Assembly (NCBI RefSeq): GCF_032878975.1
Contig: NZ_CP043875.1
Location: forward strand, 620,001-684,000
From: Methanoplanus sp. FWC-SCC4
Lineage (GTDB): Archaea > Halobacteriota > Methanomicrobia > Methanomicrobiales > Methanomicrobiaceae
DNA: 64,000 bases
Reading direction: 5' to 3'
This document shows positions 1 to 64,000 of this stretch, one piece after another (the first letter of the stretch is position 1; each line of letters opens with the position of its first letter). The notes under the pieces are model-generated. The model did not search any database. It was not told the DNA's origin and saw only the letters and a list, made by a program, of their open reading frames with translations. The translations under genes were made by a program, and so were the position numbers.

Positions 1-1
1 T

Positions 2-385
2 GAACTGAAGAGAGCAAGGAACTACCATTTTGCGGTAAAAGATACCGGTAATGATGTTGTATTTTTAAGAAAACTCATTCCGGGAGCAACCGATAAAAGT
101 TATGGTATACACGTTGCAAGACTTGCAGGAATCCCTAAAAAAGTAATTGAAAGGTCTGAGTTAATCCTGAAGGAAGAACAGGATAAACAATATAATGATG
201 GAAACGGTAAAAAACAACCCCGTTATACCCAGATGCTTTTGATAGATTCACCAAAACCGGTTGATCCACCTAAAAGGGATGATCCTGTAATTAAAAAGAT
301 AGAAGGAATTGATATTGATTCCATGTCTCCCCGTGAGGCTCTTACATTTCTTTACGGTTTAAAAAATGATTTAGAGGGGGATTAA
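2..385 (+). CDS. mutS: DNA mismatch repair protein MutS, C-terminal fragment
   Basis: The window opens inside this gene; about 127 C-terminal codons are visible, ending in TAA at 383-385. The start of the fragment carries the signature of the end of the MutS ATPase domain (YHFAVKD followed by PGATDKSYGIHVARLAGIP), where the histidine and SYGIHVA segment belong to the conserved ATPase/dimer interface. A charged linker and a short helical tail (SPREALTFLYGLK) follow, as in MutS1 proteins that bind mismatches as dimers. mutL starts 4 nt downstream, so the two form one mismatch-repair operon. Only the tail can be judged. Confidence 0.93.
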   Translation, partial: ELKRARNYHFAVKDTGNDVVFLRKLIPGATDKSYGIHVARLAGIPKKVIERSELILKEEQDKQYNDGNGKKQPRYTQMLLIDSPKPVDPPKRDDPVIKKIEGIDIDSMSPREALTFLYGLKNDLEGD

Positions 386-389
386 GTAA

Positions 390-2237
390 TTGAAAGAAAT
401 TAAACAGGCTAAAACAATTCATGTACTTGATGAGGCCACAATAAACAAGATAGCAGCAGGAGAAGTAATTGAAAGGCCTGCGTCTGTTGTAAAAGAGCTT
501 GTCGAGAATTCAATAGATGCCGGTGCAAAGTCAGTAAAGGTGGACATCGGCTCAGATTCAAAAGGAATTTTCAGAATACGTGTTGTTGATGACGGAACAG
601 GAATGGACAGGGATTCAGCAGTTTTGTCATTTACCCGTCATGCAACAAGTAAACTAAGTGACATTTCTGATCTCTTAAAGCTTCATACAATGGGATTTCG
701 TGGAGAAGCTCTTGCAAGCATTGCAGGTGTTTCAAAAGTAACAATGATCACAAAAATGCAGACTATTGACGTTTCTCCCGGTACAAAAATTGTCATCGAA
801 GGAGGGGATGTTCTTGATGTAAGTGACATCGGCGCACCGGACGGGACAAGTATCCTTATAGAAAATCTGTTTTTCAATACCCCTGCAAGAAAGAAATTTT
901 TAAAGTCCCGTCAGACGGAATTTTCACATGTCCACAAGGCTGTTCAGAATCTTGCCCTTGCAAATCCCGGAATATCCTTTCAGCTTAATCATAACGGGAA
1001 GGAAAAACTTGCGACAATAAGAACATCCAACCTTAAAGAGACTGTTGCATATATCTATGGAGGTGAAATTGCAGACCAGCTTCTTGAAGTAAAAGGTATG
1101 ACACCTTATATGAAGGTTGAAGGTCTTTGTGCTGTTCCTTCCAAAAATCTTCCAAACAGCCGTGATATAATAATATCAATTAATAACCGATCGGTAAACT
1201 CAGTTTCTCTTTCAAGGGCAATTAAGAGAGGTTATGGAACACTTCTTCCAAAAGACAGGTATCCTGTGGCATTTTTGAATATCATTCTTGATAAAAAAAT
1301 TGTTGATGTAAATGTTCACCCCACAAAGCGGGAAGTCAGGCTTTCAAGAGAAAAAGAGATTGAAGGTGAAATCTCCGCACTTGTAAAAAAAACTCTTGAA
1401 TCAGGGGATCTTTTATCTTCAAAAAATCCGGTTGCAGCTGAGAGTTTTTCATACCAGAAGAGTCTTTCATTTTCAGACGATAAGCCCCTGTTTAGTGTTG
1501 AATCAAAAACAAAGGAATATAAGGTTAATAATGAAGTTTTAAATCTTGATTTTCAGAAAGATGAGAAATCATATCACCCGCGTTTTTCTGCCACCGATAC
1601 TCAGTTAAGGCTTACTGAAAATTTTGATGAAGAAAATTTTGGTGAATATAAGATTCCCCCTATGAAGCCTCTGGGCCAGGTCGATGCATCCTACATTCTT
1701 GCCAGAAGGCAGACTTGTGATGGAGAGGAACTTGTAATAGTTGATCAACATGCTGCCCATGAGAGAATCCTTTATGATCAGGTACTTAAAATCCGCGAGA
1801 CCGGCAAAAATTCTCAGGAACTTCTTGTACCGGTTGTGCTTACATTAAGAACTGATGAGGCTGCCGTCTTGGTTTCCAATATAGACTCAATAATTGAAGA
1901 AGGCTTTTTTATTGAAGAGTTTGGAAAAAATACTTTTGCTGTGAGAGCAGTTCCTCTTATTTTGGGAAAGAGAGTAGGTACTGAAATAATAAAGGATATT
2001 GTTGCAGATTTAATGGAAGATAACAGAAAGTCGATTGAATATAAGAAAGAGAAGATATCCTCAACCATTGCCTGCCGTGCGGCGATAAAAGCTGGTGCTG
2101 TTTTGACATATGAACAGATGGAAAGGCTTTTGGATCAGCTTTCCAGAACAGAAACACCTTATACATGTCCTCACGGACGGCCTACTATGATTAATTTTTC
2201 AAAATCAAAACTGGATTCACTTTTTAAGAGAACCTGA
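390..2237 (+). CDS. mutL: DNA mismatch repair protein MutL
   Basis: MutL links MutS mismatch recognition to strand incision. The N-terminal GHKL ATPase (about residues 10-330) shows NKIAAGEVIERP, the catalytic Glu and Asn in KELVENSIDAGA, DDGTGMD and GFRGEAL. The C-terminal dimerisation domain (about 425-615) carries the metal-site segments of an endonuclease-type MutL: DQHAAHERILYD near residue 451, the ACRAAIKAG motif and CPHGRP near residue 592. The usual last Glu of the DQHA motif is Asp here. The start is a TTG at 390, chosen because GAGGGGG lies 10 nt upstream and the conserved N-terminus follows. It is 4 nt from mutS, so co-transcription is very likely. Length (615 aa) is normal. Confidence 0.96.
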   Translation: MKEIKQAKTIHVLDEATINKIAAGEVIERPASVVKELVENSIDAGAKSVKVDIGSDSKGIFRIRVVDDGTGMDRDSAVLSFTRHATSKLSDISDLLKLHTMGFRGEALASIAGVSKVTMITKMQTIDVSPGTKIVIEGGDVLDVSDIGAPDGTSILIENLFFNTPARKKFLKSRQTEFSHVHKAVQNLALANPGISFQLNHNGKEKLATIRTSNLKETVAYIYGGEIADQLLEVKGMTPYMKVEGLCAVPSKNLPNSRDIIISINNRSVNSVSLSRAIKRGYGTLLPKDRYPVAFLNIILDKKIVDVNVHPTKREVRLSREKEIEGEISALVKKTLESGDLLSSKNPVAAESFSYQKSLSFSDDKPLFSVESKTKEYKVNNEVLNLDFQKDEKSYHPRFSATDTQLRLTENFDEENFGEYKIPPMKPLGQVDASYILARRQTCDGEELVIVDQHAAHERILYDQVLKIRETGKNSQELLVPVVLTLRTDEAAVLVSNIDSIIEEGFFIEEFGKNTFAVRAVPLILGKRVGTEIIKDIVADLMEDNRKSIEYKKEKISSTIACRAAIKAGAVLTYEQMERLLDQLSRTETPYTCPHGRPTMINFSKSKLDSLFKRT

Positions 2238-2275
2238 AAAATAAATATTTTTTATCCGGAGAATACCGGAAAATT

Positions 2276-2839
2276 TCAGGCTTCGAGTTTTCCCTGAACA
2301 AAGAAACCTGTGATTATGCTTACAATACCCATTGCTATTATGAAGGCTCCAATTACCTGAACAATTAGAATAGTTCCAAGGAGTGGGAATATTACCATAA
2401 GTATTCCAAGTATGATAGCAATAATTCCTGCAAGTACTAAGAGTATCCTGTATATTCCGGACTCTGTTTCTGCCGTAAGTCCTAACCAGAGATCACCAAA
2501 ACCAGTAATAAATGCCCACATTGCGATTAATACTGCAAATGTAAGCCAGATAATTCCTATGTTCATTACAGAAAGTATTCCAATTAAAACACCTGCAATT
2601 CCAAGAATTACCAAAAGTATCTTTGATTTTGTATTATCTTTGTTAGCAATACCTTTGACTATGGTTGAAATGCTGTACAGTATAATTAAAGCGCCAATGA
2701 AATATGCAAAAACATCTACAACAATAGGTGCCCAAATAAGTGCAATTCCACCAAATATGATGGAAATAAGGCCCTGGAGAAGGAAAACCCACCAGTTAAT
2801 AGGTGTAAAATCCCCTTCCATTACAATAACTTCGTCCAT
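2276..2839 (-). CDS. HdeD-like DUF308 membrane protein
   Basis: A 187-aa, strongly hydrophobic protein with about six transmembrane helices and a short polar N-terminus that begins the first helix at INWWVFLLQGLISIIFGG. Repeated two-helix units with Gly-rich turns (GALIILYS, GFGDLWLGL, GAFIIAMGI) are typical of the HdeD/DUF308 family, whose bacterial members are linked to acid stress but whose molecular function is not established. The ATG at 2839 is preceded by GAGGTAAT at good spacing. It is transcribed convergently to mutL with under 40 nt between the stops. Any stress role is inferred from family only. Confidence 0.8.
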   Translation of the reverse strand: MDEVIVMEGDFTPINWWVFLLQGLISIIFGGIALIWAPIVVDVFAYFIGALIILYSISTIVKGIANKDNTKSKILLVILGIAGVLIGILSVMNIGIIWLTFAVLIAMWAFITGFGDLWLGLTAETESGIYRILLVLAGIIAIILGILMVIFPLLGTILIVQVIGAFIIAMGIVSIITGFFVQGKLEA

Positions 2840-3004
2840 TTTAGATTACCTCTATTCTTTATAAAGTTATTAATTATATTTAAGAATTCTGAGTCCTGTT
2901 TTGAAAAAAAGGGGGATTCTTGAATTTTTGTTAATCATATTAACCTAATTTCAAACATTTCTAAAAAACCGGATGTTCTGTTTTGATATACAGAATTCAT
3001 TTTA

Positions 3005-3586
3005 TTATAATCTGCAAAGGTCATTTATTATTCTGATTACGTAGAGTTTTTCATCCTCAACCTTTTTTTCGGCTACTATGAATGATAAGAATCCGAGTCT
3101 TGAGAATATCATGGCAACTTCATCGGGCCCTGTTAATGATGATATTAAAAGAAGGCAGCGTCCTGTTTTTGACATTATGCCGTTAAGCTGTTTTGCGAAT
3201 TCTTCTATTGTTTCTCTCCCGTTTATACCGCCATCAAGAGCATATTCTAGCCAGTCATCAATTTTCTCTTCAGGTTTTGTAGGAAGGTATGGTGGATTGA
3301 ATAAAATCAGATCAAATGCTGTTTTATTTTCCTTAAATGACGTCATCAGATTTGATCTGATGATCTCAACACCCCTTTTTTTTGCAGACTTGCAGGCATG
3401 AGGGTTTATATCAACTGCGATTGTATTTTTAGAAATCTTTGTCATTTCAGATGCAATCAGCCCGCTGCCCGTTCCAACTTCCAGTATCCTGTCGGTTAAT
3501 TTTACTTCCCTTAGAGCGGTTTTTAAAAGAAGGTATGTATCTTCTTCAGGCTGATAGACCTGGTCACTGAATTCCTGCATATTCAC
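3005..3586 (-). CDS. HemK2/Mtq2-type class I methyltransferase (probable aRF1 Gln methyltransferase)
   Basis: A 193-aa Rossmann-fold SAM-dependent methyltransferase. Motif I is LEVGTGSGLIASEM (about residue 35) and the catalytic NPPY motif is in FNPPYLP (about residue 98), characteristic of enzymes that methylate glutamine, such as the GGQ glutamine of release factors. The short length without the bacterial PrmC N-terminal domain fits archaeal/eukaryotic HemK2 proteins. The GTG at 3586 has AAGGA six nt upstream; an ATG two codons later (3580) is an alternative. In many archaea this gene follows ksgA directly; here two unrelated genes lie between. Confidence 0.85.
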   Translation of the reverse strand: MNMQEFSDQVYQPEEDTYLLLKTALREVKLTDRILEVGTGSGLIASEMTKISKNTIAVDINPHACKSAKKRGVEIIRSNLMTSFKENKTAFDLILFNPPYLPTKPEEKIDDWLEYALDGGINGRETIEEFAKQLNGIMSKTGRCLLLISSLTGPDEVAMIFSRLGFLSFIVAEKKVEDEKLYVIRIINDLCRL

Positions 3587-3671
3587 TGTTATTCCTTTGT
3601 CACTTTTTGTTTAGATTTTTTTCTGATGGTAATAAAATGAAAAAAAATTTTTTTGTTTGAAATTCTGAATA

Positions 3672-4514
3672 CTAATAGTAAACAGCCCAAAATATCAGTT
3701 CGTTTCCGTCTTTGTCTTTAATTGTGAGTTTATCTCCTTCAATCATATATTCCATTGAATTTTGAAGTATCTCAAGGAATAATGTTTCCTGTTCCATTGT
3801 ATCCTCACAGTACATTTTCGTTGAAATGAGCGGTCCGATAGTCAGGACCTCATCTTTTTCTTCCCAGTTGCCATTGTAGTTATTGCACCCTGCATAGCCT
3901 GAAAGACTTCCATCGGAACCAAAGACAGCTGTAAGAGGACTTTCTGAAACAACAGTCATATTTTCCCCTTTGGACGTATAACTTCTGAGATGCCATGTAC
4001 CTGCAATTTTTGGAGGGCTATATCTGTGGAAAATGAGTTTTTCTTTTGCTGTATCGTTTTTAATTGTAAGGGTGTCTCCATCTGCCATAATTGTAGCTGA
4101 GTTCTGGAGCATCTGAAGGAATAAGGTTTCCTGATCCATTATATCCTCGCAGTACATCATTGTTGATCCCAGAGGACCTATGGAAATTGAACTGCCGCTG
4201 ATTTGATAATTCCCAAAGTAATTGTTGCAACCTGCAGAACCGGATATATTTCCCTGAGTATCAAATCTGGTTGTAATTTCTGTTCCTGTTTTCAATAATG
4301 TATCTTTTTCGTTAACCTCAAAATTTGATAATATCCATAACCCCTGTATCCGATAAACCATATCTTCTACAGGTTTTTGGGTTGCTGTTTCGGTTGTAAT
4401 CTGAGTATCTATGGGTGTAGGCGTAGGTGTTGCCGGTGTCTTTGAATCCGTACATCCTGAAAAAATAGTTGCCGCTAAAATAATCAAAATAATAAGAATT
4501 TTTGAATATTTCAT
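3672..4514 (-). CDS. Lipoprotein with two META (HslJ-like) domains
   Basis: The ATG at 4514 gives a short basic start, a hydrophobic stretch (ILIILIILAATIF) and a lipobox-like SGC near residue 19, then a Thr/Pro linker, so the protein is probably exported and anchored outside the membrane. Two tandem META domains follow (about residues 65-170 and 175-280). Each holds the GxAGCNNYxGN core, an IGPLxST segment and MYCED near the second Cys, with aligned spacing, so they arose by internal duplication. META-domain proteins include HslJ, linked to envelope stress and resistance; the biochemical role is unknown. An upstream extension of the same frame is not favoured because it hides the signal peptide. 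Confidence 0.82.
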   Translation of the reverse strand: MKYSKILIILIILAATIFSGCTDSKTPATPTPTPIDTQITTETATQKPVEDMVYRIQGLWILSNFEVNEKDTLLKTGTEITTRFDTQGNISGSAGCNNYFGNYQISGSSISIGPLGSTMMYCEDIMDQETLFLQMLQNSATIMADGDTLTIKNDTAKEKLIFHRYSPPKIAGTWHLRSYTSKGENMTVVSESPLTAVFGSDGSLSGYAGCNNYNGNWEEKDEVLTIGPLISTKMYCEDTMEQETLFLEILQNSMEYMIEGDKLTIKDKDGNELIFWAVYY

Positions 4515-4779
4515 GGAGTGTCCATTATACGTATATTTTATAAAAACATTTCTGGTGAAATTTGGCCCTGGCAATAATTGAGTTATGAATATATTATCAT
4601 TTGATTTATTGGCCATGATATCTTAGAAACCTGGAATAATCAAATTGAATAATCCGTCTATTTAACCATTTTTAGAAAAATTCCCAAAATTCCAAGAATT
4701 GAATTTTATTTTCACACATTTTATCTGAATAAATATTCTTAAAAGCTTTTGAATCCTAATTAACGAGATAGGAAAAATA

Positions 4780-6519
4780 ATGCAGCTTAAAATAGGTAAA
4801 GCCGGAGGGCGTGACTTTTCTGTAGATGCACAGGAACTTGTAACCGGCAGGACTTGCATTATTGCCCAGTCCGGTTCTGGAAAAAGCTGGAGCATTGCAG
4901 TTCTTTGCGAAAAGATGTGCCGAAATAATATCGGTTTTTGCCTTATAGATACAGAAGGGGAATATTACTCACTCAAGGAAAAATTTGAAAATATATGGTG
5001 GGTGGGGGCAGAAGGTGGCGATTCCGAGTGTGAAGACATCGCCATGGATTATGACATTGAAAAGGTCAATATCAGACATCTGATGGAAAGGGCAGTTGCA
5101 GAAAGCAGACCTGTAATATATGATGTTTCTGAAGTTGACATGGTTCCGAGGGTTACAAAACTTGCCCATGCAATATATGATGTTGCAACAGATCAAAGGA
5201 AACCCTATCTTTTGATAGTGGAAGAGGCTGACAAATTTATACCTCAGTCAAGGGACTCAATAAAAAAGATAGAAGAAATTTCACGAAGGGGGAGAAAAAG
5301 AGGTCTTGGGTTAATGGTTGCAACCCAGAGGCCTGCAATTGTTACGAAGAATGTTTTATCACAGTGCAACAGCCAGATAATCGGAAAACTCTCTATTGAA
5401 AATGATCTAAAGGCAGTAGGACTTTTTTTTAGTTCTAAACAGGAAGTAGAGGAACTCACAACACTAAACCCGGGGGATTTTTTCGTCATGGGTAGTCTTG
5501 TTCACGAAAAAACCAAGATGAGATTTGGAAATCGTGAAACTAAACACAGGGGTGTGACACCGCTTCTTGAAGAAAGAGAAATGATTGCTGATCCTGACAT
5601 ATCTGGAGAGGAAGATAATAAAGAAGCAGAATCTGAAGTTTTACCTGATAAAGAAAATCCATTTAAAAGTGAAAATTCAGGTGAGAAAGCTGCTGTATCT
5701 GAAAAATCCAAACCAAAATCTAAAACTCCTGTAAAGAAAGCTACAAAAAAGAAAAAAATGTCACTGCCGGTTGATGACAGAAAAAAATCTGAAGAAGGTG
5801 TTATTCCTCTTATTGAAAGAGAAGAAGCACTTGAAATTGCGTCGGGTAAATTACGCAAAAAAAGATTTGGATTTGGAACGGAAGAGAGACTGCTTTCAGG
5901 AGATCTTATCTATAAACCGCTTGTGTGTGTTTCAGTGAGGTATATAGGGGGACTGTTTAGGAAAACAACCCGTGATGCTAAATTTCTTGTTGACGGAATA
6001 AACGGGCACGGGGTTGAAATAAACGGAGGTCTTTGTTTTAAACCACTATTTTCAGAATATCTGAATCTTGATGAACCTTCACTCATGATTCTTAAAAATA
6101 TGTCTTTTAAAGGATGTACGTCTGCACAGATTGAAGCTGAAATAAAACTTGAAAAGTCAGATGTTGAAAAGTCACTAAAACTCCTTGAAGAAAGAAAACT
6201 TATAACCGAATCGGAGACTGTTGGAGAATCTGATGAACCTGTATATGTGCCTTTGACAGTTCATCCCTTCCCTTCAATCAAAAATAAATATCCTTCTTTT
6301 TCTTTTAGAAAAGGACCCTTTAAGGAAAAATATGAGAAAAAAATCATAGATGAAAGTGATATAAGAATGATACTGAAGGTTTCAGAGTCAACATCTGAAA
6401 TTGTTGATTTCAGCACAGTTTATTATCCGGTTTATAAAATTGTTATGGCATCGGGACCTGAGGAAAGGACGATATATATCGATGCCGTTGAGGGAAAAGA
6501 AGTTGCTTTTGTCTTTTAA
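4780..6519 (+). CDS. HerA/DUF87-like archaeal ATPase
   Basis: A 579-aa P-loop ATPase of the HerA/FtsK type. Walker A is AQSGSGKSWS (about residue 31), the DTEGEYYSL segment follows, Walker B is LLIVEEADKF (about 150), and ATQRPAIV with the conserved Gln/Arg comes after it. Residues about 265-340 are a Lys/Glu/Ser-rich linker. The C-terminal part (about 370-579) has a beta-rich segment and a winged-helix-like region (MSFKGCTSAQIEAEI...LLEERKLI). Canonical HerA pairs with NurA, Mre11 and Rad50 in end resection; none is here, so the partner is unknown. The ATG at 4780 follows GATAGGA. It is divergent from the META lipoprotein and convergent with ksgA. Confidence 0.8.
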   Translation: MQLKIGKAGGRDFSVDAQELVTGRTCIIAQSGSGKSWSIAVLCEKMCRNNIGFCLIDTEGEYYSLKEKFENIWWVGAEGGDSECEDIAMDYDIEKVNIRHLMERAVAESRPVIYDVSEVDMVPRVTKLAHAIYDVATDQRKPYLLIVEEADKFIPQSRDSIKKIEEISRRGRKRGLGLMVATQRPAIVTKNVLSQCNSQIIGKLSIENDLKAVGLFFSSKQEVEELTTLNPGDFFVMGSLVHEKTKMRFGNRETKHRGVTPLLEEREMIADPDISGEEDNKEAESEVLPDKENPFKSENSGEKAAVSEKSKPKSKTPVKKATKKKKMSLPVDDRKKSEEGVIPLIEREEALEIASGKLRKKRFGFGTEERLLSGDLIYKPLVCVSVRYIGGLFRKTTRDAKFLVDGINGHGVEINGGLCFKPLFSEYLNLDEPSLMILKNMSFKGCTSAQIEAEIKLEKSDVEKSLKLLEERKLITESETVGESDEPVYVPLTVHPFPSIKNKYPSFSFRKGPFKEKYEKKIIDESDIRMILKVSESTSEIVDFSTVYYPVYKIVMASGPEERTIYIDAVEGKEVAFVF

Positions 6520-6571
6520 ATAAAAAAAATCAGATATGGTAACGGGAATTAACAATATATTATACAAATAT

Positions 6572-7339
6572 TTAAGCACAGTTTGAGATATCAGAAAATT
6601 CTTTTAATGTTAGTTCCTGAGGCCTTTTTTTAAGTATTTCATCCGGAAGGCAGGACAATAAATTTTTAATTCTTTCTTCTCCGAGAATCGATGATGAGTT
6701 TTTAAGTCCTTTTTTGACTGTCTTTCTTCTGTTGGAAAAAAGCACACGGATTATATCGGCATATAATTTGTGATCTTTTATGGGGTATGTAAGTTCTTTT
6801 TTTGGAGTGATTTTTACAACCCATGAATCAACTTCAGGCGGGGGGGAAAAAGACTCAGGTCCTAATTCCAAAAGTGGCATTACTTTTGCGTATGTCTGAA
6901 CCATAATTGAGAGACGACCACAGTCGGATGTTCCCGGAAGAGCTATCATCCGTTGTGCAAATTCCTTTTGGTACATTAAAACTGCTTCTTCAAAGCCTGT
7001 TTTAATAAGCCTGAAAGTAATTTTAGATGATGCTGAATATGGAAGATTGGCAACAACCTTTTCAAATGGCGGTATATTGCATTTAATTGCGTCACCATTT
7101 ATTATTGTAAGATTGCCTGAAGAGATCTCCTTTTCAAAAACAGATTCAAGATAGGGGATAAGTGTGCTGTCAAGTTCAACAGCAATCACTTTTGCCCCTC
7201 TTTTTAAAAGAGCACGAGTAAGCACTCCTCTCCCAGGGCCGATTTCCAGCACCCTTTTATTATTTACGTCCGTAAAACCGGCAATTTTCTCAACTGCATT
7301 ACTGTCAGCAAGAAAATGCTGATCGTGAGGAGCTCTCAT
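6572..7339 (-). CDS. ksgA: 16S rRNA dimethyladenosine transferase KsgA/Dim1
   Basis: A 255-aa SAM-dependent methyltransferase that dimethylates the two adjacent adenines of the 3'-terminal helix of 16S rRNA during small-subunit maturation. DQHFLAD near the start, motif I LEIGPGRGVLTRALL, the catalytic NLPYSASSK, and the C-terminal substrate region with LFSNRRKTVKKGL are all present. The start ATG overlaps the DUF655 stop by 4 nt (ATGA), indicating translational coupling. It is the last gene of the long minus-strand cluster and converges with the HerA-like gene. Confidence 0.96.
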   Translation of the reverse strand: MRAPHDQHFLADSNAVEKIAGFTDVNNKRVLEIGPGRGVLTRALLKRGAKVIAVELDSTLIPYLESVFEKEISSGNLTIINGDAIKCNIPPFEKVVANLPYSASSKITFRLIKTGFEEAVLMYQKEFAQRMIALPGTSDCGRLSIMVQTYAKVMPLLELGPESFSPPPEVDSWVVKITPKKELTYPIKDHKLYADIIRVLFSNRRKTVKKGLKNSSSILGEERIKNLLSCLPDEILKKRPQELTLKEFSDISNCA

Positions 7340-7896
7340 TTTGATGTAAATAAATGATATTTTACATTGGGATCCTCAATTTCCTCAAGAATCCTTTTTA
7401 CGATCATCTGTTCAGGGTGCGGAATAGCCTTTATGCGTTCGCTGATATCCGAGAAGGTTTCAAATGCTTTTTTGTTCCGCTCTTCAAGAATTTCCCATAG
7501 CAGCTTCTTGCCGATTCCGGGAAGAAGGTGAAGCATGTGCTGTTTTGATGTAATGGGAACTGCCTTGTTGAAGAAATCAACATATTTTTTTTCATTTTCC
7601 ATCACAATGCTTTCAATAACGTATGGTAATTCAAGCTTTGCTGTTTGCGTCAGATCATTGTAACCTATGCGACGTTTTACTCTCTCGATTTTGTCGCGTT
7701 CTTTGTCTCCTATGTAAACTCTGTCATTTGCCTGAAGATCCGAAACCTTGGGAATCAGTTCAAGAAGCTTGAATTGATCAGTACCGACGGCCTGGACCAA
7801 AGGTTCTTTTTTAAACTGGGGGCGACGTGAGTCGCCATGACCCATTGGAAGTACATCTACAATTAATGCATAGAACTCTTTTTTGTCAGTTTTCAT
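7336..7896 (-). CDS. DUF655 protein with helix-hairpin-helix
   Basis: A 186-aa archaeal protein of the DUF655 family. An N-terminal OB-like/S1-like portion holds the conserved ALIVDVLPMGHGD and RVYIGDKERDKIERVKRRIGY segments. The C-terminal half has a helix-hairpin-helix (LLPGIGKKLLWEILEERN), suggesting nucleic-acid binding. The family nearly always sits between rpoF and ksgA, as here, so a role in rRNA or tRNA processing is inferred; no activity is established. A run of seven G residues 8 nt upstream of the ATG serves as ribosome-binding site. Confidence 0.88.
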   Translation of the reverse strand: MKTDKKEFYALIVDVLPMGHGDSRRPQFKKEPLVQAVGTDQFKLLELIPKVSDLQANDRVYIGDKERDKIERVKRRIGYNDLTQTAKLELPYVIESIVMENEKKYVDFFNKAVPITSKQHMLHLLPGIGKKLLWEILEERNKKAFETFSDISERIKAIPHPEQMIVKRILEEIEDPNVKYHLFTSK

Positions 7897-7914
7897 AAGG
7901 AAACCCCCCCGGAT

Positions 7915-8274
7915 TTAAAAGTGAGCGATTACAAGATCAAGGATCTCATCGAGTTCCTCACCTGAGAGTGTGAAACGCTCTTTTGCATAGATTGCACGAA
8001 GTTCATCCCTTGTTTTGGGCATGACATTTGCAATTCTAAATGCGATATCAGGTTTCATTTTATCAAGAGCAATTAATTTTTCAACGAGTGCTCTTGATTT
8101 CTCTGCGCTTGTTTTGGAGAGGTGATTGGCATGCTCGATGCTCCTGCGAAGTTCGTATGACATCTCTTTTCCTGCCTCAAGGCGCTTGGCTTCGACATTT
8201 AGAAGTGCTTCACGCATTTCCGGCAGGGTTATCCTCTCTTCATTAATAATTCCTTTTACTTTCATGCCAATCAC
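7915..8274 (-). CDS. rpoF: DNA-directed RNA polymerase subunit F (Rpb4 homologue)
   Basis: A 119-aa subunit that with subunit E (Rpb7) forms the stalk of archaeal RNA polymerase. It shows the family plan: an N-terminal strand (MKVKGIINEERIT), a helical middle with many Arg/Glu, and the C-terminal KMKPDIAFRIANVMPKTRDELRAIYAKE helix-turn-helix region typical of Rpb4. Two starts are possible: GTG at 8274, which gives an MIG start like that of methanococcal RpoF, or ATG at 8265, for which GTGATT could be the Shine-Dalgarno. I kept GTG. It lies 19 nt after rpl21e in the same operon. Confidence 0.92.
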   Translation of the reverse strand: MIGMKVKGIINEERITLPEMREALLNVEAKRLEAGKEMSYELRRSIEHANHLSKTSAEKSRALVEKLIALDKMKPDIAFRIANVMPKTRDELRAIYAKERFTLSGEELDEILDLVIAHF

Positions 8275-8293
8275 TTAATTTATAGAAAAATGA

Positions 8294-8587
8294 TTATTGT
8301 TTCTGTGGTTTTAGATGTTGCGGTCTTGAGATGACAACTTTCTTTGAGTTTCCATCGCTAATCTCAAGAACCCATGCGCGTCCCTGTTTGCCAAGGATTA
8401 TGCCTGTTTTTCCGTGGAATCTACGGTGTGGCATACCAAGCTGTACACTTGGATCTACTACAATGTGTACCTTCTGTCCTTCGTCAAACTGCTGAATAAC
8501 AGATGTTACTGGTGCGAGACCACGTCTTCTGAGTGCTTTTTTGTACTTATAGCGAGTCTTTTTTCTCTGACCATTATGATGTGCCAT
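8294..8587 (-). CDS. rpl21e: 50S ribosomal protein L21e
   Basis: A 97-aa basic protein of the large subunit. The start MAHHNGQRKKTRYKYKKALR and the KGTIILGKQG-like segment (HGKTGIILGKQGRAW) are characteristic of eL21, an SH3-like barrel binding 23S rRNA domain II. The ATG lies 2 nt past the pus10 stop, and GTGGAGAG inside the end of pus10 is its ribosome-binding site, so the pair is translationally coupled. Length is normal. Confidence 0.97.
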   Translation of the reverse strand: MAHHNGQRKKTRYKYKKALRRRGLAPVTSVIQQFDEGQKVHIVVDPSVQLGMPHRRFHGKTGIILGKQGRAWVLEISDGNSKKVVISRPQHLKPQKQ

Positions 8588-8589
8588 TT

Positions 8590-9843
8590 TTATCTCTCCA
8601 CTTCATTCTGATTTTCGGGGACAACCCCTTCAACCATTATTACATCAAGACTGGTAACATGAGCTGAACATCCAAGTTTTTCAGTCAGACTTGGTTTTGT
8701 TCTGCCCTCATCACCTGATATGAGTTCTTTGATGTAAAGTCCGGCATCTCCAAGAACATAAATCCTGAATTTACCATCCTCAACACCTTCGCACTCTATA
8801 TCAATGCATTGGCGTTTTCTGACTTTATCTGCCCTGCGGTGGGACACCCTTTCGGGGGTGCGCTGGTTTATTGTCGTCCCTTTCAGGTCGGCAAGGGCAG
8901 ATTTAACGTCATTTATTGAAATATCGCCTTCTACTTCTACCAGAATGCTGTACTTCTTATGAGCTTTTCCGGATTTAAGGGTTTCCACCTCATGTCTGTC
9001 ACTTACATGATCCAAAGTAATTGAAACCCTGTTCTCAGCGCTTTTGTTTACAAGCGCTTCAAGTTCTTTTAATGATACGCTTCTGATCTTTGGTTCTACT
9101 ATTTCAAGGGCAAAGGGCCTTCCGGTACCGAGCATCCTTGCATCAATATCTTCCCTGCCGGCACCATGAAGGACCGCATCTTTGGCATCACAAACTTCGA
9201 GAATCGGATTGCCGATAAGCTCCTCAACTGAATCCTGATACATCTTGCCTGTGAAGTTACATCTTTCACAGCCTTTGCCTCGGCATTCCCTGCAGTGCCA
9301 CCTTGTCTGTGGGATACCCCGTTCATATTTACAGTATCTTCCATAGATATAAAGTGGGTTTATCTGGACATCTACTTCTTCAGATCCAATGTCACAGACT
9401 ATGACAATATCGGGACGTTTGAAGTTTACCTCGCTGCCTGTTAGGGCTGTTACAGCTTTTCCGGTTACCCTGTTAAATTCAGCCTTAATAGGTTCGGGAG
9501 ACTGCAAAGAGAGATCAGTCCATACCATCTCCTCGCTTTCAGTGACAAGCGGAGGAACCTTGCATCCTACAAGAATTGTCTCATGCTCGATGTCTTTTAG
9601 GGCATCTTTTATTTTTTCAGCCCATAAATCGGTTTTGTCAAAAAGATTACCGCATATCCAGCATGTTTCTTCTTCTTTAATGTAAGGTGTATTGTTAAGA
9701 AGGGCCAGTGCAATCCTCAGGGCTTTTCCCCTTTCTTCATTACCAAGGCCATGTGAACTTTTGCCGTACATTCTGCCAAGACAATGATCACAGATTGGGC
9801 CGTATTCAAGTATCTCCTGAACCTGTTTCAGTATATCAGTCAT
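8590..9843 (-). CDS. pus10: tRNA pseudouridine synthase Pus10
   Basis: A 417-aa archaeal Pus10 that makes pseudouridine 54 (and 55) in the T-loop of tRNA. The N-terminal THUMP-containing accessory domain has a zinc site (CDHCLGRMYG at about 19 and CWICG at about 61), and further CxxC pairs occur at CRECRGKGCERCNF. The catalytic domain carries GREDIDARMLGTGRPFALEI, in which the conserved Asp is the catalytic nucleophile. The ATG directly abuts the trmY stop, and AGGAGAG in the trmY end is the ribosome-binding site. Adjacency to trmY links two sequential modifications of position 54. Confidence 0.95.
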   Translation of the reverse strand: MTDILKQVQEILEYGPICDHCLGRMYGKSSHGLGNEERGKALRIALALLNNTPYIKEEETCWICGNLFDKTDLWAEKIKDALKDIEHETILVGCKVPPLVTESEEMVWTDLSLQSPEPIKAEFNRVTGKAVTALTGSEVNFKRPDIVIVCDIGSEEVDVQINPLYIYGRYCKYERGIPQTRWHCRECRGKGCERCNFTGKMYQDSVEELIGNPILEVCDAKDAVLHGAGREDIDARMLGTGRPFALEIVEPKIRSVSLKELEALVNKSAENRVSITLDHVSDRHEVETLKSGKAHKKYSILVEVEGDISINDVKSALADLKGTTINQRTPERVSHRRADKVRKRQCIDIECEGVEDGKFRIYVLGDAGLYIKELISGDEGRTKPSLTEKLGCSAHVTSLDVIMVEGVVPENQNEVER

Positions 9844-10416
9844 TTAAGTTTCTCTCCTGTCCATTTCGTTGAGTATCACTGTGATTGTATGATCAGCGTG
9901 CAGGATTTTCGGACCTGCCGATACTTTCGGGAGATTTTTTATCATTTCTTCTTCTTCCTCTGTGAAGTTATGATGATCAGAGAGGATGAAAGATTCCGGT
10001 ACTGGATCAATAGCCCTGATGTCTTTTCCGTTTTCATCAAGGAGCGCGAAATCATATTCTTCCAAAAGGCGTTTTAAGTTTCCTTTTCTGACATAGATTC
10101 CTTTTGTAGATTCCCTGAAGCTTTCTCCGCATGGTAGATTAAGGGCTTTTTTTATAAGTGAACCGGCACTTCTTTCATCAGGACTTAAGTAACGAACTTC
10201 ATTTCCTTTGATAAGAATTGTTTTCGGAGGTTCAGGTTCCCCAAGCAGGACCAGGAAGCATTCAACATCATGCCTTAAATCATGTGATAGAAAAAAACAT
10301 GAGTTGACACATCTGCAAAGTACATCCATCCTTCCGGCACCGCCGGGCATGTCATTGAGGGAAAAATCGCCTGTTGTGCAGGCTTTATGCCCCACAACCA
10401 AAAAACGTTTTGTCAA
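9844..10416 (-). CDS. trmY: tRNA pseudouridine(54) N1-methyltransferase TrmY
   Basis: A 190-aa SPOUT-class methyltransferase that converts pseudouridine 54 to N1-methylpseudouridine, the archaeal counterpart of m5U54. The TrmY signature is clear: FLVVGHKACTTGDFSLNDMPG, RMDVLCRCVNSCFFLSHDLR, and the C-terminal FILSDHHNFTEEEE followed by the knot segment ending in a Cys-free tail. The start is TTG at 10416, 2 nt after the srp54 stop. It feeds directly into pus10 with no gap. Confidence 0.95.
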   Translation of the reverse strand: MTKRFLVVGHKACTTGDFSLNDMPGGAGRMDVLCRCVNSCFFLSHDLRHDVECFLVLLGEPEPPKTILIKGNEVRYLSPDERSAGSLIKKALNLPCGESFRESTKGIYVRKGNLKRLLEEYDFALLDENGKDIRAIDPVPESFILSDHHNFTEEEEEMIKNLPKVSAGPKILHADHTITVILNEMDRRET

Positions 10417-10418
10417 CT

Positions 10419-11738
10419 TTACATCCCGCCAAATTTCTTCATCATCCGTTGCATGTTGAATTTGCCACCCATACCGCGGAATCCTTTGAGAGTACGCTGC
10501 ATTGTTTTATAATATTTCAGGAGTTCCCTGACTTCTTCGGGAGTTGCACCGGCACCCAGTGATATACGCTGGACACGTGAACCGCTGATCATTGACGGAT
10601 TGTCCAACTCTTCGGAAGTCATCGAATCCATTATAATTTTATAGCGTTCCATCTTTTTTCCGGTTACATCATAGGCATCCTGTGGGATTTCGACGCCGCC
10701 TAATGGAAGCATAGACATAACCTGCTTTAAGGGACCCATCTTTTTGAGGGATTCAAGTTGTTTATACATATCACGAAGGGTGAATTTTCCTTTCATCATA
10801 GCATTAACATCGATCTCCTGATCGCCTATTGCTTCTTCAGCACGTTCGATTAGCGAATGAAGATCTCCCATACCCAAAAGACGGGAAATAAAGCTGTCTG
10901 GATCAAAGCGTTCGAGATCTTCTATTGTCTCTCCACTTCCAATGAAAACAATTCCCGAACCTGTTTCTGCAACTGCCGAAAGGGCACCGCCTCCTTTTGC
11001 GGTACCGTCCATCTTTGTTATTATGACGCCGTCAATGTTGATTGCTTCATGAAAACGTGCTGCCTGTTCACGGGCCTGCTGACCCAGTGCGGCATCAATG
11101 ACAAGCCATCTGTGTGTGGCTTTTGTAAGTTCATTGAGTGCAATGATTTCGTCAATTAACTCATTTTCAAGAGCATGGCGCCCTTGTGTATCTATTAGAA
11201 GGACCTCGGAATTTTTTAGTTCCGGAATACCGTTTTGTACGATTTTTACAGCGTCAGTTTCACCAGGTTCGCCATAACAGGGAACATTGATTTTATTGCA
11301 GAGTGTCTTTAGCTGATCATATGCTCCCGGACGGAAAACGTCTGCACAGATAACCCCCACCCTGAGACCTTTCCTTTGAAAAAATCTTGCAAGTTTTCCG
11401 GTAGTGGTTGTCTTACCACTGCCCTGAAGACCTGCCATTAAAATTGTTTGCGGACCGAGGGTTACTGTGACATCCTTCCCCATCAGGTTTACCAGTTCCT
11501 GATAGACAATGCGGAGAACATGTTCTCTGACACTCATTCCTTTTGGTGGTTCTTCTTCAAGTGCACGGCTCTTGATGGCCTTTGAAAGTCCCATAACAAG
11601 TTTGACGTTCACATCAGACTGAAGAAGAACACGCTGTAAATCCTTTACAAGCTCATCTACGGCTGCCTTGTCTATGACAGTTTTACCTGCCAGTTTTTTC
11701 ATTGCATCTTTAAGACCGGTACCGAGGCGATCAAGCAT
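10419..11738 (-). CDS. srp54: Signal recognition particle GTPase SRP54 (Ffh)
   Basis: A 439-aa SRP subunit that binds signal sequences and 7S RNA and targets ribosomes to the membrane. N domain about 1-90; G domain with P-loop [15 protein letters not shown] (about 107), [23 protein letters not shown] and [14 protein letters not shown]. The Met-rich M domain (about 320-439) has [15 protein letters not shown], the RNA-binding [13 protein letters not shown] and a Met/Gly tail. The ATG overlaps the ftsY stop by 1 nt, so the GTPase and its receptor are coupled. GGGAGCTG serves as ribosome-binding site. Confidence 0.98.
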
Positions 11739-12844
11739 TAGTTTTCAGCTCCCAGAAGTTCATTAACTAATCTTTCGGGTTCAAAAGGTATTACATCATC
11801 GTATCCCTGACCTACACCAAGAAACATAATTGGTTTTTTTATGGTGTGGGTAATTGAGATTGCAGCGCCGCCTTTTGTATCCATATCTGCTTTTGTGAGT
11901 ACAACTGTGTCTGTTCCGACAGTGTTGTTGAATTCCTCTGCTCTGATAACAGCATCATTTCCTGCAACTGCCTCATCTACATATGTGACAATGTCAGGCT
12001 GCATGACTCTCTTGATTTTATCAAGCTGATTCATCAGGTTTGCCCTGTTATGGAAACGGCCTGCTGTATCTGCAAGCACAACATCGATATTATGGGCTTT
12101 CGCATAACTTACAGCGTCGAACAAAACAGCTGAAGGATCTGCTCCTTCCTGATGGCTGATTACTTTTACACCAATGCGTTCTGCATGGGTTCTCATCTGT
12201 TCATTTGCGCCTGCACGGAAGGTATCACCTGAACCAATTACGACAGAGTAGCCATTACTTTTCAGGAAATGCGCCACTTTTGCAATTGTGGTTGTTTTCC
12301 CGGCACCATTTACTCCTGTGAAAAGTACTTTTACAGGTTTTTCATGTGTGTCAATGTAATTTGTAAGTGAAAATCCTTCTCCAAGAACATCAAGAAGAGC
12401 ATTTTTTAAAGCCTCAATAACAAAGTCCTCTGATGAGGTCCTGATCTTTCTTTTTTTGCCGATCAGGTCTTCTCTCATATGGTTAATGATAGAATCGACG
12501 GCATCAAAGGCAACATCATTTTCCAGAAGAATAATTTCCAGTTCATCAAGAGGTTCACTGATATCTTTTTCTGAAAGAAGAATTTCATGCTCTTTGATAA
12601 GCACTTTAATCTTTTCACTGAACTTCGGTTTTTTTGGAGATTCAGTTTCTGGTAATACTTTAAAAGAAGTCTCAGATGGTTCTTTTGGTTCCTGTTGTGC
12701 AGGTACGGTTTCAGTTTCTATTTGAGAAGTTACAGGGGTGCTTTCCTGCACCATCTCTGTACTTTCCTTTTCGATTACATCATCAATGTGTGAACCGAAT
12801 TTTTTAGAAACATTTTTTAGTTTTTCTTTGAGCGACTTGAACAT
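11738..12844 (-). CDS. ftsY: SRP receptor GTPase FtsY
   Basis: A 368-aa receptor for SRP54. The first about 75 residues are an acidic/charged, low-complexity A region with many Glu, Pro and Thr, the membrane-association part. The NG domain follows: P-loop [17 protein letters not shown] (about 170), [38 protein letters not shown] and the closing [15 protein letters not shown]. No transmembrane segment is visible. The start at 12844 has weak ribosome-binding complementarity (TGATC). srp54 follows with a 1-nt overlap. Confidence 0.97.
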
Positions 12845-12870
12845 AACTGATCAGGGCCCCTGTGAATAAT

Positions 12871-13305
12871 TCAGGCCTGCATCTGCTTGTATGCAGACTC
12901 AATTTTTTTTGCAATTTCTTTTGCCTGTTTCTGGAGCTGTGAAATTGATTCTGTTATTTTCTTCTCAAGTGCTTCCATTTCTTTAACACGGTCTTTGAGA
13001 TATGAAGAGGTCTCATCGTAATTGCGTTCAACAATTACGTCTGAACCGATGTTTAACAGAGTTTTATCTGCTTCAACGATCTTAACCTTCAGTGATGCTC
13101 CTCCTCCGATTTGGAGAAGAACTGTGTTATCGGGGTTTTCCTTGATTGTATTGATTGTGTCAACTGCCGTCAGGGATTCTATTCTGCGCTGTTCCAGCAT
13201 TTGTAACTGTGCGGAATAGGCTTCAATTTCCTGACTAAACTCGTTTAAGTACTGCTGAAGCATCTGCACTTCACGAGGGTCAACGTTTTCCACGTTACTC
13301 ACCAT
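12871..13305 (-). CDS. pfdA: Prefoldin subunit alpha
   Basis: A 144-aa chaperone subunit. Two long coiled-coil helices (about residues 10-55 and 95-144, rich in Glu/Gln/Leu heptads) flank the central beta-hairpin region containing VLLQIGGGASLKVKI and NIGSDVIVERNYDE. Archaeal prefoldin is an alpha2-beta4 hexamer that hands unfolded proteins to the thermosome. Its ATG lies inside the end of rpl18a (11-nt overlap), so translation is probably coupled. It belongs to the ribosome/SRP cluster. Confidence 0.94.
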   Translation of the reverse strand: MVSNVENVDPREVQMLQQYLNEFSQEIEAYSAQLQMLEQRRIESLTAVDTINTIKENPDNTVLLQIGGGASLKVKIVEADKTLLNIGSDVIVERNYDETSSYLKDRVKEMEALEKKITESISQLQKQAKEIAKKIESAYKQMQA

Positions 13306-13486
13306 CGATCAATGTAATGCCGTTAATTTTGATATAATTTCTCTTTAATCTGTGTTTACTTCCGATGATTGCAAATGTTCTTTCGGAAGCCTGTGCTTCA
13401 TTAGGTGCAGCAATAACTTTTCTAAATGGCTGATAATCATAGCCATTTTTGAATTCACCGCTCACCTCATATTTCTGGTCTGCCAT
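13295..13486 (-). CDS. rpl18a: 50S ribosomal protein L18Ae (LX/L20a)
   Basis: A 63-aa small protein with the LX signature: MADQKYEVSGEFKNG, the FRKVIAAPNEAQASERTFAIIGSKHRLKRNYIKI-like core (read in parts) and a short acidic end. Start chosen at ATG 13486 because GGAGTG lies 9 nt upstream and the family begins there; an in-frame upstream extension is not needed. It is a peripheral 50S protein of archaea and eukaryotes. Overlaps pfdA by 11 nt. Confidence 0.93.
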   Translation of the reverse strand: MADQKYEVSGEFKNGYDYQPFRKVIAAPNEAQASERTFAIIGSKHRLKRNYIKINGITLIDGE

Positions 13487-13500
13487 AATAAATACACTCC

Positions 13501-14163
13501 TCAAACAAAGCCAAATACGTCTTCTATTCTTCCAAGCTCATAACCACTTGTTGAAGATCCTGCAATGAATGACTTGCTGTTTGCAAGAAGTCCTGTTCCA
13601 ACAAGACTGCTTCCCATGTTAACAGTACCTGTACCGATGGGAAGTTCTCCTGCAATCTCTTCAAGCTCTTTCAATTCTTGTGCAGTAATTCCAGGGCTTA
13701 CAAGTATTCCTGTGTTTGTGGCAACGGCAGCCATTCCTACTGTGGGAATACCTCCAATTGTCATCATTAATACAGGAACGTCAAGAAAATCAGAGATCTT
13801 TTCTACAACTCTTTCCGGCGTGCCGGGGTGAACTACTGCAAGTTCATCGTTTGCAAGAATTATGTTTCCGGCAGCATTCATTGTTCTGCTCAGAAACATA
13901 ACATTGCCGTAGCTTTTTAGGATCTCTGATTCTTCAGCAGTTGCAAGACCGCTTGTAATCATTCCATTACTGTTTCCAACAAGTAATGAGCCTATGATCG
14001 AACTTCCCTGTATTGTGGTTTTTACTACCTCAACACCAAGTCTCTTCTCTAAAACACTAACATATTCTTCCGGTGCATTCAAAGGAACGAATGCATGATC
14101 TTCAAATACGCGTGTGTATACACCGATATTCTCATCACCGGTGAAGTCGATCGTTTCTGTCAT
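13501..14163 (-). CDS. eif6: Translation initiation factor aIF6
   Basis: A 220-aa ribosome anti-association factor that binds the 50S face via L14 and L24. Five quasi-repeated beta-alpha-beta units are visible as recurring Gly-rich blocks: NIGVYTRVFEDHAFVP, SSIIGSLLVGNSNGM, ANDELAVVHPG, TVGMAAVATNTGILVSPG and NMGSSLVGTGLLANSKSFIAGS. Together they form the pentein propeller. It sits 2 nt after rpl31e, the usual archaeal arrangement. Length matches the family. Confidence 0.97.
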   Translation of the reverse strand: MTETIDFTGDENIGVYTRVFEDHAFVPLNAPEEYVSVLEKRLGVEVVKTTIQGSSIIGSLLVGNSNGMITSGLATAEESEILKSYGNVMFLSRTMNAAGNIILANDELAVVHPGTPERVVEKISDFLDVPVLMMTIGGIPTVGMAAVATNTGILVSPGITAQELKELEEIAGELPIGTGTVNMGSSLVGTGLLANSKSFIAGSSTSGYELGRIEDVFGFV

Positions 14164-14165
14164 AT

Positions 14166-14429
14166 TTACTCTTCGGCAAGTTCAGCCTGAACCTGGCCGT
14201 CCTCAAATTTCATTGCACGGACACGTACTTTACGGGGCGGCTTTTCGCTTCCACGTTCCCAGATCTTTTCATTGATGCTGGAGTCCAGTTTTATGTCTTC
14301 ACTTTTCATGTGCTTTGCGAGGAAAGCACGAATTTCCTTGATCGCTTTTGGGCTGCGCTTCCAGCGTGGAGCCTTCTTTACATCGCGAAGAGGGATGATG
14401 TATATTTGCTCTTTTAAAATGTCTGCCAT
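14166..14429 (-). CDS. rpl31e: 50S ribosomal protein L31e
   Basis: An 87-aa basic protein near the polypeptide exit tunnel. It shows the eL31 plan: [21 protein letters not shown], a helix [13 protein letters not shown], then the [21 protein letters not shown] strand pair. Start chosen at ATG 14429 with GGTG 5-8 nt upstream. A GTG three codons upstream lies within that ribosome-binding site and is not favoured. It follows rpl39e, with only 5 nt between that stop and this ATG. Confidence 0.95.
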
Positions 14430-14434
14430 TTTTA

Positions 14435-14587
14435 TCACACCTTCAGTTTACTGCGTCTCCAGTTGCGTCTCATAGGGTGAGTTACAACATTCCGCTTTGT
14501 TTTAATCATTACCCAGGCAGGCACACGGCGATTCTGCTCGCATGCTTTAGCCAATCTTATTTTTCTTGCTTTTGTAACTTTACTCAT
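14435..14587 (-). CDS. rpl39e: 50S ribosomal protein L39e
   Basis: A 50-aa, very basic protein read from ATG at 14587 to TGA at 14435-14437. It begins [20 protein letters not shown] and ends in the conserved NWRRSKLKV, with [11 protein letters not shown] in the middle, exactly the eL39 pattern (about 50 aa). GGTGA 7 nt upstream is its ribosome-binding site. eL39 lies in the wall of the peptide exit tunnel. It is directly followed by rpl31e, the classic archaeal pair. The small size makes it easy to miss. Confidence 0.96.
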
Positions 14588-14588
14588 A

Positions 14589-15194
14589 TTATTTCACCAC
14601 TTTAAATGTGGCAGGTCTGCCAACAACGAGTGACTGCTGATGGTGGCTGGGAAATATTTTGTGAGGATCAAGACCCTTTGCATTGAATGCTGCACGGATT
14701 TCATTTTCATAGTCCCCGTTTTTGATCTCACCTGTTTCACCGTATTTAACAATGAAGTGTTTTTCGACCAGGCGGTTGACTTCTCTTCTCCCAAATCCTA
14801 GCAGAGGCCGCACGAGAGCGCTGTTTTCTTTTGCTTCAAGTCTCTGGACTTCAGCATAATCCAGCATGGGTACACGATCATTCAGGCGTGTTCCATCTCC
14901 TATAACATCATACTCTTTTGAAAGAGTATTGATGGCGTTCCTATGCACAAGGTTGATGGCATCGTTTGGATATCCGCTCTCAACCATCATCTCCATCACA
15001 ACATCAATCAGTTCCCCGCTGAATACTCTTTTTATCAATGGAAGCTGCAAGACTTCTGCCGCGGTTTCTACACCTGATATGTCATGATTTTTATCAAAGA
15101 CAAAGGTGTTTAATTCCACTTCATAGTCTCTTGAAAGCATTAATGCTGCAAGAGAACTGTCTTTTCCTCCGCTGAAAAGTATTCCGGCTTTCAT
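14589..15194 (-). CDS. PP-loop (adenine nucleotide alpha-hydrolase-like) protein
   Basis: A 201-aa protein with an N-terminal PP-loop ATP-pyrophosphatase motif, [17 protein letters not shown] (about residues 4-20), as in tRNA-thiolating and amidotransferase-like enzymes that adenylate their substrate. [13 protein letters not shown] segment (about 98) and a [12 protein letters not shown] helix follow. It has no CxxC zinc ribbon like TtuA/TtcA and no thiolation Cys pair I can identify. Its place between PDCD5 and rpl39e in a ribosomal operon, with 1-nt junctions, suggests RNA or ribosome modification, but substrate is unknown. The start overlaps the PDCD5 stop. Confidence 0.8.
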
Positions 15195-15532
15195 TACCTG
15201 CGTGTGATGTTATAATCTTTCTTTTCCGGTACAAGCTGTCTTAGCAGATGTTTTAATTGTTCATCTGAAATGCGGTTGTTTAGCCTGCCGCTTTGTGCAA
15301 GCATCACAAGCTGCTGTTCGACAGCCTTGGCAAACTCAGGTTTTGTCATTTTGATGGTGTTTAAACGCTCACGGGCTTCCGGTTCCAGTATTTGCATGAG
15401 GACCAGGTGAAGCTGTGCTTCTGCCTGTTTCTGACGCTGCATCTCTTCTTCCATCGAACCCTGATTCATCTGCTGACGCTGGAGTTCTTCCATACGTTTT
15501 TTACGAATATTGGCAAGCTCTTCATCACCCAT
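15194..15532 (-). CDS. PDCD5/TFAR19 family DNA-binding protein
   Basis: A 112-aa, highly charged helical protein. The N-terminus is Gln/Arg/Met-rich (RKKRMEELQRQQM), followed by the three-helix core ILEPEARERLNTIKMTKPEFAKAVE and the end GRLNNRISDEQLKHLLRQL, all diagnostic of archaeal PDCD5 homologues. The family binds DNA in vitro; cellular role in archaea is unclear. AGGTGATT precedes the ATG, a full match to the 16S 3' end. It lies between rps19e and the PP-loop gene. Confidence 0.93.
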   Translation of the reverse strand: MGDEELANIRKKRMEELQRQQMNQGSMEEEMQRQKQAEAQLHLVLMQILEPEARERLNTIKMTKPEFAKAVEQQLVMLAQSGRLNNRISDEQLKHLLRQLVPEKKDYNITRR

Positions 15533-15544
15533 CTTTGAATCACC

Positions 15545-15994
15545 TTAGTATTTTGCCAGACCTGGAATTGTTTCTACAACACTCTCTTTTGCTTTATGCG
15601 CAACACCATCGATGAACGCTCTTCCTGCCGGAGAAACTACACGTCCGTCTTTGGTGTTCTCAACGAAACCTGCTGCTTCAAGCTGCTGAAGAGCCTTACG
15701 GGTTACTGAACCTGATCCTCTTCTGAACTGGTATGGTTTTGAACCGCGGTCCTGTTTACCACCATAGAATGATCTAAGTCTCTGGACACCTACTGGTCCG
15801 TCAACATACACACGGCGCAGAATTGATGCTGCACGTTTGAACCACCATTTTTCATCTTTTGGTGGCATCTGTTTGTGGACACCGGTTTTGGCAAAGTTAG
15901 CCCACTCTGGAGTCTCGATCGCATCGAGCTTTTCAAGCTCACCAGCCACTTTCTCGATTAAGACATCTGGTGGGATATCATATACTGTTGTCAT
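15545..15994 (-). CDS. rps19e: 30S ribosomal protein S19e
   Basis: A 149-aa small-subunit protein with the winged-helix eS19 fold. It begins MTTVYDIPPDVLIEKVAGEL and carries WWFKRAASILRRVY, GVQRLRSFYGGKQDRG and ALQQLEAAGFVE, the conserved rRNA-binding core. The ATG at 15994 is preceded by GAGTGGT. A 13-codon upstream extension in frame is disfavoured because it lacks conservation and would run into the leader hairpin region. It is the first gene of the operon after a structured leader. Confidence 0.97.
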   Translation of the reverse strand: MTTVYDIPPDVLIEKVAGELEKLDAIETPEWANFAKTGVHKQMPPKDEKWWFKRAASILRRVYVDGPVGVQRLRSFYGGKQDRGSKPYQFRRGSGSVTRKALQQLEAAGFVENTKDGRVVSPAGRAFIDGVAHKAKESVVETIPGLAKY

Positions 15995-16147
15995 TTTATA
16001 ACCACTCTTTAATTTGTGCTCAACCATTATCATTCAAATGATTCAGGTTGTCATGCTAATGGCAAAGCCACTTTCATGGCTCATTAGCAGTCTCTATATA
16101 TTGTAAAGATATGTTTTTATATCTTTTGAGAGCTGTCTTGAGACTGC
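15995..16147 (-). promoter_or_regulatory. Promoter and structured leader of the rps19e operon
   Basis: Read toward rps19e, a TATA-like ATATAAAA lies inside a perfect 8-bp inverted repeat (16105-16112 with 16119-16126). The promoter is flanked by GAGACTGC (16140-16147) and its complement GCAGTCTC (16087-16094). A transcript starting about 25 nt past the TATA would begin near 16092, just before a hairpin at 16055-16088 with a 7-bp outer stem (GCTAATG/CATTAGC) and a 5-bp inner stem (AGCCA/TGGCT). The inverted repeats are directly seen; promoter position and regulation are inferred. Confidence 0.5.
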
Positions 16148-16162
16148 ATAAAAAAAGTCATT

Positions 16163-16411
16163 TTATTTTCTTTCTTTATTTCTTCTAAGAACCATGGTTC
16201 TTCCACGTACCTGCACTAATTCAGCATTGCTCAATGCTGCAATTTGTTCAGGATCAATGTCTGTACTTCTGAGCCATTTCACTTTAATGATGCTGCTGTC
16301 TTTAATCTGGCGGCGAATTTCTTCAATGGTGCTATCGGTACATCCTTTTTTACCGATCCAAAGTGTAGCCTTCAATAGATTTATTTTTCTGTTCAGATCT
16401 TTATCGGTCAT
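16163..16411 (-). CDS. YhbY/CRS1 (CRM domain) RNA-binding protein
   Basis: An 82-aa CRM-domain protein. The pattern is LKATLWIGKKGCTDSTIEEI, followed by IKVKW and a C-terminal GRTMVLRRN strand, where the GKKG loop corresponds to the GxxG loop of CRM domains that bind rRNA. Bacterial YhbY associates with pre-50S particles; the archaeal role is inferred. Its ATG overlaps the rnp4 stop by 4 nt, so they are coupled; both deal with RNA. Confidence 0.9.
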   Translation of the reverse strand: MTDKDLNRKINLLKATLWIGKKGCTDSTIEEIRRQIKDSSIIKVKWLRSTDIDPEQIAALSNAELVQVRGRTMVLRRNKERK

Positions 16412-16728
16412 TTTTCTTTCTTCTCCAAAATAGGATATCTACGCATATAACCACATTTACTACAGGTCATAATCACTTTCTTCCTGTGTATCCTGACTTT
16501 CAGATTGTCACCGGGTACTAGAAATCTGTAACAATTCCGGCAATATTGCCTGTTATAAGGTTTGGGTATTCTTATGCGGTGTTTCATTGAGATAACACGT
16601 GCATGTTTTACGCAGTTGTCACTGAGTGAAGGATTGTCTTTATAAAATATCTTTGCCATATAAAAGAGGCGTGCAATTCTTTCACGTGCAATTTCTCTCT
16701 GTTGCGTTTTGTCTTTTTTTCTGGCCAT
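16408..16728 (-). CDS. rnp4: Ribonuclease P protein component 4 (Rpp21)
   Basis: A 106-aa RNase P subunit. The helical N-terminus (IARERIARLFYMAKIF) is followed by a zinc ribbon: CRNCYRFLVPG and, about 25 residues later, CSKCGYMRRYP, giving four Cys ligands. Rnp4 pairs with Rnp1 (Rpp29) on the RNase P RNA specificity domain for tRNA 5' processing. AGAGGGATT precedes the ATG. First gene of a two-gene unit with yhbY. Confidence 0.95.
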   Translation of the reverse strand: MARKKDKTQQREIARERIARLFYMAKIFYKDNPSLSDNCVKHARVISMKHRIRIPKPYNRQYCRNCYRFLVPGDNLKVRIHRKKVIMTCSKCGYMRRYPILEKKEK

Positions 16729-16819
16729 AAGACTTTTAAATCCCTCTGGTGAATTCTTATCCTGAGTCCTGATATATTGTATTTAAAAATTTATAATAGA
16801 AATGGAAGTTTTAATTTTT

Positions 16820-17428
16820 TTATTCTGGAAGTATTCTGACAATTCTGCCTTCGATTTTAATTTTATCATTGCAAAATAATTCAACTGCCTTTGGAAGTGC
16901 AATATGTTCTTCTTTTAGTATTCTTTCAGATAATTTTTCCTCATCATCCGTATCAAAAACCGGAACAACATGCTGAAGTATGATCGGGCCTGTGTCCATA
17001 CCTTCATCTACAAAATGAACAGTGCACCCTGCGACTTTAACTCCATACTCTATTGCCTGTTTTTGAGCTTTGAGCCCTGTAAATGAAGGAAGGAGGGCTG
17101 GATGTATATTAATCATTTTGCCCGAAAAGGTTTTTGCCGTTTCATCATCCAAAAGGCGCATATAACCCGCGAGAATAAAGAGATCTGCTTTGGCTTCAAG
17201 CATTGCTTTGTTTAAGGCCCTGTTGTAATCTTCCCGTGATTTGAATAAGGAGAAATCAATGACAATAACCGGTATATTATTGGATTTTGCTCTGGTTATT
17301 GCATAGGCATCCGGTTTATCAGTGATAAGGCATACAAGCTTTCCATTGATTTTGCCGCAATTTATGCCGTCAATAATTCCCTGAAAATTTGATCCTCTTC
17401 CTGAGGCAAGCACAGCAATATTTTTCAT
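16820..17428 (-). CDS. purN: Phosphoribosylglycinamide formyltransferase PurN
   Basis: A 202-aa GAR transformylase that transfers formyl from 10-formyltetrahydrofolate in purine synthesis. The start is LASGRGSNFQGI (phosphate-binding loop), and the catalytic set is present: INIHPALLPSFTG with Asn and His, then VDEGMDTGPII with Asp. Start chosen at ATG 17428, where the family begins; a 15-codon in-frame extension is less likely. No clear ribosome-binding site. Many archaea use a formate-dependent enzyme (PurT) for this step, so a folate-type enzyme here is noteworthy. Confidence 0.95.
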   Translation of the reverse strand: MKNIAVLASGRGSNFQGIIDGINCGKINGKLVCLITDKPDAYAITRAKSNNIPVIVIDFSLFKSREDYNRALNKAMLEAKADLFILAGYMRLLDDETAKTFSGKMINIHPALLPSFTGLKAQKQAIEYGVKVAGCTVHFVDEGMDTGPIILQHVVPVFDTDDEEKLSERILKEEHIALPKAVELFCNDKIKIEGRIVRILPE

Positions 17429-17465
17429 GATAAATTGTTTGTATTTAAAAAATGAATATTTATTG

Positions 17466-18725
17466 TTATTCACTCTGTTTTTCTTTATTCAGCGAAAGTT
17501 TGATAGTGACAATTTTTCTGCCTCTCATTTTCATAACTGTCATCTGAATGTCGTTTTCAAGATTGATTACCTCTCCTCTCTTTGGGATGTGGCCCAGGTG
17601 ATCAATAAGAAGACCGCCGATTGATTCATATGATTCATCTGTCGGAAGGTTTACGGGGATTTCATCGTTTATACGATCAACCCATGTTCCTGCATCTATT
17701 AAATAAACGCCTTCATCAACAATCTGAATTTGTGGTTCCTCTACATCGAATTCATCAAGTATATCTCCAACTAATTCCTCCAGTATGTCCTCCATTGTGA
17801 TGACACCTGCAAATGTTCCATATTCATCAACTACAATTGCAAGGTGTGTTTTTCTTATCTGAAGTTCATTCAGGAGTTCATCAATTTTCTTGCTTTCTGG
17901 AACAAATGCTGGTTCATATACAAGCTGGCGTATTCCAACTTCTGTTTTTTTATGAAATATCGCAGAGAATACATCTTTTACATTTAAGACACCTATGATG
18001 TTGTCTATCTGCTGGTGATAGACCGGAATCCTTGTAAAACCGGTTTCATTAAAGAGATCAATTGCTTTATCCAGGGATGAATCTTCATTTATCATCACAA
18101 CATCCCCTCGCGGAGTCATAGCTTCTCTTGCAATTGTATCAGTAAACCGGAATACCCGGTAAAGCATTTCATGCTCTTCCTCTTCAATTGTACCGCTTTC
18201 TTCACCAACATCTATCCACTGCTTAATCTCTTCCTCAGTAACAAGAGGATTTCCAAAATTTCCTTCTATTTTGAATAGTTTTTTGAAACCATCATATATC
18301 CAGAGAATTGGTGTCAGGATGTAAGATATAATAAGCACGGCTTTCGCAACGAAAAGGGCAACATTTTCCGGATTTCTTGCAGCATAGGTTTTAGGACCTA
18401 TTTCTCCGAAAATAAGCATCATAATGGTTACAAAACCTGTAGCTATTCCTACTCCGATATTTCCGTAGACATCAATAGCAATTGCAGTTGCAATTGAGGC
18501 GGCTGCAATATTTACAACATTGTTGCCAATTAAAATTGTTATTAAAAGGTGATCGGTATTCTCTTTTAATTTTTCCAGTGCCAGTGCTCCTCTTTTATTC
18601 TGTTCAAGAAGAGTTCTGACCTTTGCATGATTTATAGAAATCAAGGCAACTTCAGATCCGGAAAAAAAACCGGAAAGCAACAGGCAAATTACAAAAAGTA
18701 TTATTCCTAAGCTTTCCTCAATCAT
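17466..18725 (-). CDS. CNNM/CorC-HlyC family membrane transporter with CBS pair
   Basis: A 419-aa protein. The N-terminal DUF21 (CNNM) membrane domain has about four helices and the FSGSEVALIS and FGEIGPKTYAARN motifs (about residues 20-150). A CBS pair follows (MTPRGDVVMI and KTHLAIVVDEYGTFAGVITMEDILEELVG, about 210-330), then a C-terminal CorC_HlyC domain (about 345-415). Family members transport or sense Mg2+/Co2+ and bind adenine nucleotides through CBS. ATG 18725 is chosen; a GTG at 18734 overlaps the GTGGA that could be its ribosome-binding site. Ion specificity cannot be read. Confidence 0.9.
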   Translation of the reverse strand: MIEESLGIILFVICLLLSGFFSGSEVALISINHAKVRTLLEQNKRGALALEKLKENTDHLLITILIGNNVVNIAAASIATAIAIDVYGNIGVGIATGFVTIMMLIFGEIGPKTYAARNPENVALFVAKAVLIISYILTPILWIYDGFKKLFKIEGNFGNPLVTEEEIKQWIDVGEESGTIEEEEHEMLYRVFRFTDTIAREAMTPRGDVVMINEDSSLDKAIDLFNETGFTRIPVYHQQIDNIIGVLNVKDVFSAIFHKKTEVGIRQLVYEPAFVPESKKIDELLNELQIRKTHLAIVVDEYGTFAGVITMEDILEELVGDILDEFDVEEPQIQIVDEGVYLIDAGTWVDRINDEIPVNLPTDESYESIGGLLIDHLGHIPKRGEVINLENDIQMTVMKMRGRKIVTIKLSLNKEKQSE

Positions 18726-18869
18726 TGTTTCCACGCCACATTTGCGGCAATTATATTTCCTCTATTCATATACGAATTATCATTTTCTAGTTTGATCTTT
18801 ACAGGATATAAATTATTTTGTTGATTCAATTTTTATTTTCTTTTAAAAATGTCTGCACCATTTATAACT

Positions 18870-19691
18870 TCAATTAATCCATTTTTTTATGTATTCGATC
18901 TCTTTTTTTAGAAGATTTATCTTCTCTAAAGAACTGAGCTTTTTTTCAAAATTGAGGTCTTCAATTTCGATTGTCAGATGTTTTTTGTATCCATAATCAA
19001 ACAGACAGGATATTATTTCACCAACATTATTATTATTTTTTGAAGGAAGATGCGCAATCCCGTTTGATGAAGCGCTTACATGTACGTTTTCAATCCTGTC
19101 AATCAGCAGATCAATATACCTTATGGCTTCTTCGTTTGACACGGATAGTGCATGGCCGATATCAAATGTAAAATAGAGCCATTCTTCTTTTTTCAAAAGC
19201 TTATATAAGGACTCGGGGTTGCATAGGAGTCCGTTAATTTTGGGCTGCATATTTTCGATTGCAACTTTTACTTTTTTACCTTCGGAGGCTGTTTCAAGCC
19301 GTCTTATATAACGATTGAGCCTTTTAAAATCCCTTTCGTCTGGAGGTCTTTTTGCAGTTCTTCTGCCAGGATGGACAGTTAATACCTCTGCATCGATATA
19401 TTCTGAAATATTTATTGATTTTTCAGCAGTTCTAATTGATATTTCAGCCACATCCGGATTTACTGAACAGGGGTTTAAATCAAGGACCGGTGCGTGGACT
19501 GTTATCGGTTTTAGTGATCCGTATTTATCAATTATTTTTTTTAATTTATCTGCCGGAAGTTCATCAAGCCAGAAATCCGGTGTTTCAAGCCAGAATTCAA
19601 TAGAGGTACACCCTGCAGATTTTACAAAGCCGAATATCTCTTCAATATTGTATTCATGGAAAAACATGCTTGAAACCGAATATCTGGCCAT
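18870..19691 (-). CDS. Sugar phosphate isomerase/epimerase-like TIM barrel protein
   Basis: A 273-aa xylose-isomerase-like (AP endonuclease family 2) TIM barrel. Metal-site type residues appear in SIEFWLETPDF, VHAPVLDLNP, LTVHPGRR, VAIENMQP, TFDIGHAL, NVHVSASSNGIAHLP and LTIEIEDLNF, at the ends of successive strands. Related archaeal proteins are annotated only as isomerase/epimerase; substrate is unknown. CAGGATCATAGT precedes the ATG. It stands alone, with 145-nt and 99-nt gaps around it. Confidence 0.8.
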   Translation of the reverse strand: MARYSVSSMFFHEYNIEEIFGFVKSAGCTSIEFWLETPDFWLDELPADKLKKIIDKYGSLKPITVHAPVLDLNPCSVNPDVAEISIRTAEKSINISEYIDAEVLTVHPGRRTAKRPPDERDFKRLNRYIRRLETASEGKKVKVAIENMQPKINGLLCNPESLYKLLKKEEWLYFTFDIGHALSVSNEEAIRYIDLLIDRIENVHVSASSNGIAHLPSKNNNNVGEIISCLFDYGYKKHLTIEIEDLNFEKKLSSLEKINLLKKEIEYIKKWIN

Positions 19692-19790
19692 ACTATGATC
19701 CTGAAATTATGTTTCATCTTAGAAAAAGTTTATTTTGATAAAGTCTTTCAAGATTTCTTTTGGTATTTCCTGAAATGTAATGATATTGAA

Positions 19791-20282
19791 TTATTGTAAT
19801 TCATTTATGTATATTTGAGGATCTGAAAGATAATCCATTCCGGGAATGACCTGATTTATACTTCCATAAATCATTAATGCAACATATATTGATATAAACA
19901 TCAAAATGAGCATAAATATCAAAGGAATCAATATCATCAGAACCAGGTCTCTGTTTTTTGTTTCTTTATAGGCAATTTCTCTTTTGTTCATTTTTTCAGA
20001 AACAGAGTATGCGTCATACATTCCATAGATCCAGATGACAAGGCCGGGGATCAGGAAAAAAAATGAACCTGCTACACATCCAAAAAAAATTAAAAGCCCT
20101 TTGAATAGAGAATCTCCATTATAAACCTGTCCGAATCCCGGGAAAAGTGCCGATAGAAATACTGATACCAGGGGAACTTTTAACTGCGAAATATTCAGGG
20201 GAATTTCTGCATGGCAACTTCTACAGTTTTGTTCACCTGCATTAACAGATTCTCCGCAGTAAGGACAATATTTATAATCCAT
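19791..20282 (-). CDS. Zinc-ribbon and TM2-like membrane protein
   Basis: A 163-aa protein. The N-terminus is a zinc ribbon, YCPYCGESVNAG and NCRSCHAEIP, giving two CxxC pairs. A TM2-like region follows, with LSALFPGFGQVYNGD, GLLIFFG and a PGLVIWIYGMYDAY turn, then one more helix before the C-terminus, so about three to four membrane segments. Start chosen at ATG 20282 just ahead of the zinc ribbon; an in-frame upstream Met adds an unconserved stretch. Role unknown; such proteins are common in methanogens. Divergent from xseA. Confidence 0.7.
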   Translation of the reverse strand: MDYKYCPYCGESVNAGEQNCRSCHAEIPLNISQLKVPLVSVFLSALFPGFGQVYNGDSLFKGLLIFFGCVAGSFFFLIPGLVIWIYGMYDAYSVSEKMNKREIAYKETKNRDLVLMILIPLIFMLILMFISIYVALMIYGSINQVIPGMDYLSDPQIYINELQ

Positions 20283-20432
20283 ATAAAATGTGTAAATTTC
20301 CTGAAATATATCATTTTTCAAAAAAATAATTTGATCTTTTATTGCTTTTTCCTGAAAAAGTCTGTGAAGTTAGTTTCGCATATTATTATGCTAAATTCAT
20401 ATTATCCATAAAGTCATATTATCTATTTGTAA

Positions 20433-21674
20433 ATGGATTGGTTTGGAACAGGTACTTTGGATGATGAAAAAACGGTTAAAACCGTTTCTGAAGTATCAGG
20501 TGAGATAAAAAAACTTCTTGATGATGAATCTTTAAGAAGCATATGGGTTGAAGGCGAAATAACCAATTTTAAGCGACATACGTCTGGTCATCTTTATTTT
20601 TCTCTTACTGAGATTAGAAATCAGAAAACCTACATCCTGAATTGTACAATGTGGAGAAGTGCTGCAAGGGAGCTTGACTATGCTCCTCAAAATGGTGTTA
20701 AGGTAAAAATTTATGGTTCAATTGAAGTTTACGAACCTCACGGGAAGTATCAGTTCATTGCCAGAGATATGGTGCCGGCCGGAGAAGGTGATAAGCATCT
20801 TTTAGTAATGAAATGGAAAAATGATCTTTTTAATGAAGGTCTTTTTGAAGAATGGCGGAAAAAACCGCTCCCCAAATACCCAATGAAAGTAGGAGTTGTA
20901 ACATCTCCTGTCGGTGCTGCAAGAAGGGATATAGAAAATGTGATTGAGAGGCGCTATCCTGTGGAAGTCATCATCTCACCTGCAAAAGTTCAGGGAGATT
21001 TTGCACATATTGAAATTGCAGATGCAATACACAGGATTGACGGCCTGGTTGATGCGATTATTGTTGGAAGAGGTGGGGGAAGTTTTGAGGATCTTTTTGC
21101 ATTTAATCATCCTGACGTCGTCCGTGCTGTTGCGGGCTGTAAAACTCCCATAGTCAGTGCAGTGGGTCATGAGGTAGACTATACGCTCTGTGACCTGGCA
21201 GCAGATATAAGGGCGCCAACTCCTTCTGCTGCGGCTGAAATTGTTGTGCCTGACATTAATGATCTGTTCAAAGAAATGCAGTATCTTAGAAAATCTCTTG
21301 ATACGGGTATTTTAGGAAGTATTGAAAAAGAACAAAAACACCTGGAAAACCTTTGCTCCCGTCTTCATCCCCGCCGTCTTGAAAGACTCGTAAATGAACA
21401 ATATGAAAGGCTTGATGAATACGCAGGCCGCCTTCAAAGAGGTATCAATTCAGGAATCTCTGTTGAAAAATTAAATCTAAAAAATATCCGGGCAAAGATT
21501 GAAGGGCTTGATCCTTCATATCCCCTCAAAAGAGGATTTTGTATGATAAAATCCGGAAAAAATATATTAAATTCAGTGTCGGAAATGAAAAAAGGGGATC
21601 TGGTAACATTTTATATGAAAGACGGTTCCGGCGATGCGCTGATTAAGGAGATCTATTATGAAGAAAAATTATGA
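20433..21674 (+). CDS. xseA: Exodeoxyribonuclease VII large subunit
   Basis: A 413-aa catalytic subunit of exonuclease VII, which degrades single-stranded DNA from both ends. N-terminal OB fold (about 12-110, WVEGEITNFKRHTSGHLYFSL), then the catalytic core with GVVTSPVGAARRDI, IIVGRGGGSFEDLFAFN and SAVGHEVDYTLCDLAADIRAPTPSAAAE in parts, and a coiled-coil C-terminal region ending in YPLKRGF. These are the hallmark bacterial motifs, so this gene was probably acquired from bacteria. It overlaps xseB by 17 nt. The ATG at 20433 has no obvious ribosome-binding site. Confidence 0.96.
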   Translation: MDWFGTGTLDDEKTVKTVSEVSGEIKKLLDDESLRSIWVEGEITNFKRHTSGHLYFSLTEIRNQKTYILNCTMWRSAARELDYAPQNGVKVKIYGSIEVYEPHGKYQFIARDMVPAGEGDKHLLVMKWKNDLFNEGLFEEWRKKPLPKYPMKVGVVTSPVGAARRDIENVIERRYPVEVIISPAKVQGDFAHIEIADAIHRIDGLVDAIIVGRGGGSFEDLFAFNHPDVVRAVAGCKTPIVSAVGHEVDYTLCDLAADIRAPTPSAAAEIVVPDINDLFKEMQYLRKSLDTGILGSIEKEQKHLENLCSRLHPRRLERLVNEQYERLDEYAGRLQRGINSGISVEKLNLKNIRAKIEGLDPSYPLKRGFCMIKSGKNILNSVSEMKKGDLVTFYMKDGSGDALIKEIYYEEKL

Positions 21675-21840
21675 AGATCAAATTCAGGAATTAAAAAAAA
21701 TAATTTATGAAATTGAAAATGGAGATATCACTCTTGATGAGAGTCTGAAACTTTATGAGCGCGGCATTCAACTTCTTCAAAACTGTGAAAAAATTCTCGA
21801 AGAGGCGGAACTGAAGGTGACAGAGCTTCAGGATCGATAG
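21658..21840 (+). CDS. xseB: Exodeoxyribonuclease VII small subunit
   Basis: A 60-aa helical protein with the XseB pattern: YEDQIQELKKIIYEIENGDI, LDESLKLYERGIQLL and a final CEKILEEAELKV. Several copies wrap the XseA coiled coil. The ATG sits 17 nt inside the end of xseA; AAGGAGAT upstream within xseA is an excellent ribosome-binding site. Its last 113 nt overlap, antisense, the 3' end of the convergent DUF371 gene. Confidence 0.94.
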   Translation: MKKNYEDQIQELKKIIYEIENGDITLDESLKLYERGIQLLQNCEKILEEAELKVTELQDR

Positions 21841-22279
21841 AAGCGCTCATCTCAATGATCATTTCCTCTTCTTTTTGTAATAATTCAATAATTTCTCTTG
21901 GAAATGTCTTTGCAACATGATCAGAATAAATAGCGACAGTTCTTCCACATACAAAAGCGCTTCTTCTAAAGACCATGTCTGTATGATTTTCAAATGTCAT
22001 TTTTGAAGAACCAAATGCAAGAATAGTAAATTCATTTGATTTCACCCTGAATTTTATCGTTAATTCAGATCTGTCATCAGCCAGAATTTTTTTAAATTCA
22101 GGTGACAGATCAAGAGCGCCTTTATCGGCGCCTATTCCAATTATGCAGGTACCCTTTTCACTGAGATGCTCTTCTTTTGTTATTTCAAAGGTTGAGGGAT
22201 GTTCTGCCCTTATATTGTAATGTCCGCGGCATTTTATTATCTCTGTCGCTTTCATTTGTAAATTGTTTTTGGTACTCAT
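21728..22279 (-). CDS. DUF371 family protein
   Basis: A 183-aa archaeal protein. The core (about residues 9-140) shows the DUF371 features: KCRGHYNIRAEHPSTFEITKE in parts, CIIGIGADKGALDLS, FGSSKMTFENHTDMVFRRSAFVC and HVAKTFPREIIELL. Function is unknown. The C-terminal about 40 residues, past MIIEMSAS, lie antisense to xseB and look unconserved, rich in Ser/Glu/His, so the tail may be a product of that overlap. It is convergent to xseAB. Confidence 0.82.
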   Translation of the reverse strand: MSTKNNLQMKATEIIKCRGHYNIRAEHPSTFEITKEEHLSEKGTCIIGIGADKGALDLSPEFKKILADDRSELTIKFRVKSNEFTILAFGSSKMTFENHTDMVFRRSAFVCGRTVAIYSDHVAKTFPREIIELLQKEEEMIIEMSASIDPEALSPSVPPLREFFHSFEEVECRAHKVSDSHQE

Positions 22280-22356
22280 ATGAATCCACGAAAATATTTG
22301 ATATTAAATTCATGCCTGTTTTGTTGGGAGAATATATCTCATAATATTACACAATT

Positions 22357-22944
22357 ATGTATTCAATGTATCCCGAATATTTTTGTCCCGGATGTGGTGA
22401 CGAGTGCGAGCATGAAATATTAAAAGAATCAGGAGATCTTCTGGTTCAGTGCAAGTGCTGCAGTAATATACACCATGTTCCTAAGGAAAAAGAGCCTGAG
22501 GAAATAGTTGTAAAGGCTATTGTCAGCGTAGAAGACAATTCTAAAAAAGGGATTGTGGAATTAATGGAAGATGAGGTTGTATCCCTTGGAGATCTTCTTG
22601 TTGGTGAGGTTGACGGTGAACCCGTTGGTGTTGAGGTTACGGCAATTGAAATTGAGGATAAGAGGAAGAAAAGAGCAGTTTCAAAAGACATTGATACATT
22701 GTGGACCCGTGTTGTCGACAAAGTTCTTGTAAAGGTATCATATCACGATGGAAGGAAAACAATTCCCTTATATGTAGAATCTGACGGAGAAGAAGATTTT
22801 ATAATCGGTGATGTTTACCAGACAGGAAAATACCGGTATAAAGTTACTCACATTAAACTCAGAGATGGTGCAATGATGAGAAAAGAAGGCTGGAAAGCTT
22901 ATGCAAGGAAAATAAAGCGGGTTTATGGGATTAAATCCCGCTAA
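22357..22944 (+). CDS. HVO_0476-type zinc finger protein
   Basis: A 195-aa archaeal protein. An N-terminal zinc ribbon (YFCPGCGDECEHEIL and VQCKCCSNIHH) precedes a beta-rich region with VVSLGDLLVGEVDGEPVGVEVTAIE in parts and DTLWTRVVDKVLVKVSYHDGRKT, ending in a basic segment (KAYARKIKRVYGIKSR). It resembles the HVO_0476 zinc-finger family of Euryarchaeota; function unknown, nucleic-acid contact is a guess from the basic end. Two ATGs (22357, 22366) are possible. Confidence 0.78.
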   Translation: MYSMYPEYFCPGCGDECEHEILKESGDLLVQCKCCSNIHHVPKEKEPEEIVVKAIVSVEDNSKKGIVELMEDEVVSLGDLLVGEVDGEPVGVEVTAIEIEDKRKKRAVSKDIDTLWTRVVDKVLVKVSYHDGRKTIPLYVESDGEEDFIIGDVYQTGKYRYKVTHIKLRDGAMMRKEGWKAYARKIKRVYGIKSR

Positions 22945-22956
22945 TATTTTGAAAAA

Positions 22957-23643
22957 TTATCTTATTTCTTTGATCTGAACATCGGCTACGGCATATCCGT
23001 ATCTTAGAATTAATGTGTCATCAGTTTTTTCAGTAATTATTGAAGGTCTCTCTAATTTAACGGACGTATTTGTATCTGTTTCATTTTCACTTAGTTCCGG
23101 GTTGTATGAAAATGCCAGAGGCACAATCATTCCTACCTGAGCCTCACTGAAGTTTCCGCCGATTGCATCATAAACCGTTCCTGACATGTTTGTGGTCAGT
23201 GTTGGTGCAAAGTCCAGATTTATTTTTTTGACATCATTCTGACCCATTCCCTCAATGTCTGCGCTGATTGTATTGAGTTCAAGGTCGAACAAAGCGTATT
23301 GTTTCATTCCATCCGGATATATGTATGTTTCAACAGGAATTATCTTCTCTTCCTGAAGGGCGCCTACCTGAAGCACAAGTGGCTGGGTGAGTGCAACCGG
23401 GTAACCGTTTTTGTATGCGTTCTGCACAACAGCCTGTGATGAAGAGATTATTGGTGCCCCGTCTTCGTAACTTAATGTATAATCCACAATTACGTAATTG
23501 CCTTTTTCAGCCTTCTTGAATACAGAGAAGAATGAAAAGGTAAGTGAAAAACCGACAACGCACGATACCAGAATAAATACTATAAATGCTCTGGAAAGTG
23601 TTTTTTGCCAGTCTGTATCTTTTTTAGTCCCCTTTTTTTTCAT
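22957..23643 (-). CDS. Membrane-anchored FKBP-like protein
   Basis: A 228-aa protein. A basic start, one transmembrane helix (about residues 17-42, AFIVFILVSCVVGFSLTF), then an extracytoplasmic domain. The region GNYVIVDYTLSYEDGAPIISSS and the later IEGMGQNDVKKINLDFAP resemble the ligand and basin strands of FKBP-type peptidyl-prolyl isomerases of the SlyD kind found in methanogens. Active-site residues cannot be confirmed, so isomerase activity is inferred. Its TAA-side end lies 13 nt from the convergent zinc-finger gene. Confidence 0.6.
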   Translation of the reverse strand: MKKKGTKKDTDWQKTLSRAFIVFILVSCVVGFSLTFSFFSVFKKAEKGNYVIVDYTLSYEDGAPIISSSQAVVQNAYKNGYPVALTQPLVLQVGALQEEKIIPVETYIYPDGMKQYALFDLELNTISADIEGMGQNDVKKINLDFAPTLTTNMSGTVYDAIGGNFSEAQVGMIVPLAFSYNPELSENETDTNTSVKLERPSIITEKTDDTLILRYGYAVADVQIKEIR

Positions 23644-23726
23644 CTATATATGATCTGATTTGCTAAAGATAAAAAAGTGCATGTATCTAATTTGAGTTTG
23701 TCCCGACTATTTGGTTGCAAAGCATT

Positions 23727-23743
23727 CATATATATATTTAAAA
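23727..23743 (+). promoter_or_regulatory. Probable TATA box of hsp20
   Basis: CATATATATATTTAAAA is the strongest TATA-like run upstream of the heat-shock gene. Transcription about 25 nt downstream would give a leader of about 110 nt before the ATG at 23877. Promoter assignment is by sequence only. Confidence 0.4.
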
Positions 23744-23876
23744 TTATTAATTGGGGTCAGGCAGGTTAAACTGCGTAAAGGAAAGGAGCCTATCTCCTCT
23801 CTAAAATTTATTGAATTTATTGAAATGCTTATGATGCATTTTAAAGCTGAAAATTTAAGAAAAGGGGGTATATGAA

Positions 23877-24350
23877 ATGGTAAAAAGGGGGATGTACCCG
23901 TTTCATTCTTTCTGGAATGAAATTGATGAGATGATGGCCGAGATGGAAGAGCGCCTGACTCAGAGGCTTTCGGGAGGTTATAATTATCCCGTAACCCAGC
24001 GTTTTCTTCCGGCATTAACCAGTGAGTTTCGCATTGATGTTCTTGATCATGATGATGAGGCAATAGTTGTTGCAGATCTTCCTGGTGTAAAGAGGGAGGA
24101 TATCAAAGCAAAACTTGTTGATTCCAAAACTCTCGAAATATCCTGTGAAAAAGAAGAACAGACTGAAGAAGAGAATAAAGATTCCGGATACTATATGCGG
24201 GAGCGTAACTATGGTACAATGAAGAGACTTGTATCATTACCGGTTGATGTCACTGAAGACGGTTCGACAGGTACTTTCAAAAACGGTGTCCTTGAGATTC
24301 ATCTGAAAAAATTGTCCGTAAGCTCAAGCAAGGGTATTGAGATTCAATGA
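23877..24350 (+). CDS. hsp20: Small heat shock protein Hsp20
   Basis: A 157-aa alpha-crystallin family chaperone. N-terminal helical arm with FWNEIDEMMAEMEERL; alpha-crystallin domain about 50-145 with FRIDVLDHDDEAIVVADLPGVKREDI in parts, YYMRERNYGTMKRLVSLP and the diagnostic GTFKNGVLEIHLKK; then a short C-terminal extension. It holds unfolding proteins in oligomers. GGGGGT about 8 nt upstream of ATG 23877 is the ribosome-binding site. A nested inverted repeat follows the stop by about 40 nt. Confidence 0.94.
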   Translation: MVKRGMYPFHSFWNEIDEMMAEMEERLTQRLSGGYNYPVTQRFLPALTSEFRIDVLDHDDEAIVVADLPGVKREDIKAKLVDSKTLEISCEKEEQTEEENKDSGYYMRERNYGTMKRLVSLPVDVTEDGSTGTFKNGVLEIHLKKLSVSSSKGIEIQ

Positions 24351-24392
24351 ATTTAGATGCGAAATTTTTTGGAGTATTGGATATCCTAATAT

Positions 24393-24441
24393 AATGATGG
24401 TGAGTGTATAAAAAAGACCTGATATCCGGTCTCCCATCATT
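24393..24441. repeat. Nested inverted repeat downstream of hsp20
   Basis: A perfect 8-bp outer repeat AATGATGG (24393-24400) and CCATCATT (24434-24441) encloses an inner 5-bp stem AGACC (24415-24419) and GGTCT (24428-24432) with an 8-nt loop. The 5' side has a 14-nt internal loop, the 3' side only one nt. It could be a terminator, an mRNA 3'-end stabiliser or an operator for the next gene. Confidence 0.6.
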
Positions 24442-24511
24442 TTAAAAAATATATCTGTTATTGTTCATTACCGATCCTTTCAAATTCTATTAAAACAATT
24501 ATTCTGGATTA

Positions 24512-25297
24512 ATGGATAAAAAGAAGGTCAGAAATTATATGACCTATGACGTGATTACCATTGATGTCAAGGGTACCGCAAAGGATGTTATAGAGGCAAT
24601 AAGGCTTACCAAACATGATGGTTTTCCGGTAGTAGACGGCAAAAAGGTGGTTGGATATATTTCTGCGCGTGATCTTTTATTTGTTTATCCTTCAACTCCT
24701 ATAGAGAGGATAATGTCCCGCCACCTTATTGTTGCGGATCCTGAGATGAGTATTAATGATGCAGCCCGTGTTATTTTCAGATCCGGTATTCAAAAACTGC
24801 CGGTTGTTGATGATGACGGAAATTTAATCGGCATTATATCAAATGCTGATGTAATAAGATCACAGATTGAGCATGTTTCACCTGAAAAAGTGTTCAAATT
24901 CATTGAAACTCTCAAGATGCTTCATGATGTGGATCCAAAGCTTGAAAGGGAAATAATACCTGTAAACAATCTTCTTCCGACACAGTCAAAGATCTATGAG
25001 GATGAGCTTGAGGGCAGAATATATGAAATAAAAAAAGGTCTTGCTGAACCGATAATTGTTGTAAGACGCCCTGGTAAATTAATCCTTGTTGATGGTCATC
25101 ACAGGGCTGTTGCGGCAAAACGCCTTGGCTTAAAAGAGCTCGATGCCTATGTTATAGATATTGAAGAGGATGTCGAACTTGGACTTGAAAAAACGGCAAG
25201 ACAGATGAAATTAAGAACACTTGATGATGTTCAGGTGCTTGATTATGCAAGGCATCCTCTGGTTGCCCTCACACACCGTCTTGTCAGGCACAATTAA
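24512..25297 (+). CDS. CBS-pair protein fused to a ParB/sulfiredoxin-like domain
   Basis: A 261-aa two-part protein. Residues about 5-120 are two CBS modules (YMTYDVITIDVKGTA..., GFPVVDGKKVVGYISARDLL and IMSRHLIVADPEMSI..., KLPVVDDDGNLIGIISNADVI), which usually bind adenine nucleotides. Residues about 145-230 are a ParB N-terminal/sulfiredoxin-like domain: LLPTQSKIYEDEL, GLAEPIIVVRRPGKLILVDGHHRAVAAKRL in parts; the DGHHR motif is the nucleotide-binding box. No helix-turn-helix for DNA binding is visible, so a kinase-like or NTPase role regulated by nucleotides is more likely than partitioning. Confidence 0.88.
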   Translation: MDKKKVRNYMTYDVITIDVKGTAKDVIEAIRLTKHDGFPVVDGKKVVGYISARDLLFVYPSTPIERIMSRHLIVADPEMSINDAARVIFRSGIQKLPVVDDDGNLIGIISNADVIRSQIEHVSPEKVFKFIETLKMLHDVDPKLEREIIPVNNLLPTQSKIYEDELEGRIYEIKKGLAEPIIVVRRPGKLILVDGHHRAVAAKRLGLKELDAYVIDIEEDVELGLEKTARQMKLRTLDDVQVLDYARHPLVALTHRLVRHN

Positions 25298-25326
25298 AAT
25301 TTTAAAAATATTCTTAATATAATAAT

Positions 25327-26505
25327 TTATGAGCCTGAATGTGCTGTTTCAAAATCATCATTCAGAACATATTCTTTGACTATCTTCCCTTCTTCAATTC
25401 TAACTTCGGGCCAGATCCTTGTTCCTGAATGAACAACCGTTCTGTTATTCAGAACTGTTCGCGGCCCGATTACCGTATCATTTTCAACATTGCAGAAAAC
25501 TCCAATTTTTGCATCATTGTCAATTATACTTCCGCTTATTGTTGTTGATGCTCCTATGTCAACGTGGTTGTATATTGAGGATGAAAATATTTTTGAATCA
25601 TGTTCTATAGAGCAGTGTTTTCCTATGCTTGTGTAAGGCCCTATCAGGACATTTTCACCGATAACTGTTCCGGAACCGATGGAGACCGGCCCTATGACCC
25701 TTGAATTTTCTCCGATAGTTATTGAATCCCCAAGCTGAACAGGACCTAATACCTGTGCATCTTTTACAGTTACGTTGCCGCTGATATTTGTGTAATGAAT
25801 ATCCTGAAGTTTCCAGTGTTCTGCCTGCCTCAGGGACTGGGGGCTTCCTACATCTGTCCAGTTTCCTCTTGCAAGCCAGCCTTTGAGAATTATGCCTTTT
25901 TCCATTAACATAGGAAAAAGATCTTTTGCAAAATCAAATTTATCTCCTTTTGGAATATATTCGAAAATCTCCGGATTACAGACATATATGCCGGTACTTG
26001 CAAGATTTGAAAATATTTCACCAGGGGATGGTTTTTCCCTGAATCTTTTGATGTGGTAATTTACATCAATTTCGGCAATGCCATATTCGCAGGGATCATC
26101 AATGCTGATGAGTCCGATTGAAACCATACTTTCGCCTTTTGTGTGTTCGCGGTAAAATGACAAAAGATCGATATCTGTTATATGGTCTCCGCCTACTACA
26201 AGGAAAGGTGATTCTTTTAAATATTGCTCAGCGTTTTTTACGCTCCCTGCTGTTCCAAGTTTCTCTTCTTCCCTGACATAAGTGATATTTACACCGAGAA
26301 GTGAGCCGTCACCAAGTGCATTCTGTATATCATCGCCCTTGTATCCTATTGTAATGATTATATCATTAAATCCCAGATTTGAGAGATGTGATACAAGATG
26401 CTGTATTGATGGAATATTTACTATCGGAATGCATGGTTTTGGACGCTCAAATGTAAGGGGGCGAAGACGCGTACCTTCCCCTCCGCACATGATACAGACC
26501 TTCAT
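25327..26505 (-). CDS. NDP-sugar pyrophosphorylase with left-handed beta-helix (GMPP/GlmU-like)
   Basis: A 392-aa nucleotidyltransferase. The N-terminal Rossmann-like domain has CGGEGTRLRPLTFERPKP (nucleotide loop), GTAGSVKNAEQYL, VVGGDHITDIDL and FREKPSPGE. From about residue 245 a hexapeptide-repeat beta-helix runs (NISGNVTVKDAQVLGPVQLG, SRVIGPVSIGSGTVIG, and so on). It makes a sugar nucleotide, most like mannose-1-phosphate guanylyltransferase of archaea, for surface glycans; the sugar cannot be fixed. No clear ribosome-binding site. Divergent from the Cys-rich gene. Confidence 0.88.
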   Translation of the reverse strand: MKVCIMCGGEGTRLRPLTFERPKPCIPIVNIPSIQHLVSHLSNLGFNDIIITIGYKGDDIQNALGDGSLLGVNITYVREEEKLGTAGSVKNAEQYLKESPFLVVGGDHITDIDLLSFYREHTKGESMVSIGLISIDDPCEYGIAEIDVNYHIKRFREKPSPGEIFSNLASTGIYVCNPEIFEYIPKGDKFDFAKDLFPMLMEKGIILKGWLARGNWTDVGSPQSLRQAEHWKLQDIHYTNISGNVTVKDAQVLGPVQLGDSITIGENSRVIGPVSIGSGTVIGENVLIGPYTSIGKHCSIEHDSKIFSSSIYNHVDIGASTTISGSIIDNDAKIGVFCNVENDTVIGPRTVLNNRTVVHSGTRIWPEVRIEEGKIVKEYVLNDDFETAHSGS

Positions 26506-26663
26506 TATATTGAAATGTAGTAATTATTCTCTTATAAGGCAGTCGATTAAAGGGTATTGTCTTTGAAAATAAAATGTGAAGCAGTTTTGAAATGAATGTT
26601 TTGATGAAATTGATAAATGTTCCATATGGCAAATTTAATTCGTTCTCTCTCTGAGAGATATAT

Positions 26664-27152
26664 ATGGCTGAGTTTTTGTGTACTCTTTGTGGAAGATGCT
26701 GCATGGGTATGGGCAGATATGTAAAGATTACAGGTCAGATGGGTTCCGGGAAATATGCTGCACGCCATGAGATATCAAAAGAAACCTTTTATGCAACGGT
26801 AGACCGGAAGCACAGGAATTCATTTGATCCTTTTGATCGCTCTACTCCTGTTGAGTGGTGTCCGTTTTTAATTGATGCTGATGAAGAGGGTAACTACTAC
26901 TGTGCAGTACATGATTCTATCCCTGGATTTTGTCGGAATTTTAAATGTTGTTCGTACAGAATATTTGATCGGGACAAAAATTCTGTTGGTCGTGTTAAAG
27001 GCAGTTTTAATTTGATCTCCGATGATAATGACCTGAAATCCATATGGGAGAGTGAGATAAAATCATTGTCCTGTAATGACGAAGAAGAGCAAAAGGAGCA
27101 GATGATTTCCGTTCTGTCAAAGAAGGGATACTTTGTAGAGGAATATGACTGA
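26664..27152 (+). CDS. YkgJ-type zinc/iron-chelating cluster protein
   Basis: A 162-aa protein with the CxxCxxxC-type pattern of YkgJ/UPF0153: FLCTLCGRCCMGMG at the start, then VEWCPFLI, YYCAVHDSIPGFCRNFKCC. These eight or so Cys form a predicted Zn or Fe-S site; function is unknown. GAGAGATAT precedes the ATG. Its stop overlaps the next start by 8 nt, so the two small Cys proteins form a unit. Confidence 0.8.
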   Translation: MAEFLCTLCGRCCMGMGRYVKITGQMGSGKYAARHEISKETFYATVDRKHRNSFDPFDRSTPVEWCPFLIDADEEGNYYCAVHDSIPGFCRNFKCCSYRIFDRDKNSVGRVKGSFNLISDDNDLKSIWESEIKSLSCNDEEEQKEQMISVLSKKGYFVEEYD

Positions 27153-27411
27153 CAGAGAATATCGAAGGCTAAAGGTCGAGAAAGGAAAAGTGCAGTGTCT
27201 AAGTTCAAAAAAAGAGGACATTTATAAATGCCGTTTTTGTGTTCACTCCGTTTCCTTTCTTGTGGGGGCTAGATGGATAAAGTCTCCTGCAAGAGCATTT
27301 TGTACTATGTGCCGTACTACAGAGGAAGTTGATCTCTTAAAAGTTGAATCAGTTGAATGTGATGACCTGAGGGGCGAGGGATTCAGAAGCATGATGAATG
27401 TAATCAGCTGA
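27145..27411 (+). CDS. Small Cys-rich protein, unknown
   Basis: I do not recognise this 88-aa protein. It is basic in its first third and carries five or six Cys: QCLSS, KCRFCVHSV, FCTMCRTTEEVD and ECDDL; the CxxC pairs suggest a zinc ribbon. It starts inside the end of the YkgJ-like gene, with AGAGGAAT as ribosome-binding site in that gene, which argues it is real. Nothing else about its role can be read. Confidence 0.62.
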   Translation: MTDREYRRLKVEKGKVQCLSSKKEDIYKCRFCVHSVSFLVGARWIKSPARAFCTMCRTTEEVDLLKVESVECDDLRGEGFRSMMNVIS

Positions 27412-27477
27412 GGATTAACAGGATATTATTAAAAAGTTGAATGAAACTAATGTTTCAGGCACTAAAACTTTTCATAT

Positions 27478-28929
27478 TCATGAAAAATGATTTAGAATAT
27501 AATCCATATTTACATTATTTTCAAAATGCAGCGATAGTGATTCGTAAGCATTTTCATAATCAGTATCTTCATCCCTGATTCCTGCAAAGTCAATATTTTT
27601 TTGTGAGTACAGGTATTTCAAAAGCGACTCTGATACGTTTTTATTCCTGAAAAGTCCGTGCATATACGTTCCTATTACAAGGCCATCATCTGAGACCGAG
27701 CCCTCGCCTGAAAAAGCCTCTTTTTCTCCGTCATGAATTGTCCTTCCCATATGAATCTCATAACCGCTTACATTGGAAATGCCTGACAATATTGGTCCGA
27801 TCGGATTTGCAGTTCTTTTTATCTGTACTGTTGTCTTTGCGTAACTGTCAAAAATTGTTGTAATATTCAGCAGACCAAGACCCTTGTATTCCATTAATTT
27901 ATCTGATTCTATACCTTCATCCCTAATATTTTCACCGAGAATCTGATATCCGCCGCATATTCCGATAATTACAGTTTTATTCAGGCGTGCGAGTTTTATT
28001 TTTCTATCAAATCCATATTCTCTCAGGTAAATGAGATCCTCAACAGTATTTTTTGTGCCCGGAATTATTATGCAGTCATATGTTGTCAGGTCTTTTTCCG
28101 GTGAGATGTAATCTACTGATGCATAGTTTTCCAGCATCTCAAAGTCACTGAAGTTTGAAATTCTTGGAAGGCGAATCACTGCAATTTTTACCGGAGAATT
28201 AATTGCCTTTTTGTCCTGTAATGAAAGTGAGTCTTCGCTTGGAAGTGGGAGGTTTACATAAGGTATCAGGCCTATGACCGGAAGATTTGTTTTTTCTTCA
28301 ATAATTTTTATCCCTTCATCAAATAATGTGGGATCTCCCCTGAATTTATTTATTATAAATCCGATTACATTTTTTCTGACATCATCAGGCAAGAGATTGT
28401 ATGTTCCAATGATTTGTGCAAAGATTCCACCTCTTTCAATGTCTCCTACAATTATTATTGGCAGATTTAGTTTTTTAGCAAGCAGAATGTTTGCAATATC
28501 CCTTTTATATAGGTTGACTTCAGCGGCTCCTCCTGCTCCTTCTACAACAACATTGCCATATTCGGATTTTAGTTTCTGATATGATTCATGAGCAATTTCC
28601 AGAAGATAGTCTGTCTCTTTGTAATACTCACCAATATAAACATCTCTGTACGGTTTGCCAAGAAGTATTATCTGTGATGTTCTGTCACCTTTTGGCTTTA
28701 ATAATACAGGATTCATTTCCGCAACTGGCATTTTCATCGCAGCAAAAGCCTGCGTAGCCTGTGCTATTCCTATCTCTGAACCATCATTTGTTACATATGA
28801 GTTCAGACTCATATTCTGTGATTTGAATGGTGCTATGTCCATTCCCTTTTTTGCGATGGAACGACAAATTGCAGCTACAATAGTACTTTTTCCAACATTA
28901 GAGGCAGTGCCCAGGATCATCAAAGACAT
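27478..28929 (-). CDS. cobQ: Cobyric acid synthase CobQ/CbiP
   Basis: A 483-aa glutamine amidotransferase that amidates four carboxylates of adenosylcobyrinic acid diamide in corrinoid synthesis. N-terminal P-loop domain: GTASNVGKSTIVAAICR and FKSQNMSLNSYVT; EGAGGAAEVNL lies mid-way. C-terminal class I GATase: Cys in IIGICGGYQILGE and His in IGTYMHGLFRN, so the triad is intact. Corrinoids are needed by methanogens for methyl transfer. No strong ribosome-binding site; an 8-bp palindrome sits 21-44 nt upstream. Confidence 0.96.
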   Translation of the reverse strand: MSLMILGTASNVGKSTIVAAICRSIAKKGMDIAPFKSQNMSLNSYVTNDGSEIGIAQATQAFAAMKMPVAEMNPVLLKPKGDRTSQIILLGKPYRDVYIGEYYKETDYLLEIAHESYQKLKSEYGNVVVEGAGGAAEVNLYKRDIANILLAKKLNLPIIIVGDIERGGIFAQIIGTYNLLPDDVRKNVIGFIINKFRGDPTLFDEGIKIIEEKTNLPVIGLIPYVNLPLPSEDSLSLQDKKAINSPVKIAVIRLPRISNFSDFEMLENYASVDYISPEKDLTTYDCIIIPGTKNTVEDLIYLREYGFDRKIKLARLNKTVIIGICGGYQILGENIRDEGIESDKLMEYKGLGLLNITTIFDSYAKTTVQIKRTANPIGPILSGISNVSGYEIHMGRTIHDGEKEAFSGEGSVSDDGLVIGTYMHGLFRNKNVSESLLKYLYSQKNIDFAGIRDEDTDYENAYESLSLHFENNVNMDYILNHFS

Positions 28930-28949
28930 AATTGATATAAATTAATTAT

Positions 28950-28973
28950 AACTGAATATACATAAATTCAGTT
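28950..28973. promoter_or_regulatory. Palindrome over the probable cobQ promoter
   Basis: AACTGAAT (28950-28957) and ATTCAGTT (28966-28973) are a perfect 8-bp inverted repeat with an 8-nt A/T spacer that contains the TATA-like TTATGTAT read toward cobQ. The layout fits an operator over the promoter; no riboswitch fold is seen here. Confidence 0.4.
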
Positions 28974-29084
28974 TTTGCGGTGCATCTTTTGATAATTGTT
29001 TTTTTATAGACCTGTTTTGCGCGTCATTGATTTTCTGCCCTGGTCCTTTTTCCTTTGAACTGTTTTACTATTACTGGTAACCGG

Positions 29085-29099
29085 TCACATTCTATGTGA
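29085..29099. repeat. Palindrome upstream of aIF1
   Basis: TCACATTCTATGTGA: two 6-bp arms around a 3-nt spacer, about 22 nt upstream of the TATA-like run of the aIF1 gene. Possible activator or repressor site. Confidence 0.4.
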
Positions 29100-29152
29100 A
29101 TGCTCTTTTCTATGCTAACAAATATATAACCAGACTTTAAAGGTACATGGTA

Positions 29153-29458
29153 ATGACTGGTGGTATTTGTCCAAAATGCGGACTGCCAAAAGAACTGTGT
29201 ATTTGTGAAGAAGTAGCAAAGGAACAGCAACAGATTAGTGTCAAGATAAACAGACGACGTTACGGCAAAGAAGTGACTGTAATAGATGGCCTTGATCCCT
29301 ACGATATAGATCTTGAAGAACTTCAAAAGTTCCTGAAAGGGAAACTTGCATGTGGGGGAACTATTAAGGGTAATTCTATTGAGTTACAGGGAAATCATCG
29401 TGAAAGAGTGAAAAAACTCTTGATGGACAAGGGTTATAAACTTGACAACATAAGTTAA
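29153..29458 (+). CDS. Translation initiation factor aIF1 (SUI1)
   Basis: A 101-aa SUI1-family factor that guards start-codon selection on the 30S subunit. N-terminal zinc-binding [15 protein letters not shown], then the SUI1 core with [18 protein letters not shown]-type strand, LGCGGT-like [16 protein letters not shown] and a KKLLMDKGY helix. Start chosen at ATG 29153 with AGGT 8 nt upstream; ATG 29147 is possible. The TATA-like AAATATATAA at 29121-29130 would put the transcript start near the ATG, so the mRNA may be nearly leaderless. Confidence 0.95.
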
Positions 29459-29518
29459 TCCTTTCCAAAATCATTTTTTTCAAAATATTTCTAATAATCG
29501 TCTTTATCATATTTATCA

Positions 29519-29545
29519 CGGTTAATGATGACTTTTTGTTAACCG
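29519..29545. terminator. Inverted repeat between convergent aIF1 and secretion genes
   Basis: CGGTTAA (29519-29525) and TTAACCG (29539-29545) with a 13-nt loop containing a T-run, in the 129-nt gap between two convergent 3' ends, followed by further A/T runs (AAAAAATTGATTTTTT). It may serve as a bidirectional terminator. Confidence 0.35.
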
Positions 29546-29587
29546 ATTGTATTAAAAAATTGATTTTTTGTAATTTAAAAGAATTTT

Positions 29588-30604
29588 TCAGATAAAAAAT
29601 CTGAAAGAGACCCAGGCGATTGTAAGCATTATGAGTGAGTATTTTAGTCCTCCAATTGCTCTGCCTTCTCCCATCTGACCTGCCACAAGACCAGAGAAAA
29701 ATCCCTGTATCATTGCGGCGTGGGAAAATATCCTTCTGTAAAGGTCCATATCTATGGCACTTCCAAAAGCACCGCTTGCTGCTGCATCACTTCCTGAAGC
29801 TGCAACTGCCGCTCCTGCATCTGCCATTGTGGCAAGGAATGTTCCTGTCATAATTGCGATGACAAAAAGGAATACCAGGAATGATACCAAAACAATGACC
29901 ACGTAGATCATCATATTATTTCTCCGTTCATCTGCAAGGTTTACAAATTCATAGGAATCATTTGCAGCGGCACGAAGAACCTCACTTACATCTCCTCCGG
30001 CCATGCTGGCCTTTGCAATAAGATCAACGCTTCTTCTTGCAAGAGGTGTTCCAAGACTCTCTCCGAAACGGTAAATTGCATTTACAAAGGGAATGTTCCA
30101 GGACATCTCATTGTTTAGTTTTATTATATGCGGTGTGAGTCTTCCGTAGTCTCCGTTTGAAACTGTGTTGATAGCATTTGGGAGAGTCATTCCACTTTGA
30201 TTCATACCTGCCACATCCCTGAAAAAGTTTGGAAGGGCGACTTCTATATTTCTGACACGCATGGCTTCTTTCGTATCCAGTATTGCAAGCGGAGTCAGTG
30301 AAATCAGAATTGTAAAGAAGAACAGATCGTCAATGAATGTCGATGTAAGAAGTGACATCAGACCATACTGGCTTACTGTTGCAACTATTCCTGCTAAGAA
30401 TATGAATAAAGCAACTGGAACCGACAGGAGCAGAATATTTATTGGTTCTTCAGTAAGAACTTCAACTGGATGAGTCAGGATTCTGTTAAATCCTTCATTT
30501 GCTTTTTTCCTGGATTCTATTTTATCAAGAATTTCCTGTTGATGATTTTCCTCTTCATTTATTTCTTCTAAGGGAATGATCTCTTTTTTTCCAAATAATT
30601 TCAT
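29588..30604 (-). CDS. TadC/FlaJ-like platform protein (type II secretion F family)
   Basis: A 338-aa membrane protein of the GspF/FlaJ type. A charged N-terminal 60 residues, two helices (about 57-115), a cytoplasmic helical domain with PNFFRDVAGMNQSGMTLPNAI and GDVSEVLRAAANDSYEF, then two or three C-terminal helices with an Ala/Gly-rich loop (ATMADAGAAVAASGSDAA) that would face outside. The conserved GMTL and GDVSEVL blocks mark T2SF domains. It lies 4 nt after a second F-like gene with GGAGG as ribosome-binding site. It would form the membrane base for a pilus-like filament. Confidence 0.87.
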   Translation of the reverse strand: MKLFGKKEIIPLEEINEEENHQQEILDKIESRKKANEGFNRILTHPVEVLTEEPINILLLSVPVALFIFLAGIVATVSQYGLMSLLTSTFIDDLFFFTILISLTPLAILDTKEAMRVRNIEVALPNFFRDVAGMNQSGMTLPNAINTVSNGDYGRLTPHIIKLNNEMSWNIPFVNAIYRFGESLGTPLARRSVDLIAKASMAGGDVSEVLRAAANDSYEFVNLADERRNNMMIYVVIVLVSFLVFLFVIAIMTGTFLATMADAGAAVAASGSDAAASGAFGSAIDMDLYRRIFSHAAMIQGFFSGLVAGQMGEGRAIGGLKYSLIMLTIAWVSFRFFI

Positions 30605-30608
30605 GTCC

Positions 30609-31532
30609 TCAGACCTCCGGGGTCATTGAATCAATGAGTATTACAAACATTATACTTCCAAGAGGAACTATGCCATATATTACGGCATACAAAAAAATCG
30701 GATTTGAAGAGCCGCTTATTGAAGACATTATCGACTGAAGGATTATGAGGAAAAGTGTTCCTGCAACAAGTGCTGTTACATAAGATTCTGAGATAAGTCC
30801 AAGCGTCTCTAAAAATGTCTTTTGCTGAAGTCTGTTTTCTCTTGCATATTGTTCGGATTTATTTCTGAAATATTCGGTAAGGTTGCTTCCACTGGAAATG
30901 CTTGCAACTGCGCCCTGCAAAAAATCACGCATTCTGTCACTTGGAGTATACTGACCGGCAATTCTGAGAGCATCGAGGAGATCTTTTCCAAATATTTCCA
31001 CTTCTCTCGTGATATAGCGTGCCTCTACAGCACTTTCTCCGTAGATTTCGCTTTCTCCCAAAAGTTTGAAGACCTCGGCAGGTGTAATTCCTGCAGTTGA
31101 CATTGCTGTTATGTAATTTATTGCATAAGGCAGTGTAACGTCAATATTTCTTTTTCTTTCTCCTGCAAGAATACTTGGATAGATTAAAAATCCTGCATAT
31201 GTGATACCCCCGAAAATAATTAGAGAAAGTAAAACAACTGCAATTGTTCCAATAATCAGGCTGTGTTTGCTCAGTTCAAAGACGATGTCGGGAAGATTGC
31301 CCCTGTATACAACCATTTCCGGAAGTTTCAGAATATATGTAAAAAGCCCGATAATTATTGCCATCATTATTCCGACAAGGAATGAGCTTACATAAGCTGT
31401 TGCAATATAGGCTTCAAAGGGAGTTTTCATCCTGGCCCTGAGCATATCATTTCTCAGGCTGTGATAATTGTCCCTTTTATTCTTCGCTCTTTTGCCCAGA
31501 ATATTGAAACAGAATCTTTCATAACTATTCAT
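30609..31532 (-). CDS. TadB/FlaJ-like platform protein (type II secretion F family)
   Basis: A 307-aa membrane protein with the T2SF plan: N-terminal charged region, helices at about 38-65 and 95-125, a cytoplasmic domain (LPYAINYITAMSTAGITPAEVFKLL and LLDALRIAGQYTPSDRMRDFLQGAVA in parts, then GSNLTEYFRNKSEQYA) and two C-terminal helices. Together with the next gene it gives the paired half-size platform proteins of Tad-like systems. The start overlaps the ATPase stop by 8 nt. Confidence 0.87.
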   Translation of the reverse strand: MNSYERFCFNILGKRAKNKRDNYHSLRNDMLRARMKTPFEAYIATAYVSSFLVGIMMAIIIGLFTYILKLPEMVVYRGNLPDIVFELSKHSLIIGTIAVVLLSLIIFGGITYAGFLIYPSILAGERKRNIDVTLPYAINYITAMSTAGITPAEVFKLLGESEIYGESAVEARYITREVEIFGKDLLDALRIAGQYTPSDRMRDFLQGAVASISSGSNLTEYFRNKSEQYARENRLQQKTFLETLGLISESYVTALVAGTLFLIILQSIMSSISGSSNPIFLYAVIYGIVPLGSIMFVILIDSMTPEV

Positions 31533-34233
31533 AGATATCAGCCCTTACCATATTCATCACTGCCTCAGGATCACGATAATATGACATCAGGACTTTTCCG
31601 ACATCTTTGTAGTTTCTGAGTTTTTTAAGTCTCATCCATTCCAGAATCTCCTGACGTCTCTTTAATTCTTCAATCATGCGCTTTTCATCCCATCCTTTTT
31701 CTTCCATGATCTCTTCAAGAATGTATGATTTACCTGAATAGCGGATTTCATCTGTTGCAGCGTGCCACTTGAAAACTTCGTTTGTTATTAACTCATTAGT
31801 CCTTGGGTCAATATCGAGGATTTCAATTAACTGCTTGTTTCTCCTGATTCTCTGCCCACCTATTCTTGCCTGTACCTGAACGCTTACAAGGTCAAGGGAA
31901 TTGAGCATATTTCTTGGAACATTAAGGGGTGGATTTTCAAGACGATGAACTGCACTTGCGACCGAATCTGCGTGCATTGTAGCATATGTTACATGACCTG
32001 TACTCATTGCCTGGAATAATGTAAGGGCCTCATGGCCTCTGACTTCTCCTACAAGAATATATTCAGGTCTTTGTCGAAGTGCGGCACGCAAAAGCTCGTA
32101 CATATCAATTGAACCCTTGCCGTCTGCATCGAATGATTCCCTTGTAACACTTGGAATCCAGTTTTGATGCGGGAGTTTGAGCTCTCTTGTATCTTCAAGG
32201 GTGACAATTTTTGCCAACGGAGGTATGAAGAGCGATATGGCATTTAATGAAGTTGTTTTTCCAGATGCCGTTCCACCTGCAAAAATGCATGATTTGCTGC
32301 TCTCTACTGCGAGCCAGATATATGCTATTGATAATGGTGAAAATGTTCCCCATTCAATAAGGTCTGTCGGAGTAATCGGTTCATCTTTGAACTTTCTTAT
32401 TGTAAAGGTAGATCCGTGTGCCGTGACTTCAGTTCCGAGAGTCATCTGTATACGTGAACCGTCCACCATTGTGGCATCAAGCATCGGCTCTGCTATTGAG
32501 ATATATTTTCCTGATCTCTGGGCGAGTTTTGTAACAAATGAGTCCAGTTCCTCACTTTTTTTGTAGATTAGATTTGTGCCCATCGACTCATAGTTTGAAT
32601 GATAAACAAATATTGGTGTATTTAATCCGTCACATGAAATATCTTCAATAAATTTGTCATGCATTATTGGATCAATAAGTCCGTCTCCAAGGAATTTTTT
32701 GTGAATGTGATATAAAATCTTCTCTCTTTCGGCAGGATCAAATTTTATTCCGTAATCATCAATAATTTCAAGGACAGACTCTTTTAATATATCCTCGGCG
32801 TCTTTTTTAGATATTGCTTTGGTATTTACATCAAGTGTCTCAAAGAGTCGCTGTTCAATTTCACTAAGGAAATCATTTTCTGCATCTGTTAAAACCGGTT
32901 CAATTGACTTGTACAAATATTCATTTGTGTTTTTGTCATAGAGAATTCTTATATATGCGTATGGCTCGTTTACCGGATATAATTCAACTTCATCAACCCC
33001 TTCAGGTTCACTTAATGTCAGATCAACAAGTGGACCATGGATTTTTAAATCATATTCCTCGTATTTCCATTTTTTTGGTTTGAAAAGATCTGAAAATGTC
33101 TGCTTTGAAAATTTTCCCCTTAAAGTTTTTTCCTCTTCAATAGTCTTTATTTCATCAAATGTTGTAGAAGGGAACTTTTCTGAGTATATCAGGTCTATTT
33201 TAGAGAGTGTTTCTTCATGATCTTCATGGAAAGGTTTCTTGTCCTTTGTTTTTAGTCTGAATTCCTCGATTTCAAATGTTGCGCCTTCGGGAAGAATGAG
33301 GTCTGAATAATCACTGACTATGTTTTCTACTGATACAACACCGGCATCTTTCTCGGTTATTTCTGAAGTTTGAGATGCTGCTTTTGACCACTGAGTCTTT
33401 TTAGGAGTATATTTTTCCCTGATTATTAACTCCTCAATGACATTTGTTTCTGCTGTGTCATCTTTTTCTAAAGGATCTTCACTCTGGAAATCATTTTCAT
33501 CTTTATCATACTCTTCTTCAGGATATTTTTCCTGACGGATCTTACTTATTTGATCTTCTTCTAAAACTGAATAATCCGGCTGTCCTTCTTTTACTTCCGG
33601 TTCTCCAGAATCTTCAAAATCGATATTATGAGCATTTTCAGATTCTTCAAAGGTTTCAGATACCGGTTTTGATTCCGGAACCGTGGACAGGGGTTCGGCT
33701 ACTACTTCATTAATTTCTTCAGGAATATTTTTAGAAAAGTCTTTGATTTCTTCAGAAGCAACGTTTTCTGCTTCTTTTGGTTCTTCTGTTATTTCTATCC
33801 CTGATTTTTCAGCTTTTTCAATTTTATCAAGTATTTGCTTAAGTTCAAAAGAAGGTTTTTTTTCATCCTTTTCAATTATTTCAGGGTTATTTGTAATATC
33901 TATATTATTTTGCACTTTGGAAGGTTCCTGCTCTTCATTTTTTTCAGCAGGGGGTGTTTTATTATCTAAAACTTCTGCTGAACCATTCAGATTTTGTCTT
34001 TCTGATATGTACTGTGGTCCTGTTTTTTGAGATTGAATTTTTTTGATAAGCTCGCTGAGATCGGTTGAATTATTTTCAGACTGATCTTTTTTTGGAGCAA
34101 TTATATCTGCAAAATCAGTTGAAGTCAGATCTTTGGATATTATACTTCCATTGTCTGATCCTTCTCCTTCCTTTCTTTTGATTTTTTTAAAGATGCTGGA
34201 AATGCCATTTTTATCATTTATTTTATCCTTCAC
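31525..34233 (-). CDS. GspE/VirB11-type secretion ATPase with long acidic N-terminus
   Basis: A 902-aa protein. Residues about 1-330 are low-complexity, highly acidic and probably disordered. The rest is an archaeal type II/IV secretion ATPase: the N-terminal part (about 380-540), then Walker A FAGGTASGKTTSLN (about 650), ASP-box-like TLEDTRELKLPHQ, Walker B YILVGEVRGHEAL and the His-box segment MSTGHVTYATMHADS. It powers filament assembly. The GTG start at 34233 follows GAGGTG. The usual homologue is about 550-600 aa, so the acidic tail is a large addition. Confidence 0.92.
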   Translation of the reverse strand: MKDKINDKNGISSIFKKIKRKEGEGSDNGSIISKDLTSTDFADIIAPKKDQSENNSTDLSELIKKIQSQKTGPQYISERQNLNGSAEVLDNKTPPAEKNEEQEPSKVQNNIDITNNPEIIEKDEKKPSFELKQILDKIEKAEKSGIEITEEPKEAENVASEEIKDFSKNIPEEINEVVAEPLSTVPESKPVSETFEESENAHNIDFEDSGEPEVKEGQPDYSVLEEDQISKIRQEKYPEEEYDKDENDFQSEDPLEKDDTAETNVIEELIIREKYTPKKTQWSKAASQTSEITEKDAGVVSVENIVSDYSDLILPEGATFEIEEFRLKTKDKKPFHEDHEETLSKIDLIYSEKFPSTTFDEIKTIEEEKTLRGKFSKQTFSDLFKPKKWKYEEYDLKIHGPLVDLTLSEPEGVDEVELYPVNEPYAYIRILYDKNTNEYLYKSIEPVLTDAENDFLSEIEQRLFETLDVNTKAISKKDAEDILKESVLEIIDDYGIKFDPAEREKILYHIHKKFLGDGLIDPIMHDKFIEDISCDGLNTPIFVYHSNYESMGTNLIYKKSEELDSFVTKLAQRSGKYISIAEPMLDATMVDGSRIQMTLGTEVTAHGSTFTIRKFKDEPITPTDLIEWGTFSPLSIAYIWLAVESSKSCIFAGGTASGKTTSLNAISLFIPPLAKIVTLEDTRELKLPHQNWIPSVTRESFDADGKGSIDMYELLRAALRQRPEYILVGEVRGHEALTLFQAMSTGHVTYATMHADSVASAVHRLENPPLNVPRNMLNSLDLVSVQVQARIGGQRIRRNKQLIEILDIDPRTNELITNEVFKWHAATDEIRYSGKSYILEEIMEEKGWDEKRMIEELKRRQEILEWMRLKKLRNYKDVGKVLMSYYRDPEAVMNMVRADIYE

Positions 34234-34246
34234 CTAAATCAACACC

Positions 34247-34861
34247 TCAAATATTTATTTTACTAACGCTGTCTTTCCCTTCAAGTTTTATTGAAAACCT
34301 GTGTTCTGTTCTGTCTTTTTCAATTACAATTATTGTGTATTCTCCTCCCTGAAGCACAAACCATACTGCTCCGTCAGAGGATGTTGTATCATGTTTTACC
34401 GGGCGAAGGTCCTTTGCCATGATAACTTTTAGTCCGCCGGCAGGCTGGCTATCTTTATTAATAATTAATTTTAATTTTGCCGGCCTGGTACTAAAGCTTA
34501 CAAGGTCGTGCAGTTCACTGGAAAAATTGTCTGTTTTTAAATGGCTTTTATCGAATATTCTGCACCTCGAAGATATTGAATCTGCAAGTTCTTTACCGGT
34601 TTTGAATAATCTGAAATCTGATGATTTATCAAGAATATATATTGCCTTATCCCCATAGAGCATGCCATGTTCATCAATCTGGGCTGCTCCTTCCGGTTCA
34701 CCGTTTACAAATACAAGAATTATGCTCTTTGAGTTGATTTCCGATGTTCCCAGACCATTTATTTTTTCATTGGATGTATGGCTTAACAAATCACTGTAAC
34801 TATATTCGCCAAGATATTCTGAATTTTCAATGACCTCCCTGAAAAGTGCTGCTATCTGCAT
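34247..34861 (-). CDS. Unknown protein of the pilus-like cluster, C-terminal Ig-like domain
   Basis: I do not recognise this 204-aa protein. The C-terminal half (about residues 115-204) reads like a carboxypeptidase-regulatory or Ig-like beta sandwich (PAKLKLIINKDSQPAGG, TSSDGAVWFVLQGGEYTIIV, RFSIKLEG). The N-terminal half is mixed alpha/beta with KAIYILDKSSDFRLFKTG. No signal peptide or helix is visible. ATG 34861 is chosen because AGGAGG lies about 13 nt upstream; 18 more codons upstream are possible. It precedes the ATPase by 13 nt, so it belongs to the secretion operon. Confidence 0.6.
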   Translation of the reverse strand: MQIAALFREVIENSEYLGEYSYSDLLSHTSNEKINGLGTSEINSKSIILVFVNGEPEGAAQIDEHGMLYGDKAIYILDKSSDFRLFKTGKELADSISSRCRIFDKSHLKTDNFSSELHDLVSFSTRPAKLKLIINKDSQPAGGLKVIMAKDLRPVKHDTTSSDGAVWFVLQGGEYTIIVIEKDRTEHRFSIKLEGKDSVSKINI

Positions 34862-35092
34862 AATTGGGTTATTCCCTCCTAAAATTACAAATAATTTGGG
34901 TTTGTTTTTATACAATTAAAAAATTAAATAATGCTTTAATTTTATGAATTTTTGGAATTTGTTTTGAAATATCAGATATTCTGGTATTATAGGTTTTTAA
35001 TAAAGCATTACATTTTAAGATATCTATTATCTGACCTTCGGCGAATAATCATCGCCACACATAAAAAGTGGTGGATACAATCTTTATCATTT
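34862..35092. other. Divergent intergenic region between the secretion operon and prepilin peptidase
   Basis: This 231-nt A+T-rich gap holds the promoters of two divergent units. It can be read in frame as an extension of the peptidase, but the translation shows no conserved signal. No clear palindrome was seen. Confidence 0.4.
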
Positions 35093-35881
35093 ATGATAGA
35101 ACCACTTGTTATTTCATCCATTGTAATAACTGTGACTTTGCTTTATGCATCATATCGTGACGTAAAAGAGAGGCGTGTTCCTTTTCGTACATGGTATCCC
35201 ATGATTGCAATATGTGTTCCCATTTCTGTCTGGGCATATTCGCTTTTAATTGTTAGTGACCTTAGATTTGCTTTTGGGTATATTTTAATGGTTGTTGTAT
35301 TTTGCAGCATGTTTTACTTTTCGTCTGCATATCTGCATCTTTTTGGAGGTGCTGATGCATGGGCACTGATCTTTATTACGGCATTTGTTCCTCTTTTTCC
35401 GGTTGAGCCTTTATGGAGTTATCCTGTGCTACCTTTCCTGCCGCTAACAGTTCTGGTAAATGCGGTAGTGCTGAATCTGGCAACACCGATCGGCCTGCTT
35501 GTATTCAACATTATGAAAAAGAACTATGCTCCGCTTAGGTACATGTTTGTTGGCTACCCTGTCGATGGAAAAAGAATAACTGAATACTTTGGGTTTATCA
35601 TGGAAGACTTTGAGGACTCTGAAGGAGAATTAAAAAGACATTACATAAGTTTTGCAGATGCAATAAAGAGGATGATTTCCGGCAAAAGAAGGATGTATAC
35701 GAAAGATTTGAAGAAAGATCCTGAAGAGTATAAAGTTGAGATTGAAATGTACCGTCGTGCAGGGCATGTGTGGATATCATACGGTGTTCCTTTCATTATT
35801 CCTATTGCGGCAGGTTTTATCACGGCAATACTGTTTGGAGATATAGTATATGTGGTTATGAGAACACTTGGGTTATTTTAA
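35093..35881 (+). CDS. Archaeal prepilin/preflagellin peptidase (A24 family)
   Basis: A 262-aa membrane aspartyl protease that cuts class III signal peptides of pilins and archaellins. The two catalytic Asp lie in [14 protein letters not shown] (after the first helix) and in [10 protein letters not shown] (the GxGD-type motif, here GGAD). About six hydrophobic segments, with a long cytoplasmic insert at about 145-235. ATG 35093 is chosen because it places the first helix at the N-terminus. It is divergent from the secretion operon, where its substrates are expected. hisI begins 2 nt after its stop. Confidence 0.88.
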
Positions 35882-35882
35882 T

Positions 35883-36242
35883 ATGAGGATAAATTTTGAT
35901 TCTGACGGGCTTGTACCTGTAATTGCACAGGATTATAAGACAAAAAAAATACTGATGCTGGCGTATGCGGATAATGAAGCGGTAGAAATGACAAAAAAAA
36001 CGGGATTCGCTCATTACTATTCCAGAAGCCGTAAAAAAATTTGGAAAAAAGGGGAAGACAGCGGACATGTCCAGGAGGTATTAAGCGTACTTGTTGATTG
36101 TGATGAGGATGCGCTGGTCTATCTGGTGAATCAGACCATAGGTGCATGTCACACGGGATATGACAGTTGTTTTTATCGTACGATTGATGGTGAAATAGTT
36201 GGTGAGAAAGTTTTTGATCCCGATAAGGTATATGCTAATTAG
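35883..36242 (+). CDS. hisI: Phosphoribosyl-AMP cyclohydrolase HisI
   Basis: A 119-aa enzyme of step three in histidine synthesis, opening the adenine ring of PR-AMP. The signature [48 protein letters not shown] in parts, and the zinc-site region [12 protein letters not shown] and [13 protein letters not shown] are all present. ATG 35883 is chosen; an upstream in-frame ATG would overlap the peptidase. It has no HisE domain. It stands between pilus-type genes without other his genes. Confidence 0.95.
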
Positions 36243-36277
36243 GTATTAGATACATCAGTTAAAAGGGAGGTTTTTTA

Positions 36278-38194
36278 ATGAGACTAGTACCTGATACAAG
36301 CGTCGTAATAGATGGACGCATCACCTCGATGATACAGGAGTCGGGTGAATATAAAGGGGCCACAATAATTGTTCCAGAGGCCGTAATAGCAGAACTTGAA
36401 GCACAAGCTAACCAGGGACGTGAAATAGGTTTTAGCGGTTTAAAAGAACTTCAGGAATTATCAAAGCTTGCAGAAGACGAAATAATAGAACTAAAATATG
36501 TTGGTGAAAGGCCAAGCCTTGACCAGGTGAAACTTGCAAGCGGCGGAGAAATTGATGCCCTTATCAGAAATGTAGCGCTTGAATATGAAGATGCAAAATT
36601 TATTACAAGCGATATTGTTCAGTCTGAAGTTGCAAAAGCAAAGGGTCTTGATGTATTATATCTAAGGCCGCAGATAGAGGAGTTCTCTCCACTTACGATA
36701 GACAATTATTTCGATGAAAATACTCTGGCTGTATTTTTGAAAGAACGCGCCAGACCCGTTGCAAAGAAGGGAACACTCAAAGAGAGCAGAATTGTCAATC
36801 TCAGTGATGATCTTATATCCGAATATGAACTGAGAAATATTGCACAGGAGATTCTGGAACGCGCAAAACGTGATTCTGATGGTTTTATAGAACTTGAAAA
36901 GCGTGGAATTACAATTGTTCAGATTGGTTCAATGAGAATATCCATTGCAAGAAGACCATTTTCAGACGGTATGGAAATAACTGCAGTAAGGCCGATTGTT
37001 GACAGATCACTTGAAGACTATAATCTCTCAGGCGTGGTTAAGAAGAGACTTCTTGACGAGAGGAGAGGTATTATTATTGCAGGTGTTCCGGGTGTTGGAA
37101 AAACCACTCTTGCACAGAGCATAGCAATGTTTCTCTCAGGTCAGGAATATTCCGTTAAAACCATGGAGGCTCCAAGAGACATCCAGGTTCCGGATCATAT
37201 AACACAATATTCTGCACTTGAGGGCAGTATGGAAAATACTGCCGAAGTCATGCTTTTGATGCGCCCTGACTTTGTAATCTTTGATGAACTCAGAAAGAAC
37301 ATAGATTTCAATGTCTTTGCAGACATGCGTCTTGCAGGTATCGGCATGATTGGAGTTGTTCATGCAAATGATGCCCATGATGCCTTACAGAGATTCCTGA
37401 CCCGGACAGATTTTGGAGTTCTGCCACAGATAATTGACACAATTATACTGGTAAAAGACGGAGAAATCTCAAAAATATATGATCTTGTCTTTGAGGTAAA
37501 AGTTCCTGAAAGCATGCCTGAAGATGATGAATATATATCCGCAAGACCTGTTATTTCTGTTGTAAATAACAAAAAAGGAGAGTCAGAGTCTGAGATTTTT
37601 AAATATGAAGGGGAGACCATAATTCTTAAATTCCCTGTTTCAGAAGAGGAAGTCGAAGAAGAAGGAGTTCCTGTTGAGGAGATTCCTGAGGAAGATATCT
37701 CTTTGAAACTGGTTGAGAGAGAAATCCAAAGGGAAATCGGCCGTTTTACTGACGGACCTGTTGAAGTGAGGATGCAAAACGAGAATAAGGCTGTTGTATT
37801 TATTGACGATAAGGACGTTCCTGCAGCAATTGGTAAAGGAGGCAAGAATGTCGCTTCTATTGTCAATAAACTTAGTATCGGTATTGATATTCGCCCAAGA
37901 AGTGAACTGCCTGTTACACCTGAAAGTAAAGAGGAGAAGGAAATTCCCGAACCGGAGGTGCCTCCAAAGTCCGGCGGTAATGGTATAGAGATAAAAGTGG
38001 ACAAGAAATATCTCTCAATTTTTGCCCGCGAATACCGTGGTAAAATTGTTGATGTCTTTGGCGGAAAGGAGTATCTTTTCACTGCTACAGTGAATGATCA
38101 GGGTGAGATACACATGTCAAAGAATAATAGCATAGCAATGGAAATGATCCGACGTTGTAATGACGGGGAAGAAATCAGACTCAGACCAGTATAA
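36278..38194 (+). CDS. PIN domain-PilT-like ATPase-KH protein
   Basis: A 638-aa archaeal protein of the PINc/VapC-ATPase class. N-terminal PIN domain (about 1-130) with acidic residues in VPDTSVVIDGRI and GGEIDALIRN and FITSDI; ATPase of the PilT/VirB11 type (about 225-430) with Walker A AGVPGVGKTTLAQS, Walker B FVIFDELRKN and a VVHANDAHDAL His-box; then a Glu-rich linker and a KH domain with AIGKGGKNVASIVNKL (about 520), and a C-terminal beta domain. It joins RNase and RNA-binding modules to a secretion-like ATPase; role unknown. GGGAGG precedes the ATG. Confidence 0.9.
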   Translation: MRLVPDTSVVIDGRITSMIQESGEYKGATIIVPEAVIAELEAQANQGREIGFSGLKELQELSKLAEDEIIELKYVGERPSLDQVKLASGGEIDALIRNVALEYEDAKFITSDIVQSEVAKAKGLDVLYLRPQIEEFSPLTIDNYFDENTLAVFLKERARPVAKKGTLKESRIVNLSDDLISEYELRNIAQEILERAKRDSDGFIELEKRGITIVQIGSMRISIARRPFSDGMEITAVRPIVDRSLEDYNLSGVVKKRLLDERRGIIIAGVPGVGKTTLAQSIAMFLSGQEYSVKTMEAPRDIQVPDHITQYSALEGSMENTAEVMLLMRPDFVIFDELRKNIDFNVFADMRLAGIGMIGVVHANDAHDALQRFLTRTDFGVLPQIIDTIILVKDGEISKIYDLVFEVKVPESMPEDDEYISARPVISVVNNKKGESESEIFKYEGETIILKFPVSEEEVEEEGVPVEEIPEEDISLKLVEREIQREIGRFTDGPVEVRMQNENKAVVFIDDKDVPAAIGKGGKNVASIVNKLSIGIDIRPRSELPVTPESKEEKEIPEPEVPPKSGGNGIEIKVDKKYLSIFAREYRGKIVDVFGGKEYLFTATVNDQGEIHMSKNNSIAMEMIRRCNDGEEIRLRPV

Positions 38195-38202
38195 TTCATT
38201 TA

Positions 38203-38211
38203 TTTTTTTTT
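38203..38211 (+). terminator. T-run after the PIN-ATPase gene
   Basis: Nine consecutive T residues lie 9 nt after the stop codon. Archaeal transcription ends mostly at such U-runs without a hairpin. leuS then starts 33 nt later with its own ribosome-binding site. Confidence 0.35.
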
Positions 38212-38243
38212 GAAAATTTATCAGTTTACGGAAGTGATCAAAT

Positions 38244-41027
38244 TTGAGTACATTTGATATGAAAGAATACGAAACCGAATACCGTGAAGCATGGACACAT
38301 AGTTTTGAAGCAGATCCCGGTGAAGCTGAAAAATTTTATCTGAATGTTGCTTATCCGTATCCAAGCGGGGCAATGCATGTGGGACATGGAAGAACCTATA
38401 TTGTTCCTGATGTTATTGCACGCTACTGGAGGATGAGGGGAAAACATGTTCTCTTCCCTATGGCTTTTCATGTTACAGGTTCTCCGGTAATTGGCATTTC
38501 AAAGAGAATTGCAAACGGCGATGAGAAGACAATAAAACTTTATCGTGATCTATACCGTGTACCTCAGGATGTCCTTGATACCTTTATTGAACCTGACCAG
38601 ATTGTAAGGTATTTCAGCGGTGAATATGAACGTATTATGCGCTCATGTGGTCTCTCAATTGACTGGAGACGCAGATTTACAACAGTCTATCCTCAGTACA
38701 GCAAATTCATTGAGTGGCAGTATCTTCACCTGATGGAGCAGAATCATGTCATACGCGGGGCACATCCTGTAAAATACTGCCCGCAGTGTGACAATCCTGT
38801 TGGTGACCATGATCTTCTGGAAGGGGAGAAAGCAGAGATTGTAAAGTATGTTCTTGTAATGTTTAACTGGAACGAATACAAAGTGCCCTGTGCTACACTC
38901 CGTCCTGAAACAACATATGGTGTTACAAATCTGTGGGTAAACCCTGATGTGACATACAAAAAGGTACGTGTTGATGGCCAGAAATGGATTCTCTCTCCGG
39001 AAGCTGCAGCTAAAATATCACTTCAGGATCATGAAGTTGTTTATGACGGAGAATTACCGGGAACTGAGTTAATTGATCAGACAGTTTCGCATCCTTTCTG
39101 TGGAGAAGTTCCAATATTACCCGCAACATTTGTTGATCCTGATATGGCAACAGGAATTGTTATGAGTGTTCCTGCTCATGCGCCATTTGATTATATTGCA
39201 CTTCGTGATCTTCAGGAAACCGGCAAATACACAGAAATAAAGCTTGTATCTTTGATTAATGTTTCAGGTTACGGGCAGTTCCCTGCACAGGATGCTGTTG
39301 AAAAGTCCGGAATTAAAGATCAGAATGATCCCGGGATGGAAACACTCACGCAGGAGATATACAGTGCTGAATTTTCAAGCGGACGTATGCTTCCACAATA
39401 CGGCGGTAAGCCTGTAAAGATTGCACGTGAGGAGTTCTCTGCAATTATGCTTGAACAGCACGGCTCCCTTGTCATGTATGACTTTGATACAAGGGATATT
39501 GTCTGCCGCTGTGGCAGCCGTGTCTTTGTAAGAATTTTAAAAGACCAGTGGTTCCTTCAATATAGTGATCCTGAGTGGAAACAGCAGGTTCATGATCAGA
39601 TCGATAAGCTCAACCTCGTTCCTCCTGAAGTCCGTGCCGAATTTGACAGAACAGTTGACTGGCTAAAGGACTGGGCATGCACAAGAAGAATTGGTCTTGG
39701 TACTCATCTTCCCTGGGATAAAAACTGGCTTGTGGAACCACTTTCGGATTCAACAATTTATATGTCTTTTTACACAATTGCACACAAGCTTGTGAAAATA
39801 GACGCAGAGAAACTGACTCCGGAGGTTTTTGATTATATATTCCTTGGTAAGGGCTCGCCTGAAGAACTGCCGCTTTCTAAAGAGGAAGTTGAAGATTTAA
39901 GATCAGAATTCCTTTACTGGTATCCGTACGATTTCAGGTTCTCGGCAAAAGATCTCATATCAAATCACCTGACATTCCAGTTGTTCCATCACAAGGCTCT
40001 ATTCCCTGAAGAACTTCAGCCAAAGGGGATGGTTGTCTTTGGAATGGGTCTTTTGGAAGGCGCAAAGATGTCATCATCAAAAGGTAATGTAATTCTTTTG
40101 GAAGATGCGATCAATGATGTAGGGGCTGACACAGTACGTATGTTCCTCGTTGGAAGTGCTGAGCCATGGCAGGACTTTGACTGGAGACGTGAACTTGTCT
40201 CATCAACAAAGAAGCAGATAGAACGTTTCTGGAATACTATCCATGAAGGAATTGATGCAAAAGGCAGCTATCCTATTGATACCTGGCTATTGTCACGTAT
40301 GCAGGAAAGAATAGCAAATGCCACAGGTGCAATGAACTCTTTCCAGACAAGGCAGGCTCTTCAGGAGGCTTACTTTGGAATTGAATCTGACCTGAAATGG
40401 TACCGCCGTCGTCTTCCGGAAAATGTCCGTGTTTCTTCAGCATTAAATGAGATAAGCGGGGCATGGATTCGTCTGCTGGCTCCCTTTATTCCATTTACAT
40501 CTCAGAAACTATGGGAGGAGACAGGGGAGATTGGAGATGTTGCCTTTTCAGAGTGGCCTGTGCCGGATGAGAAGAAGATCAACATTCCTGTTGAACTTGC
40601 GGAGGAGCTTTTAACAAGGACAGTCGAAGATGTGGAATCAATTTTAAAACTGATTCAGATTGAGCCTTCCGGAATAACTCTGTTTGTATCTCCTGCATGG
40701 AAGTACAATGTGTTTAACACAATTGCTACTGCGCAAGACAAGAAGAAGGTTATGTCAGTCATTATGAAGGATGAAGAGATGAAAAAACGTGGTAAGGAAG
40801 CCACTGATGCTGCAAAGCAGATTACAAATCTCATCCACCGTCTCCCGCCGGAACTTGTCAGCAGGATATCCGGATTGGGTATTGATGAAACCTCTGTATT
40901 TGAGTCCGCAAAAGATTTCATTGAGCGTGAATTAGGACTTCCTGTAACAATTGTTTCTGCAGAGGGCAATGCTCATCCAAAAGCAAAGATGGCCTTACCT
41001 TTCAAGCCGGCAATTGTAATAGAATAA
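38244..41027 (+). CDS. leuS: Leucyl-tRNA synthetase
   Basis: A 927-aa class I synthetase of the archaeal/eukaryal type. HIGH motif as HVGHGRTY (about residue 45), CP1 editing domain (about 190-430), KMSKS as GAKMSSSKGN (about 615), then an anticodon-binding helical domain and a long C-terminal domain ending in KAKMALPFKPAIVIE. A Cys knuckle CPQCDNPVGDHD is present. The start is TTG at 38244: GTGATC lies six nt upstream; an ATG five codons later (38259) is the alternative. Length is normal. Confidence 0.97.
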   Translation: MSTFDMKEYETEYREAWTHSFEADPGEAEKFYLNVAYPYPSGAMHVGHGRTYIVPDVIARYWRMRGKHVLFPMAFHVTGSPVIGISKRIANGDEKTIKLYRDLYRVPQDVLDTFIEPDQIVRYFSGEYERIMRSCGLSIDWRRRFTTVYPQYSKFIEWQYLHLMEQNHVIRGAHPVKYCPQCDNPVGDHDLLEGEKAEIVKYVLVMFNWNEYKVPCATLRPETTYGVTNLWVNPDVTYKKVRVDGQKWILSPEAAAKISLQDHEVVYDGELPGTELIDQTVSHPFCGEVPILPATFVDPDMATGIVMSVPAHAPFDYIALRDLQETGKYTEIKLVSLINVSGYGQFPAQDAVEKSGIKDQNDPGMETLTQEIYSAEFSSGRMLPQYGGKPVKIAREEFSAIMLEQHGSLVMYDFDTRDIVCRCGSRVFVRILKDQWFLQYSDPEWKQQVHDQIDKLNLVPPEVRAEFDRTVDWLKDWACTRRIGLGTHLPWDKNWLVEPLSDSTIYMSFYTIAHKLVKIDAEKLTPEVFDYIFLGKGSPEELPLSKEEVEDLRSEFLYWYPYDFRFSAKDLISNHLTFQLFHHKALFPEELQPKGMVVFGMGLLEGAKMSSSKGNVILLEDAINDVGADTVRMFLVGSAEPWQDFDWRRELVSSTKKQIERFWNTIHEGIDAKGSYPIDTWLLSRMQERIANATGAMNSFQTRQALQEAYFGIESDLKWYRRRLPENVRVSSALNEISGAWIRLLAPFIPFTSQKLWEETGEIGDVAFSEWPVPDEKKINIPVELAEELLTRTVEDVESILKLIQIEPSGITLFVSPAWKYNVFNTIATAQDKKKVMSVIMKDEEMKKRGKEATDAAKQITNLIHRLPPELVSRISGLGIDETSVFESAKDFIERELGLPVTIVSAEGNAHPKAKMALPFKPAIVIE

Positions 41028-41140
41028 ACAAAACAAATATATTTTTAATTTTAATCTGAAATCGAGTTTTTAAGAATAAATTATAAAATTTGAAAAAGTT
41101 CTGTTCTAAAATAATATTACTTAAGTCACAGAAAAAATAT

Positions 41141-41488
41141 TTATTTATTATTTTTTACTTTGTCTGCTGCCTTCTTTTTTCTCTCTTTTGTATTATATCC
41201 GGTAACATATTCAAGGTATTTTCTATATCTTGAATTTGTGTCCATTACAATTTTGTCTGCTTCATCTTCCGGGTATTTATCATAAATTTCACTGTCTGAT
41301 TCGGTATCAATTATGAGGAGATTCCCTTTCTCGTTAAGTGAGGCATCAAGATTTTTAAAGGAACCAAAACTGATTATGTAATGACCATTTTTTTCTTCAG
41401 GTTTTTCTTCAAAATATTTCTCAAGGCCGTCTGTCATTCTCTGCATTAAGCCTGTTTTAAATCCTCTTTTGATTTGATATTCCTGCAT
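41141..41488 (-). CDS. DUF5611-like small archaeal protein
   Basis: A 115-aa protein starting MQEYQIKRGF, with HYIISFGSFKNLDASLNEKG in the middle, LIIDTESDSEIYDKYPEDEA and the end VMDTNSRYRKYLEYVTGYNTKERKKKA. This pattern matches small methanogen proteins grouped as DUF5611; function unknown. ATG 41488 is chosen since upstream in-frame codons show nothing conserved. Convergent with leuS, divergent from the PAC2 gene. Confidence 0.7.
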   Translation of the reverse strand: MQEYQIKRGFKTGLMQRMTDGLEKYFEEKPEEKNGHYIISFGSFKNLDASLNEKGNLLIIDTESDSEIYDKYPEDEADKIVMDTNSRYRKYLEYVTGYNTKERKKKAADKVKNNK

Positions 41489-41633
41489 GCTTACTATTAT
41501 AACATGTTTTACATTAATCCTTTTTGGAAAAATTTTCATTATGGCTAATTTTAAGTTAATCATCGCTGACCGATAGTTGTATAAATGTGGTTGTATATTG
41601 GTATCTTATAGTCAGAGTTAAAGGTGTTTTATC

Positions 41634-42353
41634 GTGGATGATATAAAAATTGTTTCCGAAATGGCCGGAGCTGATGAAGTCATAGCTTTGGTGGGTTTTC
41701 CGGGAAGTGGTCTTGTAGGTAGTATTTCAATACAATATCTTGTTGACAATGCTGATTTTGAATTTGTCGGCAGCATTACCAGTAAGTATTTCCCTCCGAT
41801 TGCAATGATGGTTGACGGAGTCATTAATGCACCAATTCGAATTTACAGGAAAGATTCATTTGTTGCTTTTGTATCTGACATACCTATACATCCTACAATA
41901 TGTTATGAAGTTACAAACGGAATAATTTCCTGGCTTAAAGGATTTAATCTAAAAGAGATTGTCGTTGTTGCAGGTATTGTAACCAATACTCCTGAAAAGC
42001 GTGTTTTTGGTGTCGCCTCCGAGCAGGTTCATCTGGAAAAAATAAAAGATACTGAGATTTTGCCTATGGGCAGTATATCTGGTATGCCCGGCAGCATTCT
42101 GACTGAGTGTAAGGCTTCAGGTATACCTGCAATCGGACTTCTGGGCGAAACAGTAAATACACCTGATCCCCGTTCTGCAGTATCTATACTGGAAGTATTG
42201 AATTCTCTTTACAAATTTGGTGTTGAAGTGGAAGCACTTAGTGAGCAGGCAGAGGAGATTGAATCTTCTATGCAGAAGATGGTAGAACAGGTGAGGGAAA
42301 CAGAGAAAGAGCAGCAGCATCCGAAGAAAGAGCATCTGCCAATGTATGGGTGA
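41634..42353 (+). CDS. PAC2-family proteasome assembly chaperone-like protein
   Basis: A 239-aa protein of the archaeal PbaB/PAC2 family. The signature is VGFPGSGLVGSISIQYL near the start, IKDTEILPMGSISGMPGSIL and a final coiled-coil (about 195-235, EALSEQAEEIESSMQKMVEQV). Related PbaB proteins act with proteasome alpha subunits; direct evidence here is only sequence. GTG start at 41634 with GGTG upstream. Its stop TGA overlaps the ribosome-binding region of the DUF473 gene. Confidence 0.88.
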   Translation: MDDIKIVSEMAGADEVIALVGFPGSGLVGSISIQYLVDNADFEFVGSITSKYFPPIAMMVDGVINAPIRIYRKDSFVAFVSDIPIHPTICYEVTNGIISWLKGFNLKEIVVVAGIVTNTPEKRVFGVASEQVHLEKIKDTEILPMGSISGMPGSILTECKASGIPAIGLLGETVNTPDPRSAVSILEVLNSLYKFGVEVEALSEQAEEIESSMQKMVEQVRETEKEQQHPKKEHLPMYG

Positions 42354-42358
42354 TAATC

Positions 42359-42751
42359 ATGAAAATCGCAGCTATTACAGGAATTTCTCCTAATGTTTTG
42401 TCTGAACTTAAAAAAGGGAAGCCGAGAACAATCGAGCTTCAGAGTGCCCATAACATAATTACTCTTACAGATGTGCTCCCCGGTGATCATATATTTATGA
42501 CAGAAGTCGATCTTGATGATCTCTATCCGGGTGACCATGGAATAATTGTTGATGTTATGTGCATTACTATCAATATGAAGAGAATGGTTGAGTATATCAA
42601 TCCATATTATTATGAAGAGCGTGAAAGGATGTCGGTTCGCCTTAAGGTTAAATATGTTGACAAAACAATTGCCAGAAATATTGATGGAAAAGAATGGGCA
42701 AAACCAACTCAGGTTGAGATAGTCAAGTCATCAGTGTTCCATGCAGGATAA
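42359..42751 (+). CDS. DUF473 family protein
   Basis: A 130-aa protein with the DUF473 pattern: MKIAAITGISPNVLSELKKG, IELQSAHNIITL, LDDLYPGDHGIIVDVM, YYYEERERMSVRL and PTQVEIV. The family is found mainly in methanogens and has no known function. ATG 42359 is chosen because GGGTGAT lies 5 nt upstream and overlaps the stop of the PAC2 gene, giving a coupled pair. Confidence 0.82.
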   Translation: MKIAAITGISPNVLSELKKGKPRTIELQSAHNIITLTDVLPGDHIFMTEVDLDDLYPGDHGIIVDVMCITINMKRMVEYINPYYYEERERMSVRLKVKYVDKTIARNIDGKEWAKPTQVEIVKSSVFHAG

Positions 42752-42790
42752 ATATAAATCAATATTTTTAAGATAATTTCATAAGGATTA

Positions 42791-42813
42791 ATAACATGGA
42801 GCGCCAATGTTAT
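42791..42813. repeat. Inverted repeat before tRNA-Arg
   Basis: ATAACAT (42791-42797) and ATGTTAT (42807-42813) are a perfect 7-bp inverted repeat with a 9-nt GC-rich loop, 18 nt before tRNA-Arg. Possible terminator of the DUF473 unit or part of the tRNA promoter. Confidence 0.4.
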
Positions 42814-42831
42814 AGAGCACAATATTTGTGA

Positions 42832-42906
42832 GGATCTGTGGCTTAGCCAGGATATAGCGCCGGGCTTCTAACCCGGATGTCGGGGGTTCGAATCCCTCCA
42901 GGTCCG
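42832..42906 (+). tRNA. tRNA-Arg (anticodon UCU)
   Basis: A full cloverleaf can be drawn: acceptor GGATCTG (42832-42838) with CAGGTCC (42899-42905) including one G-U pair, anticodon stem CCGGG/CCCGG around the loop CTTCTAA with anticodon TCT, and a T-arm GGGGG-TTCGAAT-CCCTC (one mismatch or wobble at an end). Discriminator G at 42906; no encoded CCA and no intron. Confidence 0.94.
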
Positions 42907-43097
42907 TTTCATTTTTAAAGATTATTGAAATCCTTTGTTTGATTTAGTTTAAAATAGTTAATTTTAGTGCAATATTTTGAATATCCTGTTTTCTTGAGTT
43001 TAATTCTTTTAAAAATGAGAATATTTATAAAAATTTAATTTTATTTCATTTCGGTTGATTAAATGTTGAAAAAACCATTTTTAATGTTTAAAGGATT

Positions 43098-45098
43098 TTA
43101 GAGAACTTTTGTTCCCGGCAATACATCCTTTATTGTTGTTAGAAGCGCGGCCTTTTCTCCGGCTGCAAGTATCATTCCATTTGATTCGACACCAAAGAGT
43201 TTTGCAGGTTTTAAGTTTGTCACAACAACAACACTCATGTCTTTTAATTCTTCAGGAGTGTAGTTTTGCGCGATTCCTGATACAATCTGTCTTTTTTCAT
43301 CACCAAGATCAACCTGAATTTTAAGGAGTTTTTTTGATCCTTCAATTTGTTCAGCTTCAATCACTTTTGCTATTTTAAGCTCTACGTTTGCAAATTCGTC
43401 AATAGTTATCATGTTATCTTCCTCTTTGTTTTTCTGTTCCTTTTTAACTGCTTCTTCTATTCTTTTATTGAGTGTTATTTCGTATGCTTCAATCTTTTCA
43501 TCTTCAATTTTTTCGAACATGATCTTTGGTTTTGGAAGTTCTGAGAAATCAAATCCCTCTAAAGCATCTTTTATGGGATGTTCTTTTACACTGTCTGTGT
43601 AACCCAGAAGTTCCCATGATTCCTGTGCTTTTTCGGGTATAACAGGATCCAGAAGAATTGTTAGTGCCTTTACAAGCTGGACACAGTTTCTTAGTACCTG
43701 CTTTGCAGAATTCTCATCTTCCTTTATCAGTTTCCACGGGGCATTTGTCTGAATGTAAGAATTACCATATGACGCAAGTGCCATTACCGATTCAACAGCG
43801 GATTTAAATTCGTATTCTCTAACAGCTGTTTCAACCTCTTCTATTGTCTTTTCAATCTTTGCAATAATTTCAGGCTCTGCTTCAAGTTCCGGGATGCCTC
43901 CCAGCTTTTTTGATGTGAAATGGAGCGTTCTGTAAAAGAAGTTTCCGACGGTATCGACGAGTTCGTTGTTGACCCTTGTCTGAAACTCTTTCCACGAGAA
44001 ATTAAGCTCTTTAGTGTGGCTTGTGTATGAGAGGAGATAGTAGCGCAGATAATCTGCAGGGAGACCGAGATCCAGATAATCTTCATTTGTCCATACAACA
44101 TATCCTCTGCTTTTAGAGAAGGTCTTATCATCTATTTTGACCATTCCGCTTGCAACAACTGCTTTTGGCGTTGAATAGCCTGAGCCTTTTAGGATTGCAG
44201 GCCAGAAAACACAGTGGTGGTAAATAATATCCTGTCCGATGAAATGGATAATAGGAGAGTCACCTTTCCAGAACTGTTCCCAGTTTCCTCCTGTTTTCTC
44301 TGCCCATTCTTCAGTGAATGCCATGTACCCGATTGGTGCATCAACCCAGACATATACAACAAGGTCATCATTTCCTGGAAATTTGACTCCCCAGTCGAGT
44401 GTTCTTGTGATACACCAGTCATGAAGACCTTCTTTAATCCATCCTGCTGCATAGTTTCTGGCGTTTGATGTTCCCTTCAGGTTTGGAAGAAACTCTTCGA
44501 GAAACTGGCTGAATTCACTTAGCTTGAAGAAATAATGCTCCTGATCCCGAAGTTTTGCTTTGCCCCCGCATACTTTGCATATTGGATCTTTTATTTCTCC
44601 GGGTTCAAGGTGTTTTCCGCATCCCTGGTCACATTCGTCTCCTCTTGCTTTTTCACCACAATGGGGGCATATACCTTCTACGTATCTGTCCGGCAGAAAC
44701 ATTTTGCAGGCAGGGCAGTAGCTCTGGCTGATGACCTTTTTATAGATATATCCATTATTTATTAATTTCTGGACAATTTCTTTTGTTCTTTTGTGGTTGG
44801 CCGGATCATCAGTCATTCCAAAGCGGTCAAATTCAATTTCCATTCTTTTGAAGGTATTGTCGAAATGATCGTTGTAACGCTCTGACATTTCCCGGGGTGT
44901 AATGCCTTCTGATTCAGCGCTGATAACAATTGGTGTCCCGTGATTGTCCGAACCGCAGACAAATACAACTTCTTCTCCGCAGTGCCTTAAATAGCGGACG
45001 AAGAAATCTGCTGGTATGTAAGTGCGTAAATGACCTATGTGACATGGACCGTTTGTGTACGGTAGTCCACATGTCACTAGTAGCGGCGTATCACTCAT
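43098..45098 (-). CDS. metG: Methionyl-tRNA synthetase with C-terminal tRNA-binding domain
   Basis: A 666-aa class I synthetase. It starts TPLLVTCGLPYTNGPCHIGH (HIGH motif), has a double zinc knuckle (CPACKMFLPD, CPHCG, CDQGCG, CKVCGG at about 135-185), the KMSKS variant KTFSKSRG (about 325), the alpha-helical anticodon domain, and from about residue 560 a Trbp111/EMAP-like OB domain (VELKIAKVIEAEQIEGS..., NLKPAKLFGVESNGM). Start chosen at ATG 45098; the 87 codons upstream are unconserved and overlap the divergent gene. Confidence 0.97.
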   Translation of the reverse strand: MSDTPLLVTCGLPYTNGPCHIGHLRTYIPADFFVRYLRHCGEEVVFVCGSDNHGTPIVISAESEGITPREMSERYNDHFDNTFKRMEIEFDRFGMTDDPANHKRTKEIVQKLINNGYIYKKVISQSYCPACKMFLPDRYVEGICPHCGEKARGDECDQGCGKHLEPGEIKDPICKVCGGKAKLRDQEHYFFKLSEFSQFLEEFLPNLKGTSNARNYAAGWIKEGLHDWCITRTLDWGVKFPGNDDLVVYVWVDAPIGYMAFTEEWAEKTGGNWEQFWKGDSPIIHFIGQDIIYHHCVFWPAILKGSGYSTPKAVVASGMVKIDDKTFSKSRGYVVWTNEDYLDLGLPADYLRYYLLSYTSHTKELNFSWKEFQTRVNNELVDTVGNFFYRTLHFTSKKLGGIPELEAEPEIIAKIEKTIEEVETAVREYEFKSAVESVMALASYGNSYIQTNAPWKLIKEDENSAKQVLRNCVQLVKALTILLDPVIPEKAQESWELLGYTDSVKEHPIKDALEGFDFSELPKPKIMFEKIEDEKIEAYEITLNKRIEEAVKKEQKNKEEDNMITIDEFANVELKIAKVIEAEQIEGSKKLLKIQVDLGDEKRQIVSGIAQNYTPEELKDMSVVVVTNLKPAKLFGVESNGMILAAGEKAALLTTIKDVLPGTKVL

Positions 45099-45142
45099 GC
45101 TTATGTTTTTAGCTTTTAAAGAGTATAAATACATAATATCGG

Positions 45143-45934
45143 ATGAAAAAACGGCAAAATATAGATCTGTTATCCTTTGGGGCTGATGATGTAAAAAACG
45201 TGGAACCATCAAAGCTTGCTCAATGGGCAAAAAAGCAAATCGGAGTTTCCTGTGATCTTCTCTCGTATCAGATGGAATGTCTTGCAAGAGTTCAGAAGGG
45301 ATTTGCGGATAAGCCGTGTTCTGGCGGATTATTTTACAAAAAACGTGTTCTTGAATCAATAGCGGGTATCAAATCAGGTTTTCTCAACTCCGAGCCATAT
45401 CCTGAATGTGAACTGATGAAAGAAGATGCAAAAAGAGTTTCCCGCATTTCAAAGGGAATTTCTGTTGCCATGCCTCCCCCGTCCGGCCTTATGATTGAGG
45501 ATTCGTATTTCAATAACAGGGGAGATTTCATTGGTGCATTGTCAGAAGTTTATTCCAAAATGATGAGGGAGCAGCGCGATGCAGGAATTAAAAAGCATGT
45601 CCTCATTTCAGACCGTTTTGATTCAACCGAGCTTGATGATCTTCCACATAATAAGATATTTTACTTTTCTCCTGAAGGGAGTTCTTCAGTAATGAAGTCA
45701 ATACTTAGTGTTCAGGACAATATCGCGGTTTATTCCAAAAAAATTCCTGTATTGTTTGAAATTCTGAATGAATATGATGTGAAAAACGTAATTGTCGTTG
45801 ATGGAAATATCAGTGATTTTGATTTATGCATGAATCATTTTGACCCTGACAACATTTTTATGGGCGGGTATTGCTGTAAATGCCCCGGTTCTTACTGGAA
45901 AGATCTAAAAGAAAATGCATTTTTGATGGTCTGA
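45143..45934 (+). CDS. Unknown conserved-looking protein divergent from metG
   Basis: I do not recognise this 263-aa soluble protein. It is mixed alpha/beta with Cys at CDLLSYQMEC, PCSGG, PECELM and a C-terminal cluster GGYCCKCPGSYWKDL (three Cys within four residues), perhaps metal-binding. PPPSGLMIEDSYFN and NVIVVDGNISDFD look like conserved turns. It shares a 44-nt divergent promoter region with metG and ends 5 nt before the convergent DHH gene. Base composition matches neighbours. Confidence 0.6.
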   Translation: MKKRQNIDLLSFGADDVKNVEPSKLAQWAKKQIGVSCDLLSYQMECLARVQKGFADKPCSGGLFYKKRVLESIAGIKSGFLNSEPYPECELMKEDAKRVSRISKGISVAMPPPSGLMIEDSYFNNRGDFIGALSEVYSKMMREQRDAGIKKHVLISDRFDSTELDDLPHNKIFYFSPEGSSSVMKSILSVQDNIAVYSKKIPVLFEILNEYDVKNVIVVDGNISDFDLCMNHFDPDNIFMGGYCCKCPGSYWKDLKENAFLMV

Positions 45935-45938
45935 TACT

Positions 45939-46913
45939 TTATTCAGCCTTTATTTTTTCAGAAACGTCAAATAATTTCTTATAATGCCTGTTTTTCTTTA
46001 AGATCAAAAATGCCATTTTGTCTGTAAATGAGAACTTAAAAGAACCTCCGGCAGCGGGCGGGTGCCCTCCTCCGCCGAACTTTTTTGCGATAAGATGGCT
46101 TATCGGCGGGACAGAGCGTATTGAAAACTTTCCATTGTCAGAGACTATTACTTCAATGTCAGTTTTCATCTCATCTCTTATTGCATGTGCGGTTTCACTC
46201 GGGTAACCGTAAAGCGGAGCAAATGCAACTTTGTATTTCCCTTCAAGGATTTTTGTATGGCTCAGACTCTTTTTTATGGCGGTGTTCTTTTCTTCGTATA
46301 TCTTTTTGTATATCTGATCAATTTCCCGGTTTGTAAAACTGCCACTTAAAAGACAGTCCCTGACAATGTCAAGATTTCTCCTTTTTGTGCAGACCTCGCC
46401 AAGGACTTTTGAGAGGGGTTCTTTATGGTGCCAGAGATCATAATCGCAGACGACTCTTGCGATCTCCTTTGACCACTCGTCATCGGGCATAAGGTCACGG
46501 AATACAATTCCTGTTGCGCACACTTCAGTATTTATATTGAGGTATTCAATGTTTTCTTCAATAGATTTTTTTTCTTCATCCGTCCATCTGTGGTGATCAC
46601 GCCATTCTATCTTCCAGCCGTTTTCTTTTGCAATTTTTACTGCTTCAATTGCCCCGTCCTGATAGCCAAGATCAGAGATACTTAACATATTCCCGTTTCC
46701 TGGGCATTCCGCTATTGTCTTAAAAATAGATATAAACCGTCCCACTGATGCCCATACTGTGAATATTTTATCATGTTTTAATCTGTGAATTGCATCACTA
46801 CCGACTGCGTCCAGATCGTTATGGGTTAAATGAACAATATTTGTGCTTCTTTCGTTCAATGCTTTGATGAAGCCTGAGTTGTCATTGTTTTTTTTATGAT
46901 TATTTTTACCCAT
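45939..46913 (-). CDS. DHH-family phosphoesterase
   Basis: A 324-aa protein. HLTHNDLDAVGSDAIH at the start carries the Asp of motif I, DLGYQDGAIEAV motif II, and EWRDHHRWTDEE the DHH motif III. The C-terminal DHHA1-like segment ends in KKFGGGGHPPAAGGSF. This fits oligoribonuclease/cyclic dinucleotide-type phosphoesterases; exact substrate unknown. ATG 46913 is chosen with AGGAAAA upstream. An in-frame extension upstream contains a tandem repeat and is not favoured. Confidence 0.88.
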   Translation of the reverse strand: MGKNNHKKNNDNSGFIKALNERSTNIVHLTHNDLDAVGSDAIHRLKHDKIFTVWASVGRFISIFKTIAECPGNGNMLSISDLGYQDGAIEAVKIAKENGWKIEWRDHHRWTDEEKKSIEENIEYLNINTEVCATGIVFRDLMPDDEWSKEIARVVCDYDLWHHKEPLSKVLGEVCTKRRNLDIVRDCLLSGSFTNREIDQIYKKIYEEKNTAIKKSLSHTKILEGKYKVAFAPLYGYPSETAHAIRDEMKTDIEVIVSDNGKFSIRSVPPISHLIAKKFGGGGHPPAAGGSFKFSFTDKMAFLILKKNRHYKKLFDVSEKIKAE

Positions 46914-46975
46914 TATTTTTCCTGTACAATTAATCGACTGCCTGCAATAATAAATGGTGGGCACTTTTTGCATTA

Positions 46976-47018
46976 GCTTTTTTGACATCTGGTCTGCGCA
47001 TAATTGCTTTTTTGACAT
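46976..47018. repeat. Direct repeat upstream of the DHH gene
   Basis: GCTTTTTTGACAT occurs exactly at 46976-46988 and again at 47006-47018, a 30-nt period, within a longer imperfect 26-nt match. It is in the 244-nt gap between the DHH gene and tRNA-Phe. Possible regulator site or remnant duplication. Confidence 0.5.
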
Positions 47019-47157
47019 ACGATCTAGTGACTATTCCCGGTTTTCAAAAAGGTCATATTTGAGTCTGTCGATTTTACTTCTAAAATGGGGGTTGCAAATC
47101 AAATCATTTATTAATTAGAATGTCCTATTCTATTTGCTCAACTGATAACAGATGAGT

Positions 47158-47231
47158 GCCTCAATAGCTCAGCCTGGGAGAGCGCCAGACTGAAGATCTG
47201 GTTGTCCCCGGTTCAAATCCGGGTTGAGGCA
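47158..47231 (+). tRNA. tRNA-Phe (anticodon GAA)
   Basis: Acceptor GCCTCAA (47158-47164) pairs with TTGAGGC (47224-47230); the D-arm TAGCTCAGCCTGGGAGAGC in parts, anticodon stem CCAGA/TCTGG around CTGAAGA with anticodon GAA, and T-arm CCCGG-TTCAAAT-CCGGG. Discriminator A; no encoded CCA and no intron. Confidence 0.95.
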
Positions 47232-47552
47232 TTATAAGTTCTAATTTTGCGATTTTTAATGAATAATTTATTCATCCATAAAATTCAGTTGCTTCTTCAT
47301 GAAAAAATGTTAAATAAATAATATTTAGTCTTTTTAAGACCTCATATTTTAATATTCTTGAAAAATCTATTTTTTATGGTTGATTGGAGATCAGTTTCCT
47401 GAAGTGATATTGTCTCAAAATTATATATGTAGTAGTTTTGGATATAACCAATAACATATAAACATTATATATCTTAATAAAATTCAAATTAAATTGAAAT
47501 ATCTTTTAATACAATCCCGACATCTAATGGATTAATTTTGATGGGTGATGTT
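47232..47552. other. 321-nt gene-free region
   Basis: Strongly A+T-rich. It holds a small hairpin GTCTT-TTT-AAGAC (47328-47340), perhaps the tRNA-Phe 3' end, and TATA-like runs near 47420-47430 and 47453-47470 that may drive the exported-protein gene. No gene-like reading frame or known RNA fold was seen. Confidence 0.5.
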
Positions 47553-48323
47553 ATGAGAAAAATGATGAAGCTTATGGTGGTACTCACAGTTCTGATGTTT
47601 TTTGCATCTCCGGCTGTAATGGGTGCCCAGACTGACAACAGTAAAGATAACAAAAATGTTCCTGCCGGGGACAAACCGGTAAAAACAGAAAAACCGGTAA
47701 CACAGGCCGGAAAAATGAATGAAAGTCCGGGACTCTCACCTGATTCACAGATGCAGAAATTCCAGAATGATTCTTTAAAAACTCCAAAAGAAGTGGAAAC
47801 ACAAAACAGGCCTCAGAACACTTCTGGAAAACAGGTTGAAGTAAAGGAGAGAATTCGCCTGAAGCAGCAGGAGATTTTAATGGAACATGCCAATCTCTCC
47901 GTAAAGGAACAGAGCAAACTGAAAAATCAAAACCAGATCCGTGTGGCAGTCCACACACTCCTTATGGCAGAAGATATTGATGGGGGAATCGGATCGCAGA
48001 TATCGGCAATTGCAAAGGAATATAACAACTCCGTAAAGAACACATATTCTGCTGAAGAAAGAATTCAAAACAGGGATGCACTCTCTTATTTTTTCTTTGG
48101 GGGGGATAAGGATGCATCAGGTGAAATCCTGAGAAACATAGAGCAAAACCAGCAGAGAATAGAAAACCTTAATCAGCTTATCAGTGAGTGTGACTGTGAT
48201 GATGAATTAAGACTAATGCTTCAGGAACAAATAACTGCTCTTGAAAAAGAACAGAACAGGCTCCGTCTGATGGCTCAGGACGAACTGAACAATAAAGGTC
48301 TTCTTGGAGGCCTTTTTGGTTAA
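47553..48323 (+). CDS. Exported Gln/Asn-rich helical protein, unknown
   Basis: A 256-aa protein. A signal peptide (MMKLMVVLTVLMFFASPAVMGAQ in parts, cleavage likely after MGA) is followed by a Lys/Asn/Pro/Gln-rich low-complexity region (about 25-100), then a helical, probably coiled-coil domain with NQIRVAVHTLLMAEDI, GSQISAIAKEYNNSV and repeated Gln/Glu heptads to the end. No lipobox. ATG 47553 is chosen with GGGTGAT upstream. I recognise the type from methanogens but not a function. Confidence 0.65.
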   Translation: MRKMMKLMVVLTVLMFFASPAVMGAQTDNSKDNKNVPAGDKPVKTEKPVTQAGKMNESPGLSPDSQMQKFQNDSLKTPKEVETQNRPQNTSGKQVEVKERIRLKQQEILMEHANLSVKEQSKLKNQNQIRVAVHTLLMAEDIDGGIGSQISAIAKEYNNSVKNTYSAEERIQNRDALSYFFFGGDKDASGEILRNIEQNQQRIENLNQLISECDCDDELRLMLQEQITALEKEQNRLRLMAQDELNNKGLLGGLFG

Positions 48324-48405
48324 TCATTTTTTTAATTTTATCAATTTTTACTTCCTGTCATTTAGGAAATTAATTTATTATCTTTAAAGTCTACAAAGGA
48401 TTTTT

Positions 48406-49800
48406 ATGATTTATGCTGGGGATGAAGTGGAGTTTGAAAACAGGATAACTTTGTTGAATGACAGGACTGTTAAATCAGGTGATTATGTTCTTTACTGGAT
48501 GAATGCTTCAGTCAGATCCGAATATAATCATGCACTTGAATATTCGGCACTTACAGCAAACAAAATGAATCTTCCTTTGGTTGTTTATTTTGGAATTTAC
48601 AGGAATTTTCCTGAATCAAACCTCAGACATTTTCAGTTTATGCTGGAAGGACTAAAGGAAACAGCAAAAGAACTTAAAAATCGTGGCTGTTTTGTATATT
48701 TTAGTTGTGAATCCCCGCCTCATGGTGCGATCAGGCTGTCAAAAAAAGCGGCTGTAATGATAGCTGATTATGGTTACCTCAGTATTCATAAGGAATGGTA
48801 TGATGAAACGGCAAAAAAATCACAATGCCCAGTAATTTTAGCAGAATCAAATGTTGTGGTTCCTGTGTCAAAAGCATCTTTTAAGGAAGAGTGGTCTGCC
48901 GCAACAATAAGACGTAAGATTTCACCTCAGATCTCCCAATATCTTCTAAAACCAAAAAAAGAAAATCCAAAAAGAGATAACCTGAAAATTAATATTCCAA
49001 AAATGTATTTTGATCAGATTGATATAAAAGAAATTTTAAATTCACAAAGCCCTGATGGTAGTGTCCCTCCCTCTCCCTTTTTTAAAGGAGGTTATTTGGA
49101 GGCTAAAAAGCACCTTGACGTGTTCATCAAAAAAAAGCTTGCAGGGTATAATGATTTTAGAAACAACCCTGAATATGACTGCTTGTCAAATATGAGTCCC
49201 TATCTTCACTTTGGCCATATATCTCCGGTTGAGATTGCAATTGAAGTGGTGAATTCCGGATATTTGGACTATCATGATTATCTTGAACAACTGATTGTAA
49301 GAAGAGAACTTGCAGTTAATTTTGTCAGTTACAATCCGGACTATAATAATTTTAACTGCCTTCCGGAATGGTGCAAAAAAACACTTCTGGAACACCGGTT
49401 TGACATAAGGGAGTATCTGTATACCCCGGAGGATTTCGAAAGATCCAAAACCCATGATAAATACTGGAATGCTTCCAACGATGAACTTAAGATATCAGGG
49501 AAAATGCATGGATATATGAGAATGTACTGGGGGAAAAAAATACTCGAATGGTCAAAAAATCCAATCGAAGCTTTTGAAACTGCACTTTATCTTAACAACA
49601 AATATTCTCTTGACGGTCGTGATCCAAATAGTTATGCGGGAATTGCATGGTGTTTTGGAAAGCATGACAGGGCCTGGATGGAAAGACCTGTTTTTGGAAA
49701 GATCAGATATATGAATGAAAATGGTCTTAAAAGGAAATTTAATCCTGATTTATATGTAGAAAAAGTTTCGGGATTATCATACGGGAAAAATTTATCATGA
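48406..49800 (+). CDS. phr: Deoxyribodipyrimidine photolyase, class II
   Basis: A 464-aa light-driven DNA repair enzyme that reverses cyclobutane pyrimidine dimers with FAD. The N-terminal antenna domain holds YVLYWMNASVRSEYNHAL and LPLVVYFGI; the C-terminal FAD domain has LSNMSPYLHFGHISP, RRELAVNFVSYN, then MHGYMRMYWGKKILEW and SLDGRDPNSYAGIAWCFGKHDRAW in parts, all class II hallmarks. No ribosome-binding site apart from AAAGGATT. Presence suggests exposure to light in the habitat. Confidence 0.95.
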   Translation: MIYAGDEVEFENRITLLNDRTVKSGDYVLYWMNASVRSEYNHALEYSALTANKMNLPLVVYFGIYRNFPESNLRHFQFMLEGLKETAKELKNRGCFVYFSCESPPHGAIRLSKKAAVMIADYGYLSIHKEWYDETAKKSQCPVILAESNVVVPVSKASFKEEWSAATIRRKISPQISQYLLKPKKENPKRDNLKINIPKMYFDQIDIKEILNSQSPDGSVPPSPFFKGGYLEAKKHLDVFIKKKLAGYNDFRNNPEYDCLSNMSPYLHFGHISPVEIAIEVVNSGYLDYHDYLEQLIVRRELAVNFVSYNPDYNNFNCLPEWCKKTLLEHRFDIREYLYTPEDFERSKTHDKYWNASNDELKISGKMHGYMRMYWGKKILEWSKNPIEAFETALYLNNKYSLDGRDPNSYAGIAWCFGKHDRAWMERPVFGKIRYMNENGLKRKFNPDLYVEKVSGLSYGKNLS

Positions 49801-49820
49801 ATTAGTTGTAATCAGGCAGT

Positions 49821-50105
49821 ATGTCTGTTTGTGTGAACTATGAGAAATGCCCGTTTCTCAAGAAATACAGATCAGAACTTGAAGAGAACAATAATCTTAA
49901 AAATAGTATTCAGTTTTATTGCATGGGTGGATGGGATGACAGATGTACCAGGAGAAGCATTGCAGAGGTGCTTGGTGGATCTGAATATGTACCGGTCAAT
50001 ATGATGCCTGAAGGAAGGCCTTTACCAGGTACTGGAGTTGAGGGGTGGTCTGAAGAAATTTTAATCCTTGCACAAAAGTACACGGGTCTTGATTTCAGGG
50101 ATTAA
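49821..50105 (+). CDS. Small Cys protein, unknown
   Basis: I do not recognise this 94-aa protein. Four Cys (C4 and C9 in VCVNYEKCPF; C34 and C42 in YCMGGWDDRC) could bind a metal or Fe-S cluster. A Gly/Pro turn region (MPEGRPLPGTGVEGW) follows. It lies 21 nt after the photolyase and may share its mRNA. Confidence 0.6.
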   Translation: MSVCVNYEKCPFLKKYRSELEENNNLKNSIQFYCMGGWDDRCTRRSIAEVLGGSEYVPVNMMPEGRPLPGTGVEGWSEEILILAQKYTGLDFRD

Positions 50106-50303
50106 TCAAAATCAGGGAATCTGATATAAAAGCCAATTATTTGCAGAATTGTACTTGTGGGTATTTATTTTCCAGTAATACATATCTGGTTAGATATTAA
50201 TTTCTATAATGTGGTAAATTTTTGTCTGAGAATGATATCTGGTTAATTTACTTCATCTAGGGCTGGCTCATCAGGCACAAAGCATAAAAAAATAATATAG
50301 TAT

Positions 50304-50327
50304 ATTATTATTATTATTATTATTATT
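50304..50327. repeat. Triplet microsatellite (ATT)8 at the echF stop
   Basis: Eight consecutive ATT units. Read on the minus strand they are TAA repeats in frame with echF, so the gene ends in a run of tandem stop codons. Confidence 0.9.
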
Positions 50328-50691
50328 CTGTAAATTTCTCTTCTGCTACCGGTGGTGCAGTAAAACGGTCAATTGCCGGGCCTTCAGTGACCGGAGCATG
50401 GTACTGGTTTGTCATTGAAAGACAGTTTTTCGGGCATGCTTCCACGCAGGAATTACATGATATGCATCTGAACCTGTTAATCTGCCAGGTTCTGTCGTTT
50501 TTAGAAAATTCAATACAATCTGACGGACAATGTCTGCTGCAAAGACCACAAAATATACAGTCTTCCATTCTAATTTCAATCTGACCTCTTGTAGCCTCAA
50601 ATTTTTTTGCTGGTTCAAACGGGTAACGGATTGTTGAGGGTCCCCTTGCAAGGGTTTTGAAGATTGTTTTTGTAATAGAAAATAATCCCAT
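50323..50691 (-). CDS. echF: Ech hydrogenase subunit EchF (2x[4Fe-4S] ferredoxin)
   Basis: A 122-aa electron-transfer subunit. Two ferredoxin motifs, CIFCGLCSRHCPSDCIEF (about 42) and CISCNSCVEACPKNCLSM (about 76), bind two [4Fe-4S] clusters that pass electrons between ferredoxin and the small subunit. It is the homologue of NuoI. Last gene of the ech operon, 5 nt after echE; stop merges into the TAA repeat. Confidence 0.95.
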   Translation of the reverse strand: MGLFSITKTIFKTLARGPSTIRYPFEPAKKFEATRGQIEIRMEDCIFCGLCSRHCPSDCIEFSKNDRTWQINRFRCISCNSCVEACPKNCLSMTNQYHAPVTEGPAIDRFTAPPVAEEKFTE

Positions 50692-50696
50692 TTAAA

Positions 50697-51776
50697 TCAC
50701 CTCTCCGCACACCCGATACAAGGATCTATTGAAAGAACAATGACAGGTACATCTGCCATTTCGCAGCCTGCAAGCATCTTTACAAGAGGAGGTATGTTTG
50801 TAAGCGTCGGTGTTCTGACCCTTTCTCTCTGGATAAACTTTTTCCCGTTGCCTTTAATGTAATGGACACACTCTCCACGTGGCTGTTCAACGCGTGAGAA
50901 GTATTCACCATCCGGATTTCCCTTAACCTTTATTTCAATGTCTCCTGACGGTATGTTTTCTGCTGCCTGCTTAATTAGATCTATAGACTGAAGAACTTCT
51001 TTTGCACGAACCATACATCTTGAGTAACAGTCACAGCCATTTTCAGTTACCGGCTTAAAGTCAAGATCACCGTATGCCGCATATCCTGTATCTCTTATAT
51101 CGATTGCAATGCCACTGCCCCTTGCGGTAGGACCGACTGCACCCAGATCGTATGCTTCTTCTTTTGAAAGCATACCTATACCTTTGGTTCTGTGTTTTAC
51201 AGTACTTTCATCAAAGAAGACATTATTGAGTTCCTCAATTTCAGGTGCCATTTTTTCAAGGTCTAAAATCATCTCTTTTAATTTGGAATCTGAAATATCC
51301 TTTCTGACACCGCCGACCTTGCATGAACTCTGAATAACGCGTCCGCCTGTGGTCTCTTCCATTGCATCCAGAACCTTTTCACGGAGTCTCCACGAGTTCA
51401 TAAAGAGATTTTCGAATCCCATTGAATCTGCAAAGAGCCCCATCCAGAGAAGATGGCTGTGCATTCTTGAATACTCGGACCAGATGGTTCTAAGATAATG
51501 TGCTCTTGGCGGAACATCAACATCCATTATATTTTCAATACCCTGACAATACGCAAGACTGTGTATGAAGCTACAAATTCCACAGATGCGTTCTGCAATA
51601 AAGACATAATCCTTATATTCGCGGATTTCAACGAGTTTTTCAAGGCCCCTGTGAACGTATCCTATTGATGGTATTGCCTCAACGACATGTTCATCTTCCA
51701 GGACAAGATCGAGGTGTATTGGCTCAGGGAGGACAGGGTGCTGGGGCCCGAAAGGAACCACTACTCTTCTGGACAT
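50697..51776 (-). CDS. echE: Ech hydrogenase large subunit EchE
   Basis: A 359-aa catalytic subunit related to NuoD. Both [NiFe]-ligand pairs are present: RICGICSFIHS (about 63) and DPCIGCAER at the very end. The protein stops three residues after the last Cys, so there is no C-terminal peptide for a maturation protease, as in known Ech-type enzymes. Reaction: reduced ferredoxin plus protons to H2, coupled to ion movement. Starts 3 nt after echD. Confidence 0.96.
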   Translation of the reverse strand: MSRRVVVPFGPQHPVLPEPIHLDLVLEDEHVVEAIPSIGYVHRGLEKLVEIREYKDYVFIAERICGICSFIHSLAYCQGIENIMDVDVPPRAHYLRTIWSEYSRMHSHLLWMGLFADSMGFENLFMNSWRLREKVLDAMEETTGGRVIQSSCKVGGVRKDISDSKLKEMILDLEKMAPEIEELNNVFFDESTVKHRTKGIGMLSKEEAYDLGAVGPTARGSGIAIDIRDTGYAAYGDLDFKPVTENGCDCYSRCMVRAKEVLQSIDLIKQAAENIPSGDIEIKVKGNPDGEYFSRVEQPRGECVHYIKGNGKKFIQRERVRTPTLTNIPPLVKMLAGCEMADVPVIVLSIDPCIGCAER

Positions 51777-51779
51777 AAA

Positions 51780-52178
51780 TCAGTTCTCCTCCTTTTTGCT
51801 TTCAGCATTATTTTTTTTATCTGTCTTTGTTACTTTGACATTAAACGGATTTTTAATGCTTGTTTTAATGAGATTTCCTTTGAAATCGAGATTAATCCCT
51901 TTAACATTTACTCCGTAGAGATCGTGCATCTCGTTTTCATAAATGAATGCTCCCCAGTAAATATCTGATACGCTTGGGATTTCAATGCCTTCGGTGATTG
52001 AGATTCTCAGGTTTTCAAATTTGTAATCTTTTTCGAAGGAGTAGTTAATCTCAAATGTTTCATCATACTTCCCGCATCCGATTTGAACAAGACGAAAACC
52101 ATTTCCATGCATATCCCTGACATTGGAAATGAGATCTTCCGGTTTGATTTCGGTTATCTTTTGATCTTCAATAGTCAT
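51780..52178 (-). CDS. echD: Ech hydrogenase subunit EchD
   Basis: A 132-aa NuoC-like soluble subunit. RLVQIGCGKYDETFEINYSF in parts and the conserved PSVSDIYWGAFIYENEMHDLYGV block mark the 30-kDa complex I family; a Lys-rich tail follows. No cofactor. Its ATG overlaps the echC stop by 4 nt. Confidence 0.9.
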   Translation of the reverse strand: MTIEDQKITEIKPEDLISNVRDMHGNGFRLVQIGCGKYDETFEINYSFEKDYKFENLRISITEGIEIPSVSDIYWGAFIYENEMHDLYGVNVKGINLDFKGNLIKTSIKNPFNVKVTKTDKKNNAESKKEEN

Positions 52179-52618
52179 TTCTGTTCACCTCCGGTTTTGT
52201 ATGCTTCACGTTTTTTCTCAAGTACATCAAGTGCTTTTACAATTCCGTCAATAATTGATTCAGGCCTTGCTGCACATCCCGGAACATAAACATCAACAGG
52301 TATGAGTTCATTGATGCCTCCTGCAATGTTGTAGCACTGGCGGAAAACTCCTCCTGATGATGCACATATGCCTATGGCTACAACAACATTTGGTTTTGGC
52401 ATCTGGTCATAAATGTTTTTTATGACCTGTCTGTTTTGTTCGTTAACCCCGCCGGTCACAACAAATACATCGGCATGTTTGGGATTTCCTGTATTCAGGA
52501 TTCCAAAACGCTCAACGTCATATAGGGGTGTCAGGCAGGCTAAAACCTCAATATCACAACCGTTGCAGCTTGAGGCATCATAGTGTATTATCCATGGGGA
52601 TTTTTTTAGATATGACAT
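52175..52618 (-). CDS. echC: Ech hydrogenase small subunit EchC
   Basis: A 147-aa NuoB-like subunit carrying the proximal [4Fe-4S] cluster. Cys ligands lie in SSCNGCDIEVLACLTP, IGICASSGG and VPGCAARPE. VTGGVNEQNRQVIKNIYDQMP is conserved. It relays electrons to the NiFe site in EchE. 16 nt after echB. Confidence 0.95.
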   Translation of the reverse strand: MSYLKKSPWIIHYDASSCNGCDIEVLACLTPLYDVERFGILNTGNPKHADVFVVTGGVNEQNRQVIKNIYDQMPKPNVVVAIGICASSGGVFRQCYNIAGGINELIPVDVYVPGCAARPESIIDGIVKALDVLEKKREAYKTGGEQK

Positions 52619-52634
52619 GATTTTTTAACCTCCT

Positions 52635-53510
52635 CTAAATGAAATAAAGTGCCATAAGATTTACGACTCCAAACACTGCTGTTATTATCCAGCAGCTTTT
52701 CAACAATAACTGCCATTTGATTCTTGCAGTTGCATTGTCCACTAAAAGTTCAAGGAAATAGACTACAATTAGTGCGATCAATCCAATTACCGGAGCTGCC
52801 ATTCCAAAGAACAGGAACAGGAATCCCAGCAGAAATACAAGTTCGTAAAGATGTGCTATTTCAGTCATCCCAAGTGTTGAACCCGAAAATTCTGTGGTAA
52901 GACCTTTTACAAGTTCCTGGTGAGCATGGTGTGAAGTTGAAAGGTCAAATGGTGATTTTCTAAGTTTTATTGTGAAAACATAGACCATTCCTATGAATAT
53001 CCCAGGCATCAGAATAATCGGAGCAACACTGTTTTGCAGGATTCCCAGGGTGTCAAATGTTTTTGTAATTTCATAAAAACCGATTGCAGCGATTATGATA
53101 ATCGGTTCAAATGCCATTAACTGAATAAGTTCTCTTTCTGCACCTACGTGGGCATATGGAGAACCCGTTGAATATGCTCCAAGTACAAGAAATACATGAG
53201 CAAGAGTCAGTGCAAATATTACCAGCAGGATGTCGCTTCCTGCAAAGAATAAAACACCTGTTACAATTATGAATATCAGGTAGCTGAATATCCAGAAATT
53301 CTGTGACTCATGAACAACAATATTTTCCTTTTCAAACAGCTTGAATATATCATAAAGTGGCTGAAGAACCGGTGGTCCGACTCTTCCCTGCATTCTGGCT
53401 GTGATTTTACGGTCAATTCCTGTGATTACAGCTCCTATAAAGGGAGCAAGTATCACAAATAATATTGCGCCTGCCAGTTGATATACGGGAATATTCTCTA
53501 TAATATTCAT
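52635..53510 (-). CDS. echB: Ech hydrogenase membrane subunit EchB
   Basis: A 291-aa NuoH-like protein with about eight transmembrane helices. The conserved cytoplasmic loops GRVGPPVLQPLYDIFKLFEKE and SPFDLSTSHHAHQELVKGL, with the acidic residues of the proton path (VGAERELIQLM), are intact. Its start overlaps the echA stop by 4 nt. Confidence 0.95.
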   Translation of the reverse strand: MNIIENIPVYQLAGAILFVILAPFIGAVITGIDRKITARMQGRVGPPVLQPLYDIFKLFEKENIVVHESQNFWIFSYLIFIIVTGVLFFAGSDILLVIFALTLAHVFLVLGAYSTGSPYAHVGAERELIQLMAFEPIIIIAAIGFYEITKTFDTLGILQNSVAPIILMPGIFIGMVYVFTIKLRKSPFDLSTSHHAHQELVKGLTTEFSGSTLGMTEIAHLYELVFLLGFLFLFFGMAAPVIGLIALIVVYFLELLVDNATARIKWQLLLKSCWIITAVFGVVNLMALYFI

Positions 53511-55438
53511 ATGAACATCACCATCCCGGAAAGAATCATTGCAGCCAGTATAAACAAAATTGCAATGATAATTATTGTTAAAAGGTTACCTGCTTTTGCG
53601 ATTTTTTCTTCACCAAAATATTCTTCCAGGTAGTAGTTGGACATTTCCAGATCCTTCTTTATTCCCATGCTACCGCTAAATGACATGTCAGCCCCTGTTG
53701 GCCTGGCACACATGTACTGCTGCTTTATTGTTCTTCCCTTTCCAAAGTGCAACAGTGAAAGAGGCAGAAGCACGATCAATACGAGCATCATTATCATTAT
53801 GATCATATTGTTCAGGCTTAAAAGATGAGAAGCCGTTCCATATACTTCTCCAAGGTATGGTTCAATTAATTCACTTGAGATAAGTGGGAAGAACAGGCAG
53901 GTAATTACAGTAAGTCCTCCCAGTGCATAAATAGCAGTCATTTCCTGTCCGGATGCCTCTTTTTTGAGAGGCTCTGATTTTGTCCTGACTTCTATTAGTT
54001 TTCCCATCCACTTTGCCCAGAAGAACACTGTTATTCCACTTCCATAGGCTATTATTGCCACAAGCAGCATTCCAAAAGGCGGAAGAGCATTTACAAATGC
54101 GTGAATTGTTGCCCATTTTGATATGAGCATTCCAAATGGTGCGAGAAACATTCCGGCAATTCCTATAAGCATCATTGTTGCGATCTTTGGCATTGTTGCA
54201 ATAAGGCCGGACATATCCTCAATATCCCTTGAGTGTTTTTTGTGTTCAACCGAACCTACTGACAGGAATAATAGTGACTTTGCAACTGCATGGAATATTA
54301 TCAGAAGTATCGCTGCCCAGACAGCTTCCTGGGTGCCTATTCCTGCACATGCCACAACAAGTCCGAGGTTTGCAATTGTAGAATAAGCCAGAACTTTCTT
54401 GGCATTGCTCTGACTGATTGCTATTGCGGATGCGAAAAGGAATGTGAATGCTCCAACAAGTGAGATCATGATTCCTATAAGATTTCCTTCAAAAACTGGA
54501 GCAAATCTGACAATCACATAAACACCTGCTTTTACCATTGTGCTTGAATGGAGAAGTGCAGATACCGGTGTTGGTGCAATCATAGCCCCGACAAGCCATG
54601 ATGAAAAAGGCATCTGTGCTGATTTAGTAAGTCCTGCAAAACCTATCAGAGCTGCAGGTATTAGTGCAACTGCAGGGCCTGCTGCAATCAGGTTATTCAG
54701 ATATATATATTCAGCATTTCCTGAGAACAACAGTATAAACATTATCGAAAATGCAAATGCAACTCCTCCAAGAGTATTCAACAAAAGGGCCCAGAATGCG
54801 TTTTTCCAGGCAATTTCGTCTCTTGCATATCCGATTAAAAGGAACGAACAAAGAGTTGTAATTTCCCAGAACAGGAACAGCCATACAATGTGATTTGAGA
54901 ATACTATTCCAAACATTGCAGAAAGGAACAGGAACATCAGGAAGAAAAACAAAGGCCTTCTGTCTTTGATTTCTTTGTGGTGGTCCTGATAGCTTTTCAT
55001 ATATCCGACAGCGTAAACACAGATTAAACTTCCAATAATGCCTATAATCAGTGCCATTATCACTGAAAATTCATCTAAAAAGAGTTCCTGTGATAATGCT
55101 GCATGTGATACGGCAAAATTTTCAGCATAAAGGATAGCTGCTGTCTGAATTGCCACGAGTACCGCAATCAGATAGTGTTTGAATTTAACACTTATTCCAA
55201 TGATGAACAGTGCGATTGCAACTTCAATTGCAATCATTAAAGTGCCTGTCAGTTCTGAGCCAATGGTATAAAATGATAAACCATTCCCATATGTGGTGAC
55301 AAACAGATATAATGAAGCAACTGCTGTAACAACCGCTGATATTTTAACGATTGAATCTCTCAATCCACCATTAGGAAGCACTAGCATAAGAAGTGCTGCA
55401 ATAAGTGGAAAGAGGATTAAAAAGATTAGTATGTCCAC
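53507..55438 (-). CDS. echA: Ech hydrogenase membrane subunit EchA
   Basis: A 643-aa NuoL/MrpA-like ion pump subunit with about 15 helices. The core motifs are LFWEITTLCSFLLIGY (key Glu), GLTKSAQMPFSSWLVGAM (key Lys) and TPVSALLHSSTMVKAGVYVI, followed by KKVLAYSTIANLGLV. The start is GTG at 55438 with GAGGG six nt upstream; an in-frame ATG 12 codons up has no ribosome-binding site. First gene of the six-gene ech operon. Confidence 0.94.
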   Translation of the reverse strand: MDILIFLILFPLIAALLMLVLPNGGLRDSIVKISAVVTAVASLYLFVTTYGNGLSFYTIGSELTGTLMIAIEVAIALFIIGISVKFKHYLIAVLVAIQTAAILYAENFAVSHAALSQELFLDEFSVIMALIIGIIGSLICVYAVGYMKSYQDHHKEIKDRRPLFFFLMFLFLSAMFGIVFSNHIVWLFLFWEITTLCSFLLIGYARDEIAWKNAFWALLLNTLGGVAFAFSIMFILLFSGNAEYIYLNNLIAAGPAVALIPAALIGFAGLTKSAQMPFSSWLVGAMIAPTPVSALLHSSTMVKAGVYVIVRFAPVFEGNLIGIMISLVGAFTFLFASAIAISQSNAKKVLAYSTIANLGLVVACAGIGTQEAVWAAILLIIFHAVAKSLLFLSVGSVEHKKHSRDIEDMSGLIATMPKIATMMLIGIAGMFLAPFGMLISKWATIHAFVNALPPFGMLLVAIIAYGSGITVFFWAKWMGKLIEVRTKSEPLKKEASGQEMTAIYALGGLTVITCLFFPLISSELIEPYLGEVYGTASHLLSLNNMIIMIMMLVLIVLLPLSLLHFGKGRTIKQQYMCARPTGADMSFSGSMGIKKDLEMSNYYLEEYFGEEKIAKAGNLLTIIIIAILFILAAMILSGMVMFI

Positions 55439-55697
55439 ATATATCCCTCTGATTCTAATATTCGGGTTTAACACTATTTATCATTTACAATTTAACATAT
55501 TCGTGAATAATCACAAAGAATTGAATTTGTTCTGCAAAATAGCGTTATTTATTGTTTATGTGCTCAGAATGGATTTAATCAGTCAATATGGTTAAAAATG
55601 TCCTGATATAATTTTAAATTTGGGATGCGCGAAAAAAGCGGACTATAATTCAGTCTTCAATAAATATCATGATTAATTATTTATACTAAAAAGATAA
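55439..55697. other. Gap between nusA and the ech operon
   Basis: About 259 nt, A+T-rich, carrying the probable ech promoter (TATA-like CATAAACAATAAATA read on the minus strand near 55549-55565) and an imperfect palindrome TTCGTGA-ATAA-TCACAAA at 55500-55517. No RNA gene seen. Confidence 0.45.
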
Positions 55698-56147
55698 TTA
55701 AAGAGTTTCTTCTGTAATTATCTGAACATTTACTATGTCGTGCTGGCGTTCTGCAAGCTTGTTTGCCTTGAAAATGTTCTTTCCCCCTTTTCCAATAGCA
55801 ATGCCCCGATCTTCCTCTTCAACATCAACATTTGCAATGTATTCGCCTTCCTCATTTTCTGTAATCTCAACAGAGATTACACGGGCCGGTAAGAAGCAGT
55901 TTTTAATGAATTGCTCTGCATCGTTAGAAAATTCAACAACTTCAATTTTTTTGCCAAGTTCCTCAGAGGCTTTTTTAATGCTTGCACCCTGCTTTCCAAT
56001 AGCACGGCCCATGTCCCCTGGATTGATAACAAAAATGAGGCGTTCATTTCTTTCATCAACAATACAGTCGCGGCTTCCTGCACCTGTAATGTCTTCAAAT
56101 TGCTTCATCAGCTGAAGACTCTGTTCGTTTAAGACGATTTCACCCAT
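55698..56147 (-). CDS. nusA: NusA-like transcription factor
   Basis: A 149-aa archaeal NusA made of two KH domains without the S1 domain. GxxG loops are seen in GRAIGKQGASIKKASEEL (about 52) and GIAIGKGGKNIFKANKL (about 118). Role in transcription elongation/antitermination is inferred. Follows rpl30e by 4 nt; ends the rpo operon here. Confidence 0.94.
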   Translation of the reverse strand: MGEIVLNEQSLQLMKQFEDITGAGSRDCIVDERNERLIFVINPGDMGRAIGKQGASIKKASEELGKKIEVVEFSNDAEQFIKNCFLPARVISVEITENEEGEYIANVDVEEEDRGIAIGKGGKNIFKANKLAERQHDIVNVQIITEETL

Positions 56148-56151
56148 ATAC

Positions 56152-56439
56152 TTATGCCCTCTTTAGGCTGAGGATATCAGAATCTCCTGCTTCTAAGATT
56201 GCAAGAGCACTTACAAAGTGTGGTCTTCCGCAGGACACTCCGAGTGCCTTGCTTGAGTCATCATACGTGTAGGTGAATACATTCTGTTCATTTAAATATG
56301 AAATAAATTCTTCAGGACAATTGTTTGCAACAACAATCATCTGTGCTTTTCCCTCTGAAATACAATCTTTTGTTTCTTTCTGTCCGATAACGACAGAGCC
56401 TGACTTAATTGCGCGTCTGAGAGACGTTTCGAAATCCAT
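56152..56439 (-). CDS. rpl30e: 50S ribosomal protein L30e
   Basis: A 95-aa protein of the L7Ae/L30e fold. SGSVVIGQKETKDCISEGKAQMIVVANNCP in parts is the RNA-binding alpha-beta core. TAGGAGAAT upstream of the ATG is the ribosome-binding site. Standard place between rpoA2 and nusA. Confidence 0.96.
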   Translation of the reverse strand: MDFETSLRRAIKSGSVVIGQKETKDCISEGKAQMIVVANNCPEEFISYLNEQNVFTYTYDDSSKALGVSCGRPHFVSALAILEAGDSDILSLKRA

Positions 56440-56462
56440 TGAAATTCTCCTAAAATTTTGTT

Positions 56463-60277
<3,815 letters not shown>

Positions 60278-60297
60278 TTTTAATTAGGCCCCCTTTA

Positions 60298-62127
60298 TTA
60301 TACCTGATCCTCAAGATGCATTCTTGGTGCTATGCACATACTTTTCATTTCATCCAAGAGAAGTTTGAATGCATAACTCATTTCTACAGAGTAGATGTCT
60401 GTTTCATTTCCACAGGCAAGACAACGGGTGACATTGCGGTTTCTGTCAAGGAATGCAATCATACCACATTTTGCACAGACATATTGCTCTACTTTATCAG
60501 ATTCATCTAAAAGACGTTCTTTCAGAGCCATTGCAGCACCGTGTCCTATTAATACATCACGTTCCATTTCTCCGAATCTCAGACCACCCTCACGTGCACG
60601 TCCTTCTGTTGGCTGGCGTGTTAAAACCTGTACCGGACCGCGTGAACGGGCATGCATTTTTGAAGATACCATGTGGTAAAGTTTCTGGTAGTAGATAACG
60701 CCAACGTAAATATCTGCTTTAAACTGTTTGCCGGTGATACCGTCATACATTACTTCACGGCCGTTATGTGCGAATCCGAGAGCCTTTAAAGATTTTCTCA
60801 AGACTTCTTCGGATTCTCCTCCAAAAGCTGTAGCATTGATTCTTCTTCCTTCCAGAGAACCAACCTTTCCACCAAGCATCTCAAGCATGTGACCTACTGT
60901 CATACGTGAAGGGATAGCGTGTGGATTTATAACCAGATCAGGTGCAATACCGGCTTCGGTAAATGGCATATTTTCCTGTGGGATAATAAGTCCTACAACA
61001 CCTTTCTGACCGTGACGGGATGCAAACTTGTCACCTACTTCAGGTACACGGAGATCACGTGTTCTTACCTTTACAAGGCGTGATGAATTCTCACCCTCTG
61101 TCACAATTACCGTGTCAACGATACCATGTTCATTGCTTCTCATTGTAACAGATGTGTCGCGGCGCTTTTCAACTGCAATAAGTTCTCCGCTTGGTTCCTC
61201 AAGGAAACGGGGCGGGGATGTTTTACCGATGAGAACATCTTTTTCCTTGACAATTGTTTCAGGATTGATAATACCGTCACTGTCAAGATTCTGGTAATAT
61301 TCAGAACCATGAGCTCCTGAAACTTCTTCGTCAGGAACTTCGATCTTGTCTACCTGACCTCCAGGGTATCTTCTTTCTTCTCCATCATATGTTCTGAAGA
61401 AGTGGGAGCGGCCTACCCCTCTTTCAATAGAAGCTTTGTTGTAGATCAATGAATCTTCAATATTGAAACCTTCGTAAGATAAAACTGCAACTACAAGGTT
61501 TTGTCCGGCTGCACGGTCATCTGAGCCAATAACTCTGGATGTCTGTGTATGAACAAGTGATTTCTGTACATAGTGAAGAAGATGGCCACGTGTATCCGGC
61601 CTTAACTTCATATTTGAAGAACCGAATCCGAGTGCCTGTTTGATCATACCTGCACCCATTGTTACACGTGGTGATGCATTGTGTTCAGGGAAAGGAACGT
61701 GTGCCGCACCTAATCCAAGAATGAGAGATGCATCAATTTCAAGATGTGTATGTTCCTGAGTCAGATCATCTTCTTTAATTGCGATATACAGATCTTCCTC
61801 TTCCTCGGCATCTATGAATTCAATAAGACCTTCCGCTACAAGATCCATGAAATCAATTTCATGGGATTTAAGCCTTGCAATGTCTTCGTTTGTTAGAAGT
61901 GGGCGTCCTCCTTCAACAATTATTAACGGACGGCGTGCTCTTCCTCTGTCTGTGTGAATGATAATGTCGCCGTTATATTTCTTGTGTGAAATGTTGATTT
62001 GGGGGGATAATTCTCCTCTTCTTCTCATTCGTTGAACATTGGATACAAGTCCCACAGGATCATCACAGAGACCTATGAGTGCTCCGTCAACGAATACTCT
62101 TGATTTTTTTGTTAAGTTAGAGCTCAT
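60298..62127 (-). CDS. rpoB1: RNA polymerase subunit B'
   Basis: A 609-aa C-terminal part of the second subunit. [35 protein letters not shown], the [19 protein letters not shown] block and the zinc ribbon CAKCGMIA...CLACGNET near the end are present. Its ATG overlaps the rpoB2 stop by 4 nt. The B'/B'' split is typical of methanogens and relatives, so not a frameshift. Confidence 0.98.
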
Positions 62128-63683
62128 AATACCTCCCTTTTGAGTTCTTCCACACCAAGGTTGTAGAGCATTCTGTTAATTGCCTGCTCGTCTTTAACTC
62201 CTTTTGAGATTTCAACCATTTGAGCAAAGTTTTTAACAAGACCACAATTTGGACCTTCAGGAGTTTCCGAAGGACATATTCTTCCCCATTGTGTCGGGTG
62301 AAGATCACGGGCCTCAAAGTGAGGTTGTGAACGGGACAATGGTGATATTACACGGCGCAGGTGAGATACAACTGCCATATGATCAACTCTGTCTAATAAC
62401 TGTGAAACACCGGTTCTTCCACCAACCCAGTTTCCAGTTGCAAGAGGATGCAGAAGTCTCTCTGTTAAAACATCTGCACGAACAGCCGTGCTGATTGACA
62501 AATCCCTGTGTCTCATGCTTGCACGTTCCAGCTGGTATTTCACATCACGTGTAAGTCTGTTCAGTGAAATACGGAATAAATCTTCCATCAAATCCCCGGC
62601 AAGTTTCAGACGCTTGTTTGAATAGTGATCTTTATCATCAATTTTTCTTCTGTCAAGGACAAGATCAAAACAGGCTTCTCCCATTCTTCCAAGGAAGTGT
62701 GCTTTTGCAAGGCGGACACTTTCAACTGCTGCTTGGTATCCGGGATCTTCTTCTTTTATTCCTGCAGGCATCAGCTCATTTAAGTGCGGAAGGAGGTAAT
62801 TGTCAAGAACAAACTCTGCACGCTTTTTCTGGTAATCTTTTGTCTGATTTGGTGCAAGTTTTTTACCAACGTACATTATACCTTCTTCAGTGTTGTCGCA
62901 TTCACTTTCTTCGAGATTCTGGAGCATGAAGGTAAGAACGTCTTCATCTGTTGAAACAGCATTTACAACATCTTCATCGCTATTGAGACCAAGTGCACGC
63001 ATTAAATCTACGAATTTAAGGTGACCTGCAACAGACGGAAATGAAACTTCCAAAATATTTTTCTTGTTTCTTTCAACAATGACAAGTGCACGATATCCGC
63101 GATACTGGGAGAATACTTTAGCAACGTATATTCTTTCATTGTATCTTTCGGTGTATTCTGTCATGATCTTATTTGATGCAAGATCTTCCAGTGTCATTAA
63201 TACACGTTCAGAACCGTTTACGATGAAATATCCTCCCGGATCGTGTGAATCTTCACCATGTTCTATTCTCTCATCGTCTGAGAGTCCACACAGGTTACAG
63301 ACGCTGGATCCAACCATTACAGGTAATTGCCCTATGGTTGTTGTCACTGTTTCCTGTCTTTCGTCTCCCTGAACCAGTACCATATCCAGCTGTATTGGAG
63401 CAGCATAGGTCAGGTTTCTGAGACGGGCTTCGCTTGGGTAAAGACCGGACTGTGATCCGTCTGCTTCACGAACCACTGGTTTTTCTACCCTTATAGTGCC
63501 TAGTTCAACCCATACAGGTTCATTGTCTTTTCCTCTTTGAGCTATGTCAGTTTCAATGACACGCTGTTCATCTACAACTTTCTGTAAATTGTAGTCTAGG
63601 AAATAATTGTATGAATCAAGCTGATGGCGCGCAACGTGTGCGCGTGAAAAATACGCTTCAGATAATGTTTTACGATCTAACAA
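62124..63683 (-). CDS. rpoB2: RNA polymerase subunit B''
   Basis: A 519-aa N-terminal part of the second subunit. [24 protein letters not shown] in parts, [13 protein letters not shown] (protrusion), and [36 protein letters not shown] near the end in parts. Start is TTG at 63683 with GGTGGTC upstream. rpoH precedes by 37 nt. Confidence 0.97.
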
Positions 63684-63720
63684 ACGAGACCACCCTGGGA
63701 ATTAATAAAATTTGAATTAA

Positions 63721-63972
63721 TTATTTCTTTGGCCTCTTTACGACCATTCTATACGCTTCGGCCAGACCAGCGGTTTGACTTGTGCGGACAATCCTGATTA
63801 CGTCATTGATCTTTGCTCCAACTTCTTTTACTGCCGGATCATCGTGGTAAATTTTTGGAAGCTGGTCACGGGTAATCTGGTAGAAAGTAAGCAGATCCTG
63901 GATCTCTTCCTGACTCATGATTTGATGGTCAGGTACCATAACATGTTTTAATACCGAAAAATTGGTGCTCAT
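63721..63972 (-). CDS. rpoH: RNA polymerase subunit H
   Basis: An 83-aa subunit, homologue of the Rpb5 C-terminal domain. [44 protein letters not shown] in parts and [13 protein letters not shown] are diagnostic. It opens the rpoH-B''-B'-A'-A'' operon. Only 28 nt upstream are visible, so its promoter cannot be described. Confidence 0.97.
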
Positions 63973-64000
63973 CTCTTAGCCCCTGATGATATATTGAGTT

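Follow-up and report, generated by a model that had tools for sequence, protein, structure and literature searches.

On the minus strand of the window (the whole 64,000-nt stretch of DNA that was analyzed), genes for an Rpr2-type RNase P subunit (16728–16408) and YhbY (yhbY, 16411–16163) are followed by a gap and then by rps19e and genes for a dsDNA_bind protein, which we take to be of the PDCD5 family, DUF7411, L39e, L31e, eIF6 and L18A/LX. The rps19e coding sequence (15545–15994, minus strand) starts with ATGACAACA, its ATG lying at 15994, and matches Pfam Ribosomal_S19e with an E-value of 6.1e-53. Directly after the yhbY stop codon there is a poly-T run (16150–16156, minus strand) that could serve as the terminator of the upstream unit. 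We assign the segment from 15995 to 16147 to the rps19e operon as its promoter and 5′ leader, S19e being the first protein encoded. A search of Rfam at the gathering score gave no match for the leader, two tRNAs being the only matches in the whole window.

Three nested inverted repeats had been described in this segment from the letters alone. All three are found where they had been placed, exact and on the minus strand, and they exceed chance in this genome. The first is a palindrome over the TATA box with perfect 8-bp arms (AAAGATAT/ATATCTTT, 16105–16112 with 16119–16126, spanning 16105–16126); the second is a pair of outer arms (GCAGTCTC/GAGACTGC, 16140–16147 with 16087–16094); and the third is a two-part hairpin (TGCTAATG/CATTAGCA, 16082–16089 with 16054–16061, spanning 16054–16089) that encloses AGCCA/TGGCT and is seen both as a fold and as an inverted repeat. 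The 153-nt region holds three perfect inverted repeats of at least 8 bp, whereas dinucleotide shuffles hold 0.18 on average; none of 500 shuffles gave three such repeats and 17% gave at least one, a test that is optimistic because the region was chosen after the repeats had been seen. Compared with shuffles, the 34-nt hairpin on its own folds at −14.4 kcal/mol (z −3.85) and a 106-nt segment of the leader at −26.5 (z −3.45). The minimum free energy (MFE) fold also contains a second leader hairpin, CAACC..GGTTG (16021–16050, minus strand), which is likewise an inverted repeat and was absent from the earlier list.

Conservation was read from relatives. A search for S19e matched 58 of 60 genomes, our own included, and 57 upstream regions were read, the remaining match being a start-less fragment. 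Neither the TATA palindrome nor the GCAGTCTC arm could be accepted as conserved: perfect 8-bp palindrome arms occur in one of the 57 loci and arms of at least 6 bp in three, while the outer arm is exact in one of the 56 loci with sequence there and has one mismatch in two more, the single perfect case being this genome each time. For these two repeats only, chance or species-level repetition in an AT-rich gap is the probable explanation, as their confinement to one genome would lead one to expect. Against it stand the 500 shuffles described above and the same-family loci L002 and L006, in which 7 of the 8 palindrome positions are kept as judged by eye; the palindrome may go some way back among these nearest relatives. 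The case also carries a warning: a palindrome close to a TATA box may beat shuffles in one genome and yet be perfect in none of 56 relatives.

The promoter itself fared differently in the same comparison. A BRE/TATA element, CTCAAAAGATATAAAA (16115–16130, minus strand; order consensus CTCGAAATATATAAAA), was recognized by its position and its match to the consensus. The distance from the first base of the best TATA-consensus match to GACTG is 38 nt in 53 of 57 loci and 37–40 nt in the other four, and a match of at least 10 out of 16 is found at the fixed position in 62 of 64 in-order (Methanomicrobiales) loci, a set made up of the 57 loci and seven more. Over the predicted start site lies an order-wide block, C.AATA.RTAAAGACTG.TA (16085–16104, minus strand), which comprises the initiator and the first mRNA bases. 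With no requirement for GAC, the block scores 14 or more out of 17 in 63 of the 64 in-order rps19e upstream regions, the lone exception being L112 (score 12), compared with none of 47 outside the order, which belong to other families of the phylum and score 13 at best. A score of 14 is reached by 35 of another 58 distinct loci, taken from named GTDB genomes, and the titles of these 35 carry names from Methanomicrobiales or denote unassigned archaea; the 23 that score lower are of the Methanosarcinales type or come from Methanobrevibacter, Archaeoglobales, Methanocellales, one genome labelled Clostridiales and the unassigned L236 (score 13). Removal of L181, which has 7 nt upstream, and of duplicates had reduced the regions from 191 to 169. 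Invariant columns in the 57 loci are −33, −32, −27, −9, −8 and −1; the invariance of GAC in that set is there by construction, since the anchor search demanded [AG]GAC[TC][GA].

With a BRE/TATA element at a fixed distance from a conserved start, the region has the make-up of a TATA promoter, and the claim that rps19e possesses one of its own is borne out through the order at near-fixed spacing. Conservation gives good support to a strong promoter and predicted mRNA start that are specific to the order at this r-protein gene. Archaeal core promoters are built from a BRE, a TATA box, a proximal element and an initiator. The rps19e region resembles them in element order, spacing and purine start, but differs by its strictly conserved start-site block with a gene-specific tail. 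Outside the order, GATAGATTAATC was observed, exact or with one mismatch, in 11 of 69 rps19e upstream regions, in several of them about 20 nt past a TATA-like stretch; the carriers (L118, L122, L123, L125, L127, L148, L151–L153, L198 and L202) belong to families f8, f11, f16, f19 and f30 and include two named Methanocellales loci.

If the TATA element sits ∼28 nt ahead of the start (PMC8553660), transcription would begin at ∼16091, and the near-invariant T/A pyrimidine–purine step points to 16095. We use 16095 (range 16097–16091, minus strand) as the predicted start, so that the mRNA 5′ end probably lies at ∼16095. The sequence-only reading had made its leader depend on a transcript start that is not downstream of 16055, and the predicted start falls upstream of that position.

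Downstream of the start, the 5′ arm ACTGYTA (16085–16091, minus strand) is near-invariant in the 57 loci. Variation in leader length falls almost entirely downstream of GACTGYTA, amounting to 27–41 nt in 53 loci and 77–170 nt in 11. In the family of this genome, closing arms of the UGCUAA/UUAGCA type enclose inserts of 4–134 nt; other partners of the 5′ arm are AACAGU directly before GAGG (e.g. L199 and L214) and GUUACC (L024). RGCA, a possible partner of UGCU, is present in 21 of 26 same-family leaders versus 7.2 expected, these being related sequences. For 30 representative leaders (26 from 25 genera, with g8 represented twice, plus four further loci), Fisher's method gave p-values of 1.4e-4 for MFE and 4.3e-4 for arm pairing, values that treat kin sequences as independent. 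Individually, 5 of the 30 fell below 0.05 for MFE, all of them long leaders, and 3 of the 30 for arm pairing. A larger set of 100 related leaders gave a Fisher p of 4.4e-8 in mononucleotide shuffles, with 14 of 100 below 0.05; it consists of leaders with a block score of at least 14 of 17, plus L112 and L236, and being defined by score is no independent count.

RNAalifold applied to 65 short leaders returned no consensus pairs, from an alignment of short leaders that may be faulty, and alifold on 14 short own-family leaders predicted no pairs. In the A2 alignment, which left out 16 leaders longer than 55 nt and collapsed identical leaders, 78.7% of the cells of the helix are paired versus 78.2% in shuffles, with covariation of 0.068 versus 0.065; sliding the helix lowers pairing to 18–58%, in comparison with a register that was picked on these same sequences. 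Pairing counted from the Shine-Dalgarno sequence, with L112 excluded for want of a Shine-Dalgarno match, was 64.6% versus 63.9% shuffled, with covariation at shuffle level. With a 22-leader subset, alifold found ACUGUU/AACAGU, with 6 pairs and a covariation term of 0.02. Of the in-order leaders, seven have a length of just 27 nt, and a mismatch persists in the most frequent arm pair of this class. RNAalifold on L15e leaders gave 9 pairs, an energy of −9.4 and a covariation term of +0.99; since this is a weak result for what is probably the published eL15 leader, a test of the alifold type is not very sensitive here. The 5′ arm varies too little to show covariation, which leaves a helix neither proven nor excluded by these data.

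The expectation that pairing would be kept in relatives is consequently borne out in one part, arm pairing above chance over the 30 leaders and RGCA in the same family, and fails in another, since the 65 short leaders share no common fold and covariation equals that of shuffles. Likewise, a conserved, hairpin-capable element at the mRNA 5′ end stands, but the 34-nt hairpin itself is one lineage's version. The pairing excess is modest and leader folding is weakly supported. Three same-family loci (L009, L011 and L012) were observed to carry a hairpin, CUAAYGUACCG/CGGUAYGUURG, in which the differences are one-sided in each pair and pairing is kept, plus a second GC hairpin.

The leader of this genome measures 98 nt from GACTG to AUG and is among the 11 long leaders of the 64; a leader insert that folds into extra hairpins is a minority trait. 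Its UGCU can find a partner either in the near AGCA, as in the 34-nt hairpin, or in a second AGCA (16017–16020, minus strand), which in an alignment with L002, L004 and L006 is positioned like the insert-closing UUAGCA of relatives. The Shine-Dalgarno sequence takes the form GTGAGG or GAGAGTGG in the order. Here, the Shine-Dalgarno-like AAGAGTGGTT (16000–16009, minus strand) includes AGTGGTT, which can pair with the 5′ GACTGCT, and this GACUGCU/AGUGGUU pairing is the one preferred by alifold on our own, L002, L004 and L006 sequences. It is possible that the leader adopts two or three alternative states. By eye, two overlapping short reading frames are seen at 16043–16084 on the minus strand, one of them with an ending, ATGACAACCTGA, that echoes the gene start. 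A short upstream ORF, likewise read by eye in this leader, was set aside, as it sits in the lineage insert with scant room for a Shine-Dalgarno site.

An element acting purely as RNA fails to account for the block, 12 nt of which extend beyond GACTG on the upstream side, for the most part ahead of the predicted start. A purely DNA element, either an extended core promoter (BRE, TATA, proximal element and initiator) or a transcription-factor site over the start, with RNA pairing incidental, is a substantial possibility that falls short of an even chance. It would account for the near-rigid spacing, for conservation from −12 to +7 and for covariation no higher than in shuffles, and it gains from signs that the initiator is partly shared. 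A matrix built on positions −12 to +2 of the rps19e promoters, with a threshold at 95% of shuffles, was passed by 14 of 21 L15e and 10 of 29 S6e upstream regions, two of the S6e matches (L263 and L264) lying ∼107 nt upstream in apparently coding sequence. The L15e promoter of this genome, CCAATATGTAAAGAACC, is almost the rps19e order consensus, and a pattern for the initiator, built on rps6e and rps19e, matches perfectly in the genome at rps6e and rps19e alone. However, only 3 of 22 S8e and 3 of 29 S17e regions passed the matrix threshold, little above the 5% expected, and with up to two mismatches the rps6e/rps19e pattern gave 73 matches versus 139 for a reversed control, from which we conclude that the initiator is not general. 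Closing arms around inserts of variable length would also be unexpected for a DNA site. As a control for conservation, the best 20-mer windows scored 15.4–17.1 of 20 for S6e and S17e upstream regions versus 15.5–16.8 for S19e; the control windows look coding by eye, so this comparison does not decide.

The apparent specificity of ACTGYTA for rps19e also argues against a DNA element. The 12-mer TARAGACTGCTA has a single exact match in the genome, the one at rps19e. With one mismatch there are 11 matches, 9 of them inside ORFs of at least 104 aa, on which ground the whole block was rejected as a genome-wide promoter motif; of the two intergenic ones (L061 and L066), L061 has a TATA-like stretch upstream and no plus-strand ORF of 60 aa overlapping the next 590 nt. 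In 37 of the 60 genomes, AATANRTANAGACTG has 43 matches, six of which are off the expected place: four in ORFs of at least 390 aa, L108 only in a 77-aa ORF, and L109, which is the rps19e leader repeated at a contig end. The block therefore seems to join a partly shared initiator half to an rps19e-specific half, ACTGYTA.

Related arrangements were noted at other r-protein genes. Many rps8e upstream regions (L332–L353) have, by eye, a start region like TATAGCACTTCAG, and in L346 and L347 a CUUCAG/CUGAA pair closes round a hairpin. The rpl15e leaders (L354–L374), probably the published eL15 r-leader, show conserved GGAATGTGGC..GCTGAACCT..GGTGA, in many loci directly after an rps19e-like initiator. 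We regard as unlikely a Methanomicrobiales start-site code in which an initiator close to TANAGA would fix the mRNA 5′ end, followed by a gene-specific 5′-terminal tag and a hairpin beside the Shine-Dalgarno sequence, each mRNA being sensed by its own protein (rps19e, rpl15e, rps6e and perhaps rps8e). Such a code would combine r-leaders with an archaeal equivalent of the eukaryotic TOP idea.

An RNA element in the leader is plausible, and S19e or L31e might exert control through it. The best reading, to which we give slightly less than even odds, is that the rps19e upstream region combines a strong promoter of the r-protein type with a candidate r-leader for S19e; autogenous control by S19e through such a leader is the most likely role we can assign to it, a fair guess at clearly less than even odds. 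In this proposal, the mRNA would start at ∼16095, directed by a near-rigidly spaced TATA/BRE element and by an initiator similar to those of some other r-protein genes. The transcript would open with the apparently rps19e-specific ACUGYUA, which in many lineages could pair with bases of the Shine-Dalgarno region or with those immediately before it, and surplus S19e would bind the 5′ structure and block entry of the ribosome.

Alternatively, a 5′-terminal stem might act constitutively, with no regulatory protein involved, by shielding the mRNA end or tuning initiation. The foot of the stem is the mRNA 5′ end, and the stem lies directly before GAGG in many lineages, as this explanation would have it, but it is missing or weak in several genera and its sequence is more conserved than its stability, and we consider a constitutive stem improbable. 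In the 16S rRNA of this genome, GGGACCGCC..GGAGGAAGGAATGG, presumably h40, loosely resembles GACUG-stem-GAGAGUGG. Mimicry by the leader of the S19e site on 16S rRNA (h37–h41, near which human eS19 is located; PMC9249338) is nevertheless very improbable, and was rejected at the level of sequence, because five leader words match 16S no better than shuffled queries (11–100% of shuffles equal them), the best match is at 16S position 82, far from h37–h41, and the rRNA reads GACCG where the mRNA reads GACUG.

The candidate S19e leader can be compared with known systems. Few cis-regulatory RNAs have been confirmed or predicted in archaea (PMC7247131), and the archaeal r-leaders reported are those of S15 (Halobacteria and Methanomicrobia), eL15 (Euryarchaeota) and L4 (Eckert and Weinberg 2020, PMC7247131). 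Neither S19e nor eS19 appears in the main text of that study, and a leader for rps19e was not found in the literature among the matches listed. Like the r-leaders described there, the rps19e leader is a conserved, lineage-bound 5′ UTR element that precedes an r-protein operon and has a candidate autogenous ligand; it lies consistently in this position, given the predicted start, in 63 of 64 in-order rps19e loci. It differs in that three of the four r-leaders were rated likely on covariation, whereas conserved structure with covariation above shuffles was not seen in the 65 short leaders or the A2 alignment. The L7Ae k-turn leader of the archaeal L7Ae mRNA (PMC5539422, PMC6298567) is a case in which an r-protein binds the leader of the mRNA encoding it, although no k-turn was recognized by eye in the rps19e leader. 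Human RPS19, a homologous protein, binds its own mRNA according to a title cited in PMC9249338, a likeness at the protein level.

If the candidate rps19e leader is real, it would add a new r-protein ligand, and its 5′-terminal placement would suggest a joint evolution of start-site choice and leader function in these methanogens.
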